54,113 nucleotides of DNA from Gemmatimonadota bacterium (GTDB taxonomy: Bacteria > Gemmatimonadota > Gemmatimonadetes > Gemmatimonadales > Gemmatimonadaceae). Within the stretch, counting starts at the first letter, position 1. The number at the start of each line of letters is the position of its first letter. Shown one piece after another: positions 1-54,113 of the stretch. The stretch covers positions 1 to 54,113 of the forward strand of contig JARIFA010000010.1 in the NCBI GenBank assembly GCA_031127075.1. Reading direction: 5' to 3'. Below the pieces are notes generated by a model. That model was not told the DNA's origin, did not search any database, and worked only from the letters and a program-made list of their open reading frames with translations. The translations under genes were made by a program, and so were the position numbers.

Positions 1-632
1 CCGGCGCCGGCGGCAACTTCTGCTCGGGCGGCGATGTGCACGAGATCATCGGGCCGCTGACGCGGATGACGCCCCCCGAGCTCCTCGAGTTCACGCGGAT
101 GACCGGCGCGCTCGTCCAGGCGATGCGCGCCTGCCCGCAGCCGATCATCGCCGCGGTGGACGGCGTCGCCGCGGGCGCGGGCGCGATCCTCGCGATGGCC
201 GCCGACCTGCGCGTCGCGACCCCGCGCACGACGACGGCTTTTCTCTTCACGCGCGTGGGACTCGCCGGCTGTGACATGGGGGCGTGCGCGGTCCTGCCGC
301 GAATCATCGGCCAGGGGCGGGCCGCGGAGCTGCTCTTCACGGGGCGCTCGATGAGCGCAGAGGAAGGGGAGCGCTGGGGGTTCTACAACGCCATCGTGCC
401 CGAGGCGACCCTGATGCACGAGGCGATGCAGCGCGCGCGGGCGCTCGCCGACGGCCCCATCGCCGCGCACGCGGTCACCAAGCGGATGCTGCAGCAGGAA
501 TGGAACGTTGGGCTCGAGGCCGCCCTGGAGCTCGAGGCGCAGGCGCAGGCCCGCCTGATGGAGACGAATGATTTCCGCCGCGCCTATGAGGCGTTCGCCG
601 CCAAGCGGCGGCCCGTCTTCGAGGGGGACTGA
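1..632 (+). CDS. Enoyl-CoA hydratase/isomerase family protein (5' end missing)
   Basis: The reading frame is open from base 3, so the gene starts upstream of the window; an internal ATG at 36 is not the real start. The visible part has the crotonase oxyanion-hole signature (NFCSGGDV near base 20, then [12 protein letters not shown]) and the crotonase C-terminal helices. It would hydrate or isomerise an enoyl-CoA in the cytoplasm. The stop lies one base before the acyl-CoA dehydrogenase start, so the two are co-transcribed. The motif [11 protein letters not shown] and the company of an acyl-CoA dehydrogenase, a benzoate-CoA-ligase-like enzyme and RidA resemble, from memory, clusters that carry salicylyl-/2-aminobenzoyl-CoA hydroxylases. 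The exact substrate is inference. Confidence 0.88.
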
Positions 633-633
633 G

Positions 634-1794
634 ATGTCCGACCACCTGCAGTGGCCCTTCCTGGAGGACCGACACCGCGCACTCGCCGCGGAGGCCGCGG
701 CGTGGGCGACGACCCAGACGATCGACCCGACCGACGCGGATGCCGCCTGCCGCGCCTGGGTCCGCGCCCTCGGTGCCGCCGGACTCCTCCGGCACGCCGT
801 CCCCGCGGCGTGGGGGGGCGCGAGCGAGACGATCGAGTCGCGCGCGCTCTGCGTGCTCCGAGAGGCGCTCGCGGGCCATCACGCGCTCGCCGACTTCGCG
901 TTCGCGATGCAGGGCCTCGGCGCCGGCGCGCTCGCGCTCGCGGGCGACGACGCGTTGCGGGCACATTGGCTGCCGCGCGTCGCACGCGGTGAGGCAATCG
1001 CCGCCTTCGCGCTCTCCGAGCCGGGCGCCGGCTCGGACGCCGCCGCGCTGACCACGCGCGCCACGCAGATCGGTGATGGCTGGCGGCTCGACGGTGAGAA
1101 GATGTGGATCTCGAACGGTGGGATTGCCGACTTCTACTGCGTCTTCGCCCGCACCGACGAGACCGTCGCCCCATCGAAGGGGATCACCGGCTTCCTCGTC
1201 CCCGCGGATACGCCAGGGCTCGTGGTGGCCGAGCGGATCGACGTGATGTCCCCGCATCCGCTCGCGCGGCTCCGCTTCGACGGCTGTGTGGTCCCCGACA
1301 CACACCGACTCGGCGCCCCCGGCGAGGGCTTCGCGCTCGCGATGCGAACGCTCGACATCTTCCGTGTCTCCGTCGCAGCCGCGGCGGTGGGGTTCGCGCG
1401 CCGTGCCCTCGACGAGGCCCTCACGCACGCGACGTCGCGCGCCATGTTCGGTACCACCCTCGGCGCGCAGCCCCTCGCGCAGGCGATCCTCGGCGATATG
1501 GCGACCGACCTCGACGCCGCCGCGCTGCTCACCTATCGCGCCGCCTGGCAGCGCGACGTGCGGGGTGGGCGCACCACCGGCGTCGCCGCGATGGCGAAGC
1601 TCGGCGCGACCGAGCTCGCCCAGCAGGTCATCGACCGCGCCGTGCAGCTGCACGGGGGCGAGGGCATACGGGTGGGGACGGTGGTCGAGCGGCTCTATCG
1701 GGACGTGCGCGCGCTGCGCATCTATGAGGGGGCGAGCGAGGTGCAGCGCCTGCTGGTGGGACGCGAGACGCTGAAGGCCCGACGGGAGGGATGA
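634..1794 (+). CDS. Acyl-CoA dehydrogenase family protein
   Basis: A 386-residue FAD enzyme of normal family length that would introduce a 2,3-double bond into an acyl-CoA and pass electrons to electron-transfer flavoprotein. Visible family signatures are [13 protein letters not shown] in the middle domain and [15 protein letters not shown] near the C-terminus, where the catalytic glutamate is normally found in this family. ATG 634 directly follows the hydratase stop (TGAGATG); an upstream in-frame ATG at 568 would lie inside the hydratase and was rejected. The 3' end overlaps the ligase start by four bases (ATGATGG). It is the second gene of the aryl/acyl-CoA operon. Substrate is unknown. 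Confidence 0.93.
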
Positions 1795-3437
1795 TGGCGA
1801 CGACGCTCCATCCGAGCGGACATCGGGATCCGTGGTCGCGGGCGCAGCTCCCGCCGATGGCGGAGTGGCCGGTCCTGCGGCTCGACGGCCCGTATGCGTA
1901 TCCGGCACGCCTGAACTGCGCGACCCGACTCCTCGACGACGCGATCCGCGAGGGCCACGGCGACCGCGTCGCGCTCGTGGTGCCAGATGGCGATGGTGGA
2001 TGGCGCGAGCTCACCTACGCCGCCCTCGCGGCCGAGGTCGATGCGCTCGCGCACGTGCTGACGGCGGAGCTCGGCCTCATCCCGGGGCATCGCGTCCTGC
2101 TGCGCGGTTTCAACGGCCAGTGGATGTCGGTCGCGTGGCTCGCCGTGATGAAGGCCGGGCTCGTCGCGGTGACCACGATGCCGCTTCTCCGGGCCACGGA
2201 ACTGCGCGTCCTGCTCGAGCGGGCCCAGTGCGCCGCGGCGCTCTGCGATAGCCGGCTCGCCTCGGAACTACAGGAGGCGGCGCGGGACCGCGAGGTCCCG
2301 GTGCATTGCTGGGGCACCGATGACGCCGATGGGCTCGAGGCGCGGATGACGCGGCATCGCCGCCCCTTCACCGCCTGCGACACCGCGAGCGACGACGTCT
2401 GCCTGATCGCCTTCACCTCCGGGACCACCGGCGTGCCGAAGGGGTGCATGCACTTCCATCGCGACGTGATGGCGATGTGCGACGGCTTCTCGGCGCAGGT
2501 GTTGCGACTCACCGCCGCGGACCGCTGCATCGGCACGCCCCCCTTCGCCTTCACCTTCGGACTCGGTGGGCTCCTCTGCTTCCCCCTCGCCGCGCGCGGG
2601 AGCACCGTGCTCCTCGAGAAGGCGACACCCGAGCTCCTGCTCGACGCCATCGCGGCCACAGGGGCGACGGTGAGCTTCACCGCGCCGACCTTCTATCGGC
2701 TGATGGGGCTCGCGATCCGAAAGGAGCCGGCCCGCTTCTCGACCGTCTCGCTGCGGACCACCGTGTCCGCGGGGGAGGCGCTCCCCGACGTCACGCGCAC
2801 ACTCTGGCGCGAGGTCACCGGACTCGAGATGCTCGACGGCATCGGCGCGACCGAGCTGATACACATCTTCATCGCCGCCGCCGGCGCCGACGTGCGCCCG
2901 GGCGCCATCGGCCGGGCGGTGCCGGGCTACGAGGTCGCGGTCCTCGACGAGGCGCTCCGGCCGGTGCCCGCGGGCACCGTCGGTCGACTCGCCGTGCGCG
3001 GTCCCACCGGATGCCGCTATCTCGCCGACCCGCGGCAGCGGAGTTATGTGCAGGAGGGATGGAACCTCACTGGCGACGCGGCCACGATGGACGCCGACGG
3101 CTACGTCTTCTTCAAGGCGCGCACCGACGACCTGATCATCTCGGCGGGGTACAACATCGGCGCACCCGAGGTCGAGGCCGCGGTGATGCAGCATCCCGCC
3201 GTGGCGGAGTGCGCGGTCGTCGGCGTCCCGGACGAGGAGCGGGGGCAGCTCGTGAAGGCGGTGGTGGTGCTCGCGGCGGGCCACGCCCCCTCCGACGCGC
3301 TCGCGACGGAGATCCAGGAGTTCGTGAAGCGCACGATCGCGCCGTACAAGTATCCGCGGGTCGTGGCCTTCACGACCGCGCTCCCCAAGACCGACACCGG
3401 GAAGCTGCAGCGCTTCCGCCTCAAGGAGTCCGCATGA
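1791..3437 (+). CDS. AMP-dependent acid-CoA ligase, benzoate/2-aminobenzoate-CoA ligase-like
   Basis: A 548-residue ANL-superfamily ligase that activates a carboxylic acid as acyl-AMP and then acyl-CoA. Visible motifs are the phosphate-binding loop [14 protein letters not shown], the ATP/hinge motif [17 protein letters not shown], and [10 protein letters not shown] with the expected catalytic lysine near the C-terminus. The arrangement [16 protein letters not shown] and the length resemble benzoate-CoA and 2-aminobenzoate-CoA ligases. It starts inside the acyl-CoA dehydrogenase stop and its own stop overlaps the RidA start (ATGA), so translation is probably coupled. It is probably the entry step of the pathway; the aromatic substrate is inferred from similarity and context. 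Confidence 0.9.
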
Positions 3438-3829
3438 CCCTGCGCATCCTGCATCCCGAGAGCTGGGCCCCACCGAAGGGGTATGCGAACGGCGTCCTCG
3501 CGACAGGCCGGCAGATCCACGTAGCCGGGCAGATCGGCTGGGACGCCGAGCAACGGATCGTCCCGGGCGGGCTCGTGCCACAGACTCGACAGGCGCTCGA
3601 GAACATCGTGGCCGTGTTGGCGAGTGGTGGCGCGCGCCCAGAGCACCTCGTGCGACTCACGTGGTATCTCACTGACCGCGCCGCCTACCTCGCAGCGTCG
3701 AAGGAGCTCGGTGCGGTGTACCGGGATGTCATCGGACGGCACTTCCCCGCGATGACCGCGGTCGAGGTCTCGGCGCTGATGGAGGCCGAGGCCGTCGTCG
3801 AGATCGAAGCCACCGCGATCATCCCGTAA
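3434..3829 (+). CDS. RidA family protein
   Basis: A 131-residue protein of the RidA/YjgF/UK114 family, whose members hydrolyse reactive enamine/imine intermediates or act as related deaminases. Family features are the glycine-rich N-terminal strand (ATGRQIHVAGQIGWD), a central QTRQALENI helix, and the C-terminal PAMTAVEVSALMEAEAVVEIEA strand. ATG 3434 overlaps the ligase TGA by four bases, so it is the last gene of the catabolic operon. A RidA partner fits a pathway with a nitrogen-bearing or enamine intermediate such as 2-aminobenzoyl-CoA, but that is inference. Confidence 0.9.
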   Translation: MTLRILHPESWAPPKGYANGVLATGRQIHVAGQIGWDAEQRIVPGGLVPQTRQALENIVAVLASGGARPEHLVRLTWYLTDRAAYLAASKELGAVYRDVIGRHFPAMTAVEVSALMEAEAVVEIEATAIIP

Positions 3830-3863
3830 GCGACACCGTCACGATCCGCTCTCTGTTTCCCGT

Positions 3864-3898
3864 CTTCAGCCTGTCGCCTTGAGCCTTCAGCCTTCAGC
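3864..3898 (+). repeat. Tandem heptamer array, consensus CTTCAGC (five units)
   Basis: Five back-to-back 7-mers run CTTCAGC, CTGTCGC, CTTGAGC, CTTCAGC, CTTCAGC and end eight bases before the next ATG. They fill nearly half of the 76-base gap between RidA and the KAS III-like gene. The same heptamer, in another phase, makes up the array at 35936-36005. The sequence replaces any visible Shine-Dalgarno for the downstream gene. Confidence 0.85.
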
Positions 3899-3905
3899 TC
3901 CCCCT

Positions 3906-5042
3906 ATGACCTTCGCTGCCATCACCGGCTGGGGCTCCTGCATGCCGCCGGCCGTCCTCACCAACGCCGACCTCTCCACCTTCCTCGACACCAACGACGA
4001 GTGGATCACGTCGCGGACGGGGATGCACGAGCGGCGCATCTCGCACGTGAGCGCGGTCGAGCTCTCGACCATCGCGGCACAGCGCGCCCTCGCCTGCGCC
4101 GGCCTCGACCCCGCCGATGTCGATCTCATCATCTACGGCGGCGTGAGCAACGAGGAGCTCTGCCCCAACAGCGCCTCCGGGGTGCAGCTCAATCTCGGCG
4201 CCACCCGCGCCGCGTCGATCGACCTCAACACCGCCTGCACCAGCTTCTGTTACGGGCTCGCGACCGCCACGGGGATGATCCGCACCGGAGTGGTACGGAA
4301 CGCCGTCGTGATCGGCGTTGAGCTCATCAGCCGCTACATGGACTGGTCGAACCGCAACGTCGCGGTCCTCTTCGGCGACGGCGCCGCGGCGGTGGTGCTG
4401 CAGGCCTCCGACCAGGAGGAGGGGATGCTCGGCGCGGTGCTCGGTTGCGACGCCGAGGCCCGAGCGTCGCTGCGGGTGCGCGGCTTCGGGTGCGGCTACT
4501 CGGGCTATGGCATCACCTACGGCGACACGCTGTGGGATTTCGATGGTCAGGTGATCTTCAAGCGCGCCGTCGGCGCGATGGCCGCGGCCTCGACGAAGGT
4601 CCTCGCCGAGGCGGGCGTCACCGCCGACCAGGTGGGACTCGTCGTCCCGCACCAGGCGAACCTCCGGATCATCGAGGGCGTGGCGAAGCACGCGGGCATC
4701 CCGATGGAGAAGGTGATGCTCACCGTGCAGAAGTACGGCAACATGAGCGCGGCGACGGTGCCGGTGGCGTTGGTGGAAGCGCTCGAGGCGGGGCGCGTCG
4801 CACCAGGGAGCTGGCTCCTGATGCCCGCGTTCGGCGGTGGACTGACCTATTGCTCGCTCCTCGTGAAGTGGGGCGAGCGGACCACCCCGCTCGGTGTCAG
4901 CGACGCCGCACTGCCGCCCTGCACCGAGACGGCGCTCGAGATGGTGAACCGCATTCGCGCGAACCAGGATCCGCACGGGCGGTCGCTCGCGGGGCTGATG
5001 GCACCGACGTTCGCGGAGTCGCGGGGCGCCGGCCCCGCCTAG
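3906..5042 (+). CDS. 3-oxoacyl-ACP synthase III (KAS III/FabH-like) family protein
   Basis: A 378-residue thiolase-fold condensing enzyme. Claisen condensation of an acyl-CoA with malonyl-ACP or a related extender is the family reaction. The KAS III triad is visible: Cys111 (DLNTACTSFCYG), His249 (VVPHQANLRI) and Asn279 (KYGNMSAATVP). The N-terminal DEWITSRTGMHERR motif is also typical. ATG 3906 is preferred over a TTG at 3879 that lies inside the heptamer array. It is longer than housekeeping FabH (about 320 residues) and sits downstream of a catabolic operon, so it may serve a special condensation rather than bulk fatty acid synthesis. The stop shares a CTAG with the convergent serpin gene. 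Confidence 0.87.
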   Translation: MTFAAITGWGSCMPPAVLTNADLSTFLDTNDEWITSRTGMHERRISHVSAVELSTIAAQRALACAGLDPADVDLIIYGGVSNEELCPNSASGVQLNLGATRAASIDLNTACTSFCYGLATATGMIRTGVVRNAVVIGVELISRYMDWSNRNVAVLFGDGAAAVVLQASDQEEGMLGAVLGCDAEARASLRVRGFGCGYSGYGITYGDTLWDFDGQVIFKRAVGAMAAASTKVLAEAGVTADQVGLVVPHQANLRIIEGVAKHAGIPMEKVMLTVQKYGNMSAATVPVALVEALEAGRVAPGSWLLMPAFGGGLTYCSLLVKWGERTTPLGVSDAALPPCTETALEMVNRIRANQDPHGRSLAGLMAPTFAESRGAGPA

Positions 5043-6313
5043 CCGGGAATCGAGACGATCTTCCCGAGGAAGAGGATCGTCCCGCTGAACCGCTCGCGGA
5101 TGGCGAAGAGGAAGGGTCGGTCGACGCGGAACGGCGGCGGCCCGACGGGGAGACTGGTCGTGCGGATGCCGATGGCGGTGACCGCCGCCGCCTCGGTCCC
5201 GACCTCGTTGATGTCGACGAACGTCTTGTGCCGAACGAATCCGACGAAGAGCCGCTCCGGTCCGGTCGCGAGCTTCGTCAGGTTCGCACGCTCCGCGTCG
5301 AAGAGATCCCCCATCCCCAGCGCCGTCAGGTCGTCGTTCAGCTCGCGGGTGATCTCGACCTTGAACTTCGGCATCGTGAGGTCGGTGGTCACGGTCGCGG
5401 CGGTCGCCGTGAGGTCTCCAAGCATCTGATCCCAGCGTGCCGTCGTGAACTCGGCCACCAGGGTCTGCACGTCCACTCCCTCGTTCGGGAGGAGGATGGT
5501 CATCGTGAAGGCGCCGTTGCCGTAGGGGAGTTCGGTGACCGCATACCGGTCGGTGTACAGCACCTTCTGCCGGATCTCGCGGGTCATCATCGGGATCGGC
5601 CGTGCACCGTCGACACCTCGGAACTGGCCCGGCGTCGTTTTCCTCGGGTCGAAGGCATCCTGCCACGCGCCCTTGAAGTAGATCGCGTTGATCAGGTACA
5701 TCACGTCATCGGGACCGATCTCCTCGAGGATCGTCGGGATCTTCCCGGCGGTCTGCTCCTGCACCCACCCGTTGATCTCACCGAGGGTGCGGCCGTCGGC
5801 GAAGTCGACCTCGCGGATGGCCGCATCGAAGGCCGCCCGTGTGGCGTCGAGGAAGGCCGGGGCCGCGGCGAACCCCTCGCGGTACCAGATCCCGTTCGCG
5901 ACGCGCATCGTCGAGGTCGGGTCGAGGCCGCGGAGGAGGTCGATGAGGCCACGGTAGGCCGCGTTCATCTCCGGCAGGGTGGGCGCCGGGGCGTTCGGCG
6001 CCGCGTGCCGGAGTCCCAGCCGCATCGCGTCGAGCGTCGCTCCGTCGGCGCCGTTCATCAGCATCCCCAGCGCCATCGAGACGCTGATCGGCGAGACAAA
6101 GCTGTTCGCCGTCCGGTCGGCGGCGGTACGCCGCAGGAGGTCGAAGGCGAAGGCGTTCGAGGCGCCCGCCACGCGGAGCTCCGCCGGCGTGAGATCGCGC
6201 GGGAGGCTCGTCAGCGGGGTGGGCGGCCCAGCCGGATCCTGGCTGCACGCGATCAGCACGGGCAGAAGGACAACGGGCCGGAGGGAGCGACGGACGGACG
6301 GTGCGAGGCGCAT
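5039..6313 (-). CDS. Serpin family protease inhibitor, lipoprotein
   Basis: A 424-residue serpin with a lipoprotein signal peptide (lipobox LIAC, Cys23), so it is probably membrane-anchored and faces the periplasm or outside. Family features are NSFVSPISVSMALGMLMNGA near the N-terminus, MYLINAIYFKGAW in the middle, and VDRPFLFAIRERFSGTILFLGKI at the C-terminus. The reactive-centre hinge reads EVGTEAAAVTA, the small-residue pattern of inhibitory serpins, followed by IGIRTTSLP. Canonical counting puts P1 at or near the Thr-Thr pair, with Arg two residues earlier. An SD-like GGAG precedes ATG 6313. Target protease is unknown. Confidence 0.9.
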   Translation of the reverse strand: MRLAPSVRRSLRPVVLLPVLIACSQDPAGPPTPLTSLPRDLTPAELRVAGASNAFAFDLLRRTAADRTANSFVSPISVSMALGMLMNGADGATLDAMRLGLRHAAPNAPAPTLPEMNAAYRGLIDLLRGLDPTSTMRVANGIWYREGFAAAPAFLDATRAAFDAAIREVDFADGRTLGEINGWVQEQTAGKIPTILEEIGPDDVMYLINAIYFKGAWQDAFDPRKTTPGQFRGVDGARPIPMMTREIRQKVLYTDRYAVTELPYGNGAFTMTILLPNEGVDVQTLVAEFTTARWDQMLGDLTATAATVTTDLTMPKFKVEITRELNDDLTALGMGDLFDAERANLTKLATGPERLFVGFVRHKTFVDINEVGTEAAAVTAIGIRTTSLPVGPPPFRVDRPFLFAIRERFSGTILFLGKIVSIPG

Positions 6314-6381
6314 CGAGGGACTCCGTGGGGTGGTGCTCTCGAACGCTACACCGGCGGTCGGAATCGGTGCCAGCGGCCGCC

Positions 6382-6397
6382 ACCGGTCCGGACCGGT
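6382..6397. promoter_or_regulatory. Perfect 16-bp palindrome beside a TAATTT box (candidate operator)
   Basis: ACCGGTCCGGACCGGT is a perfect palindrome in the 192-base divergent gap between the serpin and proline dehydrogenase genes. Five bases downstream lies TAATTT (6403-6408), part of the only AT-rich patch in this gap and a plausible -10 box for proline dehydrogenase. A dimeric regulator bound here would cover the -35/spacer region. A run of GC-rich bases could also be palindromic by chance; no matching regulator is in the window. Confidence 0.4.
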
Positions 6398-6466
6398 TCG
6401 CGTAATTTTCAGCCGGGGTCGGCCACGCCCGCCGTTCGACGGCGGTGTCGGCAGCCCCGCCCCGAC

Positions 6467-6487
6467 GCCTTCAGCCCAACGCCTTCC
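6467..6487 (+). repeat. Degenerate heptamer repeat (about three units)
   Basis: GCCTTCA, GCCCAAC and GCCTTCC follow one another in the leader of the proline dehydrogenase gene. The first and third units match the GCCTTCA heptamer found at 3864-3898 and 35936-36005. It is a decayed or minimal copy and could be chance. Confidence 0.45.
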
Positions 6488-6505
6488 CCCCACCGTCCTC
6501 CCGCC

Positions 6506-7432
6506 ATGCCGATCGGCCGCTCCCTCCTCCTCGCCGCCGCCCAGAGCGATACGCTCAACCGCTTCGCCCTTCGCAGCCCGATCGTGAAGCGCGCGACGAA
6601 GGCGTTCATGCCGGGCGAGCGGCCGGAAGATGCGCTCGACGCGGGCGCGCGGCTCGTACAGGACGGCCGGTCGCTGATCTACACCAAGCTCGGCGAGGCC
6701 CTCACGGCCCTCGCCGACGCCGACGCGGTGCGCGATCACTACCTCTGGTTCTTCGACCAGGTCGCGGCACGTCGGCTCCCGGCGCAGGTGAGCATCAAGC
6801 CGACACAGCTCGGCATCGATCAATCCGAGACGGCGTGCCGCGACCACTGCCTCGCCCTCGCGGCGAAGGCGGCGGCGACCGGCTCGGTGCTCTGGCTCGA
6901 CATGGAGGACACCTCGTATGTCGATCGGACCCTCGCGCTCTACGAGGCGGTGAAGGCGGCGTACCCCGAGACCGGGCTCGCGCTGCAGGCGTACCTCTAC
7001 CGCACCCCGAAGGACGTGGAGCGGCTCCGGCCCCTCGCCCCGGTGATCCGGCTCGTAAAGGGCGCGTACGCCGAGCCGGCCTCGCACGCCTTCCCGCAGA
7101 AGGCCGACACCGACGCGGCCTACGAGGCGATCGCAGGAACGATGCTCGAGATGGCCGCGGTCGGTCGATGCCGCGCCGTCTTCGGGACGCACGACATCCC
7201 CCTCCTCGGCCGCATCCTCGGCCACGCCGACCGGCTCAGGCTCGCGAAGGGCCGGTACGAGATCCACATGCTCTACGGCATTCGGGAACGGGAACAGGCA
7301 CGGCTGCGCCGCGAGGGGCACGCCGTCACGACGCTGATCAGCTACGGCGACGCCTGGTACCGCTGGTACATGCGGCGGTTGGCCGAGCGGCCGGCGAACG
7401 TCTGGTTCGTGGCGAAGTCGATCTTCGGGTGA
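6506..7432 (+). CDS. Proline dehydrogenase family protein (monofunctional)
   Basis: A 308-residue protein matching the FAD-dependent proline dehydrogenase barrel, which oxidises proline to pyrroline-5-carboxylate. Typical segments are VSIKPTQLG, LDMEDTSYVD, VIRLVKGAYAEP, FGTHD, HMLYGIREREQARL, and the C-terminal YRWYMRRLAERPANV, where the family arginines contact the substrate carboxylate. The length fits the single-domain enzyme; no aldehyde dehydrogenase partner is adjacent. ATG 6506 is chosen because the protein similarity begins here; the longer open frame upstream is antisense to the serpin. A palindrome and TAATTT box lie about 100 bases upstream. Confidence 0.92.
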   Translation: MPIGRSLLLAAAQSDTLNRFALRSPIVKRATKAFMPGERPEDALDAGARLVQDGRSLIYTKLGEALTALADADAVRDHYLWFFDQVAARRLPAQVSIKPTQLGIDQSETACRDHCLALAAKAAATGSVLWLDMEDTSYVDRTLALYEAVKAAYPETGLALQAYLYRTPKDVERLRPLAPVIRLVKGAYAEPASHAFPQKADTDAAYEAIAGTMLEMAAVGRCRAVFGTHDIPLLGRILGHADRLRLAKGRYEIHMLYGIREREQARLRREGHAVTTLISYGDAWYRWYMRRLAERPANVWFVAKSIFG

Positions 7433-7474
7433 TGGGCGCGGAACCCCGACGCCGGTGAGCGGCGTTGGGTGAGG

Positions 7475-9808
7475 ATGTCCTCGACACGCCGCATCCGCTC
7501 CCTCCTCCTGCTCGTCACAACCGCCGGCCGCCTCGCTTCCCAGGTCCTGGCCCCGCCGACCGCCGCCACCGGGATCATCACCGGCCGCGTCATCGACGCG
7601 GTCACTGAGCAGGGACTCGCCGAGGCCACCATCCGCATCGTCGGCCAGACGGCCACCGCGACCTCCAGCGCCGACGGCAGCTTCACGCTCCGTGGCGTGA
7701 CGCCGGGAATCGTCCGGCTCGAGGTGCGACGCCTCGGCTACGTGCCGACGGTGCGCAGCGACCTCGCCGTCAGCGCGGGGAAGCCTGTGGTGGTGACGCT
7801 CGCGATCCGCCGGCTCCCCGCCGAACAGCTCGCGGCGGTCACGGTCCGCCCGTCCGCGTTCCCCGCCGAACCGGCGAGCGGCACCCCCGTCTCGACGACG
7901 ACGCTCACGAGCGAGGAGCTCCGCCGCACGCCGGGCGCGCTGGAGGACGTCGTGCAGGCGCTCGCGGTGACCCCGGGCATCGCGACCACAGGGGGCGGGC
8001 GCAACGACCTCTTCGTCCGCGGCGGCGCGGCGTACGAGAACCTCTTCGTCGTCGACAACATCGAGGTGCCGAACATCAACCATTTCGGCTCTCAGGGCTC
8101 CACCGGCGGCCCCCTCTCCCTGATGAACGTGCGGTTCATCGAGGAGGCGACCCTCTCCGCCGGCGGCTTCGGCGTCCGCTACGGCGACCGCGTCTCCTCC
8201 GCGACCAGCCTCACATTGCGCGAGGGGAACCGCGAGCGGCTCGCCGGCGAATTGAACCTCGCCGCCTCGCAGTTCGGCGCAATCGTCGAAGGGCCGATCG
8301 GGCGCACCGGCTCCTTCCTGCTCAACATCCGACGCAGCTACCTCGACCTCCTCTTCGAGGCCCTCGGCGTCGCCTTTGTGCCGACCTACACCGACCTGAC
8401 CGCGAAGCTCGCCTGGCGCCCGACCCCGCGCGACGCCGTGTCGTTCCTCACCATCGCCGCGATCGACGAGATCGCCTTCAACAACGACTCCGCCGAGAGT
8501 CGCGTCACCAACAGCCAGATCCTCGGGACCGCGCAGGACCAGTACTTCTCGGGGCTGACGTGGAAGCGCCTGCTCGCGCGCGGCGTCGTGACGACGACAC
8601 TCGGGCGGACCTGGAGCCGCTACCGCTCCGTCCAGAACGATTCCCTCGTCCCGCCGAACCCGATCTTCGCGCTGCGCTCGACGGAGGGAGAGACCTCGCT
8701 GCGCACCGACCTCACGCGCGAGGTCGGCTCGGCCCTCACGATCGACGCGGGTGTCATCGTGAAGACGGCGCCGCGTCTCCGGTACGACGTCACGCTCCCC
8801 GGCTTCCTGCGCACCGACGCCGCAGGCGTGCCGCGTGCGCTCGCGGTGGATACCACCTTCGCCAGCACCCGCCTCGGGGCCTATGCGCAGGCGACGGTGC
8901 AGGCCACCCCGCGACTGCGCGTCACGGGCGGACTCCGCGGTGATACCTACGGGGCACTCGGTGATGCACGCACTCTCGCGCCGCGCCTCAGCGCCGTCTA
9001 CCAGTTGAGCGCCCCCACCTCGCTCACCCTCAGCGCGGGCCGATACTACCAGGCGCCGAGCGCGATCTGGCTCGTCGGCGACCCCGGCAACGCGGGCCGG
9101 CTCACGCCGCTCCGCGCCGACCAGGTCGTGGCCGGGTGGCGCCGCCTCATCGGAGACGACTGGCGCGTGCAGGTGGAGGGGTACGCCAAGCGATACGCGC
9201 AGTACCCCACGCGGCTCTTCCGCCCCAACGCGGTGCTGCAGCCCGGCGGGTTCGACGACGCGACGACCGACATCCCCTTCGGGCTCGAGCCCCTCGCCGC
9301 CACCGGCACGGGCAAGGTCTGGGGCGTCGAGGCGCTCCTGCAGAAGCGGCTCGGCGTGATCCCGGTCTATGGGCTGGTCGCCGTGAGCTACACGAAGACC
9401 GCGTTCACCGGTGCGGACGGCACAACGACGCGCGGAGCCTTCGACACGCCGCTGATCTTCAACGTCGTGGGCGGCTGGCGGCCGTCACCGGTCTGGGAGT
9501 TCAGCGGGCGGCTCCGAAGCTCGACGGGGCGGCCGTACACGCCCTACCTGATCGCGGGGGCCGAGGCGGGACGGCTCAACTTCACGCGCTACAACGCCGA
9601 GCGACTACCGAATTTCCTCTCGGTCGACGCGCGGGTGGACCGGCGCTGGACCGTGGGGCGCACGCAGCTCGTGACATTCATCGACGTGGGGAACATCAAC
9701 GCGCGCGCGAACGTGAACGGCTACCGCTGGAATCCTCGGACGCGGCTCGCCGAGGCGCAGTCGGGGATCGCCATCCTCCCGACCATCGGGATCAACTGGG
9801 AGTTCTGA
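7475..9808 (+). CDS. TonB-dependent receptor with N-terminal carboxypeptidase-regulatory-like domain
   Basis: A 777-residue outer-membrane receptor. After a signal peptide (ending near RLASQ) comes a carboxypeptidase-regulatory-like beta domain (about 30-110: GRVIDAVTEQGLAEATIRI ... GSFTLRGV). A plug domain follows (about 115-240: TPGALEDVVQALAVTPGI, NDLFVRGGAAYENLFVVDNIEVP), then a beta-barrel ending in Phe (IGINWEF). Such proteins bring in substrates at the expense of TonB energy; the ligand is unknown. ATG 7475 is chosen; a GTG at 7469 would add two residues and has a better placed GGTGAGC upstream. The 3' end overlaps the convergent hydrolase gene by 17 bases. Confidence 0.92.
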   Translation: MSSTRRIRSLLLLVTTAGRLASQVLAPPTAATGIITGRVIDAVTEQGLAEATIRIVGQTATATSSADGSFTLRGVTPGIVRLEVRRLGYVPTVRSDLAVSAGKPVVVTLAIRRLPAEQLAAVTVRPSAFPAEPASGTPVSTTTLTSEELRRTPGALEDVVQALAVTPGIATTGGGRNDLFVRGGAAYENLFVVDNIEVPNINHFGSQGSTGGPLSLMNVRFIEEATLSAGGFGVRYGDRVSSATSLTLREGNRERLAGELNLAASQFGAIVEGPIGRTGSFLLNIRRSYLDLLFEALGVAFVPTYTDLTAKLAWRPTPRDAVSFLTIAAIDEIAFNNDSAESRVTNSQILGTAQDQYFSGLTWKRLLARGVVTTTLGRTWSRYRSVQNDSLVPPNPIFALRSTEGETSLRTDLTREVGSALTIDAGVIVKTAPRLRYDVTLPGFLRTDAAGVPRALAVDTTFASTRLGAYAQATVQATPRLRVTGGLRGDTYGALGDARTLAPRLSAVYQLSAPTSLTLSAGRYYQAPSAIWLVGDPGNAGRLTPLRADQVVAGWRRLIGDDWRVQVEGYAKRYAQYPTRLFRPNAVLQPGGFDDATTDIPFGLEPLAATGTGKVWGVEALLQKRLGVIPVYGLVAVSYTKTAFTGADGTTTRGAFDTPLIFNVVGGWRPSPVWEFSGRLRSSTGRPYTPYLIAGAEAGRLNFTRYNAERLPNFLSVDARVDRRWTVGRTQLVTFIDVGNINARANVNGYRWNPRTRLAEAQSGIAILPTIGINWEF

Positions 9809-10553
9809 CCCGCGCGGGGCACCGACCCGTCGCCACCTGCGCGGGCGGGATCGTCCCGGTGCCGAGGAAGCGCTTGACGATATCGATCGTGTCGTCGCGC
9901 ATCATGATGAAGGTGTGCCCATCCGGCACGATGAGATGTGCCCGCGCACCGGCGAGACAGGTCTCCTCGAACGAGACGGTGCGATCGTCGCGCCCGGCCA
10001 CGATCGCGAACTCGAGGGTCGGGGGCGGTGCGGGCAACGAGGCGACGGTACTCCCGGTGGTCGTCAGCTCGGTGATCGGCGCGAGGAGCCAGCTCACGTA
10101 CGGTGCGAACATATCGGCGACGCGCGCACCCCGGTTCGGTGGGGAGAGCATCACCATCCGGCCGAGCGGCGCGCGCATCGGGTCGTTCGCGAGCATCCAC
10201 CGCACCACGATATTCCCAAGGCTGTGACCCACGAAGTCCACGCGCGCCACCGGCTGCGCCGCGACTTCGGCGTCCACCGCCCGGCTCAGCTCGGCGCCGA
10301 TCTCCGCGATGGTCGGGCCGTAACTGCTGTAGAAGAAGTTGAGCACGCGGTAGCCCGCGGCCTCGAGGGCACGCTGCATCGGCCACATCGATACCGTGGT
10401 GCGTCCCATCCCGTGGACCAGGACCACGAGCGCGGCGGGACGACGGGTCGGCTGAACCCGTGACGTCTGCGCCGCGACCTGACGCGTCGCGGCGAGCATC
10501 GCGAATGAGGCGGTGAACAGTCCGAGGACGAGGGTGCGTGGGCGGCCGTGCAT
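9792..10553 (-). CDS. Exported alpha/beta hydrolase, lipase-like
   Basis: A 253-residue alpha/beta hydrolase with a signal peptide (RTLVLGLFTASFAMLAATRQVAAQ), so it acts in or beyond the periplasm. The oxyanion motif VLVHGMG, the nucleophile elbow GHSLGN, an aspartate in AGRDDRTVS and a histidine in PDGHTFI form a complete Ser-Asp-His triad. The shape LNFFYSSYGPTIAEIG and the HSLGN elbow resemble triacylglycerol lipase/acyltransferase-type proteins. ATG 10553 is fixed by a strong GGAGGTGA ten bases upstream. It diverges from the glycerophosphodiesterase gene, and both may act on lipids. Confidence 0.86.
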   Translation of the reverse strand: MHGRPRTLVLGLFTASFAMLAATRQVAAQTSRVQPTRRPAALVVLVHGMGRTTVSMWPMQRALEAAGYRVLNFFYSSYGPTIAEIGAELSRAVDAEVAAQPVARVDFVGHSLGNIVVRWMLANDPMRAPLGRMVMLSPPNRGARVADMFAPYVSWLLAPITELTTTGSTVASLPAPPPTLEFAIVAGRDDRTVSFEETCLAGARAHLIVPDGHTFIMMRDDTIDIVKRFLGTGTIPPAQVATGRCPARVRTPS

Positions 10554-10563
10554 ATTCTTAGTC

Positions 10564-10571
10564 TCACCTCC
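10564..10571 (-). promoter_or_regulatory. Shine-Dalgarno GGAGGTGA for the hydrolase
   Basis: On the minus strand GGAGGTGA lies ten bases before ATG 10553. It rules out the longer open frame that begins at 10610. Confidence 0.7.
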
Positions 10572-10628
10572 GCCTCCTGCTGGAGCAACGGCCGCGCGAT
10601 GCTCGCCCACCTGACACCGCCCACTCCG

Positions 10629-11690
10629 ATGCGCCGATCCGTCGCCACCGGTCTAGCTGCCACCTTCATCGGTCTCTGTGCCGCCGCCTGCACCCCGCGC
10701 GACGCGTCGACGCCTTGGCCCGCGCCGACCCTCGGTGGACGGCCCCCGATCGTCATCGCCCACCGCGGCGCCTCGGGGGAGCGACCGGAGCACACCCTCG
10801 TCGCCTACGAGCGTGCCATCGCGCAGGGGGCCGACTGCATCGAACCGGACCTCGTGCTCACCAAGGACGGCGTCCTCGTCGCGCGTCACGACATCTACCT
10901 CTCCACCACCACCGACGTCGCCGACCACCCGGAGTTCGCGTCGCGTCGCCGGCTCGCGACCGACGAGGGACACCGCGGGCTCGAGGACTGGTTCGTGGCG
11001 GACTTCACCTTCGCTGAGCTGCGCACCCTCCGCGCCCGGCAGGCGTTCAAGGGTCGGTCATCGGAGTTCGATGGTCGGTACGAGATCCCGACCTTCGACG
11101 AGGTGCTCCAGCTCGCCGCGCGGAGCCGGACCACGACAGGCGCTCGGGTCTGTGTCTACCCTGAGGCGAAGGCCCCTGCCTTCCACGCCTCGCTCGAGCA
11201 GGATATCGGCGGGGCGATCCTCGCCGCGCTGCACGCGCACGGCCTCGACGCCGGGGACGCGCCGGTCTTCATCCAGTCGTTCGAGCCCACGTTCGTCCGC
11301 GAGATGGCCGCGCGCACATCTCTACCGCTCATCCTCCTCGCTGGGGACACGACCGCCCTCGCGGCGGCGCAGGCGCTCAAGGGCGCGCCGTTCTGGGACG
11401 GCCTCGGTGTGACGCACGCGATGCTCTTCGACTCCACCGGCGCGTCGAGCGGCCTCGTCGAGGCGGCGCACGCCGCCGGGACCACGGTCCATGTGTGGAC
11501 CTACCGGGACGACGCGCCCTTCCGCTCCGACGAATCCACCGAGGCCGCGATGCGGCACGCGCTCGCCCTCGGCGTCGACGGCGTCTTCAGCGACTTCCCC
11601 GCGACGGCGGTGCGCGTGGTGGATGAGATGCGGACCGGGGCGCCGCTCAGGCCGACGGAGCGCCCGACCCGCGCCGCCGCGCCGCGATAA
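10629..11690 (+). CDS. Glycerophosphodiester phosphodiesterase family lipoprotein
   Basis: A 353-residue GDPD-family enzyme that would hydrolyse deacylated phospholipid (glycerophosphodiesters) to glycerol-3-phosphate and an alcohol. The signature IAHRGASGERPEHTLVAYERAI ... DCIEPDLVLTKDGVLVARHD carries the conserved catalytic His pair and the metal-binding Glu/Asp; a later EAKAP motif supplies another acidic ligand. ATG 10629 starts a lipoprotein signal (GLCAAAC), so it is periplasmic and membrane-anchored; earlier in-frame ATGs at 10548 and 10599 would spoil the signal peptide. The periplasmic GlpQ-type role is inferred. Its 3' end overlaps the convergent small membrane protein gene by 44 bases. 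Confidence 0.9.
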   Translation: MRRSVATGLAATFIGLCAAACTPRDASTPWPAPTLGGRPPIVIAHRGASGERPEHTLVAYERAIAQGADCIEPDLVLTKDGVLVARHDIYLSTTTDVADHPEFASRRRLATDEGHRGLEDWFVADFTFAELRTLRARQAFKGRSSEFDGRYEIPTFDEVLQLAARSRTTTGARVCVYPEAKAPAFHASLEQDIGGAILAALHAHGLDAGDAPVFIQSFEPTFVREMAARTSLPLILLAGDTTALAAAQALKGAPFWDGLGVTHAMLFDSTGASSGLVEAAHAAGTTVHVWTYRDDAPFRSDESTEAAMRHALALGVDGVFSDFPATAVRVVDEMRTGAPLRPTERPTRAAAPR

Positions 11691-11877
11691 GGAAGAGCAG
11701 CCCCGTCACCAGGAGTGCGGCGCCCCACCAGAGGTTCAGGTTGATGCCGCCGGACTTCAGGTAGCGCGACGCATCATTGCCGGTCACGAGACCGAAGCCG
11801 CCGAGGACGCCGCCCAAGGCGGTGAAGAGGCCGCCGATGGGGAGCCGCAGGTCGAGGTGTGCATCCGAGTGGGTCAT
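11647..11877 (-). CDS. Small two-helix membrane protein (hypothetical)
   Basis: A 76-residue protein with two predicted membrane segments (IGGLFTALGGVLGGFGLV and LWWGAALLVTGLLFLIA) and a basic tail (AARRRGSG). ATG 11877 follows a GGAG and sits 14 bases after the symporter stop, so it is probably co-transcribed with the symporter. I do not recognise a named family. Linkage suggests an accessory subunit, but nothing in the sequence proves it. Confidence 0.65.
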   Translation of the reverse strand: MTHSDAHLDLRLPIGGLFTALGGVLGGFGLVTGNDASRYLKSGGINLNLWWGAALLVTGLLFLIAARRRGSGAPSA

Positions 11878-11891
11878 CACCGAGCTCCAGA

Positions 11892-13652
11892 TCAGGCGAA
11901 GGCGAGGTTGAGCGCGCCCATCAGGACGAGGATCCCGACGGCGAGCACGGCGGGGCGCTGATGCCACGGCAACGCCGCATCGGTGGGCCGCGGCGTCAGC
12001 GAGTGCACGAGCCCGGTGAGCTCCGCGTCCGGGCGGGGGCGGGTCGCGAGACTCACGACGATGGTCACGACGACGCAGGATGCGAACGCGGCGATTGCGG
12101 TCCAGAAGGTCTGCGCCATCTCGCTGGGATAGGTCGTGAGGTGGCCGAGGAAGCCCCCCTTCACTCCCGGTACGCCACCGAGCGGGAGGGTCAGGCCATG
12201 ATGCAGCGCCGCGCCGAGCATCCCCGCGGTCAGCCCCCAGAACGCGCCGTGCCCCGTCGCACGCTTCCAGAACATCCCGAGCGCGAAGGTCGCGAAGAGC
12301 GGCGCGTTCACAAACGCGAAGACGAGTTGCAGCAGCTCCATGATGTTGTTGAAGGCACCGGCCACGTACGCGGCCGCCACGGAGAGCAGCACGCCGCCGA
12401 CCGTCGCGACTCTTCCCATCCAGAGGTAGTGCGCATCGCTCGCCTCCTTCCGGAAGTGGCTTTGATAGATGTCATACGTCCACACCGTGTTGAAGGCGGT
12501 GACGTTCCCCGCCATCCCGGACATGAACGAGGCGAGGAGCGCGGTGAGCCCGAGACCGAGCATCCCCTCGGGAAAGAGCTTCACGAGGAGCATCGGCGTG
12601 GCAAGGTCGTAGTCCAGGACGGCGCGCCCGGCGGCGTCGATCAACGGGAGCCCGTCAGCGCCGAGCTTGGCTGGGATGATCCCGCTCCCGGCGTCGGCGG
12701 CGCCGCTCGTGAGGGCGAGCGCGATCATCCCCGGGAGAATCACCAGGAAGGGGAAGAGCATCTTCGGCAGCGCCGCGATCAGCGGGGTGCGGCGCGCGGC
12801 GTGCATCGAGTCGGCCGCCATCGCGCGCTGCACCACGAGAAAATCGGTGCACCAGTAGCCGAACGAGAGCACGACACCGAGCCCCATGACGAGACCGAAC
12901 CACTCGACGCCGAACGCATTCGTCGCGGGGTCGGTCATCCCCTGCCAGGCGTTGGTATACGTCCCCGCCGGGAGCCCGCGCGTGGCCGCGGCCTCGGTGA
13001 GCCGCGCGGTGAGCCCCTCCCATCCGCCGACGGCGCGGAGGCCGATCCCCACGAGCGGCGCGAAGCCGAAGGCGATCATGAAGAACTGCAGCACCTCGTT
13101 GTAGATGGCGCTAGTGAGCCCGCCGGCGAAGACGTAGGCGAGGACGATCGCCGCGGAGACCAGCACACTGACGTCGAAGCTCCAGCCAAGCAGGAGGTTG
13201 AAGAGCTTCCCCATCGCGTACATCGAGATGCCGGAGGAGAAGATCGTCATCGCGGCGAAGCTCAGCGCGTTGAGCGTGCGCGTCTTCTCATCGAACCGGA
13301 GCGCGAGGTACTCCGGCACGCTGCGCGCCCGCGACCCGTAATAGAATGGCATCATGAAGATCGCGACGAACACCATCGCAGGGATCGCGCCCACCCAGTA
13401 GAAGTGGCTCGTCGCCATCCCGTACTTCGCGCCTGAGGCCCCCATTCCGATCACTTCCTGCGCCCCGAGGTTGGCCGAGAGGAACGCGAGCCCGGTGACC
13501 CAAGGTGGGAGGGAGCGACCGGATTCGAGGAACTCGGTCGCGGTCGCGGTTCGTCGCCGCAGCGCCCAGCCGATGCCGAGGACGAAGGCGAAGTAGAGAC
13601 CCATCACGGCGTAGTCGATCACCGTGAGCTGTGTGGCGGGAGCGAGGGGCAC
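11892..13652 (-). CDS. Sodium/solute symporter (SSS family)
   Basis: A 586-residue inner-membrane transporter with the SSS layout of 13 or more helices. Landmarks are the first helix YAVMGLYFAFVLGIGWALRRR, the loop FLESGRSLPPWVTGLAFLSANLGAQEVIGMGASG, which resembles the sugar-type SGLT subgroup, and RSVPEYLALRFDEKTR. The GTG start at 13652 has GGAG five bases upstream; the longer frame reads through the cupin gene antisense and was rejected. A sugar or related polyol is the likely cargo by subgroup resemblance, not proven. Confidence 0.9.
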   Translation of the reverse strand: MPLAPATQLTVIDYAVMGLYFAFVLGIGWALRRRTATATEFLESGRSLPPWVTGLAFLSANLGAQEVIGMGASGAKYGMATSHFYWVGAIPAMVFVAIFMMPFYYGSRARSVPEYLALRFDEKTRTLNALSFAAMTIFSSGISMYAMGKLFNLLLGWSFDVSVLVSAAIVLAYVFAGGLTSAIYNEVLQFFMIAFGFAPLVGIGLRAVGGWEGLTARLTEAAATRGLPAGTYTNAWQGMTDPATNAFGVEWFGLVMGLGVVLSFGYWCTDFLVVQRAMAADSMHAARRTPLIAALPKMLFPFLVILPGMIALALTSGAADAGSGIIPAKLGADGLPLIDAAGRAVLDYDLATPMLLVKLFPEGMLGLGLTALLASFMSGMAGNVTAFNTVWTYDIYQSHFRKEASDAHYLWMGRVATVGGVLLSVAAAYVAGAFNNIMELLQLVFAFVNAPLFATFALGMFWKRATGHGAFWGLTAGMLGAALHHGLTLPLGGVPGVKGGFLGHLTTYPSEMAQTFWTAIAAFASCVVVTIVVSLATRPRPDAELTGLVHSLTPRPTDAALPWHQRPAVLAVGILVLMGALNLAFA

Positions 13653-13703
13653 AGAGGCTCCAGGGGTGGGGGGGGCGAGCGTGGCAGACGATACCAGCCG
13701 CGC

Positions 13704-13709
13704 TACATT
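13704..13709 (+). promoter_or_regulatory. TACATT box, 6 nt before the cupin ATG
   Basis: TACATT fits the TAnnnT -10 pattern and ends six bases before ATG 13716, with no Shine-Dalgarno. A transcript starting at or near the A of ATG would be leaderless. Confidence 0.45.
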
Positions 13710-13715
13710 CCCGCT

Positions 13716-14090
13716 ATGACCACCTCTCCCGTGCTCTACCAGCGCTGGGCGGACGTCCCGCTCGAGCCCGTCACCGACCAGATCTCCCGCAAGCTCATCA
13801 CCGGGCAGCGGATGATGCTGGCGCATGTCTACCTGAAGAAGGGGGCCGTGGTGCCGAAGCATCAGCACCACAACGAGCAGTTCACCTACATCCTCGAGGG
13901 CGCGCTGCGCTTCTGGATCGGGGACGACGGCGCCGAGGTGATCGACGTGCGCGCTGGCGAGGTGCTGCACATCCCGTCCAACGTCTGGCACAAGGCGGAG
14001 GCGCTCGAGGACACGCTCGACGTCGACATCTTTGACCCGCCGCGCGAGGACTGGCTGAACAAGACGGACGCCTACTTCCACCAGAAGTAG
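13716..14090 (+). CDS. Cupin domain protein
   Basis: A 124-residue single-domain cupin. Metal ligands are visible in motif 1 (HQHHNEQ: His49, His51 and Gln55 in the position often held by Glu) and motif 2 (IPSNVWHKAEALED: His92). The stop is two bases before the SDR gene, so the two form an operon. Function may be a small-molecule isomerase or dioxygenase, or ligand binding; the sequence does not say which. It diverges from the symporter gene. Confidence 0.88.
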   Translation: MTTSPVLYQRWADVPLEPVTDQISRKLITGQRMMLAHVYLKKGAVVPKHQHHNEQFTYILEGALRFWIGDDGAEVIDVRAGEVLHIPSNVWHKAEALEDTLDVDIFDPPREDWLNKTDAYFHQK

Positions 14091-14092
14091 GG

Positions 14093-14881
14093 ATGGACCT
14101 CGGGCTACGGGGCCGCACCGCCTTCGTCGCGGCGTCGAGCCGTGGACTCGGCCGCGCGATCGCCGAGTCGCTCGCCGCGGAGGGCGTACGTGTCGCGATG
14201 TGCGCCCGCACCGCCGCGATCGAGGCGGCCGCGACGGAGGTCGCCGCCGCGCACGGGGTCGAGACCCTCGGCCTCATCGCCGATGTCGCCGTCCCCGCGG
14301 ATGTCGAACGGGCGGTCGCCGCGGTGGAGGCGCGCTTCGGTGCCATCGACATCCTGGTGACCAACGCCGGGGGGCCGCCGCCGGGCGCCTTCGAGCAGCA
14401 CACCCCCGAGGCGTGGCGCGACGCGACGGCCCTCACGCTCGACAGCGTCGTGAACCTCTGCCGCGCCGTGCTCCCGGGGATGAAGGCCCGCCGCTGGGGG
14501 CGGATCCTCAACGTCACGTCGATCGCGGTGAAGCAGCCGGTGGATGGACTGATCCTCTCGAACAGCCTGCGGGCCGCGGTCACGGGATTCGCGCGCACGC
14601 TCGCCACCGAGGTCGCCCCCTTCGGCGTGACGGTGAACAACCTCCTCCCCGGTTACACGCGCACCGAGCGGCTCGAACAGCTCGCTGACGCGCGCGCCAC
14701 GCGCGAGGGGAGCTCCCGTGACGCCGCCACCGCCGCGTGGACGTCACAGATCCCGATGGGGCGCCTCGGTGAGCCGGCGGAGTTCGCCGCGCTCGCCGCC
14801 TTCCTCGCGTCGGAGCGCGCCGGCTACATCACCGCGCAGAACGTCGCCGTCGACGGCGGCTGGATCCGCTCACTGGTCTGA
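14093..14881 (+). CDS. SDR family oxidoreductase lacking the canonical catalytic Tyr/Lys
   Basis: A 262-residue Rossmann protein of short-chain dehydrogenase length, ending with the usual SDR cap (AGYITAQNVAVDGGW). The cofactor loop is AASSRGLGRA rather than TGxxxGIG, NAG follows at 91-93, and Ser143 is present. The normal YxxxK is replaced: aligned positions read Ser156 and Arg160 in LILSNSLRAAVTGF. A subgroup of FabG-like SDRs with imperfect catalytic and NAD motifs is known, and this fits it. It may use another acid or have lost reductase activity. It is paired with the cupin two bases upstream. Confidence 0.88.
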   Translation: MDLGLRGRTAFVAASSRGLGRAIAESLAAEGVRVAMCARTAAIEAAATEVAAAHGVETLGLIADVAVPADVERAVAAVEARFGAIDILVTNAGGPPPGAFEQHTPEAWRDATALTLDSVVNLCRAVLPGMKARRWGRILNVTSIAVKQPVDGLILSNSLRAAVTGFARTLATEVAPFGVTVNNLLPGYTRTERLEQLADARATREGSSRDAATAAWTSQIPMGRLGEPAEFAALAAFLASERAGYITAQNVAVDGGWIRSLV

Positions 14882-14909
14882 GCCCGACGCGCGCTGACGC
14901 GCATCGGGC
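14882..14909. terminator. Hairpin between convergent SDR and DinB genes
   Basis: Arms GCCCGACGCGCG and CGCGCATCGGGC pair over 12 positions with one mismatch around a four-base CTGA loop. It occupies almost all of the 36-base gap between two convergent stops and has no T-tract. A bidirectional terminator is the simplest reading. Confidence 0.5.
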
Positions 14910-14917
14910 GCTGCACG

Positions 14918-15427
14918 TCAGCCGCCGCGCGCCGCGCGGGCGAGCCGCGTGAGCAACGCCAGCTGGCCGGTGTGGTACAGATCGTGGTCGGCGAGCGAGC
15001 GGAGCATCTCGGCGAACGTGATCAGTGGGTTGTCCGGCTCCTCGGCGTGCGGCGGGACCAGCATCTCGAGCTGCTCGGGGGGCATCGTGCGCACGGCGTC
15101 GACGAGGTCGCGGTGCGCCGCATCGAGCGCGGCGATCGCCGCCGCCCAGGCGCTGGGGTCCGGCGCGGGCACGGCGGGCCAGTCCCCTTCGATCGGGCTG
15201 GTTGGTACGGCGCCCCGAGTACGCCGGGTGACCTCGCGCGTCCACGCCCACATGTGCAGGACCGTCGCCCAGATGCCGTGCGCCCCACCGCCGGGGTCCC
15301 AGGCGGCCTCGTCGGCGGAGACCGCGGAGAGGACTGCGGCGCGGGAGGGGCCGTGCCACGGCGTGCCGTCGTGGCCACGGGCGAGCGCGCCGAGAAGCAC
15401 CTCGCGGGGATCCCCGACGCCGCTCAT
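14918..15427 (-). CDS. DinB-like protein (four-helix-bundle, putative metal-dependent)
   Basis: A 169-residue protein with the DinB-superfamily His pattern: one His in helix 2 (VLHMWAWTREV) and two in the last core helix (LADHDLYHTGQLALL), which usually bind a divalent metal. Members include thiol-dependent transferases and many proteins of unknown role. ATG 15427 overlaps the fucosidase stop by four bases (ATGA), so it is translated after the GH29 gene. No function can be read from the sequence beyond the fold. Confidence 0.8.
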   Translation of the reverse strand: MSGVGDPREVLLGALARGHDGTPWHGPSRAAVLSAVSADEAAWDPGGGAHGIWATVLHMWAWTREVTRRTRGAVPTSPIEGDWPAVPAPDPSAWAAAIAALDAAHRDLVDAVRTMPPEQLEMLVPPHAEEPDNPLITFAEMLRSLADHDLYHTGQLALLTRLARAARGG

Positions 15428-16848
15428 GCGGGTGCGTAGCAGCCGACATGCAACGGCTCCGGGCGCGTGACCGCGTCCGTGATGGTGACGCGAAGTCCGA
15501 CGAGACGCATCGGCGGGACCTCGAGCAGGCGACGGTACCCGATGGTCGTCCCGCGCGACACGACATGCCAGCGGCCGTCGGCGGTGCGCCCCTCGAGCTG
15601 ATGCGCCGCGACCGCCTGTCCCAACGCGATCGGCTCCCGCAGGTCCACGATCCCGACCATCGCCGGGCGGGGCAGGTCGAGCTCCAGCACCGCGGTCGTA
15701 GCCCCGGTGGTGCGCCACCGCATCGTGCCACCCGCCGCGAGGTCATGCACGAAGCGCGCCTCGAGTCGCGCACGCATCGCGAGCAGGCTCGCGACGTCCC
15801 GCTCATGCAGGAGCCCACGACGGTCCGGCGGGACGTTGAGCAACAGCTTCGAGTTCCGCCCGACGGAGGAGAAGTAGAGCGAGACGAGATCGTCCGCGCT
15901 GCGCACGCGCGCGTCCTCGGCGGCATGGTAGAACCACCCCGGACGGATGGAGACGTCGGTCTCCCCGGGTCGCCAGACGGTCCCATCGCGATCGCCGTCC
16001 TGCAGGGAGCGCATCACCTCATCCCCCGTCATCCCGGGGACGGGGACGATGTCCGGGCGCACCGTCGACCAGTTCGTCGTGCCGGCGACGCCGCGTTCGT
16101 TGCCGATCCAGCGGATATCGGGCCCCGCATCGGAGAACATCACGGCCTCGGGCTGCAACCGGCGCACCAGGCCCCACGTCGCGGGCCAGTCATAGACCTG
16201 CCGTTTCCCGTTCGGGCCCTCGCCGTTCGCCCCGTCAAACCAGACCTCTTGGATCGGACCGTAGCGGGTGAGGAGCTCGGTGAGCTGCGCCTGATAGACG
16301 GCGTTGTACGCCGGGGTGTCGCCGTAGGTGGGGTGGTTCTGGTCCCAGGGCGAGAGGTAGAGCCCGGGCCGCAGCCCCTCCGCTCGACAGGCGTCGACGA
16401 ACTCACGGACGAGGTCTCCTTGCCCATCGCGCCACGGGCTCGACGCCACGGAGTGCGTGGTGGTGGCGGTCGGCCAGAGACAGAAGCCGTCGTGGTGTTT
16501 GGCGGTGAGGACCATCGCGCGGAACCCCGCCGCGCGCGCGGTGCGCGCCCACTGTCGGGCATCGAGGGCGGTCGGTGCGAAGAGCGCCGGCGATTCGCGC
16601 CCATCCCCCCACTCGCGGTCGGTGAAGGTGTTCACGCCAAAGTGGATGAACATCGCGAGTTCGTCCTGCTGCCAGCGGAGCTGCGCGGGGGTGGGGACGG
16701 GGCGACCCGCGAGGGGTGCCCGCGACGGCGGTGCCGGCCGGCCGCCGGCCCGTACGAGCCCAGGGGCGGCGGGCTCCGCGAGGAGGCGGCGGGCGCTCAG
16801 CGCGGCGAGGAGCCCGCCGGCGACGAAGGTGCGACGGTCGATGGACAT
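15424..16848 (-). CDS. Alpha-L-fucosidase-like glycoside hydrolase (GH29), Tat-exported
   Basis: A 474-residue protein with a twin-arginine signal (RRTFVAGGLLAAL), so it is exported folded. GH29 features are FIHFGVNTFTDREWGDG, LTAKHHDGFCLWPT, LYLSPWDQN and EVWFDGANGEGP, in which Asp205 is at the nucleophile position. A beta-rich C-terminal region (about 375-474) follows. It would release alpha-L-fucose, or a related sugar, from glycans. It diverges from a secreted hypothetical protein across a 49-base gap and is followed by an overlapping DinB gene. Exact sugar specificity is unproven. Confidence 0.9.
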   Translation of the reverse strand: MSIDRRTFVAGGLLAALSARRLLAEPAAPGLVRAGGRPAPPSRAPLAGRPVPTPAQLRWQQDELAMFIHFGVNTFTDREWGDGRESPALFAPTALDARQWARTARAAGFRAMVLTAKHHDGFCLWPTATTTHSVASSPWRDGQGDLVREFVDACRAEGLRPGLYLSPWDQNHPTYGDTPAYNAVYQAQLTELLTRYGPIQEVWFDGANGEGPNGKRQVYDWPATWGLVRRLQPEAVMFSDAGPDIRWIGNERGVAGTTNWSTVRPDIVPVPGMTGDEVMRSLQDGDRDGTVWRPGETDVSIRPGWFYHAAEDARVRSADDLVSLYFSSVGRNSKLLLNVPPDRRGLLHERDVASLLAMRARLEARFVHDLAAGGTMRWRTTGATTAVLELDLPRPAMVGIVDLREPIALGQAVAAHQLEGRTADGRWHVVSRGTTIGYRRLLEVPPMRLVGLRVTITDAVTRPEPLHVGCYAPA

Positions 16849-16857
16849 CGGTCCGCC

Positions 16858-16863
16858 TATTAT
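16858..16863. promoter_or_regulatory. TATTAT element in the fucosidase/secreted-protein divergent gap
   Basis: TATTAT is the only AT-rich hexamer in the 49-base gap. On the plus strand it is a -10-like box for the gene at 16898; on the minus strand overlapping CATAAT (16859-16864) ends ten bases before ATG 16848. The two promoters may overlap and exclude one another. Confidence 0.4.
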
Positions 16864-16885
16864 GGTTCGGGAACGCCCTCACCAT

Positions 16886-16891
16886 AAGGAG
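16886..16891 (+). promoter_or_regulatory. Shine-Dalgarno AAGGAG
   Basis: AAGGAG ends six bases before ATG 16898 and fixes this start for the secreted protein, against a longer open frame starting at 16457 that is antisense to the fucosidase gene. Confidence 0.75.
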
Positions 16892-16897
16892 ACCCCG

Positions 16898-17581
16898 ATG
16901 CGTCCCTACGTCCTCGCGAGCCTGCTCGTCGCCGCGCTCGCCCTCCCCACCGCCGCGCATGCGCAGGACGACGCGGACCGTTCCGTCGCCGACGGCGGCA
17001 TCAAGGTCGCCGGCTGGAAGGGCCGGATCGACCGGCGGGCGATCACACAGGGGAAGACGATCAACGACTCGCGCTTCGTCACCGAGGGGCGTGGCTTCCG
17101 TGCCTCGGTCGGGCCGGCGGGGATCTTCTGGAATCCGGCGAACACCGTCGCCGGGGACTACGAGGTGATGGGCACCTTCACCGAGCACAAGATGGCCGCG
17201 GCGCATCCGCACTCGTACGGCATCTTCATCGGCGGGCAGGGGCTCGAGTCGGATACCGAGTCGCTGATGTACTGCATCGTCTATGGGACCGGGAGCTACG
17301 CGATCAAGACGTTCCGCGGCGCGACGGTCTCGACGATCGTCGGCACGACGCCGCACCCCGCGATCAAGAAGGCCGATGCCACGACGGGGCAGGCGGTGAA
17401 CACCGTCGGCTGGCGCGTGCGCGGTGGGCAGGCGAGCTGCGTGGTGAATGGCCAGGTGGTGCGGACGCTCGAGCGTGCGCAGTTCGTGGCGGCGGATAAG
17501 CTGACGACCACGGACGGCAACTGGGGGATCCGGGCGACGCACAACGTCGAGTTCAGCGTCTCGGGGCTGATGAAGCACTAA
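16898..17581 (+). CDS. Secreted beta-sandwich-like hypothetical protein
   Basis: A 227-residue protein with a clear signal peptide (VLASLLVAALALPTAAHAQ). The mature part alternates short beta strands, including ASVGPAGIFWNPANTVAGDYEVMGTF, YGIFIGGQGLE and NWGIRATHNVEFSVSGLMKH, as in concanavalin-like or DUF1080-type folds that bind or cleave glycans. I see no certain catalytic residues. Its divergent neighbour is a fucosidase, which suggests a carbohydrate link, by inference only. A 15-bp hairpin follows the stop. Confidence 0.75.
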   Translation: MRPYVLASLLVAALALPTAAHAQDDADRSVADGGIKVAGWKGRIDRRAITQGKTINDSRFVTEGRGFRASVGPAGIFWNPANTVAGDYEVMGTFTEHKMAAAHPHSYGIFIGGQGLESDTESLMYCIVYGTGSYAIKTFRGATVSTIVGTTPHPAIKKADATTGQAVNTVGWRVRGGQASCVVNGQVVRTLERAQFVAADKLTTTDGNWGIRATHNVEFSVSGLMKH

Positions 17582-17602
17582 GTCAGGGAATCCGGTGGGG
17601 TG

Positions 17603-17636
17603 GACGGGGCGGGTCCCGAACGGGGCCCGCCCCGTC
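17603..17636 (+). terminator. Strong hairpin, 15-bp stem with GAAC loop
   Basis: The outer arms GACGGGGCGGG and CCCGCCCCGTC pair perfectly over 11 bases; four more pairs (one T-G wobble) bring the stem to 15 around a GAAC tetraloop. It lies 21 bases after the secreted-protein stop. No T-tract follows, so it may stop transcription poorly on its own or need Rho, but it isolates the downstream sulfur operon. Confidence 0.65.
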
Positions 17637-17666
17637 GTGCGCTTGCGGCCTGCGCGATCTGGCGGT

Positions 17667-17690
17667 ATAACCATATCGGCATACGGTTAT
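17667..17690. promoter_or_regulatory. 24-bp imperfect palindrome, candidate ArsR-family operator
   Basis: Half-sites ATAACCATAT and ATACGGTTAT flank a CGGC centre; the second half reverse-complements to ATAACCGTAT, differing at one position. It is the most AT-rich stretch near the operon and sits 35 bases before the first ATG (17726), where it would overlap the promoter. Winged-helix ArsR/SmtB repressors bind such 10-4-10 AT-rich palindromes, and the operon ends with an ArsR gene. Binding is inferred. Confidence 0.6.
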
Positions 17691-17725
17691 TCAACACCCT
17701 CCACCCCGCCGGAGCGCTCCTCCCG

Positions 17726-18667
17726 ATGCGACGTCTCCCCCTCGCGGCCCTCGCCCTCCTCGTCTCCGCCTGCGGCGGACGCGACGAGGCCGCCCCCGCC
17801 GCCCACGCCGGATCCGCCGTGGTCTTCACCGAGGCCGCCTGGCAGCCGAAGCGCGAGGCCGACATCCCCGCCGACTCGATGGGGGCCTCCATCAAGCGCG
17901 GGCTCTACCTCCTCCGCTTCACCCCGGAGAGCCTCCCCGCCTACGCGACCTCCAACCTGCGCTGCACGAGCTGCCACCAGGATGATGGCCTCGACCCCAA
18001 GGCGGCCCCCCTCACGGGCTCGCACGCCCGCTTCCCGAAGTACATGGCGCGCTCCGGCACCGTCATCGCCCTCGCCGACCGCGTGAACTACTGCTTCACC
18101 CGCTCCCTCGCCGGCAACGCGATCCCGGTCGGCAGCCGCGAGATGACCGACATCCTCGCCTACTTCGCCTTCATCTCGCAGGACGTCCCGGTCGGCACGA
18201 AGATCGCCGGCCACGACGGCCTGATCTCGATGCCCGACACCCTGGTCGGCGACATCGCCCGCGGCGAGGCGCTCTACACCGCGAAGACCTGCGTCACCTG
18301 TCACGGCGCCAACGGCGCCGGCGCCGGCCCGATCCCCGCCCTCTGGGGCCCGACGTCGTACTCGATCGGCGCCTCGATGGCCCGCCTCGAGCGCGCGGCG
18401 AGCTTCATCATGCACAACATGCCGCAGACGGCCCCGGGCTCCCTCACCCCGCAGGAGGCCTTCGACCTCTCGGCCTACATCAATTCGCATCCGCGTCCGG
18501 ACTCCCCGGGCAAGGAAGACGATTGGCCGATGGGTGGTGCGCCGACCGACGTCCCCTACGCGACCAAGGGGCACGCGGCGTTCAACCCGCCCGCCGTGCT
18601 CCCGCGTGCGAATCCGCGCGGCGCGGTCGTCCCGAATCCGCCGGTGATCGGCCGAGGCGCGCAGTGA
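17726..18667 (+). CDS. Dihaem cytochrome c lipoprotein, thiosulfate dehydrogenase (TsdA)-like
   Basis: A 313-residue lipoprotein (lipobox LVSAC, Cys16) with two c-type haem sites: CTSCH (80-84) and CVTCH (189-193). Between them, RVNYCFTRSLAG places Cys123 where TsdA-type enzymes carry a cysteine ligand to haem 1. MP at 232-233 is a likely distal ligand for haem 2. TsdA enzymes oxidise thiosulfate to tetrathionate, or do the reverse, in the periplasm. The stop overlaps the GTG of soxC (GTGA). ATG 17726 gives a proper signal peptide. It is the first gene of the sulfur operon; an electron-transfer role with SoxCD is the main alternative. Confidence 0.82.
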   Translation: MRRLPLAALALLVSACGGRDEAAPAAHAGSAVVFTEAAWQPKREADIPADSMGASIKRGLYLLRFTPESLPAYATSNLRCTSCHQDDGLDPKAAPLTGSHARFPKYMARSGTVIALADRVNYCFTRSLAGNAIPVGSREMTDILAYFAFISQDVPVGTKIAGHDGLISMPDTLVGDIARGEALYTAKTCVTCHGANGAGAGPIPALWGPTSYSIGASMARLERAASFIMHNMPQTAPGSLTPQEAFDLSAYINSHPRPDSPGKEDDWPMGGAPTDVPYATKGHAAFNPPAVLPRANPRGAVVPNPPVIGRGAQ

Positions 18668-19932
18668 GTCGCCGGCGTCCGACCGAGGGCGGTCCTGCCC
18701 TCTCCCGGCGCGCCCTCCTCACCGGCACCGCCGGCGCCCTGGGCGGCGCCGTGCTCGCCGGACTCCCCGGCGTCCTCGATGGGCAAGAGGCCGCCCCCGC
18801 GCGCCCCATCGTCCCGGAGGACGCCACCAAGCTACAGGGCGCGGCGACCTCGCCCCTCGGTGAGCGCTCGCCGTTCGTCACGGCCTCGCGCGCCCCATAC
18901 GGGGAGACGGTCGGTAGCTCACTGACGCCGCTCCAAGACCTCACTGGCGTCGTCACGCCCTCCGACCTCCACTTCGAGCGGCACCACGCCGGCATCCCGG
19001 CGCTCGACCCCGAGCGGCACACGCTGACGATCCACGGCCTCGTGGAACGCCCGCTCACCTTCTCCGTCGATGACCTCAAGCGGTTTCCGCAGACGGTCCG
19101 CACCTACTTCATCGAGTGCTCCGGCAACGGACGCGCGGCCTATCGGGAACCGAAGCCCGAGATGACGGCACAGAAAGTCTCGGGGATGCTCTCGACCTCG
19201 GAGTGGACGGGGGTGCCGCTCGCGACCCTCTTCCGCGAGGTCGGGGCGAAGCCCGAGGCGAAGTGGTTCCTCGCCGAGGGGGGTGATGCCTGCCTGATGA
19301 CGCGGTCCGTGCCGATGGCGAAGGCGTGGGACGACGCGATGGTCGTCTGGGCGCAGAACGGCGAGCCGCTGAGGCCGGCCCAAGGATATCCGATCCGTCT
19401 CCTCCTCCCGGGATGGGAGGGGAACATCAACGTGAAGTGGCTGCGCCGGCTCGAGCTCGGCGCCGCCCCGTGGATGACGCGATGGGAGACGGCGAAGTAC
19501 ACCGATCCGCGTCCTGACCACACGGCCGATATGTTCACCTTCGCGCAGCAGGCGAAGTCGATCATCACGAGCCCCTCACATCCGGGACGCATCGCGTCGC
19601 CGGGCTGGCACGCCGTCCACGGGCTCGCCTGGACCGGACGCGGCCGCATCACGAAGGTCGAGGTGAGCGTCGATGGCGGTGGGCGCTGGCACGAGGCGGA
19701 GCTCCTCGGCGAGGTGCGCCCGAAGGCACCGGTGCGCTTCCAGCACATGTGGGAGTGGCGCGGTGACGCGGCCACGCTCCTCTCCCGCGCGACCGACGAG
19801 ACCGGTGAGGTGCAGCCTACGCGTACCGCGCTCATCGCGACGCGTGGCATCGGCACCGACTACCACTTCAACCAGATCGTGGGGTGGCAGGTCGCGCGCG
19901 ACGGCGCCGTTACCTTCCACGGGGAGACCTGA
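18664..19932 (+). CDS. soxC: SoxC-like molybdopterin sulfane/sulfite dehydrogenase
   Basis: A 422-residue protein with a Tat signal (SRRALLTGTAGALGGAVLAG), as expected for a molybdoenzyme exported folded. The sulfite-oxidase core shows FIECSGNGRAAY with Cys152, the molybdenum ligand. SoxC-type segments follow: SEWTGVPLATLFREVG, GEPLRPAQGYPIRLLLPGWEGNINVKWLRRLEL, then a C-terminal dimerisation domain (GLAWTGRGRITKVEVSVDGGGRW). SoxC works with cytochrome SoxD to oxidise the sulfane sulfur on SoxY. The GTG at 18664 overlaps the previous TGA, and soxD follows four bases later. No soxY is seen nearby, so a free sulfite substrate is possible. Confidence 0.9.
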   Translation: MSRRRPTEGGPALSRRALLTGTAGALGGAVLAGLPGVLDGQEAAPARPIVPEDATKLQGAATSPLGERSPFVTASRAPYGETVGSSLTPLQDLTGVVTPSDLHFERHHAGIPALDPERHTLTIHGLVERPLTFSVDDLKRFPQTVRTYFIECSGNGRAAYREPKPEMTAQKVSGMLSTSEWTGVPLATLFREVGAKPEAKWFLAEGGDACLMTRSVPMAKAWDDAMVVWAQNGEPLRPAQGYPIRLLLPGWEGNINVKWLRRLELGAAPWMTRWETAKYTDPRPDHTADMFTFAQQAKSIITSPSHPGRIASPGWHAVHGLAWTGRGRITKVEVSVDGGGRWHEAELLGEVRPKAPVRFQHMWEWRGDAATLLSRATDETGEVQPTRTALIATRGIGTDYHFNQIVGWQVARDGAVTFHGET

Positions 19933-19935
19933 GCG

Positions 19936-20526
19936 ATGCGTCGTCTCTTTCCCCTCACGCTCCTCGCCGCACTCGTCGCCTGTCGTGGCGGTGATGGCCC
20001 GAGCGGGTCCGACACGGCGGACGCCGGCACACGCTACGGCCTCGGCCGCCCCGCCGACGCACAGTTCGTTGCGCGCCTCGATACCGACATCGATCCCTCG
20101 GGCGCGGCGCTCCCCGCCGGCCGCGGCACCGCCGCCGAAGGGGCGGTGCTCTATGCCGCGCAGTGTGCGATGTGTCATGGCGCAGAAGGCCTCGGGATGC
20201 CCCCGGCCTTCCCGCGGCTCCTCGGCCGTGATCCGAAGGCCGAGGACTTCACCTTCGCGTCGGACCACAAGCTGCCGAAGACCATCGGGAACTACTGGCC
20301 GTACGCGACCACGCTCTTCGACTACATCCGTCGAGCGATGCCCCTGACGGCGCCGGGCTCGCTGACCGACGATCAAGTCTATGCGCTCACCGCGTACCTC
20401 CTCGCCGCCGACGGCGTGATCCCGAAGGAGACCACCCTCGACGCCGCGGCGCTCGCGGCCGTGAAGATGCCGTACACCGATCGATTCATCTGGTCCGCCG
20501 AAGCGGGCAGCCAGGACCGCGACTGA
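19936..20526 (+). CDS. soxD: SoxD-like cytochrome c lipoprotein
   Basis: A 196-residue lipoprotein (lipobox LVAC, Cys16). It matches SoxD in order: GLGRPADAQFVARLDTDIDPSG, AALPAGRGTAAEGAVLYAAQ, haem site CAMCH (77-81), KTIGNYWPYATTLFDYIRRAMP with Met135 as likely distal ligand, and DDQVYALTAYLL. It would take electrons from the SoxC molybdenum centre. It carries one haem site, whereas some SoxD proteins have two. The start is four bases after soxC, the classical soxCD order. Confidence 0.9.
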   Translation: MRRLFPLTLLAALVACRGGDGPSGSDTADAGTRYGLGRPADAQFVARLDTDIDPSGAALPAGRGTAAEGAVLYAAQCAMCHGAEGLGMPPAFPRLLGRDPKAEDFTFASDHKLPKTIGNYWPYATTLFDYIRRAMPLTAPGSLTDDQVYALTAYLLAADGVIPKETTLDAAALAAVKMPYTDRFIWSAEAGSQDRD

Positions 20527-20548
20527 CTCTCACCACCCGACACAGCAG

Positions 20549-21079
20549 ATGACCACCACCATCGACTCCTCGACCGGCAAGACCCCATGGGTCTTCTACG
20601 GCGTCCTCTTCGGGATCCTCGGCACCCTCTCGATCCTCGCGTGGGGGCCGATCGGTGTCTCCGGCACCTACCCGCGAGTGATCGGCGAGCTGCTCACGCT
20701 GGTCGTCCCTGACTACGCCGCCGGGAACCCATACCTGCAGAAGATGGGACATCTCTTCGCCAAGACGGAGACCTATCTCGTGATCGGGCTCCTCCTCGGC
20801 GGCTTCCTCGGCGCGCGACTCAACAAGGAGAAGGCGCCGGCCTGTGAGATGATCCATCCCTCGGAGAAGACGACGGGGCGCCGCTACCGCGACGCCTTCA
20901 TCGGCGGCTTCCTGATCGTCTTCGGGGCGCGGATCGCCGGCGGCTGCACCAGCGGGCACATCATCTCCGGGATCACGCAGCTCTCCGTGAGCGGGTTCAT
21001 CTTCGCGGCCGGCGTCTTCGCGACCGGCATCCTCACCGCCAAGACCCTCAAGCGCCGCCATGTCGCGGCGGAGGCCTGA
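20549..21079 (+). CDS. YeeE/YedE family permease, first half
   Basis: A 176-residue membrane protein with four or so helices, carrying the sulfur-transport signature GARIAGGCTSGHIISGITQLS with a conserved cysteine. In TsuA-type proteins such cysteines pass thiosulfate through the membrane. A second half follows two bases after the stop, so together the two genes resemble the paired small permeases found beside sulfide or persulfide regulators. It probably moves thiosulfate or another sulfur species between periplasm and cytoplasm; the direction is unknown. Confidence 0.88.
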   Translation: MTTTIDSSTGKTPWVFYGVLFGILGTLSILAWGPIGVSGTYPRVIGELLTLVVPDYAAGNPYLQKMGHLFAKTETYLVIGLLLGGFLGARLNKEKAPACEMIHPSEKTTGRRYRDAFIGGFLIVFGARIAGGCTSGHIISGITQLSVSGFIFAAGVFATGILTAKTLKRRHVAAEA

Positions 21080-21081
21080 CC

Positions 21082-21621
21082 ATGACCGCCTTCTACGGCC
21101 TCCTCATCGGCGTCGCGATGGGCTTCTTCATCCAGCGCGTCCGCGCCTCCAGCCCCGGGATGATCGTCCGCAACCTCCGACTCGAGAACCTCTCCGTCAT
21201 CAAGTTCATGGCGCTCACGATGGCGGTGGGGATGGTGCTCGTGTACGGCCTCAACCTCGTCATCCCGTCGGCGATGCACTTCGACGTGAAGCCGACCTAC
21301 GTCCTCGGGGTGCTCCTCGGCGGCCTCGTCTTCGGCGTCGGGTTCGGCATCGGTGGGTACTGCCCCGGCACTTCGGTGGTCGGCATCGGCGAGGGCCGGA
21401 AGGACGCCATCGTCGCGATGCTCGGTGGCGTCGTCGGCGCGCTCGTCTTCACGCTCGTCTACACGACGCTGATCGCGCCGATCGTGAAGGTGGCGGACCT
21501 CGGCAAGATCACGCTCGCCGACGTGACCCACGTCTCGCCCTTCGTGCTCGCGGTGGTCGTCTCGGCCGTCTTCCTCGTGGTGATCAAGCTCCTCCCGACC
21601 GAGGTCGGCGCGAAGCGATGA
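21082..21621 (+). CDS. YeeE/YedE family permease, second half
   Basis: A 179-residue membrane protein of the same family as its neighbour. Its signature GVGFGIGGYCPGTSVVGIGEG contains the conserved cysteine, preceded by VLGVLLGGLVFG and followed by three further hydrophobic segments. It starts two bases after the first half and its TGA overlaps the ATG of the ArsR gene (ATGA). The two halves probably work as one transporter unit. Confidence 0.88.
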   Translation: MTAFYGLLIGVAMGFFIQRVRASSPGMIVRNLRLENLSVIKFMALTMAVGMVLVYGLNLVIPSAMHFDVKPTYVLGVLLGGLVFGVGFGIGGYCPGTSVVGIGEGRKDAIVAMLGGVVGALVFTLVYTTLIAPIVKVADLGKITLADVTHVSPFVLAVVVSAVFLVVIKLLPTEVGAKR

Positions 21622-21995
21622 GCACTCGCCGACCGGTGCGTCACGCCACGACGGCGCGACGCACTCCCACCCCAGCGCTCCTCGAACTCGTCGCCGGCCG
21701 CTTTCGCGCCCTGGGTGAGCCCGCGCGCCTCGGCATCCTCCACGCCCTGGAGCACGGCCCGCTGAGTGTCACGGCGCTCGTGGAGCGCACGGGATTGGGT
21801 CAGGCCAACCTCTCGAAGCACCTGCAGCAGCTGCATGCGGCGGGCTTCGTGTCGCGATCCCGGCGGGGGATGTTCGTCGACTATGCCCTCGCGGATGCGG
21901 ACGTCCTGCGGCTCTGCGAGCTGATGTGCGGGCGACTCGACGACGATCTCGCCGCGACACAGGCGGTGATGGCACCGCAGCGGCGGAGCGCCTAG
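21618..21995 (+). CDS. ArsR-family transcriptional regulator
   Basis: A 125-residue winged-helix protein: FRALGEPARLGILHAL (helix 1-2), GPLSVTALVERTGLGQANLSKHLQQL (recognition helix) and the wing AAGFVSRSRRGMFVDYALA. Its only two cysteines lie together in the last helix (LCELMC). The persulfide sensors BigR/SqrR instead use one cysteine in an earlier helix and one at the end, so the sensing chemistry may differ. ATG 21618 overlaps the permease stop. It probably represses its own operon through the palindrome at 17667-17690. Its TAG shares CTAG with the convergent DDAH stop. Confidence 0.9.
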   Translation: MSTRRPVRHATTARRTPTPALLELVAGRFRALGEPARLGILHALEHGPLSVTALVERTGLGQANLSKHLQQLHAAGFVSRSRRGMFVDYALADADVLRLCELMCGRLDDDLAATQAVMAPQRRSA

Positions 21996-22786
21996 CGGCC
22001 AATTGGGGGCGCGAGGGTCCGCAGGATCAGCGAACAGCAGGTCACCGCGCCCTCCGCTTTTGCCAGCTCGCTCGCATCGACGAGGTGCGGCGTGTACCCG
22101 TGGTCCTCGAGCCGTGCACGCGTGCGTGGGTACGCTTCGTCGTACAGAAGCTGGTTCCCGATCCGGAGGACATTGGCGCCCATCGGCTCGTCCGGATGGA
22201 CGGCGATCGTCCGCAGCGGCGTGAACGCCGCGGGATCGACCCAATCGGGATTACAGAGCACCGTCGCGTCGTCGACCGCGGTGGCCGCCGTCTTCAGATG
22301 TAGGCATCCGGTGACCGTCACACCCTCCACCATGTAGCCGTGCGGCGCGAGGAGCGCGCCGAGCTGTGCGATCCCCTCGGCGTTGGTCCGCGCGGTCTGC
22401 CCGATGAACACACGGCGTCCGACCACCAGCACATCCCCGCCATCAAGCGTCGCGGGGGCGGTGATGCGGACGACCGGACGGACCTCGGCGAGCGCGGCCT
22501 CGACGGCCATGACCTCCCCGCGCCGCGAGTCGGCGCCGGGGCGCGTGACGACGGCGACCTCGTCGAAGACGACGGCGGTGTCCTCGATGAAGACCGAGTC
22601 GGGGAAGGCCGGCGCCGGGGCGATGCGCCGCACCGTGCAGCCGAGGGTGGCGAGGAGCCGCTCGTACCCGGCGTGCTGGATGCGGGCACGCGTCACGTCG
22701 ATCGGGGTCCGCGCGAGATGCGTGAGCTCGCAGTCCACCATGGACGGCGCGACATCTCGGGTGAAGGCGAGGAACGGGGTGGTCAT
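21992..22786 (-). CDS. Dimethylarginine dimethylaminohydrolase-like amidinotransferase-fold enzyme
   Basis: A 264-residue protein of the DDAH/arginine-deiminase superfamily. Catalytic residues are visible: His163 (VTGCLHLKTA), Cys250 (EGAVTCCSL) and acidic residues in FIEDTAVV and LDGGDVLV. It would hydrolyse methylated arginine, or a related guanidine, to citrulline plus an amine. The size fits DDAH, which is shorter than bacterial arginine deiminases (about 400 residues). It diverges from an APC-type permease with only 32 bases between, which supports shared control of arginine-like substrate use. A second Cys next to the catalytic one is unusual but not disabling. Confidence 0.88.
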   Translation of the reverse strand: MTTPFLAFTRDVAPSMVDCELTHLARTPIDVTRARIQHAGYERLLATLGCTVRRIAPAPAFPDSVFIEDTAVVFDEVAVVTRPGADSRRGEVMAVEAALAEVRPVVRITAPATLDGGDVLVVGRRVFIGQTARTNAEGIAQLGALLAPHGYMVEGVTVTGCLHLKTAATAVDDATVLCNPDWVDPAAFTPLRTIAVHPDEPMGANVLRIGNQLLYDEAYPRTRARLEDHGYTPHLVDASELAKAEGAVTCCSLILRTLAPPIGR

Positions 22787-22793
22787 CCCCTCC

Positions 22794-22799
22794 AGTCTA
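22794..22799 (-). promoter_or_regulatory. TAGACT box, 7 nt before the DDAH ATG
   Basis: On the minus strand TAGACT is followed by GGAGGGG and then ATG 22786. The hexamer fits TAnnnT; the purine run touches the ATG, too close for a normal Shine-Dalgarno. Confidence 0.4.
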
Positions 22800-22818
22800 A
22801 CCCCATATTCCCCACACG

Positions 22819-24114
22819 ATGCCCATCGCGCCCCGCCGCTTCGGCGTCTGGAAGGCCACCGCCCTCGTCGTGGGGAACATCATCGGGGCCGGCATCTTCA
22901 TGCTCCCACGCGACCTCGCGCCCACCGGTTGGACCGCCGTCGGGGCGTGGCTTCTCGCCGTCATCGGCGCGCTCGGGGTGGCATGGGTCTTCGCCCGCCT
23001 CTTCGCCGCCTTCCCGACGGCGGGTGGGGTGCACGGCATCCTGACCCTCGGTGTCGGGCCGCGTGCGGCCTTCGTCGGGAGCTGGGGGTACCTCGTCTCC
23101 GTCTGGGCCGCGAACGCCACGCTCGCGATCTCGGGCGTCGAATACCTCGCCCGCATCGTGCCGCTCCCGCACGCGACCCCGTGGCTCCGGCCGACCCTCG
23201 CCCTCGGGGCGCTCGGCGTGCTGCTCCTCGCGAACCTCCGTGGCCGCGGCGGGGATGTGCAGTTGGTCTCGACCGCCGTGAAGCTCCTCCCGCTCGTCGC
23301 CGTGCTGCTCCTCGCCGCGCGGCTCCTCGGTCAGGAGGGTGCTGCCGCGGTGGCCGCCACCGCGCCCGCGCCCTTCGCGGCCGCCGCGCTCCTCCCGGCG
23401 ATGAGCCTCACCCTCTACGCGATGCTCGGCATCGAAAGCGCCGCCATCCCGGCGGATCTCGTCGAGGACGCCCCACGCGTCGTCCCGCGCGCGACGATGT
23501 TCGGCACCGCCCTCAGCGGACTCGTCGGGCTGCTGGTCACCTGCGGCGTGACGCTCCTCCTGCCGGGCGCCGCCACCTCCGACGCGCCGCTCGCCGATTT
23601 CGTCGCGTGGCAGTCGGTCCCAAGTGCCGGACCGCTGGTCGCTCTCTGCGCCATCGTGAGTTGCTTCGGCTGCCTGAACGGCTATCTGCTCGTCGGTGCG
23701 GAGCTGACCGCGGCGATGGCCGACGATGGCGACCTCCCCGCCGCGCTCGGCCGACGCAACGCGGTCGGCGTCGCGCCGGCCCCGCTCTGGCTCGGCGCCG
23801 GCGTCACGACGCTGCTCATCCTCGCGGCCTACACCGCGACCTCCGCGTTCCGATTCGCCGCGCTCGTCACCACCGCGACGAACCTCGTGCTGTACCTGCT
23901 CGCCCTCGCCACCGCCGCGCGATTCCTCGTCGATGGCCGCCTCCCACGCACCGTCGGGCTCACCGTGGCCTGTCTCGGCGGCACGGTGTTCGCGATGCTC
24001 GCGCTGATCGGCGCCGGCGGTGAAGCGCTCGGTTGGGGCGCCGCCCTCGTCGCCGCCGGCATCCCACTCGGACTCGTCGCGCGACAGGCGACGCGCCCGG
24101 CGCGCGCACGTTAG
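22819..24114 (+). CDS. APC-superfamily amino acid permease
   Basis: A 431-residue transporter with about 12 helices. The first helix carries the substrate-binding break VVGNIIGAGIFMLP, and helix 6 reads LTLYAMLGIESAAIPADLVEDAPRVVPRAT, the usual APC pattern (SLTLYAxxGxE). It resembles arginine/agmatine/ornithine exchangers of the basic amino acid subgroup, though sequence alone does not fix the substrate. Divergence from the DDAH gene across 32 bases supports arginine, ornithine or citrulline. A CATATT box ends nine bases before ATG 22819. Confidence 0.87.
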   Translation: MPIAPRRFGVWKATALVVGNIIGAGIFMLPRDLAPTGWTAVGAWLLAVIGALGVAWVFARLFAAFPTAGGVHGILTLGVGPRAAFVGSWGYLVSVWAANATLAISGVEYLARIVPLPHATPWLRPTLALGALGVLLLANLRGRGGDVQLVSTAVKLLPLVAVLLLAARLLGQEGAAAVAATAPAPFAAAALLPAMSLTLYAMLGIESAAIPADLVEDAPRVVPRATMFGTALSGLVGLLVTCGVTLLLPGAATSDAPLADFVAWQSVPSAGPLVALCAIVSCFGCLNGYLLVGAELTAAMADDGDLPAALGRRNAVGVAPAPLWLGAGVTTLLILAAYTATSAFRFAALVTTATNLVLYLLALATAARFLVDGRLPRTVGLTVACLGGTVFAMLALIGAGGEALGWGAALVAAGIPLGLVARQATRPARAR

Positions 24115-24160
24115 CGCGCGCCCGCGAGTGCCCTCCGCGATTGTCCGAGGACGCCACGCG

Positions 24161-25612
24161 ATGACCCACCACCAGGTCCTCATCATCGGCAGCGGATTCG
24201 CCGGCATCGGGATGGCGATCCGCCTCCGAGAGGCCGGCGTCGAGGACGTCGTGATCCTCGAGCGTGCCGCCTCGCTCGGCGGCACCTGGCAAGCGAACCG
24301 CTATCCGGGATGTGCCTGCGATGTGGAGTCAGTGCTCTACTCGTTCTCGTTCGCGCCGAACCCCGGGTGGACCCGCACCTTCGCGACGCAACCGGAGATC
24401 GAGGCGCACCTGATCCACCTCGCGGCGACGCACCGGATCACGGATCGGATCCGCTTCGGCGAGGACGTCCGGTCCGCGCACTGGGATGCCGCGCACGCCC
24501 GCTGGGAGGTGAGAACGTCGACCGCCACGTGGACCGCGGAGACGCTCATCCTCGCGACCGGGGCACTGAGTGATCCGATGCGCCCCGACATCGTCGGCCT
24601 CGAGTCGTTCGACGGCCCGATGTTCCACACCGCGGAGTGGGATCCCACCGTATCGCTCGACGGACGTCGCGTCGGCATCATCGGGACCGGCGCCTCGGCC
24701 ATCCAGGTGATTCCCGCGATCCAGCCGCAAGTGGCACAGCTGGTGGTGGCACAGCGCACGCCGCCCTGGGTGATGCCGCGCTGGGACCGAGCGATTCCCG
24801 AGCGGACACGCCAACGCTTCGCGCGGTGGCCCTGGACGCAGCAGCTCGCGCGGCTCGCGCAGTACCTCCGGCACGAGGTGCTCTTCCTCCCTTTCCGCCA
24901 CGCAACGCTGCGGCGGGTCGCCGAGGCGGTGATCGGCCTGCATCTGCGCCTGCAGGTGCGGGATCCCGCCCTCCGCGCGCGCCTCCGGCCACGCTACGGC
25001 ATCGGGTGCAAGCGTCTGCTCCTCTCGGATGACTTCTATCCGGCGATGACGCGCCCGAACGTCACGCTGGAGACGGCCGCCATCCGGCGAATCCTCCCCG
25101 ACGGCATCGAGATGGCGGATGGGACGCACCACCGGCTCGACGTCCTCCTCCTCGCGACGGGGTTCCGTCCGACGGATCCCCCGCTCGCGCCGGCGGTGGT
25201 CGGTGCCGCGGGGCGTTCGCTCGCCGAGGTCTGGGCCGGGAGTCCTCGAGCCCATCTCGGTTGCTCGGTCGCCGGCTTCCCGAATCTCTTCCTGCTCAAC
25301 GGCCCCAACACGGGACTCGGCCATTCGTCGGTGCTCCTGATGTTCGAAGCGCAGTTCGCACAGATCCTCGGCGTCCTCGCCGCGCGTCGGGCACGCGGCG
25401 CCCGGAGTGTCGCGCCGACCGAGGCCGCGCAGGCGCGCTATGTGCGGTGGCTCGACGCGGCGCACCGTACCACCGTCTGGCAGTCCGGCGGCTGTGCGAG
25501 CTGGTACCTCGACCGGACGGGGCGGAACAGCACCCTGTGGCCCTACGGGGTGGGTCGGTATCGCCGACTGCTCGGACGGGTCCGCCCGGAGGAGTACGCG
25601 TTCGACGCCTGA
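24161..25612 (+). CDS. Flavin-containing monooxygenase, Baeyer-Villiger-like
   Basis: A 483-residue two-dinucleotide flavoprotein. The FAD loop GSGFAG (10-15) opens the protein and the NADPH loop IIGTGASAIQV comes later. The Baeyer-Villiger fingerprint F-x-G-x3-H-x3-W appears as FDGPMFHTAEWDP. LGGTWQANRYPGCACDVES is typical too. It would insert oxygen next to a ketone or oxidise a heteroatom. ATG 24161 is preferred over the upstream frame start at 24020, which lies inside the permease gene. The gap to the permease is short (46 bases), so they may be co-transcribed. Substrate is unknown. Confidence 0.9.
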   Translation: MTHHQVLIIGSGFAGIGMAIRLREAGVEDVVILERAASLGGTWQANRYPGCACDVESVLYSFSFAPNPGWTRTFATQPEIEAHLIHLAATHRITDRIRFGEDVRSAHWDAAHARWEVRTSTATWTAETLILATGALSDPMRPDIVGLESFDGPMFHTAEWDPTVSLDGRRVGIIGTGASAIQVIPAIQPQVAQLVVAQRTPPWVMPRWDRAIPERTRQRFARWPWTQQLARLAQYLRHEVLFLPFRHATLRRVAEAVIGLHLRLQVRDPALRARLRPRYGIGCKRLLLSDDFYPAMTRPNVTLETAAIRRILPDGIEMADGTHHRLDVLLLATGFRPTDPPLAPAVVGAAGRSLAEVWAGSPRAHLGCSVAGFPNLFLLNGPNTGLGHSSVLLMFEAQFAQILGVLAARRARGARSVAPTEAAQARYVRWLDAAHRTTVWQSGGCASWYLDRTGRNSTLWPYGVGRYRRLLGRVRPEEYAFDA

Positions 25613-25681
25613 TCACCCGCGATGGCGAGGCCGACCCGCGCTCGCTCCGTCGTCACCTCCCGCCCTCCGTCACGTCGCTGC

Positions 25682-25712
25682 TTGAACGTCCCGACCGGCA
25701 TCGCCGTACATC
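25682..25712 (+). promoter_or_regulatory. Possible promoter for the M28 peptidase gene
   Basis: TTGAAC (25682-25687) and TACATC (25707-25712) are 19 bases apart, or 18 if the -10 is read as GTACAT. This is the only sigma70-like pair in the 131-base gap. A GGAG precedes ATG 25744 by eight bases. Confidence 0.35.
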
Positions 25713-25743
25713 TCGCGTCACCTCTTCCTGCCTGGAGTCGTTG

Positions 25744-27546
25744 ATGTCTCGTTCCGCCCGCCACGCCCGTCGCGCCGTCCTCGCCACCATCGGCTTCGTC
25801 CTCTTCGCCGTGCAGCCTGGACTCATCTCCGCGCAGGCGACGAACCGATACGGCAACCCGGCGCGGGTGCGTCCGGCACCGACCGCGTCGGGGATCTCGG
25901 TGCGCGACCTGCAGATCCGGCTCTATCAGTTCGCCGACGACTCGATGCAGGGGCGGCAGGTCGGCCGCGTCGGCAACAAGAAGGGGACCGACTATATCGC
26001 CGCGGAGCTCCGGCGCCTCGGTGTCATCCCCGCGGGGGATGACGGCACCTACTTCCAGGTGCTGCCGTACCATCTGCGCCGCTTCACGCCGAGTTCGCGC
26101 GTCACCGTGAACGGCACGCCGTTGGCGTGGAACACGGAGGTCGTCGCGGTCCCGGGCGCGCGCGCGCCGCGGCCGATCGCGGATGCCACCGTCATCTTCG
26201 GCGGCACGCAGGGGGACACCACTGCGCAGATTCCCGCCGCCGCCGCGGCCGGGAAGTTCGTGGTGCTCCTCCCCGCGCCGGGTCGGCGGACCGGACCCGC
26301 CGGGGTCGCGTTCGGCGGACGCGGGGGACCGACCGCACCCGGCCGCTTCGACGCCGCGGCGGCGGTGGCCGTCATCGACCTCGACGACCTCACCCCCGCG
26401 CAGCGTGTCGCCCTCAACGAGCCGACCGTCGCGACGATCACACCGACGCCGCGGGTCGCCCCGACGCCGGCGGGCACCCCGGTCGACTCGCTCGCCCTGC
26501 TCCGCCAGCAGGTCGCGCAGCTGCAACCGCAGGCGCAACTCCGCATCACCCGCGCCGCGGCCGCGGCGCTCTTCTCTCGCACGAGCTTCGAAGGGGTAAC
26601 TCCTGGCACCAGCGGCGGGACGGTGAACGCCGCACTCGATTTCGTCGAGCTGCCCTCCGCCTATGGCCGCAACGTCGTGGGGATCATCCCCGGCAGCGAC
26701 CCCGCCCTCGCGACGCAGTACGTCGCCATCGGCGCACATAACGACCACGTCGGCTTCACCACGCCCGTCGACAAGGACTCGCTCAAGGCCTTCAACGACC
26801 TGCGGATGCGGTGGATGCTCGAGAACGGGATGAAGCAGCCCACAATCGAGGTGCTCGCGCAGTTCCGCGTGAATATGGACAGCATCCGGCGTCGCGTCCC
26901 CACCCCGCGGCTCGACTCGATCAACAACGGCGCCGACGATGACGGCTCCGGGTCGATGGCGGTCCTCGAGATCGCGGAGGCGATCGCCGCGATGCCGGTG
27001 AAGCCGAAGCGCTCGACCCTCTTCATCTGGCATACTGGCGAGGAAGGGGGGCTCGTCGGCTCGGCGTTCTTCACGCGTAACCCGACCGTCCCGCTCGACT
27101 CCGTCGTCGCGCAGATCAACATCGATATGATCGGGCGCGGGCGCGCCGAGGACCTTCCGGGTGGCGGCGACGACTTCGTCGGGGTGATCGGCTCCTTCTT
27201 CGACTCCCGCGACCTCGGTGAGCAGGTCCGGACGACGAATGCGAAGCAGGCGCGCCCGCTCGCGCTCGACTACAAGTTCGACGATCCGATCAGCTGGGCC
27301 GGATACAACAACCTCTACGGGCGCAGCGATCACTTCAACTACGCGCGACAGGGCGTGCCGATCGCTTTCTTCTTCACCGGGCTCCACGGCGACTACCACC
27401 AGCGCAGCGACGAGCCGGAGTTCATCGACTATCCGCACTACGCGCGGATCACGTCGATGCTGAAGGACCTGACGGTGGATGTGGGGAATGGGCCGCGACC
27501 GCGGCTCAACGGAACGAAGCCGGCGCGTCCTCGTCCGGTCCCCTGA
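25744..27546 (+). CDS. Exported M28-family zinc peptidase with PA-like insert
   Basis: A 600-residue protein with a signal peptide ending near GLISAQ. The two-zinc aminopeptidase core is complete: [10 protein letters not shown] (His), [10 protein letters not shown] (Asp), [14 protein letters not shown] (Glu-Glu), INIDMIGR (Asp) and [13 protein letters not shown] (His). Between about 130 and 290 lies a protease-associated-like domain interrupted by an Ala/Pro/Gly-rich stretch ([19 protein letters not shown]). It probably degrades peptides outside the inner membrane. ATG 25744 gives the signal peptide and has a fair SD. The 3' end overlaps the convergent kinase gene by 41 bases. Confidence 0.9.
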
Positions 27547-29857
27547 CCGCGACGCCCCGCGCCACCACCTCCGACGCGAACCGGATCAACGCCGCCTCGA
27601 GGGCTTCCAACAGCGGGAAGAGTTCGTCGGCCAGGGCGCGGACCGCGACCCAGGCGTCATCGCCGCCCCCACCGGTCGTGGTCCGCCCGAGGCGCTCCAA
27701 CGCCGCGGAGAGCTCTTGTGCACCGTGGGCGCCCACCTGACCCGCGGCCGACTTGAAGCGATGCGCCACCTCGGCCACCGCGCTGAGGTCCTGCGCCGCG
27801 ATCGCCGTCATCAGTTCCGCGCGCGCGCGCGCCGCCGATCGGGCGAACTCCTCCGCGAGCTCCTGCAAGAACTCGGGATCGTCCCCGGTCACCGCCTGGA
27901 GGACCGCGGGATCGAACACCGGGGTCGATGGTGATCGGGGGACGGCGGCGCTGACGGCCGGAGGCGCCGGTGCGGTGACGTCGGTGGAGGACTCGTCCGC
28001 ACCGATGCACCACGCTTCCACCCACTCCGCGAGCCGTTTCGGATCGACCGGCTTCGCCAGGAATCCCACCATCCCCGCCGTCCGGCACCGCGCGCGGTCC
28101 TCCGCCGTGACATTCGCCGTCATCGCCACGATCGGCGGGATCCCCGACATCTCGCGCAACCGAGTGGTCGCTTCGAGACCATCCATCACCGGCATCTGCA
28201 CATCCATCAGGATCAGGTCGAACGGCCCCACCTCCCGGACCGCATCGATCGCCGCAGCCCCGTGCGGCGCGAGGACGACCTCCGCGCCCGCACGCTCGAG
28301 CAGCTCACGCACGACCTGCCGATTGAACTCGTTGTCCTCGGCGACGAGGAGGCGTCGGCCCACGAGCAGCTGGCGCGCCGGATGAGCGCCTGAGACGCGC
28401 ACCTCGGACACCTCCGCACGCCCCACGTGCACCGTGAACCCGAATCGGCTCCCCACCCCACTCGTGCTCTCGACCGTGATGCGCCCGCCCATCGCCGCGA
28501 TGAGCCGCTGTGAGATCACGAGGCCGAGGCCCGTGCCACCGTACAGCCGCGTCGTCGATGAATCGGCCTGGCTGAACGGCTGGAAGAGCCGGGCCTGCTG
28601 CTCCTCCGTCAGGCCGATCCCGGAATCCGTGACCGACACGATGAGATCGAGCCCGTTCGCCGCCAGGGCCCCCGCCGACAGCTGCAACCGCACCTCGCCC
28701 TCCGACGTGAACTTGACCGCGTTCCCGACGAGGTTCACCAGCACCTGCTGCAACCGCAGCCCGTCCCCGACGATCACCGCCGGCAGCGCCGGGTCGATCT
28801 CCTGGACGAATCGCAGCCCCTTCACGCGGGCTTGGTCCCCACAGACGACCTCCACCTGCTGGACGAGCTCGGCGAGGACCACGGGTTCCGCCTCGAGTTG
28901 GAGCGCGCCCGCCTCGAGCTTCGAGAAGTCGAGGACGTCGCTCACGATCCCGAGCAACCCGCGCGTGGCCCGCTCGATCTTCGTCACGTAGTCGCGCTGC
29001 ACCGCGGAGAGCGGCGTGTTCAGGCTGAGGTGCGCGAGCCCGAGCACGGCATTGATCGGCGTCCGGACCTCGTGACTCATATTCGCCACGAAGGCGCTCT
29101 TCGCCCGGTCGGCGGCTTCCGCGCTCTGTTTCGCCTGCACGAGCCCCGCCTGATACTCGGCGTTCCGCACCTTCGCCTCCGCGAGCGTGTCGCGCAGACG
29201 ACGCAGCGCGGCGGCCAGTGCCTCGTGCTCCACCGCGTGCCACCCCGCAGGCACCATGATGTCGTAGCGTTCGTCTCGTAGCCCCTCCGCGACCCGGGTC
29301 AGCACCTCCATCGGGGCGGCGACGGCACGGGCGACGTACCCGAGCGCCACGAGCGACAAGAGGAAGAGCAGCGCGAGGAACTGATAGACCGGGCGATTCA
29401 GCGCCGCGATATCCGCATCGAGCCGAGCCCGGGAGGCCGCGACGAGCACGCGGCCGGTGACGATCTCGCTCCGCACCGGCGCCGTCGCGACGAGATAGGC
29501 CGCCGCAGGGGGCCGGAGGACCGTCGCCGAGGCGATGGTCGACGGATTCACCGCGAGGACGCGCGCCGCCCCCGTCTCTTCGCTGATGAGGGCGACGAAG
29601 GCGAAATCGCTCGCGGTCGTGGTCACCGCGATCGCACGAGCCAGCGCATCCAACGAGCCCTCGGCGAGCGCCGCCTCGACGCTGAGCGCCGTCGCGCGCG
29701 CGAGTTCCTCCATCCGCTGTGCGGTCGCCTCGCGGACGACCCGCGACTGCCGAGTGGGATAGAAGATGCCGAGCACCACGAGGGCCGTCGTCAGTGCACC
29801 CGCGAAGGGGAGCCAGATCCGGAAGGCGATCCGGCGGTGCCAGGCCCCAACCGCCAC
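27506..29857 (-). CDS. Hybrid sensor histidine kinase with receiver and Hpt domains
   Basis: A 783-residue phosphorelay protein. It has a membrane helix (about 13-33), a periplasmic sensor (34-155), a second helix (156-178) and a HAMP-like linker (180-235). The histidine-kinase core has His262 ([11 protein letters not shown]), the N-box VGNAVKF and G-boxes DSGIG and GGTGLGL. The receiver has Asp552 ([13 protein letters not shown]) with Lys602, and a C-terminal Hpt domain has His699 ([11 protein letters not shown]). Every relay step is therefore in one chain. The GTG start at 29857 shares a base with the upstream TAG (TAGTG), so translation is coupled to the PstS-like gene. The output regulator is not in the window. 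Confidence 0.93.
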
Positions 29858-30321
29858 TACCGGACCCGGATGACGAGCGACTGTGCCGCCTCGGGGACCG
29901 GCGCGGGCACCACCGCGATCGCCCCGGGCGTCCGACGCACGAACGCCACCATCTCCTCGGCCGACTCGAACTGCGCCGGCGGCGTCGCGCGCCCCTGGAA
30001 GACAAGGCTCAACCAGTATCGCTGCAACCCCGTCTTCGAGAGACCGAAGACATCACGGGCCACGCGCTCGATCAGCGGACTCCGCGCCGAGGGGAGGACC
30101 ACCGTCACCGCGATCCCGCCGCCCCAGAGCGCACGCTCGCCGCGCATCAGCTGGATCACCTCGACGCGGGAGAGCGTCTCTATCCCGGGGGCGTTCGCGA
30201 GCACCGCGAGCCCCTCGAAGCCCCGTGCCTGCGCGCCCCCGGAGCGCGGCGACACGGCGAGCACAGCGAACGCCAGAAGCGCCCATCCGCGGGAGACCAT
30301 CCGCCGCCCGATGGCCGGCAT
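29857..30321 (-). CDS. Small PstS/periplasmic phosphate-binding-like protein
   Basis: A 154-residue exported protein (signal: [21 protein letters not shown]). The mature part resembles one lobe of the PstS fold: [64 protein letters not shown] and a C-terminal [10 protein letters not shown] strand. It is far shorter than transport PstS proteins (about 300) and no ABC subunits are nearby. It may bind a ligand and present it to the kinase encoded next, with which it is translationally coupled. ATG 30321 overlaps the porin stop (TGATG); an ATG at 30300 is also possible. Confidence 0.78.
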
Positions 30322-31412
30322 CAGAACCCGTACGCCAGCTGCATCCGCAGCGCGGTGCCGCCGGAACGGTGCGCCGCCCCGTCGTGCCAGTGCGTCTCCC
30401 GCTGCCGCTCCACCTGCACCTTCAGGTTCACGAGAGGACTCGCCTCGAGCCGCACGCCGACCGCCATCTTCAGCTTGGCGAGCGGGTAGACGTGCAGGTC
30501 GTTGTCGGCCGACCGGAGATGCTCATTCAACGCGTAGGGCACCACGCTGCCAAGCCGCACGCCGAGGTACGTGAAGTCCGCGTGGTTCCGCGCGAGCCCG
30601 AGCGAATCGGTCCGCGTGTTGTTGAACGTGTGCTCGTGGAGGAACTCGACGCGCTCGCCGAACCAGGCGAGGGAGACGCTGAATAACGTGAAGTCGAGGT
30701 CGCCGGTGTAGCGCTCCGAGACGGGGATCTCGGGCGCGGTGGTGTGGCCGGCGTGCGCGCCGTACGCGTTCTTCTCGAGATAGTCGCGGTAGTACGACGC
30801 GCCGATGCGCATCCCATCGATCGGCTTCGCGTGCACCGCCACCATCGCAGCGGGGGAGACGCCCTCCTTCTTCACGTCCGTGCCGTCGATGCCGTTGCCA
30901 AGCATCACGTCGTAGCCGACACGGGCCGAGCCAAGGTTCTGGCCCTGCCACTGCACGCCGAGCGTGTGGAGCGGCACGAAATGACTGAAGGCGTAGGGCC
31001 GGTCGATCACGGGGAAGAAGACCCGCCCGTGATGGTACACGTCGTTCCAGTAATTGACCGGCGTATGCACCTTGCCGGCGATCACCGCGTGATTCGGCGT
31101 GACGCTGTAGCGGATCAGCGACCGCTCGATGCTCGGGAGATACCCGGTCGACGAGGTCCCCGTGAACCGGATCACGTACTCTCCGAGGAAGGAGAGCCGG
31201 TCGTTGGCCTTGCCGGTGACGAAGAGGCTGTGCTCGCCGATGGAGAAGAAGGCATCCCGCTCGGCGCCGTCGAGGACGGAGTACTCCTGATGACCGTAGC
31301 CGTTCACTTGGATCTGGCGCTCCTGCCCGACCGCCCGGCCCGGAAGGCCGGCCAGCAAGGAGAGGCCGACGAGCACGTGGGGGATGACCCGACCATTGAG
31401 GCGTGTGCGCAT
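30321..31412 (-). CDS. Outer-membrane porin-like beta-barrel protein
   Basis: A 363-residue exported protein (signal ending GRAVGQ) made of alternating polar/hydrophobic strands, ending RMQLAYGF with the C-terminal Phe of outer-membrane barrels. Segments such as FLGEYVIRFTG, HTPVNYWNDVYHHGRVFFPVIDRP and HTLGVQWQGQNLGSARVGYDVMLGNG resemble phosphate-selective or related porins. It is the first gene of a three-gene operon (porin, PstS-like protein, hybrid kinase). A TAGGTT box six bases before ATG 31412 suggests a leaderless start. The solute is unknown; phosphate or an oxyanion fits the PstS-like neighbour. Confidence 0.8.
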   Translation of the reverse strand: MRTRLNGRVIPHVLVGLSLLAGLPGRAVGQERQIQVNGYGHQEYSVLDGAERDAFFSIGEHSLFVTGKANDRLSFLGEYVIRFTGTSSTGYLPSIERSLIRYSVTPNHAVIAGKVHTPVNYWNDVYHHGRVFFPVIDRPYAFSHFVPLHTLGVQWQGQNLGSARVGYDVMLGNGIDGTDVKKEGVSPAAMVAVHAKPIDGMRIGASYYRDYLEKNAYGAHAGHTTAPEIPVSERYTGDLDFTLFSVSLAWFGERVEFLHEHTFNNTRTDSLGLARNHADFTYLGVRLGSVVPYALNEHLRSADNDLHVYPLAKLKMAVGVRLEASPLVNLKVQVERQRETHWHDGAAHRSGGTALRMQLAYGF

Positions 31413-31418
31413 CGCCGA

Positions 31419-31424
31419 AACCTA
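31419..31424 (-). promoter_or_regulatory. TAGGTT box, 6 nt before the porin ATG
   Basis: Minus-strand TAGGTT ends six bases before ATG 31412 with TCGGCG between and no Shine-Dalgarno. It matches the TAnnnT pattern seen at other unit starts in this window. Confidence 0.45.
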
Positions 31425-31504
31425 CGACCTGCACCGGGAGGGAACCACCGCGCACGGGCGGCTGAGCCGACGCTCCCGCAGCACCCCGCCGGTCCGACCC
31501 CTGT

Positions 31505-31510
31505 TAAGTT
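31505..31510 (+). promoter_or_regulatory. TAAGTT box, 8 nt before the BLUF ATG
   Basis: TAAGTT lies in the 106-base divergent gap between the porin and BLUF genes and ends eight bases before ATG 31519. There is no Shine-Dalgarno. Confidence 0.45.
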
Positions 31511-31518
31511 TTCACGCG

Positions 31519-31965
31519 ATGAGTGAATCGCCCCTGCATATGCTCGTCTACCTCAGCGCGCTCCAGCCCCGGCTCACGGAGCCGGAACTCGAGGCACTGG
31601 TACACGACTCCCGCACGAGGAACACGGCGGCGGGGATCACCGGCGTGCTTCTGCACGCCGACGGGGATGTCATCCAGTACCTCGAGGGACCGGAGCCGGC
31701 GGTGCGCGCGACCTTCGGCCGGATCGCTCGAGATCCTCGCCACCGGAGCATCGTCGTGGCGGTGGATACCGCGCTCCCGGCGCGGGTATTCCCGCGCTGG
31801 CTGATGGGGCACCTGCAGGTCACCCGTTCGCAGTTCCTCGCCCTCGAGTCCGCCGACTGGCGAGCGGCGGCGGCGCGGCGCGGGCCGGAGGCCACGCCCG
31901 CCGATGGTACGCCGCCGGGTCTCGTGTTGCTGCGGAGCTTCGCGGAGAACGCCCGGAGCCGCTGA
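31519..31965 (+). CDS. BLUF-domain blue-light photoreceptor (short type)
   Basis: A 148-residue protein that is nearly all BLUF domain, the FAD-binding blue-light sensor. Photochemical residues align with PixD/AppA: Tyr11 (LVYLSA), Asn35 (RNTAAGITG), Gln53 (DVIQYLEG), Trp94 and Met96 (FPRWLMG). All the parts needed for the light-induced hydrogen-bond switch are present. There is no fused EAL, cyclase or HTH domain, so it must signal through a partner. It diverges from the porin / PstS-like / hybrid kinase operon. ATG 31519 is chosen because the domain starts here and a TAAGTT box lies eight bases upstream. Confidence 0.92.
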   Translation: MSESPLHMLVYLSALQPRLTEPELEALVHDSRTRNTAAGITGVLLHADGDVIQYLEGPEPAVRATFGRIARDPRHRSIVVAVDTALPARVFPRWLMGHLQVTRSQFLALESADWRAAAARRGPEATPADGTPPGLVLLRSFAENARSR

Positions 31966-31980
31966 CCCACGGGCGACGCC

Positions 31981-32718
31981 TCACCCGAGGGCGCGGACCT
32001 CCTCCGACGTGAGGTGTCGCCATGCCCCCTTGGGGAGGTCGCCGAGCGCCAACGCACCGACGGCGACGCGGATCAGGCGCTTCACCTCGAGCCCTTCCAC
32101 CGCCAGCAGCCGGCGAATCTGCCGATTGCGCCCCTCGTCGAGGACGATCTCGAGCCAGTGGCTGCTGCGTGATCCCGCCCGCAGGAGGTCGATGCGCTTG
32201 GCGGTGAGTCGCTCCCCGGTCTCGAGCTCGTCGACGCCATCGCGCAGCCGTGCGAGCACCGCCTCGTCGGGGAGCCCTGTGACCTGCACGTGATAGGTCT
32301 TGTCGACATGTGAAGCCGGGTCGGTGAGCCGTGCGGCCCACCGGGTGTCATTCGTCAGGAGCAGGAGTCCTTCGCTCGCCTTATCGAGCCGCCCGACCGG
32401 CGCCACGAACGGGAGCGATGGATCGTCGAGGCAGTCGTAGACCGTCGCTCGGGCGTGCGGGTCGTCCCGAGTGGTGACGAGGCCGCGGGGCTTGTTCAGG
32501 ACGAGATAGACGCTGGGGGCCCGGTCGACCGCCACCCCGTCGACGACGATCGCCGCCGTCTCCGGGTGGACACGGCGGAGGGGGTCGGTCACCACCTGCC
32601 CGCCGACCCGGACCCGGCCCGCACGGACGAGCCGGTCCCCCTCGGCCCGAGAACAGTGACCGAGCTTGGAGAGCGCGCGGGCCAGCCCGACCATCCCCGA
32701 GGGCGTCTTCACGCCCAT
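31981..32718 (-). CDS. Pseudouridine synthase, RsuA/RluB/RluE/RluF family
   Basis: A 245-residue enzyme with an N-terminal S4 RNA-binding domain (LARALSKLGHCSRAEGDRLVRAGRVRVGG) and the catalytic domain LVLNKPRGLVTTRDDP ... APVGRLDKASEGLLLLTND with the nucleophilic Asp of GRLD. GRNRQIRRLL is the usual C-terminal motif. It isomerises a uridine in rRNA to pseudouridine; which site (16S or 23S) cannot be told. The first ATG (32718) is used; Met9 (32694) aligns as well with family starts. Only 11 bases separate it from the divergent BNR gene. Confidence 0.9.
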   Translation of the reverse strand: MGVKTPSGMVGLARALSKLGHCSRAEGDRLVRAGRVRVGGQVVTDPLRRVHPETAAIVVDGVAVDRAPSVYLVLNKPRGLVTTRDDPHARATVYDCLDDPSLPFVAPVGRLDKASEGLLLLTNDTRWAARLTDPASHVDKTYHVQVTGLPDEAVLARLRDGVDELETGERLTAKRIDLLRAGSRSSHWLEIVLDEGRNRQIRRLLAVEGLEVKRLIRVAVGALALGDLPKGAWRHLTSEEVRALG

Positions 32719-32723
32719 AAGTT
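32718..32723 (+). promoter_or_regulatory. TAAGTT box, 6 nt before the BNR-protein ATG
   Basis: TAAGTT overlaps the last base of the divergent pseudouridine synthase start codon and ends six bases before ATG 32730. There is no Shine-Dalgarno in the 11-base gap, so a leaderless transcript is likely. Confidence 0.5.
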
Positions 32724-32729
32724 ATCGGG

Positions 32730-35700
32730 ATGCCGACCCTTTGCTCCCTGGCGCATCGCCTCGCCCTCCTCGCCCTCGCCCTCCCCGCCGTCGGCGGCGC
32801 GCAGCGCGGGCGCCCCACGCCGGCCGCCGGCCCGACGCTGCCGGCGTACGATCCCGCGCTGTATACCTCGCCGACGGCGACCGACCGCGCGCTGAAGTCC
32901 CTGCGGTGGCGCAGTGTCGGTCCGTACCGCGGCGGACGCGTCGATGCGGTGGTCGGCGACCTGCAGAAGCCGTTCCTGTTCTACATGGGCGCGGTGAACG
33001 GCGGCGTCTGGCGGACCACGAACGGCGGCATCAGTTGGGAGAATCTCACCGACGGCAAGTCCGACCTCTCCTCGGTGGGCGCGATCACCGTCGCCCCGAG
33101 CGACCCGAACGTCATCTACGTCGGCAGCGGCGAGTCTCAGCTCCGCGAGGACCTCACCTTCGGGACGGGGATGTACCGCTCCACCGATGCGGGGGCGACC
33201 TGGCAGTCGCTCGGGCTCGCCGAGACGCACCAGATCACCGACATCATCGTCGACCCGCGCGACGCGGACCGCGTCTATGTCGCCGCCATCGGACACGCCT
33301 TCGGCCCGAACCCGGAGCGCGGCGTCTTCCGCACCGCCGATGGCGGCAGAAGCTGGCAGAAGGTGCTCTTCGTCGACGATTCCACGGGGGTGAACGACCT
33401 CACCATCGATCCGTCGAACCCGCGCGTCCTCTACGCCTCGACCTACAAGTTCCAGCGCACGCCCTGGTCGATGCTCGCCGGCGGAGGTCGCAGCGGGATC
33501 TGGAAGACCACCGACGGCGGCGACACCTGGACCGAACTCACCCGGATGCCCGGCATCCCGAAGCGTCCGCTCGGGAAGATCGGCCTCGATGTGTCGCGCG
33601 CGAATCCGAATCGCCTCTACGCGAACATCGAGGCGCCCGACTCCTCGGGCGGCTTCTTCCGTTCCGACGATGCCGGCGCCACCTGGGCACGGATGAACGA
33701 CGACCCGCGGATGTGGGTGCGCAGCTGGTACTACTCGGCCGTCACCGCGGATCCGACGGACGAGAACACCGTCTACGTGATGAACCTGAGCGTCCTCAAG
33801 TCGATCGACGGCGGGAAGACCTTCACCGAGCTCGACTCGCCCCACGGCGACCAACACCTCCTCTGGATCGACCCGTCGGACCCGACGCGGATGATCCTCG
33901 GAAACGACGGCGGTGCGACGATCTCCTTCGATCGCGGCGCGACCTGGTCGAGCCAGCACACGCAGCCGACAGCGCAGTTCTACCACGTGAACGCCGACGA
34001 CCAGTTCCCGTACCGCATCTACGGCGCGCAGCAGGACAACTCGGCGATCTCCATCGCCTCGCGGGGCGAGGAGGGGGGCATCGGGATCCGCGATTACTTC
34101 TCGGTGGCCGGGTGCGAGAACGCGACCATCGCCTTCGACCCGCGCGACCCGAATGTCACGTATGGCGGGTGCTATCTGGGCCAATTCTCGCGCTACGACC
34201 GGCGCAGCCGACAGGAGCGCGACATCTCCGTCACCGAGATCAACTGGGATGGCTGGGCGGCCAAGGACGTGCGCGAGCGCTTCCAGTGGACCTTCCCCGC
34301 GCTCGTCTCGCGGCACGACCCGCGCACGCTCTACGTGACGTCGCAGCACGTGTGGCGCTCCCGCACCGAGGGAGCGAGCTGGGAGCGGATCAGCCCCGAC
34401 CTCACGCGGGCGGACCCGATGACGCTCGAGCGGACCGGCGGCCCGATCCACGGGGAGATGACCGGCGCGGAGTGGTACGCGACGATCTATGCCTTCGCCG
34501 AGTCGCCGCGGACGCCGCAGGTGCTCTGGGCTGGATCGGATGATGGGCGGATCCACGTCTCGCGCGATGGCGGGACGACGTGGCAGGAGGTCACGCCCCC
34601 CGGATACGGGGCGTTCACGCGCACCGCGCACATCGACCCGTCGCCCTTCGATCCGGCGACCGTCTATGTCGCCGCGAACCGCTACCAGCAGGACGACTTC
34701 GCCCCGTATCTCTGGAAAAGCAGCGACTACGGCCGCACCTGGACCCGGATCGTAACTGGCATCCCGCGCAATGCGTATACGCGCGTGGTGCGTGAGGATC
34801 CGATGCGCCGCGGGCTGCTCTACGCCGGCACGGAGCTCGGCGTCTGGGTGTCGTTCGATGACGGCGCCGCCTGGCAGCCACTACAACTCAACCTGCCGCG
34901 CGTCAGCGTCCGCGATCTCAAGGTGCACGGCAACGACCTCATCGCCGCGACGCACGGTCGCGCCTTCTGGGTGCTCGACGACCTTGCGCCGCTCCGGCAG
35001 CTCGCCGACAGCGTGACACGCCGTGCGGCGCATCTCTTCCAGCCGACGCGCGCGATCCTCTGGGAGGGCGCACGCGGTGGGGATGGCACGGGAGAGAACC
35101 CACCCTCGGGCGCGCTCATCGATTTCTGGCTCCGCGAGGTCCCGACCGGCCCCGTCACACTCGAGATCTTTGACGCGCAGGGCGAACGGCTACGCCGCTT
35201 CACCTCCGCCGACTCCGCGGAGGTCGATGACGCGCTCGCCTACGCGCCGGCGGATTCGATCGTGCCGACGCGCCGCGGAAGCAATCGCTTCGTCTGGAAT
35301 CTCCGCCTCCCGGGGATCCGGAAGCTGCCGAACACGGTGATCGATTACGGGACGACGCGTGGCCCCGTCGTCCCGCCGGGCACCTACACCGTGCGGCTCA
35401 CCGTCGGCCGCGACACACTCGCCCGGACCGTCCAGGTGGTCGCGGACCCGCGCGTCACCTCGAGCACCGCCGACCTCGTCGCGCAGTACCAGGCCGCGCG
35501 GCGCGCCGTCGACCGGGTGAACGAGGTGGTCGACGCCGTGAAGCGCGTCGAGGACCTGCAACGGCAGATCGACGACCGGATCGGACGCCTCGCGGGCGGG
35601 CCGGCGGTCGATTCGGCGAAGGCGGTGCGGGCGCGCTTCGAGGCGGTGCGGGACGAGCTGTACGAGGTCGGATGCCACGTCGACCAGTGCACGCTCGATA

Positions 35701-35933
35701 TGCCGACGAAGCTCTACAACAAGCTCATCACGCTGAACATGCAGGTGCAGTCGGGGGCGTACGCGCCGACGCGGCAGCACGGCGAGATCTACGACACGCT
35801 GAACGGGCAGTTCGAGCGCCAGCTCGAGCGACTGCGTCAGGTGGAGGGAGACGGCCTCGAGCGGCTGAATGGGCAGCTGCGGGAGCGTGGGCTCCCGGCG
35901 GTGTACGTGCCGGCGCCGAAGCCAATCGCATAG
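32730..35933 (+). CDS. Large exported BNR/sortilin-like beta-propeller protein
   Basis: A 1067-residue protein with a signal peptide (LALLALALPAVGGAQ). At least seven Asp-box motifs (S/T-x-D-x-G-x-T-W) are visible, for example STDAGATW, RTADGGRSW, KTTDGGDTW, RSDDAGATW and SRDGGTTW, spread over about 95-690, as in two stacked beta-propellers. A beta domain (about 780-900) and a helical C-terminal region (910-1060: RVNEVVDAVKRVEDLQRQIDD) follow. Proteins of this build are common in Gemmatimonadota and Bacteroidetes and are often called glycosyl hydrolases or sortilin-like, but catalytic residues are not evident here. It probably acts on or binds extracellular polymers or peptides. A heptamer array follows its stop. 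Confidence 0.88.
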   Translation: MPTLCSLAHRLALLALALPAVGGAQRGRPTPAAGPTLPAYDPALYTSPTATDRALKSLRWRSVGPYRGGRVDAVVGDLQKPFLFYMGAVNGGVWRTTNGGISWENLTDGKSDLSSVGAITVAPSDPNVIYVGSGESQLREDLTFGTGMYRSTDAGATWQSLGLAETHQITDIIVDPRDADRVYVAAIGHAFGPNPERGVFRTADGGRSWQKVLFVDDSTGVNDLTIDPSNPRVLYASTYKFQRTPWSMLAGGGRSGIWKTTDGGDTWTELTRMPGIPKRPLGKIGLDVSRANPNRLYANIEAPDSSGGFFRSDDAGATWARMNDDPRMWVRSWYYSAVTADPTDENTVYVMNLSVLKSIDGGKTFTELDSPHGDQHLLWIDPSDPTRMILGNDGGATISFDRGATWSSQHTQPTAQFYHVNADDQFPYRIYGAQQDNSAISIASRGEEGGIGIRDYFSVAGCENATIAFDPRDPNVTYGGCYLGQFSRYDRRSRQERDISVTEINWDGWAAKDVRERFQWTFPALVSRHDPRTLYVTSQHVWRSRTEGASWERISPDLTRADPMTLERTGGPIHGEMTGAEWYATIYAFAESPRTPQVLWAGSDDGRIHVSRDGGTTWQEVTPPGYGAFTRTAHIDPSPFDPATVYVAANRYQQDDFAPYLWKSSDYGRTWTRIVTGIPRNAYTRVVREDPMRRGLLYAGTELGVWVSFDDGAAWQPLQLNLPRVSVRDLKVHGNDLIAATHGRAFWVLDDLAPLRQLADSVTRRAAHLFQPTRAILWEGARGGDGTGENPPSGALIDFWLREVPTGPVTLEIFDAQGERLRRFTSADSAEVDDALAYAPADSIVPTRRGSNRFVWNLRLPGIRKLPNTVIDYGTTRGPVVPPGTYTVRLTVGRDTLARTVQVVADPRVTSSTADLVAQYQAARRAVDRVNEVVDAVKRVEDLQRQIDDRIGRLAGGPAVDSAKAVRARFEAVRDELYEVGCHVDQCTLDMPTKLYNKLITLNMQVQSGAYAPTRQHGEIYDTLNGQFERQLERLRQVEGDGLERLNGQLRERGLPAVYVPAPKPIA

Positions 35934-35935
35934 AA

Positions 35936-36005
35936 GCTGGATGCTGAAGGCAGGATGCTGAACGCAGTTCGCTTTGAGCTTTCAGCCTTCAGCATTCAGC
36001 CTTCA
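35936..36005. repeat. Heptamer array, ten units, changing orientation midway
   Basis: Ten consecutive 7-mers, every one beginning GC, fill the gap between two convergent genes: GCTGGAT, GCTGAAG, GCAGGAT, GCTGAAC, GCAGTTC, then GCTTTGA, GCTTTCA, GCCTTCA, GCATTCA, GCCTTCA. The left units follow GCTGAAG; the right units follow GCCTTCA, which is a rotation of its reverse complement. The two arms can fold on each other. The last unit supplies the TGA stop of the arylsulfotransferase-like gene. Confidence 0.8.
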
Positions 36006-37406
36006 GCGCCCTTTAAACGCCCCCTCAACCTCCCCCGCCACCGACGCCACCGGCGTGATCCGGTAGAGGCGGGTGAGGGTGCCGCCGGCGGTCAGGCGCC
36101 AGCGCTCGGCCCCGGTGGACGAGACCTCGACCGCGGTGATCGGCCCCGTCGAGCCGTTGTGCCCCTGCAACATCCCGAAGAGCACGAGCGTGCGACCATC
36201 GTCGGTGCGGCGCGCCGAGCCGACGAGCGCGGCATAGAGATCCGGCGCGGGCCGATGCTGCCAGACGCGTGTCGCGCGCCGGGCGATTGTATCGATCGAG
36301 AATTCGATCGCGCGGGAGTATGGCCCCCCGGGCCGTTCCCACCCGTTGTCGAAGATCAGGACCCGACCGGGCGTGGGCTCCGTCACATAGTGCTGGCCGA
36401 GGAAGACATCCGCCGAGTCGACCGCGAGGGTCGCCGTGGGACCGCCGAGGCGCCACTCGATACGCGAGAAGTCGGGGGCGATCGAGATCACATGGTCCGC
36501 ATTCCGAAGCGACATGAGCACGTTGCCACGGGGGCCGTAGCTGATCGCGTTGCCGTGGAGCCAGTTCCCGGGCACTGATCGTGACCCGCGCAACGTGTTC
36601 CAGTCGAGCTCAGTGAATGCGCTCCACCGCTTCGTCACCGCCCCGGTCTCCGGGACCCACTCCCAGAGTGCCTCCCCGACGACCGAATCGGCGCCGACGA
36701 GGCGCGTCTCATTCGCGATGAAGAGGAGCGTCTGCTGCGGCGTCGCGATGACGTCGTGGTGGATACGCCCGTACGGCGTCGGGGCGCCGGTCGCAGGATG
36801 CGGCAGCGTCCGGACGATGCTCCCGTCGATCCGCATCTCCACCAGTCCCTTCAGCGGATCGAGCAGGACGTACGTGCCCGACGCACGGCGCGTCGCGCCG
36901 AAGAGCGAGCCCATCACGGGGAGGTGCCCGACGATCTCGCCGTCCTCGACCATCAGAAGCCCACCGAGGCCGCCGTTCGCACCGACGATCTCGATGAGCT
37001 GCACCGGCGCGCTCGGCGTCCCCGTCGCGGTGAACGTCGCGGCGAAGAGTGCCGACGGCATCGCCGGCATCGTGAAGGTCGTGCGCCGCACTCGGGCCGA
37101 CGCGTCGCCCTCGGCGACCGCCTCCAGCGTGTACGTTCGACGCTGCCGCAGCCGTGGGACGAGGAAGCGATGCTCGGCGAGCACACTGTCGCTCGCCAGC
37201 GTGAGCACCTTCGTCCCCTCGGCGCCCCAGGTGACGCGTGCCGGTGCCGGCCGAGAGAGCCGGACCGTCACGACGCGCGCGAGCGCGTTCGCGACGGTGG
37301 TGTCAATCGTGATGGCGTCGACCGTCGGCGCATCCGAGGCCGGCGAGGTCAGCGCGTCGCACGCCGCGAGCAGGACCGGGATCGCGAGCGTCAGCAGGCG
37401 GCGCAT
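36003..37406 (-). CDS. Arylsulfotransferase-like lipoprotein
   Basis: A 467-residue lipoprotein (lipobox LAAC). The N-terminal region (25-120) is a small beta domain. A propeller of the ASST (PAPS-independent aryl-sulfate sulfotransferase) type follows: GRIHHDVIATP, GNWLHGNAISYGPRGNVLMSLRNADHVISIAPDFSRIEWRLGG and FLGQHYVTEPTPGRVLIFDNG. Three His-bearing loops sit where ASST keeps its catalytic histidines. It could move sulfate between phenolic compounds in the periplasm. ATG 37406 overlaps the upstream stop (TGATG) and gives the lipoprotein signal. The stop codon is part of the heptamer array. Confidence 0.82.
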   Translation of the reverse strand: MRRLLTLAIPVLLAACDALTSPASDAPTVDAITIDTTVANALARVVTVRLSRPAPARVTWGAEGTKVLTLASDSVLAEHRFLVPRLRQRRTYTLEAVAEGDASARVRRTTFTMPAMPSALFAATFTATGTPSAPVQLIEIVGANGGLGGLLMVEDGEIVGHLPVMGSLFGATRRASGTYVLLDPLKGLVEMRIDGSIVRTLPHPATGAPTPYGRIHHDVIATPQQTLLFIANETRLVGADSVVGEALWEWVPETGAVTKRWSAFTELDWNTLRGSRSVPGNWLHGNAISYGPRGNVLMSLRNADHVISIAPDFSRIEWRLGGPTATLAVDSADVFLGQHYVTEPTPGRVLIFDNGWERPGGPYSRAIEFSIDTIARRATRVWQHRPAPDLYAALVGSARRTDDGRTLVLFGMLQGHNGSTGPITAVEVSSTGAERWRLTAGGTLTRLYRITPVASVAGEVEGAFKGR

Positions 37407-38125
37407 CAGAACACCCCGGGGATGAGCCACCACGTCCGAGCGCGATATTCAGCCCACCCGGCATGCCGAGCGAGCGACGCCTCCTTCATCACCATGTTGA
37501 CCGAGAAGACCGCACCCCAGACCCAGAGCAGGACGACCGCGGGGATCCAGTGCCACGCGAGAAGGGCGAAGCTGGCGTAGAGCATCATCTCGCCAAGGTA
37601 GTTCGGGTGTCGGATGTATCGGTAGACACCGTCGGTGATAAGGCCCGGTCGGACCCGCAGCGTGAAGTACTTCTGGGCGTCCGCGACGACCATCACGACG
37701 CTGCCGAGGAGGCAGAGCAGCGCACAGCCGGCGAGCCACGCGGAGGTCGGGAGCGGGTAGCTGGGCACCACGCGGTGCGAGATCACCAGCCATCCCGCCA
37801 CCCAATACGGCCCGAGCACGCATGCGAATGCGGCGAGTCCCCCGCCGATCGTGACGGGGACGCGCCAACGTGGATCGGGGAAGGCGACGTCTTTCAGGAG
37901 CCAGACAAGCCCGTAGCCACCGTGCAGGGCCAGATAGGTCCAAGCGGCCGGTGTCGGCGCGCCATAGTGCCACATCAACAGAGCGAGGACAGGAAGCGTC
38001 CCTCCCTTCTGGAGATTGATGACCGTCGAAAGTCGCCACGGGCGAGGGCCGCCGAACAGATCCTCGGAGCAGTGCCGCGTGATGCGATGGAGCGCCGCGG
38101 CCCAGCGCGGTGCCGCCACGGTCAT
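37406..38125 (-). CDS. Isoprenylcysteine-methyltransferase/steroid-reductase-like membrane protein
   Basis: A 239-residue integral membrane protein with about six helices. The C-terminal signature DGVYRYIRHPNYLGEMMLYASFALL is the cofactor-binding region shared by isoprenylcysteine carboxyl methyltransferases, phospholipid methyltransferases and the DUF1295/steroid 5-alpha-reductase-like group. It may methylate a lipid-like substrate with S-adenosylmethionine, or reduce one; the sequence does not decide. It overlaps genes on both sides by a few bases, so it is the middle of a tight three-gene operon. Confidence 0.8.
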   Translation of the reverse strand: MTVAAPRWAAALHRITRHCSEDLFGGPRPWRLSTVINLQKGGTLPVLALLMWHYGAPTPAAWTYLALHGGYGLVWLLKDVAFPDPRWRVPVTIGGGLAAFACVLGPYWVAGWLVISHRVVPSYPLPTSAWLAGCALLCLLGSVVMVVADAQKYFTLRVRPGLITDGVYRYIRHPNYLGEMMLYASFALLAWHWIPAVVLLWVWGAVFSVNMVMKEASLARHAGWAEYRARTWWLIPGVF

Positions 38126-38778
38126 AGGAGCGCGTCGGCCACCATCGTCAGGACGAGCGCGCCCAGAATGATCACGAGGAGGCGGATACCCGCGTAGAGC
38201 TTCGCGACGTCGGCGAACTTGGCCTGATTGATGCGACCGAGGATGAGGAGCTGGTCCGCCAGCTCCGAATTGATGCTGTCCTGCCGCATCTCGTCCCAGA
38301 GGCGACGCATCGTTGCGGCATCCCGCGGCGCGACGTCGCCGTAGAAGAGCACGCGTGCCGAGGCGCCGGGCGTCACCGCGACTGGGAGGCTCTCCGGGGC
38401 CGGGGGCGGCGCGAGGCGCGGCCGCAGCACCGAGATGGCATGCCAGAGATGGTAGAACGTCAGGACCACATACGCGGCGAGCTCCACCTGCACGAGGCGA
38501 CCCCAGAGGCCGAATCGTGGCAGGACGCCCGGGCCGGCCTGCACCGCGACGAAGAGCAGGACTCCGTTCAGGACGCTGATGATCACGAGGGCGAAGCGGA
38601 CCTTCTTGTCGGCGAGCTCGATCAGGTCCTGCGCCTGTCGGATGGAATCGTTCATCACGCGGTACCGCTGTGACGGCTCGAGCAGTCCACGCTCCGCCTC
38701 GAGCTTGCGCCGATCCTTCTCGCGGCGCTTCAGCTCCTCAGCATCGTCCATCGGGGCGGGTGGGGTGACGGAATCCAT
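38122..38778 (-). CDS. Pycsar-effector-like (PycTM/DUF5706-type) membrane protein, orphan
   Basis: A 218-residue protein with a charged helical N-terminus (1-45), then QAQDLIELADKKVRFALVIISVLNGVLLFVA (first membrane helix, 61-80), a second helix (95-117) and a third near the C-terminus (197-215). The order of A-D-K-K-V with a membrane helix, LRPRL, LFYGDVAPRDAATM and QLLILGRINQAKFADVAKL follows the PycTM effector fold as I remember it. Pycsar effectors disrupt the membrane after a cCMP or cUMP signal. No pyrimidine cyclase gene is adjacent, so a defence role is not shown. It is the first gene of the operon, with a TAGCTT box nine bases before ATG 38778. Confidence 0.65.
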   Translation of the reverse strand: MDSVTPPAPMDDAEELKRREKDRRKLEAERGLLEPSQRYRVMNDSIRQAQDLIELADKKVRFALVIISVLNGVLLFVAVQAGPGVLPRFGLWGRLVQVELAAYVVLTFYHLWHAISVLRPRLAPPPAPESLPVAVTPGASARVLFYGDVAPRDAATMRRLWDEMRQDSINSELADQLLILGRINQAKFADVAKLYAGIRLLVIILGALVLTMVADALL

Positions 38779-38787
38779 TGGTGGGGA

Positions 38788-38793
38788 AAGCTA
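38788..38793 (-). promoter_or_regulatory. TAGCTT box, 9 nt before the PycTM-like ATG
   Basis: Minus-strand TAGCTT matches TAnnnT and ends nine bases before ATG 38778. There is no Shine-Dalgarno between. Confidence 0.35.
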
Positions 38794-38834
38794 TCGGTGA
38801 CCGACCGGCCCGCCAGCGGCGGGCCGCGCCGCGT

Positions 38835-40970
38835 TCAACGCGCCCGGCGGAGCGTCAGCCCGAGGACGACCTGCCGCGGGAGCCCTGGCTCGTAGACCAG
38901 CGGCACGCCGCCGGCGTAGTCGGGATTGATGAACGCGCTCCCGATGAACCGACGGTCGGCGAGATTCTCCACGGCCAGCGTCGCGCGCGCCGACACCCCA
39001 CGGGAGACGACGCGCTCGCCCGAGATGGCGGCCCGCAGCACCGTAAACCCGGGGACCGGTACCAGGTTGCGGTCATCGGCGACGTGCGATCCGAGATGCT
39101 GGGCGCCGAGTTCCACGCCGAGCCACTCCGCCGCGGGCGGCCGCCACGCGAGCGAGGCGTTGACCACGCGCCCCGGCAGCCCCGCCACGCGGTTGCCGTC
39201 GAGGACGAGGCTCGCCCCGGGCGCGCCGAGATACGTCGAATCGACCCGGTAGCGATCGTAGGTGTTACGCGAGAAGGTGCCGGAGACCTGCGCCAACACC
39301 CCCGCCGCGAGGTCAGCGAGGATCGAGAGCTCGATCCCACGTCGGGTGACCTGACCGGCGGTGAGGTAGAAGCGACCGCCGTTGTACGGCACGGGCTCCC
39401 CACGGACCTGCGTGTGGTAGAGCGCCGCATCGACACTGATCCCGCGCACCGCCCCCTCGCCGAGCGCGAGCGTGCGGCGCATCCCCGCCTCCACCGTGCG
39501 CGACCGGATCGGGTCGAGCAGGGGATTCAACGCCGTGAGCGGCGTCGGCAGCCCGAGCTCGGGGGGATCGGTCTCGTTCCCCGCCGGCGCCTCGATGCCA
39601 CGCCCGTAGCTCGCATACAGAGTGCCCCCACCGACGCGCCACGAGAGGCCCGCCCGCGGCGTCACCTGCGTGAAGCGACGGCGGTCGTCGAGGGCCGGCG
39701 CGATGAAATCCCGATAGAAGTACCCGATGTCGTCATATCGGGCCCCGAGGAGGACCGTGACGCGTTCGCCCACCCGGATCTCATCCTGGACGAAGAGCCC
39801 CGCGTTCTGCGCCCCCTCACCCTTGTTCGTCAGGAGCGTGGTGCCACGCGTCGACCCGGGCCCGAGCGTGTAGAACTGGATCGCGCCGTCCTGGAAGGCG
39901 AAGTCACCGCCGATGCGCAGGCGATGGGTGAGGCCACCGCGCGCGATCCGGCCGCCCCACGAGAGGCTCCCGCCCGTGTGATAGCGCGTGAAGTCACGGA
40001 ACGTGTTCCGCTCCGATCGCTGGAGCGCCTTCGGATTCACAAAGAGCATCGCGCTCAGATCCTGCGTCTCCCCGATCGGCTGGTCGAGCGTCAGCCCGAG
40101 GCGCATCAGCCGATTGAATCGGCGCTCATCGCGGGCGGCGTAGATGGCGTTCGCCTGCGCGGGATCAGCGTCGGTCTGTGCCGGCGTGAGCGGTCCGGGG
40201 ATCCGGAAGCGATTGCCCGCCGCGGCGAGCTGCACGCCGAGGCGCCCCCCGCTCGGCAGCGGGGCGATCGCCCCACCGATCATCTGCGTGCGGGAAGCAT
40301 CCGAATGCTCGCGCCATCCACCGAAGGTCGTCCGGGTGACCGCGCCCCAGACCTTGCCCTCGCCGAGCGCGACGCCACCGCGCACGACCGCACGCTGCAA
40401 GCCGAAGCCGCCGCGCTGCGTCGTCAGTTCACTGAAGCGCCGATCGAAGCTCGGCATCGAGCTCAGGCTGACGATGCCACCGGCGGCGTTCCCGTACGCG
40501 GCGCTGCCGTTGGAGCGGAGCACCTCGATCCGTTCGATCGCGGCGAGATCGATCTGGTCGAACGCGGTCCGGCCGTCGGGTTCGGTCTCGGGGATGCCGT
40601 CGAGGAGCACGCGGATGCCGCGGGAGGTCCCGGCGTTCGAGCGGTCCCCTGCTCCACGGGCACCGAAGCCGCGGATGGTGAGGCGGATGTCGTGGGTGCC
40701 GTAGCGGCTCAGCGCGACCACACCAGGGACGCTCGCCAGCGCCTGGTCCAGGCTGAACCCCGAGCGCCCAGCCCAACGGTCGGCGCTGACGACACTGACG
40801 GCGAACGGCACCTGCGTCAGGCTCCGCGGTTCGCGATGCGCCGTCACCACAACTGTTTCGAGCCGACGGGAGGTGTCGGGGGCGACCGTCTGCGCGACCG
40901 CCGTCCCGATGGGGACGAGGCCGAGGAGGGCGACGAGACGCAGGCGGAGAGGCACGTGGGGGAACGGCAT
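38835..40970 (-). CDS. TonB-dependent outer-membrane receptor
   Basis: A 711-residue receptor with a signal peptide (LRLVALLGLVPIGTAVAQ), a TonB-box-like RRLETVVVTAHRE, a plug domain (about 50-170: SLDQALASVPGVVALSRYGTHDIRLTIRGFG, RVLLDGIPETEPDGRT, AIERIEVLRSNGSAAYGNAAGG) and a barrel to the C-terminus. It lacks the carboxypeptidase-regulatory domain of the receptor at 7475. The layout FQDEIRVGERVTVLLGARYDDIGYFYRD resembles siderophore/vitamin receptors such as FecA or FhuE. A GTG six bases earlier (40976) could also start it; TAGATT (40982-40987) lies five bases before that GTG. The ligand is unknown. Confidence 0.91.
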   Translation of the reverse strand: MPFPHVPLRLRLVALLGLVPIGTAVAQTVAPDTSRRLETVVVTAHREPRSLTQVPFAVSVVSADRWAGRSGFSLDQALASVPGVVALSRYGTHDIRLTIRGFGARGAGDRSNAGTSRGIRVLLDGIPETEPDGRTAFDQIDLAAIERIEVLRSNGSAAYGNAAGGIVSLSSMPSFDRRFSELTTQRGGFGLQRAVVRGGVALGEGKVWGAVTRTTFGGWREHSDASRTQMIGGAIAPLPSGGRLGVQLAAAGNRFRIPGPLTPAQTDADPAQANAIYAARDERRFNRLMRLGLTLDQPIGETQDLSAMLFVNPKALQRSERNTFRDFTRYHTGGSLSWGGRIARGGLTHRLRIGGDFAFQDGAIQFYTLGPGSTRGTTLLTNKGEGAQNAGLFVQDEIRVGERVTVLLGARYDDIGYFYRDFIAPALDDRRRFTQVTPRAGLSWRVGGGTLYASYGRGIEAPAGNETDPPELGLPTPLTALNPLLDPIRSRTVEAGMRRTLALGEGAVRGISVDAALYHTQVRGEPVPYNGGRFYLTAGQVTRRGIELSILADLAAGVLAQVSGTFSRNTYDRYRVDSTYLGAPGASLVLDGNRVAGLPGRVVNASLAWRPPAAEWLGVELGAQHLGSHVADDRNLVPVPGFTVLRAAISGERVVSRGVSARATLAVENLADRRFIGSAFINPDYAGGVPLVYEPGLPRQVVLGLTLRRAR

Positions 40971-41122
40971 GGGCACGCGGGAATCTAACGGCCTCTACGT
41001 GCCGTCCTCGCGCGTCGTTGGTCGTCCGGGGAGGGGGCGCTGCCGCCCCGCATCGCGCCACCGCGACGCCGGCGCGGTAAGTTCTGCCAGACCCGTCACC
41101 TCACCTCGACACGGACCGCCCG

Positions 41123-42829
41123 ATGCGGACTCGCCACCTCGCCTCGTTCGCCCTGCTTGCCACTGCGGCCTGCGCCCCCGGCGCGCGCGTCGCCCCCGCC
41201 CCGACCGCCGACGCCCCCTACGACGTCGTCATCGAGAACGGGCGCATCGTCGACGGCACCGGCGCGGCCTGGTACCGCGGCGATCTCGCCATCCGCGGCG
41301 ACCGCATCGCGGCGATCGGCCCGCGCGGCGCCTTCCGGAGCGCGACGGTCCGCCAGCGCGTCGACGCGGCTGGTCTCGTCGTCGCGCCGGGGTTCATCGA
41401 CATCCAGGCGCACAGCATCGCCCACTACATGGCCGGCGACGGCCGCGCTCTCTCGATGGTCACCCAGGGCATCACGACCGCGATCCACGGTGAGGGCACC
41501 TCGCTCGGCCCCGTCAACGACCACATCCTGGCGGCCGAATCCGACACGATGGCACGGCGGATCCTCGCCGGGTTCCGTGGGCCGCACGGCTTCGGCGCCT
41601 GGCTCGAGTACATGGTGGGGCGCGGCACCGCGCAGAACGTCGGGTCGTTCGTCGGCGACGGCACGCTCCGCGTCTACGCCAAGGGTCAGGAGGCCGGCCC
41701 GCTCTCCCGCGCGGAACGCGACACCGCGCGCGCCGCGATGGCCCGCGCGATGGAGGACGGTGCCTTCGGCCTCGCGAGCGCGCTCATCTACCCGCCGAAC
41801 ACGTACGCCACCACGGAGGAGCTCGCCGACGCCGCGCGCGCGATGGCCCCCTACGGCGGCGTCTACATCACCCACATGCGCAGCGAGGGCGACAAGTTCC
41901 TCGAGGCAATCGACGAAGCGCTCCGCATCGGGCGCGAGGGGGGCGTCCCCGTCGAGATCTTCCATCTCAAGGCGAGCGGCCCGCGGAACTGGCCCAAGAT
42001 GCCGCTCGCCATCGCGAAGATCGACTCGGCGCGCGCGGCCGGGCAGGACGTGCAGGCGAACATGTACCTCTATCCGGCGGGCGGGAACTCCTTCGCGAGC
42101 TGCATCCCGCCGAAGTACGCCGCCGGCGGACGGCTCCTCGAGAACCTGCGGAACCCGGCGCTCCGCGCGACGATGGTCGCGGAGATGCACGCGATGGACG
42201 CGGGCTACGAGAATCTGTGCGAGATCGCCACCCCGGCGAACGTGATGGTGACCGGCTTCACGAAGCCGCACCTCCTGCGCTTCGAGGGGAAGCGCCTGTC
42301 CGAGATCAGCGCCGCCCTCGGCAAGGACTGGGCGGAGACGATTATCGACCTCAACATCCAAGAGGAGCTGGGGCTCGGTGAGATCCTCTTCCTGATGAGC
42401 GAGGAGAATATGCGACTGCAGCTCCGGCAGCCCTGGATGAAGTTCGGGACCGATGCCGGCTCGCAGGATCCGGCGACCGCGCGCGGGATGACCCACCCAC
42501 GCGCCTACGGCAATTTCCCGCGCATCTTCGCGCGCTACGTGCGCGAACAACAGGTGCTGACGCTCGAGGACGCGGTGCGGAAGGCGTCGTCCGCGGTGGC
42601 GACGCGCCTCTCGCTCACCGACCGCGGCGTGCTCAAGGTGGGGCTCAAGGCCGACGTGATCGTCTTCGACCCCGCGACGATCACCGACCACGCGACGTTC
42701 GAGAAACCGCACCAGCTCTCCACGGGCGTGCGCGAGATGTTCGTGAACGGCGTCGCGGTGCTGCGCGATGGCGCGCATACCGGGGCGAAGCCGGGTCAGG
42801 TCGTCCGCGGCCCCGGGTATCGCCCGTGA
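41123..42829 (+). CDS. N-acyl-D-amino-acid deacylase-like amidohydrolase, lipoprotein
   Basis: A 568-residue amidohydrolase-barrel protein with a lipoprotein signal (LLATAAC, Cys17). It matches the D-aminoacylase group: PYDVVIENGRIVDGTGA, VVAPGFIDIQAHSIAHYM, EGTSLGPVNDH and a C-terminal LKVGLKADVIVFDPATI. The first metal motif, usually H-x-H, reads Q-A-H; the cysteine ligand of Alcaligenes D-aminoacylase is replaced, with Glu in GEGTSLGP. Metal use must therefore differ from the type enzyme. Likely substrates are acylated D-amino acids or dipeptides in the periplasm. TAAGTT at 41078-41083 may be its -10. Confidence 0.84.
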   Translation: MRTRHLASFALLATAACAPGARVAPAPTADAPYDVVIENGRIVDGTGAAWYRGDLAIRGDRIAAIGPRGAFRSATVRQRVDAAGLVVAPGFIDIQAHSIAHYMAGDGRALSMVTQGITTAIHGEGTSLGPVNDHILAAESDTMARRILAGFRGPHGFGAWLEYMVGRGTAQNVGSFVGDGTLRVYAKGQEAGPLSRAERDTARAAMARAMEDGAFGLASALIYPPNTYATTEELADAARAMAPYGGVYITHMRSEGDKFLEAIDEALRIGREGGVPVEIFHLKASGPRNWPKMPLAIAKIDSARAAGQDVQANMYLYPAGGNSFASCIPPKYAAGGRLLENLRNPALRATMVAEMHAMDAGYENLCEIATPANVMVTGFTKPHLLRFEGKRLSEISAALGKDWAETIIDLNIQEELGLGEILFLMSEENMRLQLRQPWMKFGTDAGSQDPATARGMTHPRAYGNFPRIFARYVREQQVLTLEDAVRKASSAVATRLSLTDRGVLKVGLKADVIVFDPATITDHATFEKPHQLSTGVREMFVNGVAVLRDGAHTGAKPGQVVRGPGYRP

Positions 42830-42880
42830 GTCTGCACCGCGGTCCCGGCGATGCCGCCGTGAGGATGCCGTGAGGCGCCT

Positions 42881-43423
42881 GTGAGGGTCGTGGCCGGCGC
42901 CTTCGCCGGACGCACACTCGCCTCCCCGAACGACTTCCGCGTCCGCCCCACGGCGGAGCCCGTCCGCGCGGCGCTCCTCGACCTCCTTGCGACGGACCTC
43001 GCGGACGCGAGCGTCCTCGACCTGTTCGCGGGGACGGGGGCACTCGGGATCGAGGCGATCTCCCGCGGCGCACGGCGCTGCGACTTCGTCGAGACACGTC
43101 CCGCGAGCCTCGCCGCCCTCAAGTCGAACGTCACCCGGTTCCGGCTCAAGGACCGCTCCCGGACCTTCAAGCGCGACGCGCTCCCCTTCGCCGCCGCGTT
43201 GGGCCCGGGTGCGTACGACCTCGCGTTCGTGGACCCGCCCTATGAGTCGCGGATGCTGGACCGCGTGATTGACCACTGGCGGGCGACGGCCTTCGCCCCA
43301 GTGCTCGCGGTGGAGCACGCGCGCACCCACGCGCTCCCGCCCGGCGCGGTGACGCGCGTCTTCGGCGACACGGCGGTGACGATCTACCGCGCGCCGCGCG
43401 CCGTGAGCGCCGTCAGCGGCTGA
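42881..43423 (+). CDS. rsmD: 16S rRNA (guanine966-N2)-methyltransferase RsmD
   Basis: A 180-residue methyltransferase of normal RsmD size. It has MRVVAGAFAGRTL (family start; the codon is GTG), VRPTAEPVRAALLDLL, the SAM-binding VLDLFAGTGALGIEAISRGA and the catalytic FVDPPYE. It methylates G966 of 16S rRNA on the small subunit. GAGG five bases before GTG 42881 supports the start. The stop overlaps the convergent amidase gene by 11 bases. Confidence 0.93.
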   Translation: MRVVAGAFAGRTLASPNDFRVRPTAEPVRAALLDLLATDLADASVLDLFAGTGALGIEAISRGARRCDFVETRPASLAALKSNVTRFRLKDRSRTFKRDALPFAAALGPGAYDLAFVDPPYESRMLDRVIDHWRATAFAPVLAVEHARTHALPPGAVTRVFGDTAVTIYRAPRAVSAVSG

Positions 43424-45026
43424 GCGCGGGGACGGTCGTCGGGGGCCGGCGGTGGTGCGTCGCCTGCTCGTAAGCGTACGCGAAGCTGAGCAGCTTCCCC
43501 TCGCTCCACGGCCGCCCGAGGAACTCCAGCCCCGCTGGGAGCCCCTCCGGCGAGAAGCCCATCGGCACCGTGAGCGCCGGCCAGCCGAGTGAGGGACTCA
43601 GCCCGCGGTTGTCGCCGCGGCCGTAGCCGTCGGCGGCTCGCGGGTTCGTGAGCGCATCGGCGGGGATCACCGCCGGCGGCGCATCGTAGGTGGCGTAAAT
43701 CAGCGCGTCGAGCTGCAGGTCCGCCATCACCTTGAGAAGCGCGACGCGCTGCGCGTCGCGGTACTGAAGCACGGCGCCGTAGTCGGCGTCGGAGGTGCTG
43801 CGCCCGACGTAGGTCATCAGGGCGCGGGCTCGCGATGGCGTCACGCCACCGGCCAGCAGGATCTCTTGGAGCGTCCGGTAGGGCGCGTTCGGATGCTGGG
43901 CGAAGTAGCGATTGGTCGCCTCCTCGGTCTCGAAGTCGTTCCCCACGCGGCGGCCCGGCACGGTCGGCATCTCGACCGAGTCGATGACGACCGCGCCCTG
44001 GGCGCGGAGGTCGGCGATCGCGCGTGCGAAGAGCGGCCGGACCTTGGCGAACTCCACCTCCGTGAGGCGTGCCTCCGCCTCTCGACGCGCGGCCGCGGTG
44101 CCGGTGGCCGTGCCGGCGGCCGCGGGACGTGGCGACACGCTCGAATCGCGGCGCATCCGCAGCACGCCGATGCGCGCCCCGCGCAACGCCGTGGGCGCGA
44201 GACCGCCGGAGTAACTGGCGGGCATGTTACCGACCGTGGCCGCGGTGACCGGATCGTTCGGGTCGTAGCCGGCGATCACGTCGAGCACACGCGCGGCGTC
44301 GGCGACGGTGCGCGTCATCGGGCCCATCGTGTCCTGCGTCGGGTTCGCCGGGAGCATGCCGAAGCGGCTCACAAGCGGCACGGTGGGCCGGAGCCCGACC
44401 AGGCTGCTGACGGCTGCGGGCCCGCGGATCGACCCGCTGGTGTCCTCGCCGATCCCGACGAGACCGAAGTTGGCGGCCACGCCGGACCCGGTGCCGCCGG
44501 ACGAACCACTCGGGTTGCGCGTCGGATCATACGCGTTGCGGATGATCCCCGCGGCCGAGCTCAGGTAGCGCGAAGCGAACTCGCCCATCGTGGTCTTGGC
44601 GAGGATGATCGCGCCCGCCGCTTCGAGCTTCTGCACGACCGTCGCATCGCGACGTGGCACAAAGTCCTTGAAGAGCGCGGAGCCATAGGTGGTCGGCATG
44701 TCGCGCGTCTCGACCTGGTCCTTCAGCAGCACCGGGACGCAGTGGAGTACGCCCATCGGCCCGCGGGCGCGTCGGACCGCATCAAGCGAATCGGCCTCGA
44801 GCAGGGCACGGGGGTTCACCGTCTGGATGGCGTTGAGCCCGGGGCCCGCGCTGTCGTACGCCGCGATCCGGTCGAGGTACCCCTGCACGAGCTGGCGGCA
44901 GGAGAGCCGGCCCGACTCCATCGCCGCACGCGCCTCGGGGATGGTCAGCTCGAGGAGGTTGGCCTGCTGTGCGCCGAGGGTCGGCGTGGCGAGGCAGAGC
45001 ACGAGGAGGGATCGGAAGCGTCGCAT
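43413..45026 (-). CDS. Exported amidase-signature-family hydrolase
   Basis: A 537-residue enzyme with a signal peptide (SLLVLCLATPTLGAQ). The Ser-cisSer-Lys triad is visible: Lys in VPVLLKDQVET, cis-Ser in GSSGGTGSGVAANFG, and Ser in GEDTSGSIRGPA. An Ala/Thr-rich insertion (RPAAAGTATGTAAARRE) lies near the middle. It would hydrolyse amides outside the cytoplasm. ATG 45026 gives the signal peptide and has TACGAT six bases before it; the longer frame from 45176 has no signal. Confidence 0.91.
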   Translation of the reverse strand: MRRFRSLLVLCLATPTLGAQQANLLELTIPEARAAMESGRLSCRQLVQGYLDRIAAYDSAGPGLNAIQTVNPRALLEADSLDAVRRARGPMGVLHCVPVLLKDQVETRDMPTTYGSALFKDFVPRRDATVVQKLEAAGAIILAKTTMGEFASRYLSSAAGIIRNAYDPTRNPSGSSGGTGSGVAANFGLVGIGEDTSGSIRGPAAVSSLVGLRPTVPLVSRFGMLPANPTQDTMGPMTRTVADAARVLDVIAGYDPNDPVTAATVGNMPASYSGGLAPTALRGARIGVLRMRRDSSVSPRPAAAGTATGTAAARREAEARLTEVEFAKVRPLFARAIADLRAQGAVVIDSVEMPTVPGRRVGNDFETEEATNRYFAQHPNAPYRTLQEILLAGGVTPSRARALMTYVGRSTSDADYGAVLQYRDAQRVALLKVMADLQLDALIYATYDAPPAVIPADALTNPRAADGYGRGDNRGLSPSLGWPALTVPMGFSPEGLPAGLEFLGRPWSEGKLLSFAYAYEQATHHRRPPTTVPALSR

Positions 45027-45032
45027 CGCGGA

Positions 45033-45038
45033 ATCGTA
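45033..45038 (-). promoter_or_regulatory. TACGAT box, 6 nt before the amidase ATG
   Basis: Minus-strand TACGAT fits TAnnnT and ends six bases before ATG 45026, with TCCGCG between and no Shine-Dalgarno. Confidence 0.45.
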
Positions 45039-45147
45039 CGGCGGCGTCTCTCGTCCGGCCAGCGCACGAGCCGCGCCGAGGTCGCGGAGCAGGAACGGCC
45101 GCCATCGTGAGTGCGCGACCATCCCCCCACCACCCCTGATCGGTCGA

Positions 45148-45153
45148 TACCTT
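45148..45153 (+). promoter_or_regulatory. TACCTT box, 6 nt before the YaeQ ATG
   Basis: TACCTT ends six bases before ATG 45160. No Shine-Dalgarno is present, so a leaderless start is likely. Confidence 0.45.
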
Positions 45154-45159
45154 ACTTCG

Positions 45160-45708
45160 ATGGCCCTCACCGCCACCGTCTACACCTTTGACGTCGCCGT
45201 CAACGATGTCGACCGCGGCGTCTACGAGACGCTCGCGATCAAGGCCGCGCGCCATCCGTCCGAGAGCGAGGACTACCTCCTCACCCGCGTGCTGGCGTAC
45301 TGCCTCGAGTACACCGAGGGGATCAGTTTCTCCAAGGGGGGGATCTCCGACCCGGAGGACCCGCCGCTCCTCGTGAAGGATCTCACCGGTGCCTGGCGCA
45401 GCTGGATCGAGGTCGGCGCGCCGGATGCCGCGCGTCTGCACAAGGCCAGCAAGGCGAGCCCGCGCGTCGCGCTCTACACGCACAAGGAGCCTCGCATCCT
45501 CTTCCGCGGCTACGAGGGCCAGACCATCCACCGGGCGACGCAGATCGAGGTCATCGCGATGGACCGCGCGCTCCTCAAGGCCTTGGCCGCCCATCTCGAC
45601 CGCCGCGTCCGCTGGTCGCTCACCCGGACCGACGATCAGCTCTTCGTCGATGTCGCCGGCGAGACGCTCACGGGGTCACTCGAGCGACTGCGCCTCCCCG
45701 TCACATAA
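45160..45708 (+). CDS. YaeQ family protein
   Basis: A 182-residue protein of the YaeQ family, which has a PD-(D/E)XK nuclease-like fold but unknown cellular function. Family landmarks are ATVYTFDVAVNDVDRGVYETLAIKAARHPSESEDYLLTRVLAYCLEYTEGISFSKG and the WIEVGAPD motif, where the fold's acidic residue sits. Its end overlaps the convergent OPT transporter gene by eight bases. It reads as a complete single copy. Confidence 0.9.
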   Translation: MALTATVYTFDVAVNDVDRGVYETLAIKAARHPSESEDYLLTRVLAYCLEYTEGISFSKGGISDPEDPPLLVKDLTGAWRSWIEVGAPDAARLHKASKASPRVALYTHKEPRILFRGYEGQTIHRATQIEVIAMDRALLKALAAHLDRRVRWSLTRTDDQLFVDVAGETLTGSLERLRLPVT

Positions 45709-47677
45709 GCGCATTGAGGATCGCGTTGCCGATCCCCACCAACGCCGCGCCGGAGATCAACCCCGCGCAGACGGACTCGGCGCCCTCCACCCAGATGGCG
45801 TGCGCACGCGAGCCGGCCGCCGGATTCCGCGACCCCTGCCACCAGAAGAGCATCGCGCCCGCCCACATCGCGAAACACGACTCCGGCGGCAACACCACGC
45901 CGAGCCCGATGGAGACAGCGCTGAGCGGGAAGCGTCCCTTGGTCCGGATGCGCACCGTCTCGAACACCACCGCGAGCACGGCGGCGACGAGCATCGCAGC
46001 TATCGCCGAGCTCGGCAGCCGGCTGATGCCGTTCGTGATGAGGTCCGCGACCCCCTTCCACTGCAGCGCCGACGGCATCGCGAACTGCTCGCTGACCAAC
46101 GTGGCTGGTGAGCGTGTGCCGTCGGCCCCCTTCGGAAGGAAGAGGAGGAAGAAGAGTGGTGTGGAGGCCGCCGCCCCCGCGAGGATGCCGATGACGTGCC
46201 CGATCGCCTGCTGCCGCGGCTTCGCGCCGAGCATATAGCCGGGCTTGATGTCGCTGAGGAGGTTCGCGGCGTTCGAGGAGATCTCCGCCGTCATCGTCGC
46301 GGGAAGGAGGTTGCTCGCGGGATTCACGCGATCGATCGCCCCCATCGTGAACTGCGTGATCTTCGAGAGCGCCCCCGTCGGCGTCCACGATGTGAGCGCC
46401 ATCGAGTTCGTGCAGATGACGGTGAGCACGAAGATCAGCGGGAGCGAGACGAAGGCGAGGAGCCAGGGGACGCCGAAGAACTCGTGCGTCAGCCACCCGC
46501 CGAGGAGGCTGAAGATCGGTACCCCGACATAGGAGACCCAGAGCGGCACCTCGATGTCCCGCAGTGGGTCCTCCCCCGCGTCGGCCGACGCCCCCTTCGC
46601 GCGGAAGAGCCCGGTGAGGAGCTCCGGCTTCGCGACGAGGCTGACGAGCGAGCCGACGACCATCATCGTGACGCCCCACCAGAGTGCCCACTGGTTCACG
46701 ATCTCGCCTCGTGAGATGGCGACCACACTGCCGTCCGGCGCCGTATACGGCGCGATGTCGCCACGCTGGATCATGATTGGCGCGAGGACGGCGAAGTTCA
46801 CGACCGCCCCGAGGAGCACACTCGTCGCGACGCGGATCCCCATCAGCCCACCCACGCCGAGCATCGCCATATCGAGCGTCAGGCGCAGGCCGAGTTGCCG
46901 GATGTCGGTACCGAGGATCTTCGGTGTCCAGAGGTGATAGCGAGCGGCGAGGTCGTAGAAGTACGTGTCGAGCCGCTCCTGCAGGTGGAACGGCTCCGTC
47001 AGGCGCGTCCAGCGATCCATCCGCAAGAGCTTGAACTGAAGGAGCCGCATCCAGCCGTCGCTGACGAGCAGCTGCCAGCCGCCGGAGATCGCCGCCGCGG
47101 CGGCGAGGAGCCGCGCCTTGAAGAGCCCGGCCGCCTCCTGCCCGGTGTACAGGGCGTCGAGCACCACCCCCGCCGCCCGCCCCTCGGGGAACGGCAGTTG
47201 ATCTTCATTGATGAACCGACGCTTCATCGGGAAGGCGAGGAGCACACCGAGGATTGAGATGACGGTGTTCCACGCCATCATCTGCCACCACGGCACGACC
47301 CGGCCGGTCACGAGCATATACGCGGCGAGCCCGGAGACGAGCGGCGTCACCATATACCCGGCGGCCGTGGCGATCGACTGCGTCGCGTTGTTCTCGAGGA
47401 TGGTGTAGTCGGGCGCGAGCCCCGCCGCCGCCAACCCTCGGAACATCGCGAAGGCAAGGATCACCGAGGTGACGCCGACCCCGATGGTGATCCCCGTCTT
47501 TCCCGCGATGTAGAGCGCGGTCGCGGAGAGGACCCCGCCGAGGAGGAACCCGGTGATCGCGGCGCGGAGGGTCAACTGCGCCATATCGCCGCGATAGACG
47601 CGGGTGAGCCACCACTGGTCCTTCTGCCGGCGCGACCAGGTGGCGATCTGCTCGTCGGTGAGTTGTTCGATGGCCAT
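45701..47677 (-). CDS. Oligopeptide transporter (OPT family)
   Basis: A 658-residue inner-membrane protein with about 16 helices, matching bacterial OPT transporters that import peptides (some carry metal chelates). Landmarks are TLRAAITGFLLGGVLSATALYIAGKTGITIG, ENNATQSIATAAGYM, FPEGRAAGVVLDALYTG and EISSNAANLLSDIKPGYMLGAKPRQQAIGHVIG. ATG 47677 is chosen because the cytoplasmic N-terminus MAIEQLTDEQIATWSRRQ starts here; the frame upstream is antisense to the nucleosidase gene. No SD is seen. Only 61 bases separate it from the divergent nucleosidase gene. Confidence 0.9.
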   Translation of the reverse strand: MAIEQLTDEQIATWSRRQKDQWWLTRVYRGDMAQLTLRAAITGFLLGGVLSATALYIAGKTGITIGVGVTSVILAFAMFRGLAAAGLAPDYTILENNATQSIATAAGYMVTPLVSGLAAYMLVTGRVVPWWQMMAWNTVISILGVLLAFPMKRRFINEDQLPFPEGRAAGVVLDALYTGQEAAGLFKARLLAAAAAISGGWQLLVSDGWMRLLQFKLLRMDRWTRLTEPFHLQERLDTYFYDLAARYHLWTPKILGTDIRQLGLRLTLDMAMLGVGGLMGIRVATSVLLGAVVNFAVLAPIMIQRGDIAPYTAPDGSVVAISRGEIVNQWALWWGVTMMVVGSLVSLVAKPELLTGLFRAKGASADAGEDPLRDIEVPLWVSYVGVPIFSLLGGWLTHEFFGVPWLLAFVSLPLIFVLTVICTNSMALTSWTPTGALSKITQFTMGAIDRVNPASNLLPATMTAEISSNAANLLSDIKPGYMLGAKPRQQAIGHVIGILAGAAASTPLFFLLFLPKGADGTRSPATLVSEQFAMPSALQWKGVADLITNGISRLPSSAIAAMLVAAVLAVVFETVRIRTKGRFPLSAVSIGLGVVLPPESCFAMWAGAMLFWWQGSRNPAAGSRAHAIWVEGAESVCAGLISGAALVGIGNAILNALM

Positions 47678-47725
47678 ACGCGAGACGTTCGCGTCCGTGT
47701 CGGATGCGGGCAAGGGGCTACAGGG

Positions 47726-47731
47726 TATCTT
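47726..47731 (+). promoter_or_regulatory. TATCTT box, 7 nt before the nucleosidase ATG
   Basis: TATCTT ends seven bases before ATG 47739, with no Shine-Dalgarno. It matches the TAnnnT pattern. Confidence 0.45.
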
Positions 47732-47738
47732 CAGCGGC

Positions 47739-48698
47739 ATGCGACCCTCGCTCGCCCTCCTCCGCGCGACCCTCCTGGCGGTCATCCTGACGCCGGCCTT
47801 CCCGCCGTCCCTCACGGCGCAGGCCCCCGCCGATGCCCGGCCGCGCATCGCCGTGATGTCCGCGTTCGACACCGAACTCGTCGCCCTCCGCGCCGCCGCC
47901 ACGATCACCGAGACGCGCGTGGTGAACGGGCGCACTTGGTTCCTCGGCACCCTCGGCGGGCACGACGTCGTGCTGCTGCTGAGCGGCTTCAGCATGGTGA
48001 ACGCCGCGATGACCACGCAGGCGCTGCTCGATCGGATCCCCATCCGCGCGATCGTCTTCTCCGGCATCGCCGGCGGCGTGAACCCGGGTCTCGACGTCGG
48101 CGACGTCACCGTCCCCGCGCAGTGGGGCAACTATCAGGAGAATGTCTTCGCCCGCGAGACGCCGAATGGATTCGTCCCCTCGCGCGTGACGACCGACTTC
48201 GCCGGCTTCGGGATGATGTTCACACAGGGGACGTCGGTCACCGTGCCCGGGGCCCCGGCCGACTCGCTGGCGCGCCGCTTCTGGTTCCCCATCGACACGC
48301 TCGCGCTCCGGGTCGCCCGAGCGGTCGCGGCGCGCGTCCCGCTCGCCCGCTGCACGACGGACGGGAGCTGCCTGCCGCACCAGCCTCGTGTGGTGGTCGG
48401 TGGCAACGGCGTAAGCGGTCCGACCTTTGTCGACAACGCCGCCTATCGGGAGTGGAGCTGGCGGACGTTCCGGGCGGATGCGCTCGATATGGAGACCGCC
48501 GCCGTCGCGGTGGTCGCGCACGAGAATCACGTCCCGTACGTCGCGTTCCGCTCTCTCTCCGACCTCGCCGGCGGGGAGGCGGGCCCGAACGTGGCCCGCA
48601 CCTTTGGTCGTCTCGCGGCCGCGAACTCCGCCGCGGTCGTGATCGAGTTCCTGCGCGCCTACCCGCGCCCCGATGCGGCGACGGGGGCCCCGCGATGA
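47739..48698 (+). CDS. Exported MTA/SAH nucleosidase-like protein
   Basis: A 319-residue member of the nucleoside phosphorylase/hydrolase fold, with an N-terminal signal peptide (LLAVILTPAFPPSLTAQA). Family segments are RIAVMSAFDTELVALR, GHDVVLLLSGFSMVNAAMTTQALLDR, IVFSGIAGGVNPGLDVGDVTVP, and the active-site blocks DALDMETAAVAVVA and FRSLSDLAGGEA. In the cytoplasmic enzyme these bind ribose and the catalytic Asp protonates adenine. An exported form would free adenine from MTA, SAH or 5'-deoxyadenosine in the periplasm. It overlaps the purine permease start (ATGA). It is longer than Pfs (about 230) because of the signal and loop insertions. Confidence 0.84.
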   Translation: MRPSLALLRATLLAVILTPAFPPSLTAQAPADARPRIAVMSAFDTELVALRAAATITETRVVNGRTWFLGTLGGHDVVLLLSGFSMVNAAMTTQALLDRIPIRAIVFSGIAGGVNPGLDVGDVTVPAQWGNYQENVFARETPNGFVPSRVTTDFAGFGMMFTQGTSVTVPGAPADSLARRFWFPIDTLALRVARAVAARVPLARCTTDGSCLPHQPRVVVGGNGVSGPTFVDNAAYREWSWRTFRADALDMETAAVAVVAHENHVPYVAFRSLSDLAGGEAGPNVARTFGRLAAANSAAVVIEFLRAYPRPDAATGAPR

Positions 48699-50002
48699 TC
48701 GGGGCGCTCCGGCGTGCCCTCGCCGCGGGCGAGACGACGCTCGCCACCGAAGTACGGGCCGGCGTCGCGACGTTCATCACGATGGCCTACATCGTCGTCG
48801 TGAACCCTGCCATCCTCGAGGCGGCGGGGATCCCGCGTGAGGCGTCCGTCACGGCGACGATCCTCTCGGCCGTCTTCGGCACGCTCCTGATGGGCGTGTA
48901 CGCCAACCGCCCCTTCGCCATCGCGCCGTACATGGGCGAGAACGCCTTCATCGCCTTCACCGTCGTGAAGGGGATGGGGTTCCCGTGGCAGACCGCCCTC
49001 GGCGCGATCTTCCTCGCCGGCATCGCGTTCACACTGCTCACGGTGTTCCGCATCCGCGGCTGGCTCGCCGCGGCGCTCCCGCGCTCGCTCAAGCACGCCT
49101 TCGCCGTCGGCATCGGGCTCTTCGTCACCTTCATCGGGCTCAACGACATCGGCGTGGTGGCGCTCGGTGCACCGGGAGCCCCGGTCGCCCTCGGCGCGCT
49201 CCGGGCCCCCCCGACGCTCATCGCCCTCGGCGCCCTGGGCGTGACCCTCGTCCTGATGGCACGCCGCGTCACCGGCGCCCTCACCATCGGCATCCTTCTC
49301 GCCTTCGCCGGCTCGATGCTCGCCGGCATCACGCCGACGCCGACGGCGCTACTGAGCGCGCCCCCCAGCCTCGCACCCACCCTCGGACAGCTCGACGTCG
49401 CCGGCGCACTCACGCTCGAGGCGCTCCCCGTGGTCGTGATCGTCTTTGTGATGGCGTTCGTCGACACCATCGGGACCCTCTTCGGCCTCTCCGCGCACGC
49501 GGGACTCCTCGACGCCGACGGCAATCTCCCCGACGTGGAGCGGCCGATGCTCGCCGATGCGCTCTCGAACCTCTTTGCACCGATCGTCGGCACCACCACG
49601 ACGGGGGCGTACATCGAGTCCGCCGTGGGGATCGAGGAGGGTGGACGGACGGGACTCACCGCGGTGGTGGTCGCCGTCCTCTTCCTGCTGGCCCTGTGGG
49701 CCGCTCCCATCCTGACTGCGGTCCCGCTGCACGCCTCGGGTGTCGCCCTCGTGGCCATCGGCGTGCTGATGCTCAAGCCGCTCGCCGCGCTCGACACGGC
49801 GGACGCCACTGAGTGGATCCCCGCCCTCTTCACCATCGTGCTGATGAGCTTCACCTACAACATCGGCGTCGGGATGACGGCGGGGCTCCTGCTCCATCCG
49901 CTGCTCAAGGTGGCGACGGGGCGCCGACGCGAGGTGCCGGCCGCCCTTTGGGTGCTCGCCGCGCTCTCGCTGCTCTTTTATCTGGTCTATCCGTACCGCT
50001 GA
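48695..50002 (+). CDS. NCS2 family purine permease (AzgA-like)
   Basis: A 435-residue transporter with about 12 to 14 helices. AzgA-type segments are GVATFITMAYIVVVNPAIL, ANRPFAIAPYMGENAFIAFTVV, KHAFAVGIGLFVTFIGLNDIGVV, VFVMAFVDTIGTLFGLSA and VGTTTTGAYIESAVGIEEGGRTGLTA, the last holding the substrate-binding block. Members carry adenine, guanine and hypoxanthine with protons. The start overlaps the nucleosidase stop, and an adenine phosphoribosyltransferase gene follows on the other strand. Confidence 0.92.
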   Translation: MIGALRRALAAGETTLATEVRAGVATFITMAYIVVVNPAILEAAGIPREASVTATILSAVFGTLLMGVYANRPFAIAPYMGENAFIAFTVVKGMGFPWQTALGAIFLAGIAFTLLTVFRIRGWLAAALPRSLKHAFAVGIGLFVTFIGLNDIGVVALGAPGAPVALGALRAPPTLIALGALGVTLVLMARRVTGALTIGILLAFAGSMLAGITPTPTALLSAPPSLAPTLGQLDVAGALTLEALPVVVIVFVMAFVDTIGTLFGLSAHAGLLDADGNLPDVERPMLADALSNLFAPIVGTTTTGAYIESAVGIEEGGRTGLTAVVVAVLFLLALWAAPILTAVPLHASGVALVAIGVLMLKPLAALDTADATEWIPALFTIVLMSFTYNIGVGMTAGLLLHPLLKVATGRRREVPAALWVLAALSLLFYLVYPYR

Positions 50003-50008
50003 CGTCCG

Positions 50009-50032
50009 GCGCCCGCCGCGTTGGGCGGGCGC
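50009..50032. terminator. Hairpin between convergent permease and apt genes
   Basis: Arms GCGCCCGCC and GGCGGGCGC pair perfectly over nine bases around a GCGTTG loop, in the 35-base gap between two convergent stops. It can serve both directions; no T-tract follows on either side. Confidence 0.55.
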
Positions 50033-50037
50033 GACGA

Positions 50038-50589
50038 TTAGTAGCGCACGAGCGTCTCCGCCCGGACGCCGGTCAGCGCGGTGCGCCAGGGCAGGAACGA
50101 GAGTTCAATCACCGCCGCGAGCCCGCCGACACTCGCCCCACACCGCTCGGTCAGGCGAACCACCGCGGCGGCGGTACCGCCCGTCGCGAGCACATCATCG
50201 ACGATGAGCACGGATGCGCCCGGGCCGATCGCGTCCGCGTGCAACTCCAGCGCATCGGTGCCGTACTCGAGCGCATAGGTCTCGCGCACGCGTGCGCGGG
50301 GCAGTTTGCCCGGCTTCCGCACCGGCACGAGGGGGACGCCCAACTGCTGCGCGACCGGGGCGCCGAAGAGGAAGCCGCGACTCTCGATCGCCAGCACGTG
50401 CGTGATGCCCGCGGCGCGCCACGGGGCCGCGAGGGCGATGGTGGTGCGCTGGAAGAGTCCCGGATCGGCCAACACCGGGGTGATATCCTTGAACGCGACT
50501 CCCGGCGACGGGAAGTCAGGGACGGTCTGGATCGCCGCCGCGAGGTCCGCGGCGAGGGTCGGGTCGGCCGGCGTGGTGGGGGACGACAT
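50038..50589 (-). CDS. apt: Adenine phosphoribosyltransferase
   Basis: A 183-residue enzyme of normal Apt size, which joins adenine and PRPP to make AMP. Family segments are IQTVPDFPSPGVAFKDITPVLADP, AIESRGFLFGAPVA and the PRPP-binding VLIVDDVLATGGTAAAVV. VPVRKPGKLPRA is also typical. ATG 50589 is chosen at the family start; the longer frame runs antisense through other sequence. It stands opposite the purine permease. Confidence 0.95.
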   Translation of the reverse strand: MSSPTTPADPTLAADLAAAIQTVPDFPSPGVAFKDITPVLADPGLFQRTTIALAAPWRAAGITHVLAIESRGFLFGAPVAQQLGVPLVPVRKPGKLPRARVRETYALEYGTDALELHADAIGPGASVLIVDDVLATGGTAAAVVRLTERCGASVGGLAAVIELSFLPWRTALTGVRAETLVRY

Positions 50590-50630
50590 GGCGGAACGCT
50601 CGTCGCCTCGCGACGGCCCGGCAAGGGCGC

Positions 50631-51539
50631 TCACCCCGGCGTCATCGTCCGCCAGTGCCGGGCGAGCCCGTGGAAACTCGCCCGGAAGTCCGAGAACGTC
50701 GCCACGGACTCCCGCTGCACCGGCGTCAGCCGATCCGCGATCGACGCGAGCACCAACGCGTGGAACCGGTCCGCACGCTCGGCGTCCGTCCCCGGCTCGA
50801 CGAGGAGCAATCGCGCCGTGGCCGACCACGCCTCAAGCCCAACGCGCAGCTGCGCCAGGTGCGCGACGGGATCGTCCGACATCCCGAAATGCGTGACGAA
50901 GAGCCGTGCCGGCGCCAACGCCTCGACCACGTCGAGACTCGCGAGCCAGATCGTATGGTCGAAGTCGGGGGGCGGCGTCACGGGGAGCACGACGTCGACG
51001 GGGGAGAACCGCAGCCCTGCGACATCACCGACGTAGGCGGTCCCGTCGGTCTCGTCGAGGTACGTCACATGATGCACCGCGTGCCCCGGCGTGTCGCGCA
51101 CGACGAACGCCCGCTCGCCGATGCGCACTGTCTCGCCGCCCACCAGCGGATGCAGGCGGGCTACTGGGACCGCGAGGATCGGACCCCAGAGCGCGTCCAT
51201 CCGATCGCCGTAGATACGCGTGGCGCTCGCGATGAGGCGCGACGGATCGGCGAGATGCCGGGCCCCGACGGCATGCACGTACACCGGGAGCCCGGGGTGG
51301 GCGGCCACGAGGGTACCGGTGACGCCCGCGTGATCGAAATGGATATGCGTGAGCAGGACCGCCGCGAGGTCCGTGAGGGCGACCCCGAGACCATCGAGGG
51401 CGGCGGTCAGCGTCGCGAGCGTCGAGCCTGGTCCGGGATCGACGAGCACCGGCCCCGCCGTGGTCTCAAGGAGGCGACAGGCAACGGACCGCGGACGGCC
51501 GAGGTGTGCGAGGTCGATGGTGGTATCGCGGGCGGTCAT
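50631..51539 (-). CDS. MBL-fold metallo-hydrolase
   Basis: A 302-residue metallo-beta-lactamase-fold protein with the two-metal motif THIHFDHAG, a later His (DTPGHAVHHVTYL), an Asp (AYVGDVAGL) and a His in LFVTHFG. The C-terminal half (210-302) is helical. The substrate may be a thioester, lactone or similar hydrolysable compound; nothing narrows it. ATG 51539 is chosen as the start of the fold (MTARDTTIDLAHLG). It lies 41 bases upstream of apt on the same strand and could be co-transcribed with it. Confidence 0.87.
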   Translation of the reverse strand: MTARDTTIDLAHLGRPRSVACRLLETTAGPVLVDPGPGSTLATLTAALDGLGVALTDLAAVLLTHIHFDHAGVTGTLVAAHPGLPVYVHAVGARHLADPSRLIASATRIYGDRMDALWGPILAVPVARLHPLVGGETVRIGERAFVVRDTPGHAVHHVTYLDETDGTAYVGDVAGLRFSPVDVVLPVTPPPDFDHTIWLASLDVVEALAPARLFVTHFGMSDDPVAHLAQLRVGLEAWSATARLLLVEPGTDAERADRFHALVLASIADRLTPVQRESVATFSDFRASFHGLARHWRTMTPG

Positions 51540-51634
51540 CGGGGACCGAGGCGTCGAGACGAATGTGGTGGCACGTAGGGAAGACGCCGAGCATCTTCCG
51601 GCGGTCACCTCCCCACTCCCACCGAGCTCCACCG

Positions 51635-52036
51635 ATGCCTCTCCTGCTGCTCGCCCTCCTCCTCCCGATCGCCGCCCACGCGCAGGGGGCCGCCGCCCCG
51701 GCCCGGCCCGCCGCCGTCACCGATGCCGCCATCGCGCTGGGGGATTCCATCTACCACAGCGGTGGCTGCCAGCGCTGCCACGGCCAGAAGGGCGTCGGTG
51801 CGACGAACGGCCCCAGCCTCGTGAGCGGCGCCTGGGTGCAGCACGCCGGGAGCTTCGACGACATCGTCGCGACGATCACGAACGGCATCCCGCGGGATAA
51901 GGTGAAGGACGCGTCGCGGCGCTTCCCGATGGGACCGCGCGGCGGCCCCATGAACCTCGACGACGCCCAGGTGCAGGCCGTGGCGGCCTACGTCTGGTCG
52001 ATCTCGCGCGCGAAGACGCCCCCGGCCGCGCCCTGA
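51635..52036 (+). CDS. Exported cytochrome c (single haem)
   Basis: A 133-residue protein with a signal peptide (LLLLALLLPIAAHAQG) and one haem site CQRCH in GDSIYHSGGCQRCHGQKGVGA. A likely distal Met is in RRFPMGPRGGPM, followed by the usual last helix DDAQVQAVAAYVWSIS. It is a soluble periplasmic electron carrier or a small oxidase donor. No partner oxidase is nearby. ATG 51635 gives the signal peptide; the longer frame overlaps the divergent MBL gene. Confidence 0.87.
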   Translation: MPLLLLALLLPIAAHAQGAAAPARPAAVTDAAIALGDSIYHSGGCQRCHGQKGVGATNGPSLVSGAWVQHAGSFDDIVATITNGIPRDKVKDASRRFPMGPRGGPMNLDDAQVQAVAAYVWSISRAKTPPAAP

Positions 52037-52063
52037 TCGGGCCGACCGGGGGCGTCCGCACGC

Positions 52064-52594
52064 TCAGCGGAGGACGTCGACCGCCATCGCATCGACCGAC
52101 CCACTTCCCGGCGCCACGACGCGCCGGTGGTAGTCGACCTGACCGAGGTGATACGCGAGATGCGCGCTGAGATGCAGCAGAAAGCGCCGCGTGCCCACCC
52201 GGTGTCCGCCGACGGGCACCGGGAGATCGGCGTCGAGCTGTGCCGGGGTGAGCGTGGGGAGGACGCGCTCGACGTCGGCGAGCGCCGCCGCCACCTCCGC
52301 GCGGATTCGCTCTCGGGGAGCCCCCCGCCCCGCGAATTCGTCGTCGCGATCGCGCACGTACGAGCCGCCGCCGAGCGCGGTGCCGATGTAGTGCCGGATG
52401 TTGCCGGCGAGATGGCGCGCGAGGACGCCCGCCGGATTCGGGAGCCCCGGCACCTCGCGCCAGAGGTCCGCGTCGGTCGGGTAGGCACCGATCTCCCGCG
52501 TCAGAGCGCGCAGGTCACGGCCGAGGATCGTCGTCAGGTCGTCGGTCAGCACGGAGGACGCATCGCGCGTTGAGGAAGGGTACCGCGGGAACAT
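52064..52594 (-). CDS. DinB-like protein
   Basis: A 176-residue protein of the DinB superfamily. Its metal-binding His pattern is one His in VLARHLAGNIRHYIG and two in the last helix HLSAHLAYHLGQVDYHRR. It is not closely similar to the DinB protein at 14918, so it is not a recent duplicate. ATG 52594 follows an AAAGGGTGGG purine run. It diverges from the MATE transporter gene across 27 bases. Function is unknown. Confidence 0.82.
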   Translation of the reverse strand: MFPRYPSSTRDASSVLTDDLTTILGRDLRALTREIGAYPTDADLWREVPGLPNPAGVLARHLAGNIRHYIGTALGGGSYVRDRDDEFAGRGAPRERIRAEVAAALADVERVLPTLTPAQLDADLPVPVGGHRVGTRRFLLHLSAHLAYHLGQVDYHRRVVAPGSGSVDAMAVDVLR

Positions 52595-52621
52595 ATCCCA
52601 CCCTTTCGACGCTGACCACGG

Positions 52622-54001
52622 ATGCGCGATCTCACGCAGGGCTCCATCCCCGGCCACATCATCCGCATGGCGGCCCCGATGGCCGTGGGGATGCTCTTCC
52701 AAACGGCCTATTTCTTCGTCGACCTCTACTTCGTCGGCCGCCTCGGCGACGCCGCCATCGCCGGTGTCGGCACGGCGGGGAACCTGCAGTTCATGGTGAT
52801 GGCGGTGAGCCAGGTGCTCTCCGTCGGCACGATGGTGATCATCTCGCACGCCGCGGGCCGCAAAGACGGCGCCGCCGGGACGCTGACCTACAACCAGTCG
52901 CTCGTCCTCTCCGCCATCGCCGGCGTGCTGACACTCCTCCTCGGCTACACCGCGGGGTTCGCCTGGGTCCGCGGCATCGCCGCCGATGCACGTACCGCGG
53001 CGCTCGGCATCGAATATCTCGCGTGGTTCCTCCCCGCCCTCGCCCTGCAGTTCCCGCTCGGAGCGATGATGTCCACGTTGCGTGCCACCGGTATCGCGCA
53101 GCCGACGATGGTCATCCAGGTCGCGACCGTCGTCCTGAACGCCATTCTCGCCCCGATCCTGATCGCCGGATGGGGCACCGGCCGTCCGCTCGGTGTGGCG
53201 GGTGCCGCCATCGCGAGCGACATCGCCCTCGTCGCCGCGATCGGGCTCGCGCTCTACTACTTCAAGCGCCTCGAGCACTTCGTCCGCTTCGACGCCACGC
53301 AGCTCCGGCCGCATCTGCGCACCTGGAAGCGCCTCCTCGGCATCGGGATCCCCTCCGGACTCGAGTTCGGGCTGATGTTCATCTCGATGGCGGTGGTCTA
53401 CTGGATTATCCGCGACTTCGGGCCCGCCGCGCAGGCCGGCTACGGGATCGGCTCGCGCGTGCTGCAGGGGGTGCTCCTCCCGGGGATGGCGATCGCCTTC
53501 GCGGCGGCGCCGGTCGCCGGCCAGAACATCGGCGCCAACCGACCCGACCGCGCGCGACAGACCTTCGTGGCGTCCATCGCCCTCGGTTCGGCCGTGATGC
53601 TCACGCTGAGCATCCTCTGCCATTTCCGGCCCGAGTGGCTGGTGCACTGGTTCTCCGATGAGCCGGAGGTGCTCGCGGTCGCCGCGACGTTCCTCGCGAC
53701 GATCTCGATGAACTACGTCGCCTCGGGGATCGTCTTCACCTGCTCGGGGATGTTTCAGGCCCTCGGCAACACGCTCCCGACTGTCGTGGCGAGCGGTGTC
53801 CGTCTCCTCTGCTTCGTCCCGCCGGCCCTCTGGGCCTCGCACCGCCCCGGATTCACGCTCCAGCGACTCTGGTACATCTCGGTCTTCGCGACGACGATGC
53901 ACGCGATTGTGGCGGTGGCGATGTTGCTGCGCGAGGCGCGGCGACGGAGCGAGCTGCATCTGCTCGACGGCACCGCGCCGGCGACGCCCGCCTCCGCCTG
54001 A
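52622..54001 (+). CDS. MATE family efflux transporter
   Basis: A 459-residue protein with 12 helices in two halves. It has MATE features: MRDLTQGSIPGHIIRMAAPMAVGMLFQTAYFFVDLYFVGRLGDAAIAGVG in helix 1-2, QFPLGAMMSTLRATG and the second-half repeat RLLGIGIPSGLEFGLMFISMAVVYWIIRDFG. It exports cationic or other drugs and metabolites, driven by Na+ or H+. It starts 27 bases from the divergent DinB gene. The 112 bases after its stop hold no gene; a weak GCCTCCG/CGGAGGC inverted repeat lies at 54009-54039. Confidence 0.93.
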   Translation: MRDLTQGSIPGHIIRMAAPMAVGMLFQTAYFFVDLYFVGRLGDAAIAGVGTAGNLQFMVMAVSQVLSVGTMVIISHAAGRKDGAAGTLTYNQSLVLSAIAGVLTLLLGYTAGFAWVRGIAADARTAALGIEYLAWFLPALALQFPLGAMMSTLRATGIAQPTMVIQVATVVLNAILAPILIAGWGTGRPLGVAGAAIASDIALVAAIGLALYYFKRLEHFVRFDATQLRPHLRTWKRLLGIGIPSGLEFGLMFISMAVVYWIIRDFGPAAQAGYGIGSRVLQGVLLPGMAIAFAAAPVAGQNIGANRPDRARQTFVASIALGSAVMLTLSILCHFRPEWLVHWFSDEPEVLAVAATFLATISMNYVASGIVFTCSGMFQALGNTLPTVVASGVRLLCFVPPALWASHRPGFTLQRLWYISVFATTMHAIVAVAMLLREARRRSELHLLDGTAPATPASA

Positions 54002-54113
54002 CGGGTCCGCCTCCGACACGTCACGCGCGCGCCGGAGGCCACCGCCCCGGTCGGCGGGATCCCACCCCTCGCGTTCCGAACCCCGCCCGCCCCTCCTAAT
54101 GCGACATCTCGTC

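Follow-up and report, generated by a model that had tools for sequence, protein, structure and literature searches.

An ArsR-linked operon joining soxCD to a TsdA-type cytochrome in Gemmatimonadota: a candidate unit for carrier-free oxidation of sulfur oxyanions

The presence of SoxCD in metagenomes is often read as a marker of the Sox thiosulfate pathway. Lone soxCD genes accompanied by no other Sox enzyme were described in Gemmatimonadetes in 2019, and their role was called unclear (PMC6704655); the accessible portions of that report make no mention of a linked TsdA-type gene, PmpAB, a regulator or an operator. Within a 54,113-nucleotide stretch of a Gemmatimonadota genome (the window), we characterized an operon that supplies the lone SoxCD of this phylum with a partner set, a regulator, an operator-like site and a testable residue-level prediction. 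Both subunits are homologous to those of Paracoccus SoxCD (PDB 2xts; E 8.5e-91 for SoxC and 4.5e-24 for SoxD), which likewise are encoded by adjacent genes.

The operon comprises six genes on the + strand between 17726 and 21995. The first encodes a TsdA-type dihaem c cytochrome (17726–18667), by eye a lipoprotein (C16), with haem motifs at 80 and 189 and with C123 and the methionine of an NMP motif (233) in the place of the TsdA haem ligands. It is followed by the molybdenum subunit SoxC (18664–19932), which carries a twin-arginine-like signal as judged by eye, C152 as the molybdenum ligand and the residues R106, R157, W181, Y279 and R394, and by SoxD (19936–20526), a monohaem c cytochrome and by eye also a lipoprotein (C16), with the haem motif C77xxCH and M135 as candidate ligand. 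Two half permeases come next: a PmpA-type protein (20549–21079) corresponding to the C-terminal half of YeeE/TsuA and a PmpB-type protein (21082–21621) corresponding to its N-terminal half. The last gene encodes an ArsR/SmtB-family regulator (21618–21995), in which C100 and C104 (CxxxC) are the only cysteines conserved in 15 of 15 such ArsR proteins. In gene order, the junctions are a 4-bp GTGA overlap, gaps of 3, 22 and 2 bp, and a 4-bp ATGA overlap. The six overlapping or nearly touching genes of the preliminary description, as well as the identities and places it had assigned to them, were thus confirmed.

The gene order recurs across related genomes: A TsdA-type gene adjoins soxC in 32 loci, which also contain soxD (30/32; in the two exceptions, L040 and L062, the contig breaks off), pmpAB (17/32) and arsR (15/32). 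Because the order is conserved over these 32 TsdA-linked loci, we rejected chance adjacency. The eight linked loci that stem from named records all belong to Gemmatimonadota. Within the genus of the operon, soxC occurs in eight of ten genomes and is adjoined by the TsdA-type gene in all eight, while the two genomes lacking soxC have only a distant paralogue as TsdA relative. In the sets examined, pmpAB is confined to loci with a TsdA-type gene: It is missing from all 27 whole-genome loci and all 72 named loci that lack this neighbour, four of the latter being contigs also among the 27. Moreover, the pairwise distances of SoxC and the TsdA-type protein correlate (r 0.76, 31 loci; a value reached in none of 2000 permutations), as would be expected for one inherited unit, although a shared species history also yields such a correlation. 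In Acidobacteriota, TsdA-type matches (E 1e-20) were obtained in 11 of 149 genomes, with no SoxC within ~1.5 kb on either side.

In the Sox pathway, SoxCD is usually considered to depend on sulfur carried by the protein SoxYZ. The preliminary description had noted the lack of SoxXYZAB in the window and had left the remainder of the genome to be searched. Our family survey covered SoxY, SoxB and SoxZ. SoxY was found in none of the ten genus genomes, the operon's own included, while the same search returned SoxY in 11 of 200 genomes of a phylum sample; no SoxB passed the curated cut-off in any of 200 phylum genomes, against all 7 of the Alphaproteobacteria that have a sox-type SoxC and served as positive control; and SoxZ gave no match in the operon's own genome, in a search without positive control. 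Because the latter genome is only 81.5% complete, the argument for carrier absence rests on the nine genus mates, which are listed as 95–100% complete; in seven of them the TsdA-type gene adjoins soxC. Given the SoxY and SoxB searches of the genus, the phylum and the relatives' genomes, we rejected the possibility that the carrier is simply located beyond the window. The lack of SoxYZ did not turn out to be a special trait of this operon, since SoxCD apart from sox genes is widespread: No sox carrier gene lies near SoxCD in the stretches examined from the 80 nearest named relatives, and 42 of the 49 SoxC-bearing genomes searched among these relatives have no SoxY match, which makes the reading of SoxCD as a Sox marker unsafe.

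SoxC itself scores 492.9 bits against the SoxC equivalog model NCBIfam TIGR04555 (cut-off 420), and assignments as SorA (135.6 bits, cut-off 600) or SorT (143.6 bits, cut-off 570) were rejected. SoxD matches Paracoccus SoxD and reaches no NCBIfam cut-off. The residues of SoxC are compatible with the oxidation of free sulfite: Equivalents of sulfite oxidase R138, C185, R190 and Y322 are present in 32 of 32 TsdA-linked SoxC, and that of R450 in 31 of 32, with one gap. At the R190 position, all seven sox-adjacent SoxC and Paracoccus have a glycine instead of the arginine. The W204 equivalent, whose column was misplaced in the MAFFT alignment and which we therefore counted via the motif after the Cys loop, is a tryptophan in 27 of 32 TsdA-linked, 98 of 103 distinct other and one of seven sox-adjacent SoxC. 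In a quick tree, the sox-adjacent SoxC fall together with Paracoccus and two further sequences in a single set (SH-aLRT 96), apart from a set of 39 that contains the SoxC of the window (SH-aLRT 99). The arginine failed as a hallmark of carrier-free SoxC at large: The 103 distinct SoxC without adjacent sox genes are mixed, with 30 arginines and 38 glycines. On a plasmid of a river isolate, soxC and a cytochrome c gene share one run with genes for two TauD-type dioxygenases, a sulfurtransferase and a sulfate permease, a gene neighbourhood consistent with the release of sulfite; the plasmid SoxC has the glycine and groups with the sox-adjacent set, and free sulfite may be a substrate of glycine-type enzymes as well. 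The active site of the TsdA-linked SoxC points to free sulfite, if not decisively.

The dihaem cytochrome was assigned to the TsdA group, with TsdA as its best solved match (2e-47), both the cysteine and the methionine haem ligands in place, and a SoxA/TsdA-type domain (PF21342; 48.4 bits, cut-off 27) joined to a c domain; an assignment as SoxA was rejected (43.6 bits, cut-off 110). Equivalents of C96, R99, S100 and M209, which we take to be the TsdA numbers of the haem ligands and their neighbours, are present in 32 of 32 SoxC-linked TsdA-type proteins. Each of the two half YeeE proteins that make up PmpAB conserves one cysteine: C133 of the PmpA-type half in 17 of 17 sequences, and C94 of the PmpB-type half in 16 of 17, the remaining sequence having a gap there.

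Upstream of the first gene lies a palindromic operator-like site, ATAACCATATCGGCATACGGTTAT (17667–17690, unstranded), in which 18 of 24 positions match the site's own reverse complement. The span 17667–21995 originally given for the operon holds at its end, while 17667 is the first base of this site rather than a gene start, the first ATG being at 17726. A promoter-like pair read by eye (TTGCGG, 17-bp spacer, TATAAC; 17643–17671, + strand) overlaps the operator with its second hexamer, TATAAC; a stricter automatic scan called no promoter. A similar site precedes the first gene in all 15 arsR-bearing loci and in none of the 11 in which no arsR was seen over the 2.1–9.0 kb covered after soxC. 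The regulator falls short of the BigR model cut-off (34.8 bits, cut-off 155), and a literature search for the name TsoR returned nothing relevant. Induction by reactive sulfur, as suggested before, is plausible as a prediction; this ArsR has a CxxxC pair of its own and no spaced cysteine pair like that of SoxR, SqrR and BigR.

From the genes present and their order, the conservation of the unit, its operator-like site, the haem ligands and residues of the active site, and the searches that found no SoxY or SoxB, we propose an ArsR-controlled operon for the carrier-free periplasmic oxidation of free sulfur oxyanions by a SoxCD sulfite dehydrogenase and a TsdA-type thiosulfate/tetrathionate enzyme, a reading to which we give an even chance. 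Exported SoxC and membrane-anchored SoxD would form the dehydrogenase and pass electrons to the respiratory chain, and the TsdA-type cytochrome, also membrane-anchored, would interconvert thiosulfate and tetrathionate; the direction of this reaction, like all substrates, export and anchoring, is a prediction from sequence. PmpAB would import into the cytoplasm a reduced sulfur species that the cell uses and that also serves as the signal, and ArsR, sitting on the operator over the promoter, would be released once its CxxxC pair is modified. Of the carrier-free thiosulfate or sulfite oxidation unit originally suggested, the identities of SoxC, SoxD and the TsdA-type protein and the lack of SoxY and SoxB in the genus stand, whereas carrier absence is not particular to this operon.

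Other explanations have to be weighed against this proposal. The operon could be a detoxification module in which the CxxxC pair of ArsR detects sulfite, a metal or some other toxic electrophile and triggers a stress response, with energy gain secondary. The dedicated operator-like site and its ArsR favour this, as do further operator-like sites between arsR and a TolC/HlyD/RND-type efflux operon in four relatives (L048, L050, L051, L105; calls from Pfam on single examples), which suggest that the signal may be broader or of another kind, and the metal sensor NmtR as nearest solved ArsR structure. However, the operator pattern occurs once in the 2.2-Mb genome sequence examined, with no second target found, and the 11 of 32 linked loci without a visible arsR imply that much of the module is retained without it; we consider detoxification unlikely, though worth keeping in view. 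Somewhat less probable still is an internal redox circuit in which sulfite electrons flow from SoxCD to the TsdA-type cytochrome, which would reduce tetrathionate to thiosulfate and clear sulfite without an oxidase. All 32 TsdA-type proteins have an asparagine beside the haem-2 methionine, where A. vinosum TsdA has a lysine and where an asparagine is also found in C. jejuni TsdA, which functions physiologically as a tetrathionate reductase (PMC5146829); moreover, the SoxC-linked proteins share a C-terminal extension of about 50 residues past the compared A. vinosum stretch, and the potential reported for the thiosulfate/tetrathionate couple is +198 mV (PMC9562282). The same asparagine nevertheless occurs in 15 of the 28 TsdA rows without this linkage (two genes counted twice), replacing Asn254 by Lys is reported not to have suited the enzyme better to thiosulfate oxidation (PMC5146829), and SoxD may be a sufficient outlet, as where SoxCD has no TsdA-type gene beside it.

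The least probable reading, which we regard as quite doubtful, retains Sox-pathway chemistry: SoxCD would oxidize sulfane sulfur carried on some other thiol, such as a small thiol or the cysteine that ligates haem in the TsdA-type protein. The score of SoxC against its own model, the pairing with SoxD, the invariance of that cysteine (32/32) and the cysteine S-thiosulfonate intermediate of the TsdA reaction (PMC4423706) are in line with it, but no SoxB over the cut-off is present to produce the sulfane substrate, and SoxC has the sulfite oxidase arginine missing from the seven sox-adjacent enzymes. A further, unlikely arrangement would unite the TsdA-type cytochrome and SoxCD in one periplasmic complex that passes electrons or cysteine-bound sulfur directly and links the oxidation of sulfite or sulfane to the conversion between thiosulfate and tetrathionate, the cytochrome replacing SoxYZ; if true, this would constitute a second, carrier-free kind of Sox system.

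The proposed unit for free sulfur oxyanions resembles several known systems in part. From Paracoccus SoxCD it differs in that no SoxY or SoxB was found in its genus, in having R/W instead of G/Y at the R190 and W204 equivalents, and in a SoxC that falls outside the sox-adjacent set. With TsdA thiosulfate dehydrogenases/tetrathionate reductases it shares the haem ligands and neighbouring residues, whereas the extension and the soxCD neighbour are its own. In Erythrobacter flavus, TsdA and one Sox enzyme likewise replace the classical Sox route (PMC7608252); the partner there is SoxB, which was not found here over the cut-off, and here it is SoxCD. As with the sulfane-sulfur repressors SoxR, SqrR and BigR, an ArsR-family protein is encoded beside sulfur-oxidation genes and YeeE-type permeases, but the far-apart cysteine pair of these repressors (Cys50/Cys116 in SoxR; PMC10451225) is replaced by C100xxxC104. 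Finally, the split YeeE permeases PmpAB, covered in the same paper as SoxT (PMC11582611), likewise consist of two halves that have one conserved cysteine apiece, while the present operon joins such halves with TsdA-type and soxCD genes.

Six genes of the window, all on one strand between 17726 and 21995, encode in this order a TsdA-type cytochrome, SoxC, SoxD, the YeeE-type half permeases PmpA and PmpB, and an ArsR regulator. They overlap or nearly touch, as the preliminary description had noted: the successive junctions are a 4-bp overlap, gaps of 3, 22 and 2 bp and a further 4-bp overlap, and the 3' end of arsR shares 4 bp with a convergent dimethylargininase-like gene. The source is a 2.2-Mb draft genome of 98 contigs with a completeness of 81.5%. 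The gene upstream of the operon (16793-17581), for which Pfam and NCBIfam gave no match at E 0.01, is conserved ahead of it in four relatives' loci (L039, L040, L042, L044).

The identities of the encoded proteins were assigned by profile models and solved structures, lipoprotein and Tat signals by eye. Among solved structures, the first cytochrome is closest to Allochromatium vinosum TsdA (2e-47); SoxA is ruled out for this protein (43.6 bits vs a cut-off of 110). All 32 SoxC-linked proteins conserve the haem ligands of TsdA together with the adjacent arginine and serine, and all carry asparagine instead of lysine beside the haem-2 methionine, as does the C. jejuni enzyme according to PMC5146829. 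These proteins share a C-terminal extension, which also occurs in four TsdA-type proteins with no SoxC in the examined stretch (L204, L206, L207, L209) and, in shorter form, in two more (L210, L211). TsdA-type paralogues additionally form tandem pairs away from soxC (L251 and L253 in genomes G031 and G065; also G115). With 492.9 bits SoxC clears the cut-off of its equivalog model (420); it scores far below the SorA and SorT models, which rules out both. SoxC and SoxD each have their Paracoccus counterpart as top solved match, and the closest named relative of SoxC stems from the Gemmatimonadetes MAG K_Offshore_40m (96% identity), which points to Gemmatimonadota as the phylum of the window. The permease genes encode the PmpA and PmpB halves as described in PMC11582611.

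Comparison of gene order across relatives, which the preliminary description had proposed, revealed a TsdA-type gene beside soxC in 32 distinct loci, the window included. At E 1e-3, 142/200 phylum genomes match SoxC, a count that includes distant sulfite oxidases. Sixty phylum stretches were chosen (best SoxC matches, selected weaker ones and SoxY loci), and the shares of gene neighbours are therefore not phylum frequencies: 50 contain a SoxC above 230 bits, the other ten being nine SoxY loci and one distant sulfite oxidase. These 50 loci have a TsdA-type gene within 300 bp on the same strand in 23 cases, soxD in 47, pmpAB in 13 and arsR in 12. Among the best 80 of 563 named relatives (stretches of 3.2-19.3 kb), the corresponding numbers are 8, 79, 3 and 2; four contigs without a TsdA-type gene appear in both sets. 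Single Indioceanicola sequences served as queries for sox genes and gave the expected hits (SoxY and SoxZ in L084-L092; also L100); sox carrier genes were found in 0/50 fetched phylum stretches and in 0/80 of these named relatives. An opposite-strand gene for a FadL/OMPP1-type outer membrane protein lies between pmpB and arsR in L048, L050, L054 and L105 (Pfam match for L105, likeness for the others), accompanied by a second gene, which in L105 gave no Pfam match.

The lack of SoxY and SoxB, likewise part of the preliminary description, extends beyond the window. The survey covered SoxY and SoxB across genomes and SoxZ in the window's own genome: SoxY occurs in 11/200 phylum genomes and in 0/10 of the window's genus, and SoxB exceeds the cut-off in 0/200. 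It also stays below it in the window's own genome (81.5% complete), with 7/7 Alphaproteobacteria bearing sox-type SoxC above it. Whole-genome searches of 49 genomes, drawn from 50 loci among the best 80 of 563 named relatives, matched SoxY in 7 and gave none in 42. Despite the absence of SoxB over cut-off, SoxYZ pairs are present at L084-L092 in Gemmatimonadota-type genomes.

The active site of SoxC bears on its substrate. An arginine of the R190 type (chicken sulfite oxidase numbering) binds sulfite in sulfite oxidases. The equivalents of R138, C185, R190 and Y322 are kept in all 32 linked SoxC, that is, those with an adjacent TsdA-type gene, and that of R450 in 31, with a gap in one. The R190 position is glycine in seven SoxC beside sox genes and in Paracoccus, and mixed in 103 distinct other SoxC (R in 30, G in 38), which include L226 and L230 from SoxB-carrying genomes. 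Tryptophan occupies the W204 position in 27 linked SoxC (Y in 2, F in 1, unread in 2) and in 98/103 others vs 1/7 sox-adjacent ones. In a quick tree of 96 rows, excluding the chicken enzyme and including 55 of 107 other SoxC drawn randomly from those longer than 330 residues, one set (SH-aLRT 96) unites Paracoccus and the SoxC beside sox genes with L230 and the plasmid-borne L101, and a second (SH-aLRT 99) comprises all 32 linked SoxC plus seven others. In two of these seven, L049 (G074) and L110, the TsdA-type neighbour and the arginine have both been lost; the remaining five retain the arginine. On its plasmid (NZ_CP093017.1), L101 forms one run with genes for cytochrome c, two TauD-type dioxygenases, a sulfurtransferase and a sulfate permease, and no sox carrier gene is annotated in this stretch.

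An operator-like palindrome at 17667-17690 ends 35 bp 5' of the first ATG, and its degenerate pattern occurs nowhere else in the draft genome. The fetched stretches contain 15 occurrences in 4.17 million bases, both strands counted: 14 precede the TsdA-type gene, with the window's own site counted twice, once per strand; the fifteenth is elsewhere in L048. A matrix built from 18 sites, with each locus scored minus its own site, has its top hit ahead of the TsdA-type gene in 15/15 arsR-bearing loci (20.5-35.5 bits), a test not fully independent because sites were first chosen by likeness to that of the window and the relatives' sites were retained. It reaches at most 12.2 bits in 11 linked loci with no arsR seen in 2.1-9.0 kb past soxC. 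Five loci truncated at a contig edge (L039, L040, L053, L062, L103) score 17.8-30.6 bits, and the L104 stretch begins inside the TsdA-type gene. The site is likewise missing from L044, which belongs to the window's genus and whose stretch carries neither pmpAB nor arsR. C100 and C104 are the only conserved cysteines of ArsR (15/15). Four relatives, L048 (12014), L050 (725-733), L051 (9170) and L105 (14322), have second operator-like sites that separate arsR from an efflux operon of the TolC/HlyD/RND type, and in L058 such an operon directly follows SoxC-SoxD; the efflux assignment stems from Pfam on single examples.

Gene content, its conservation, the operator-like site and the lack of SoxY or SoxB matches are what we observe; that they amount to an ArsR-controlled operon oxidising free sulfur oxyanions in the periplasm without a carrier has, in our judgement, about an even chance. 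SoxCD would then oxidise sulfite, the TsdA-type enzyme would act on thiosulfate or tetrathionate, PmpAB may function as importer, and sulfur species would de-repress the operon. Among the open-licence papers listed, covered as titles and abstract openings, none describes a TsdA-SoxCD-PmpAB-ArsR operon. PMC6704655 reports soxCD without other Sox enzymes in four Gemmatimonadetes species and calls its role not clear, PMC10581226 finds a complete sox system in none of its Gemmatimonadota genomes, and PMC7608252 describes TsdA and SoxB as replacing the classical Sox route.
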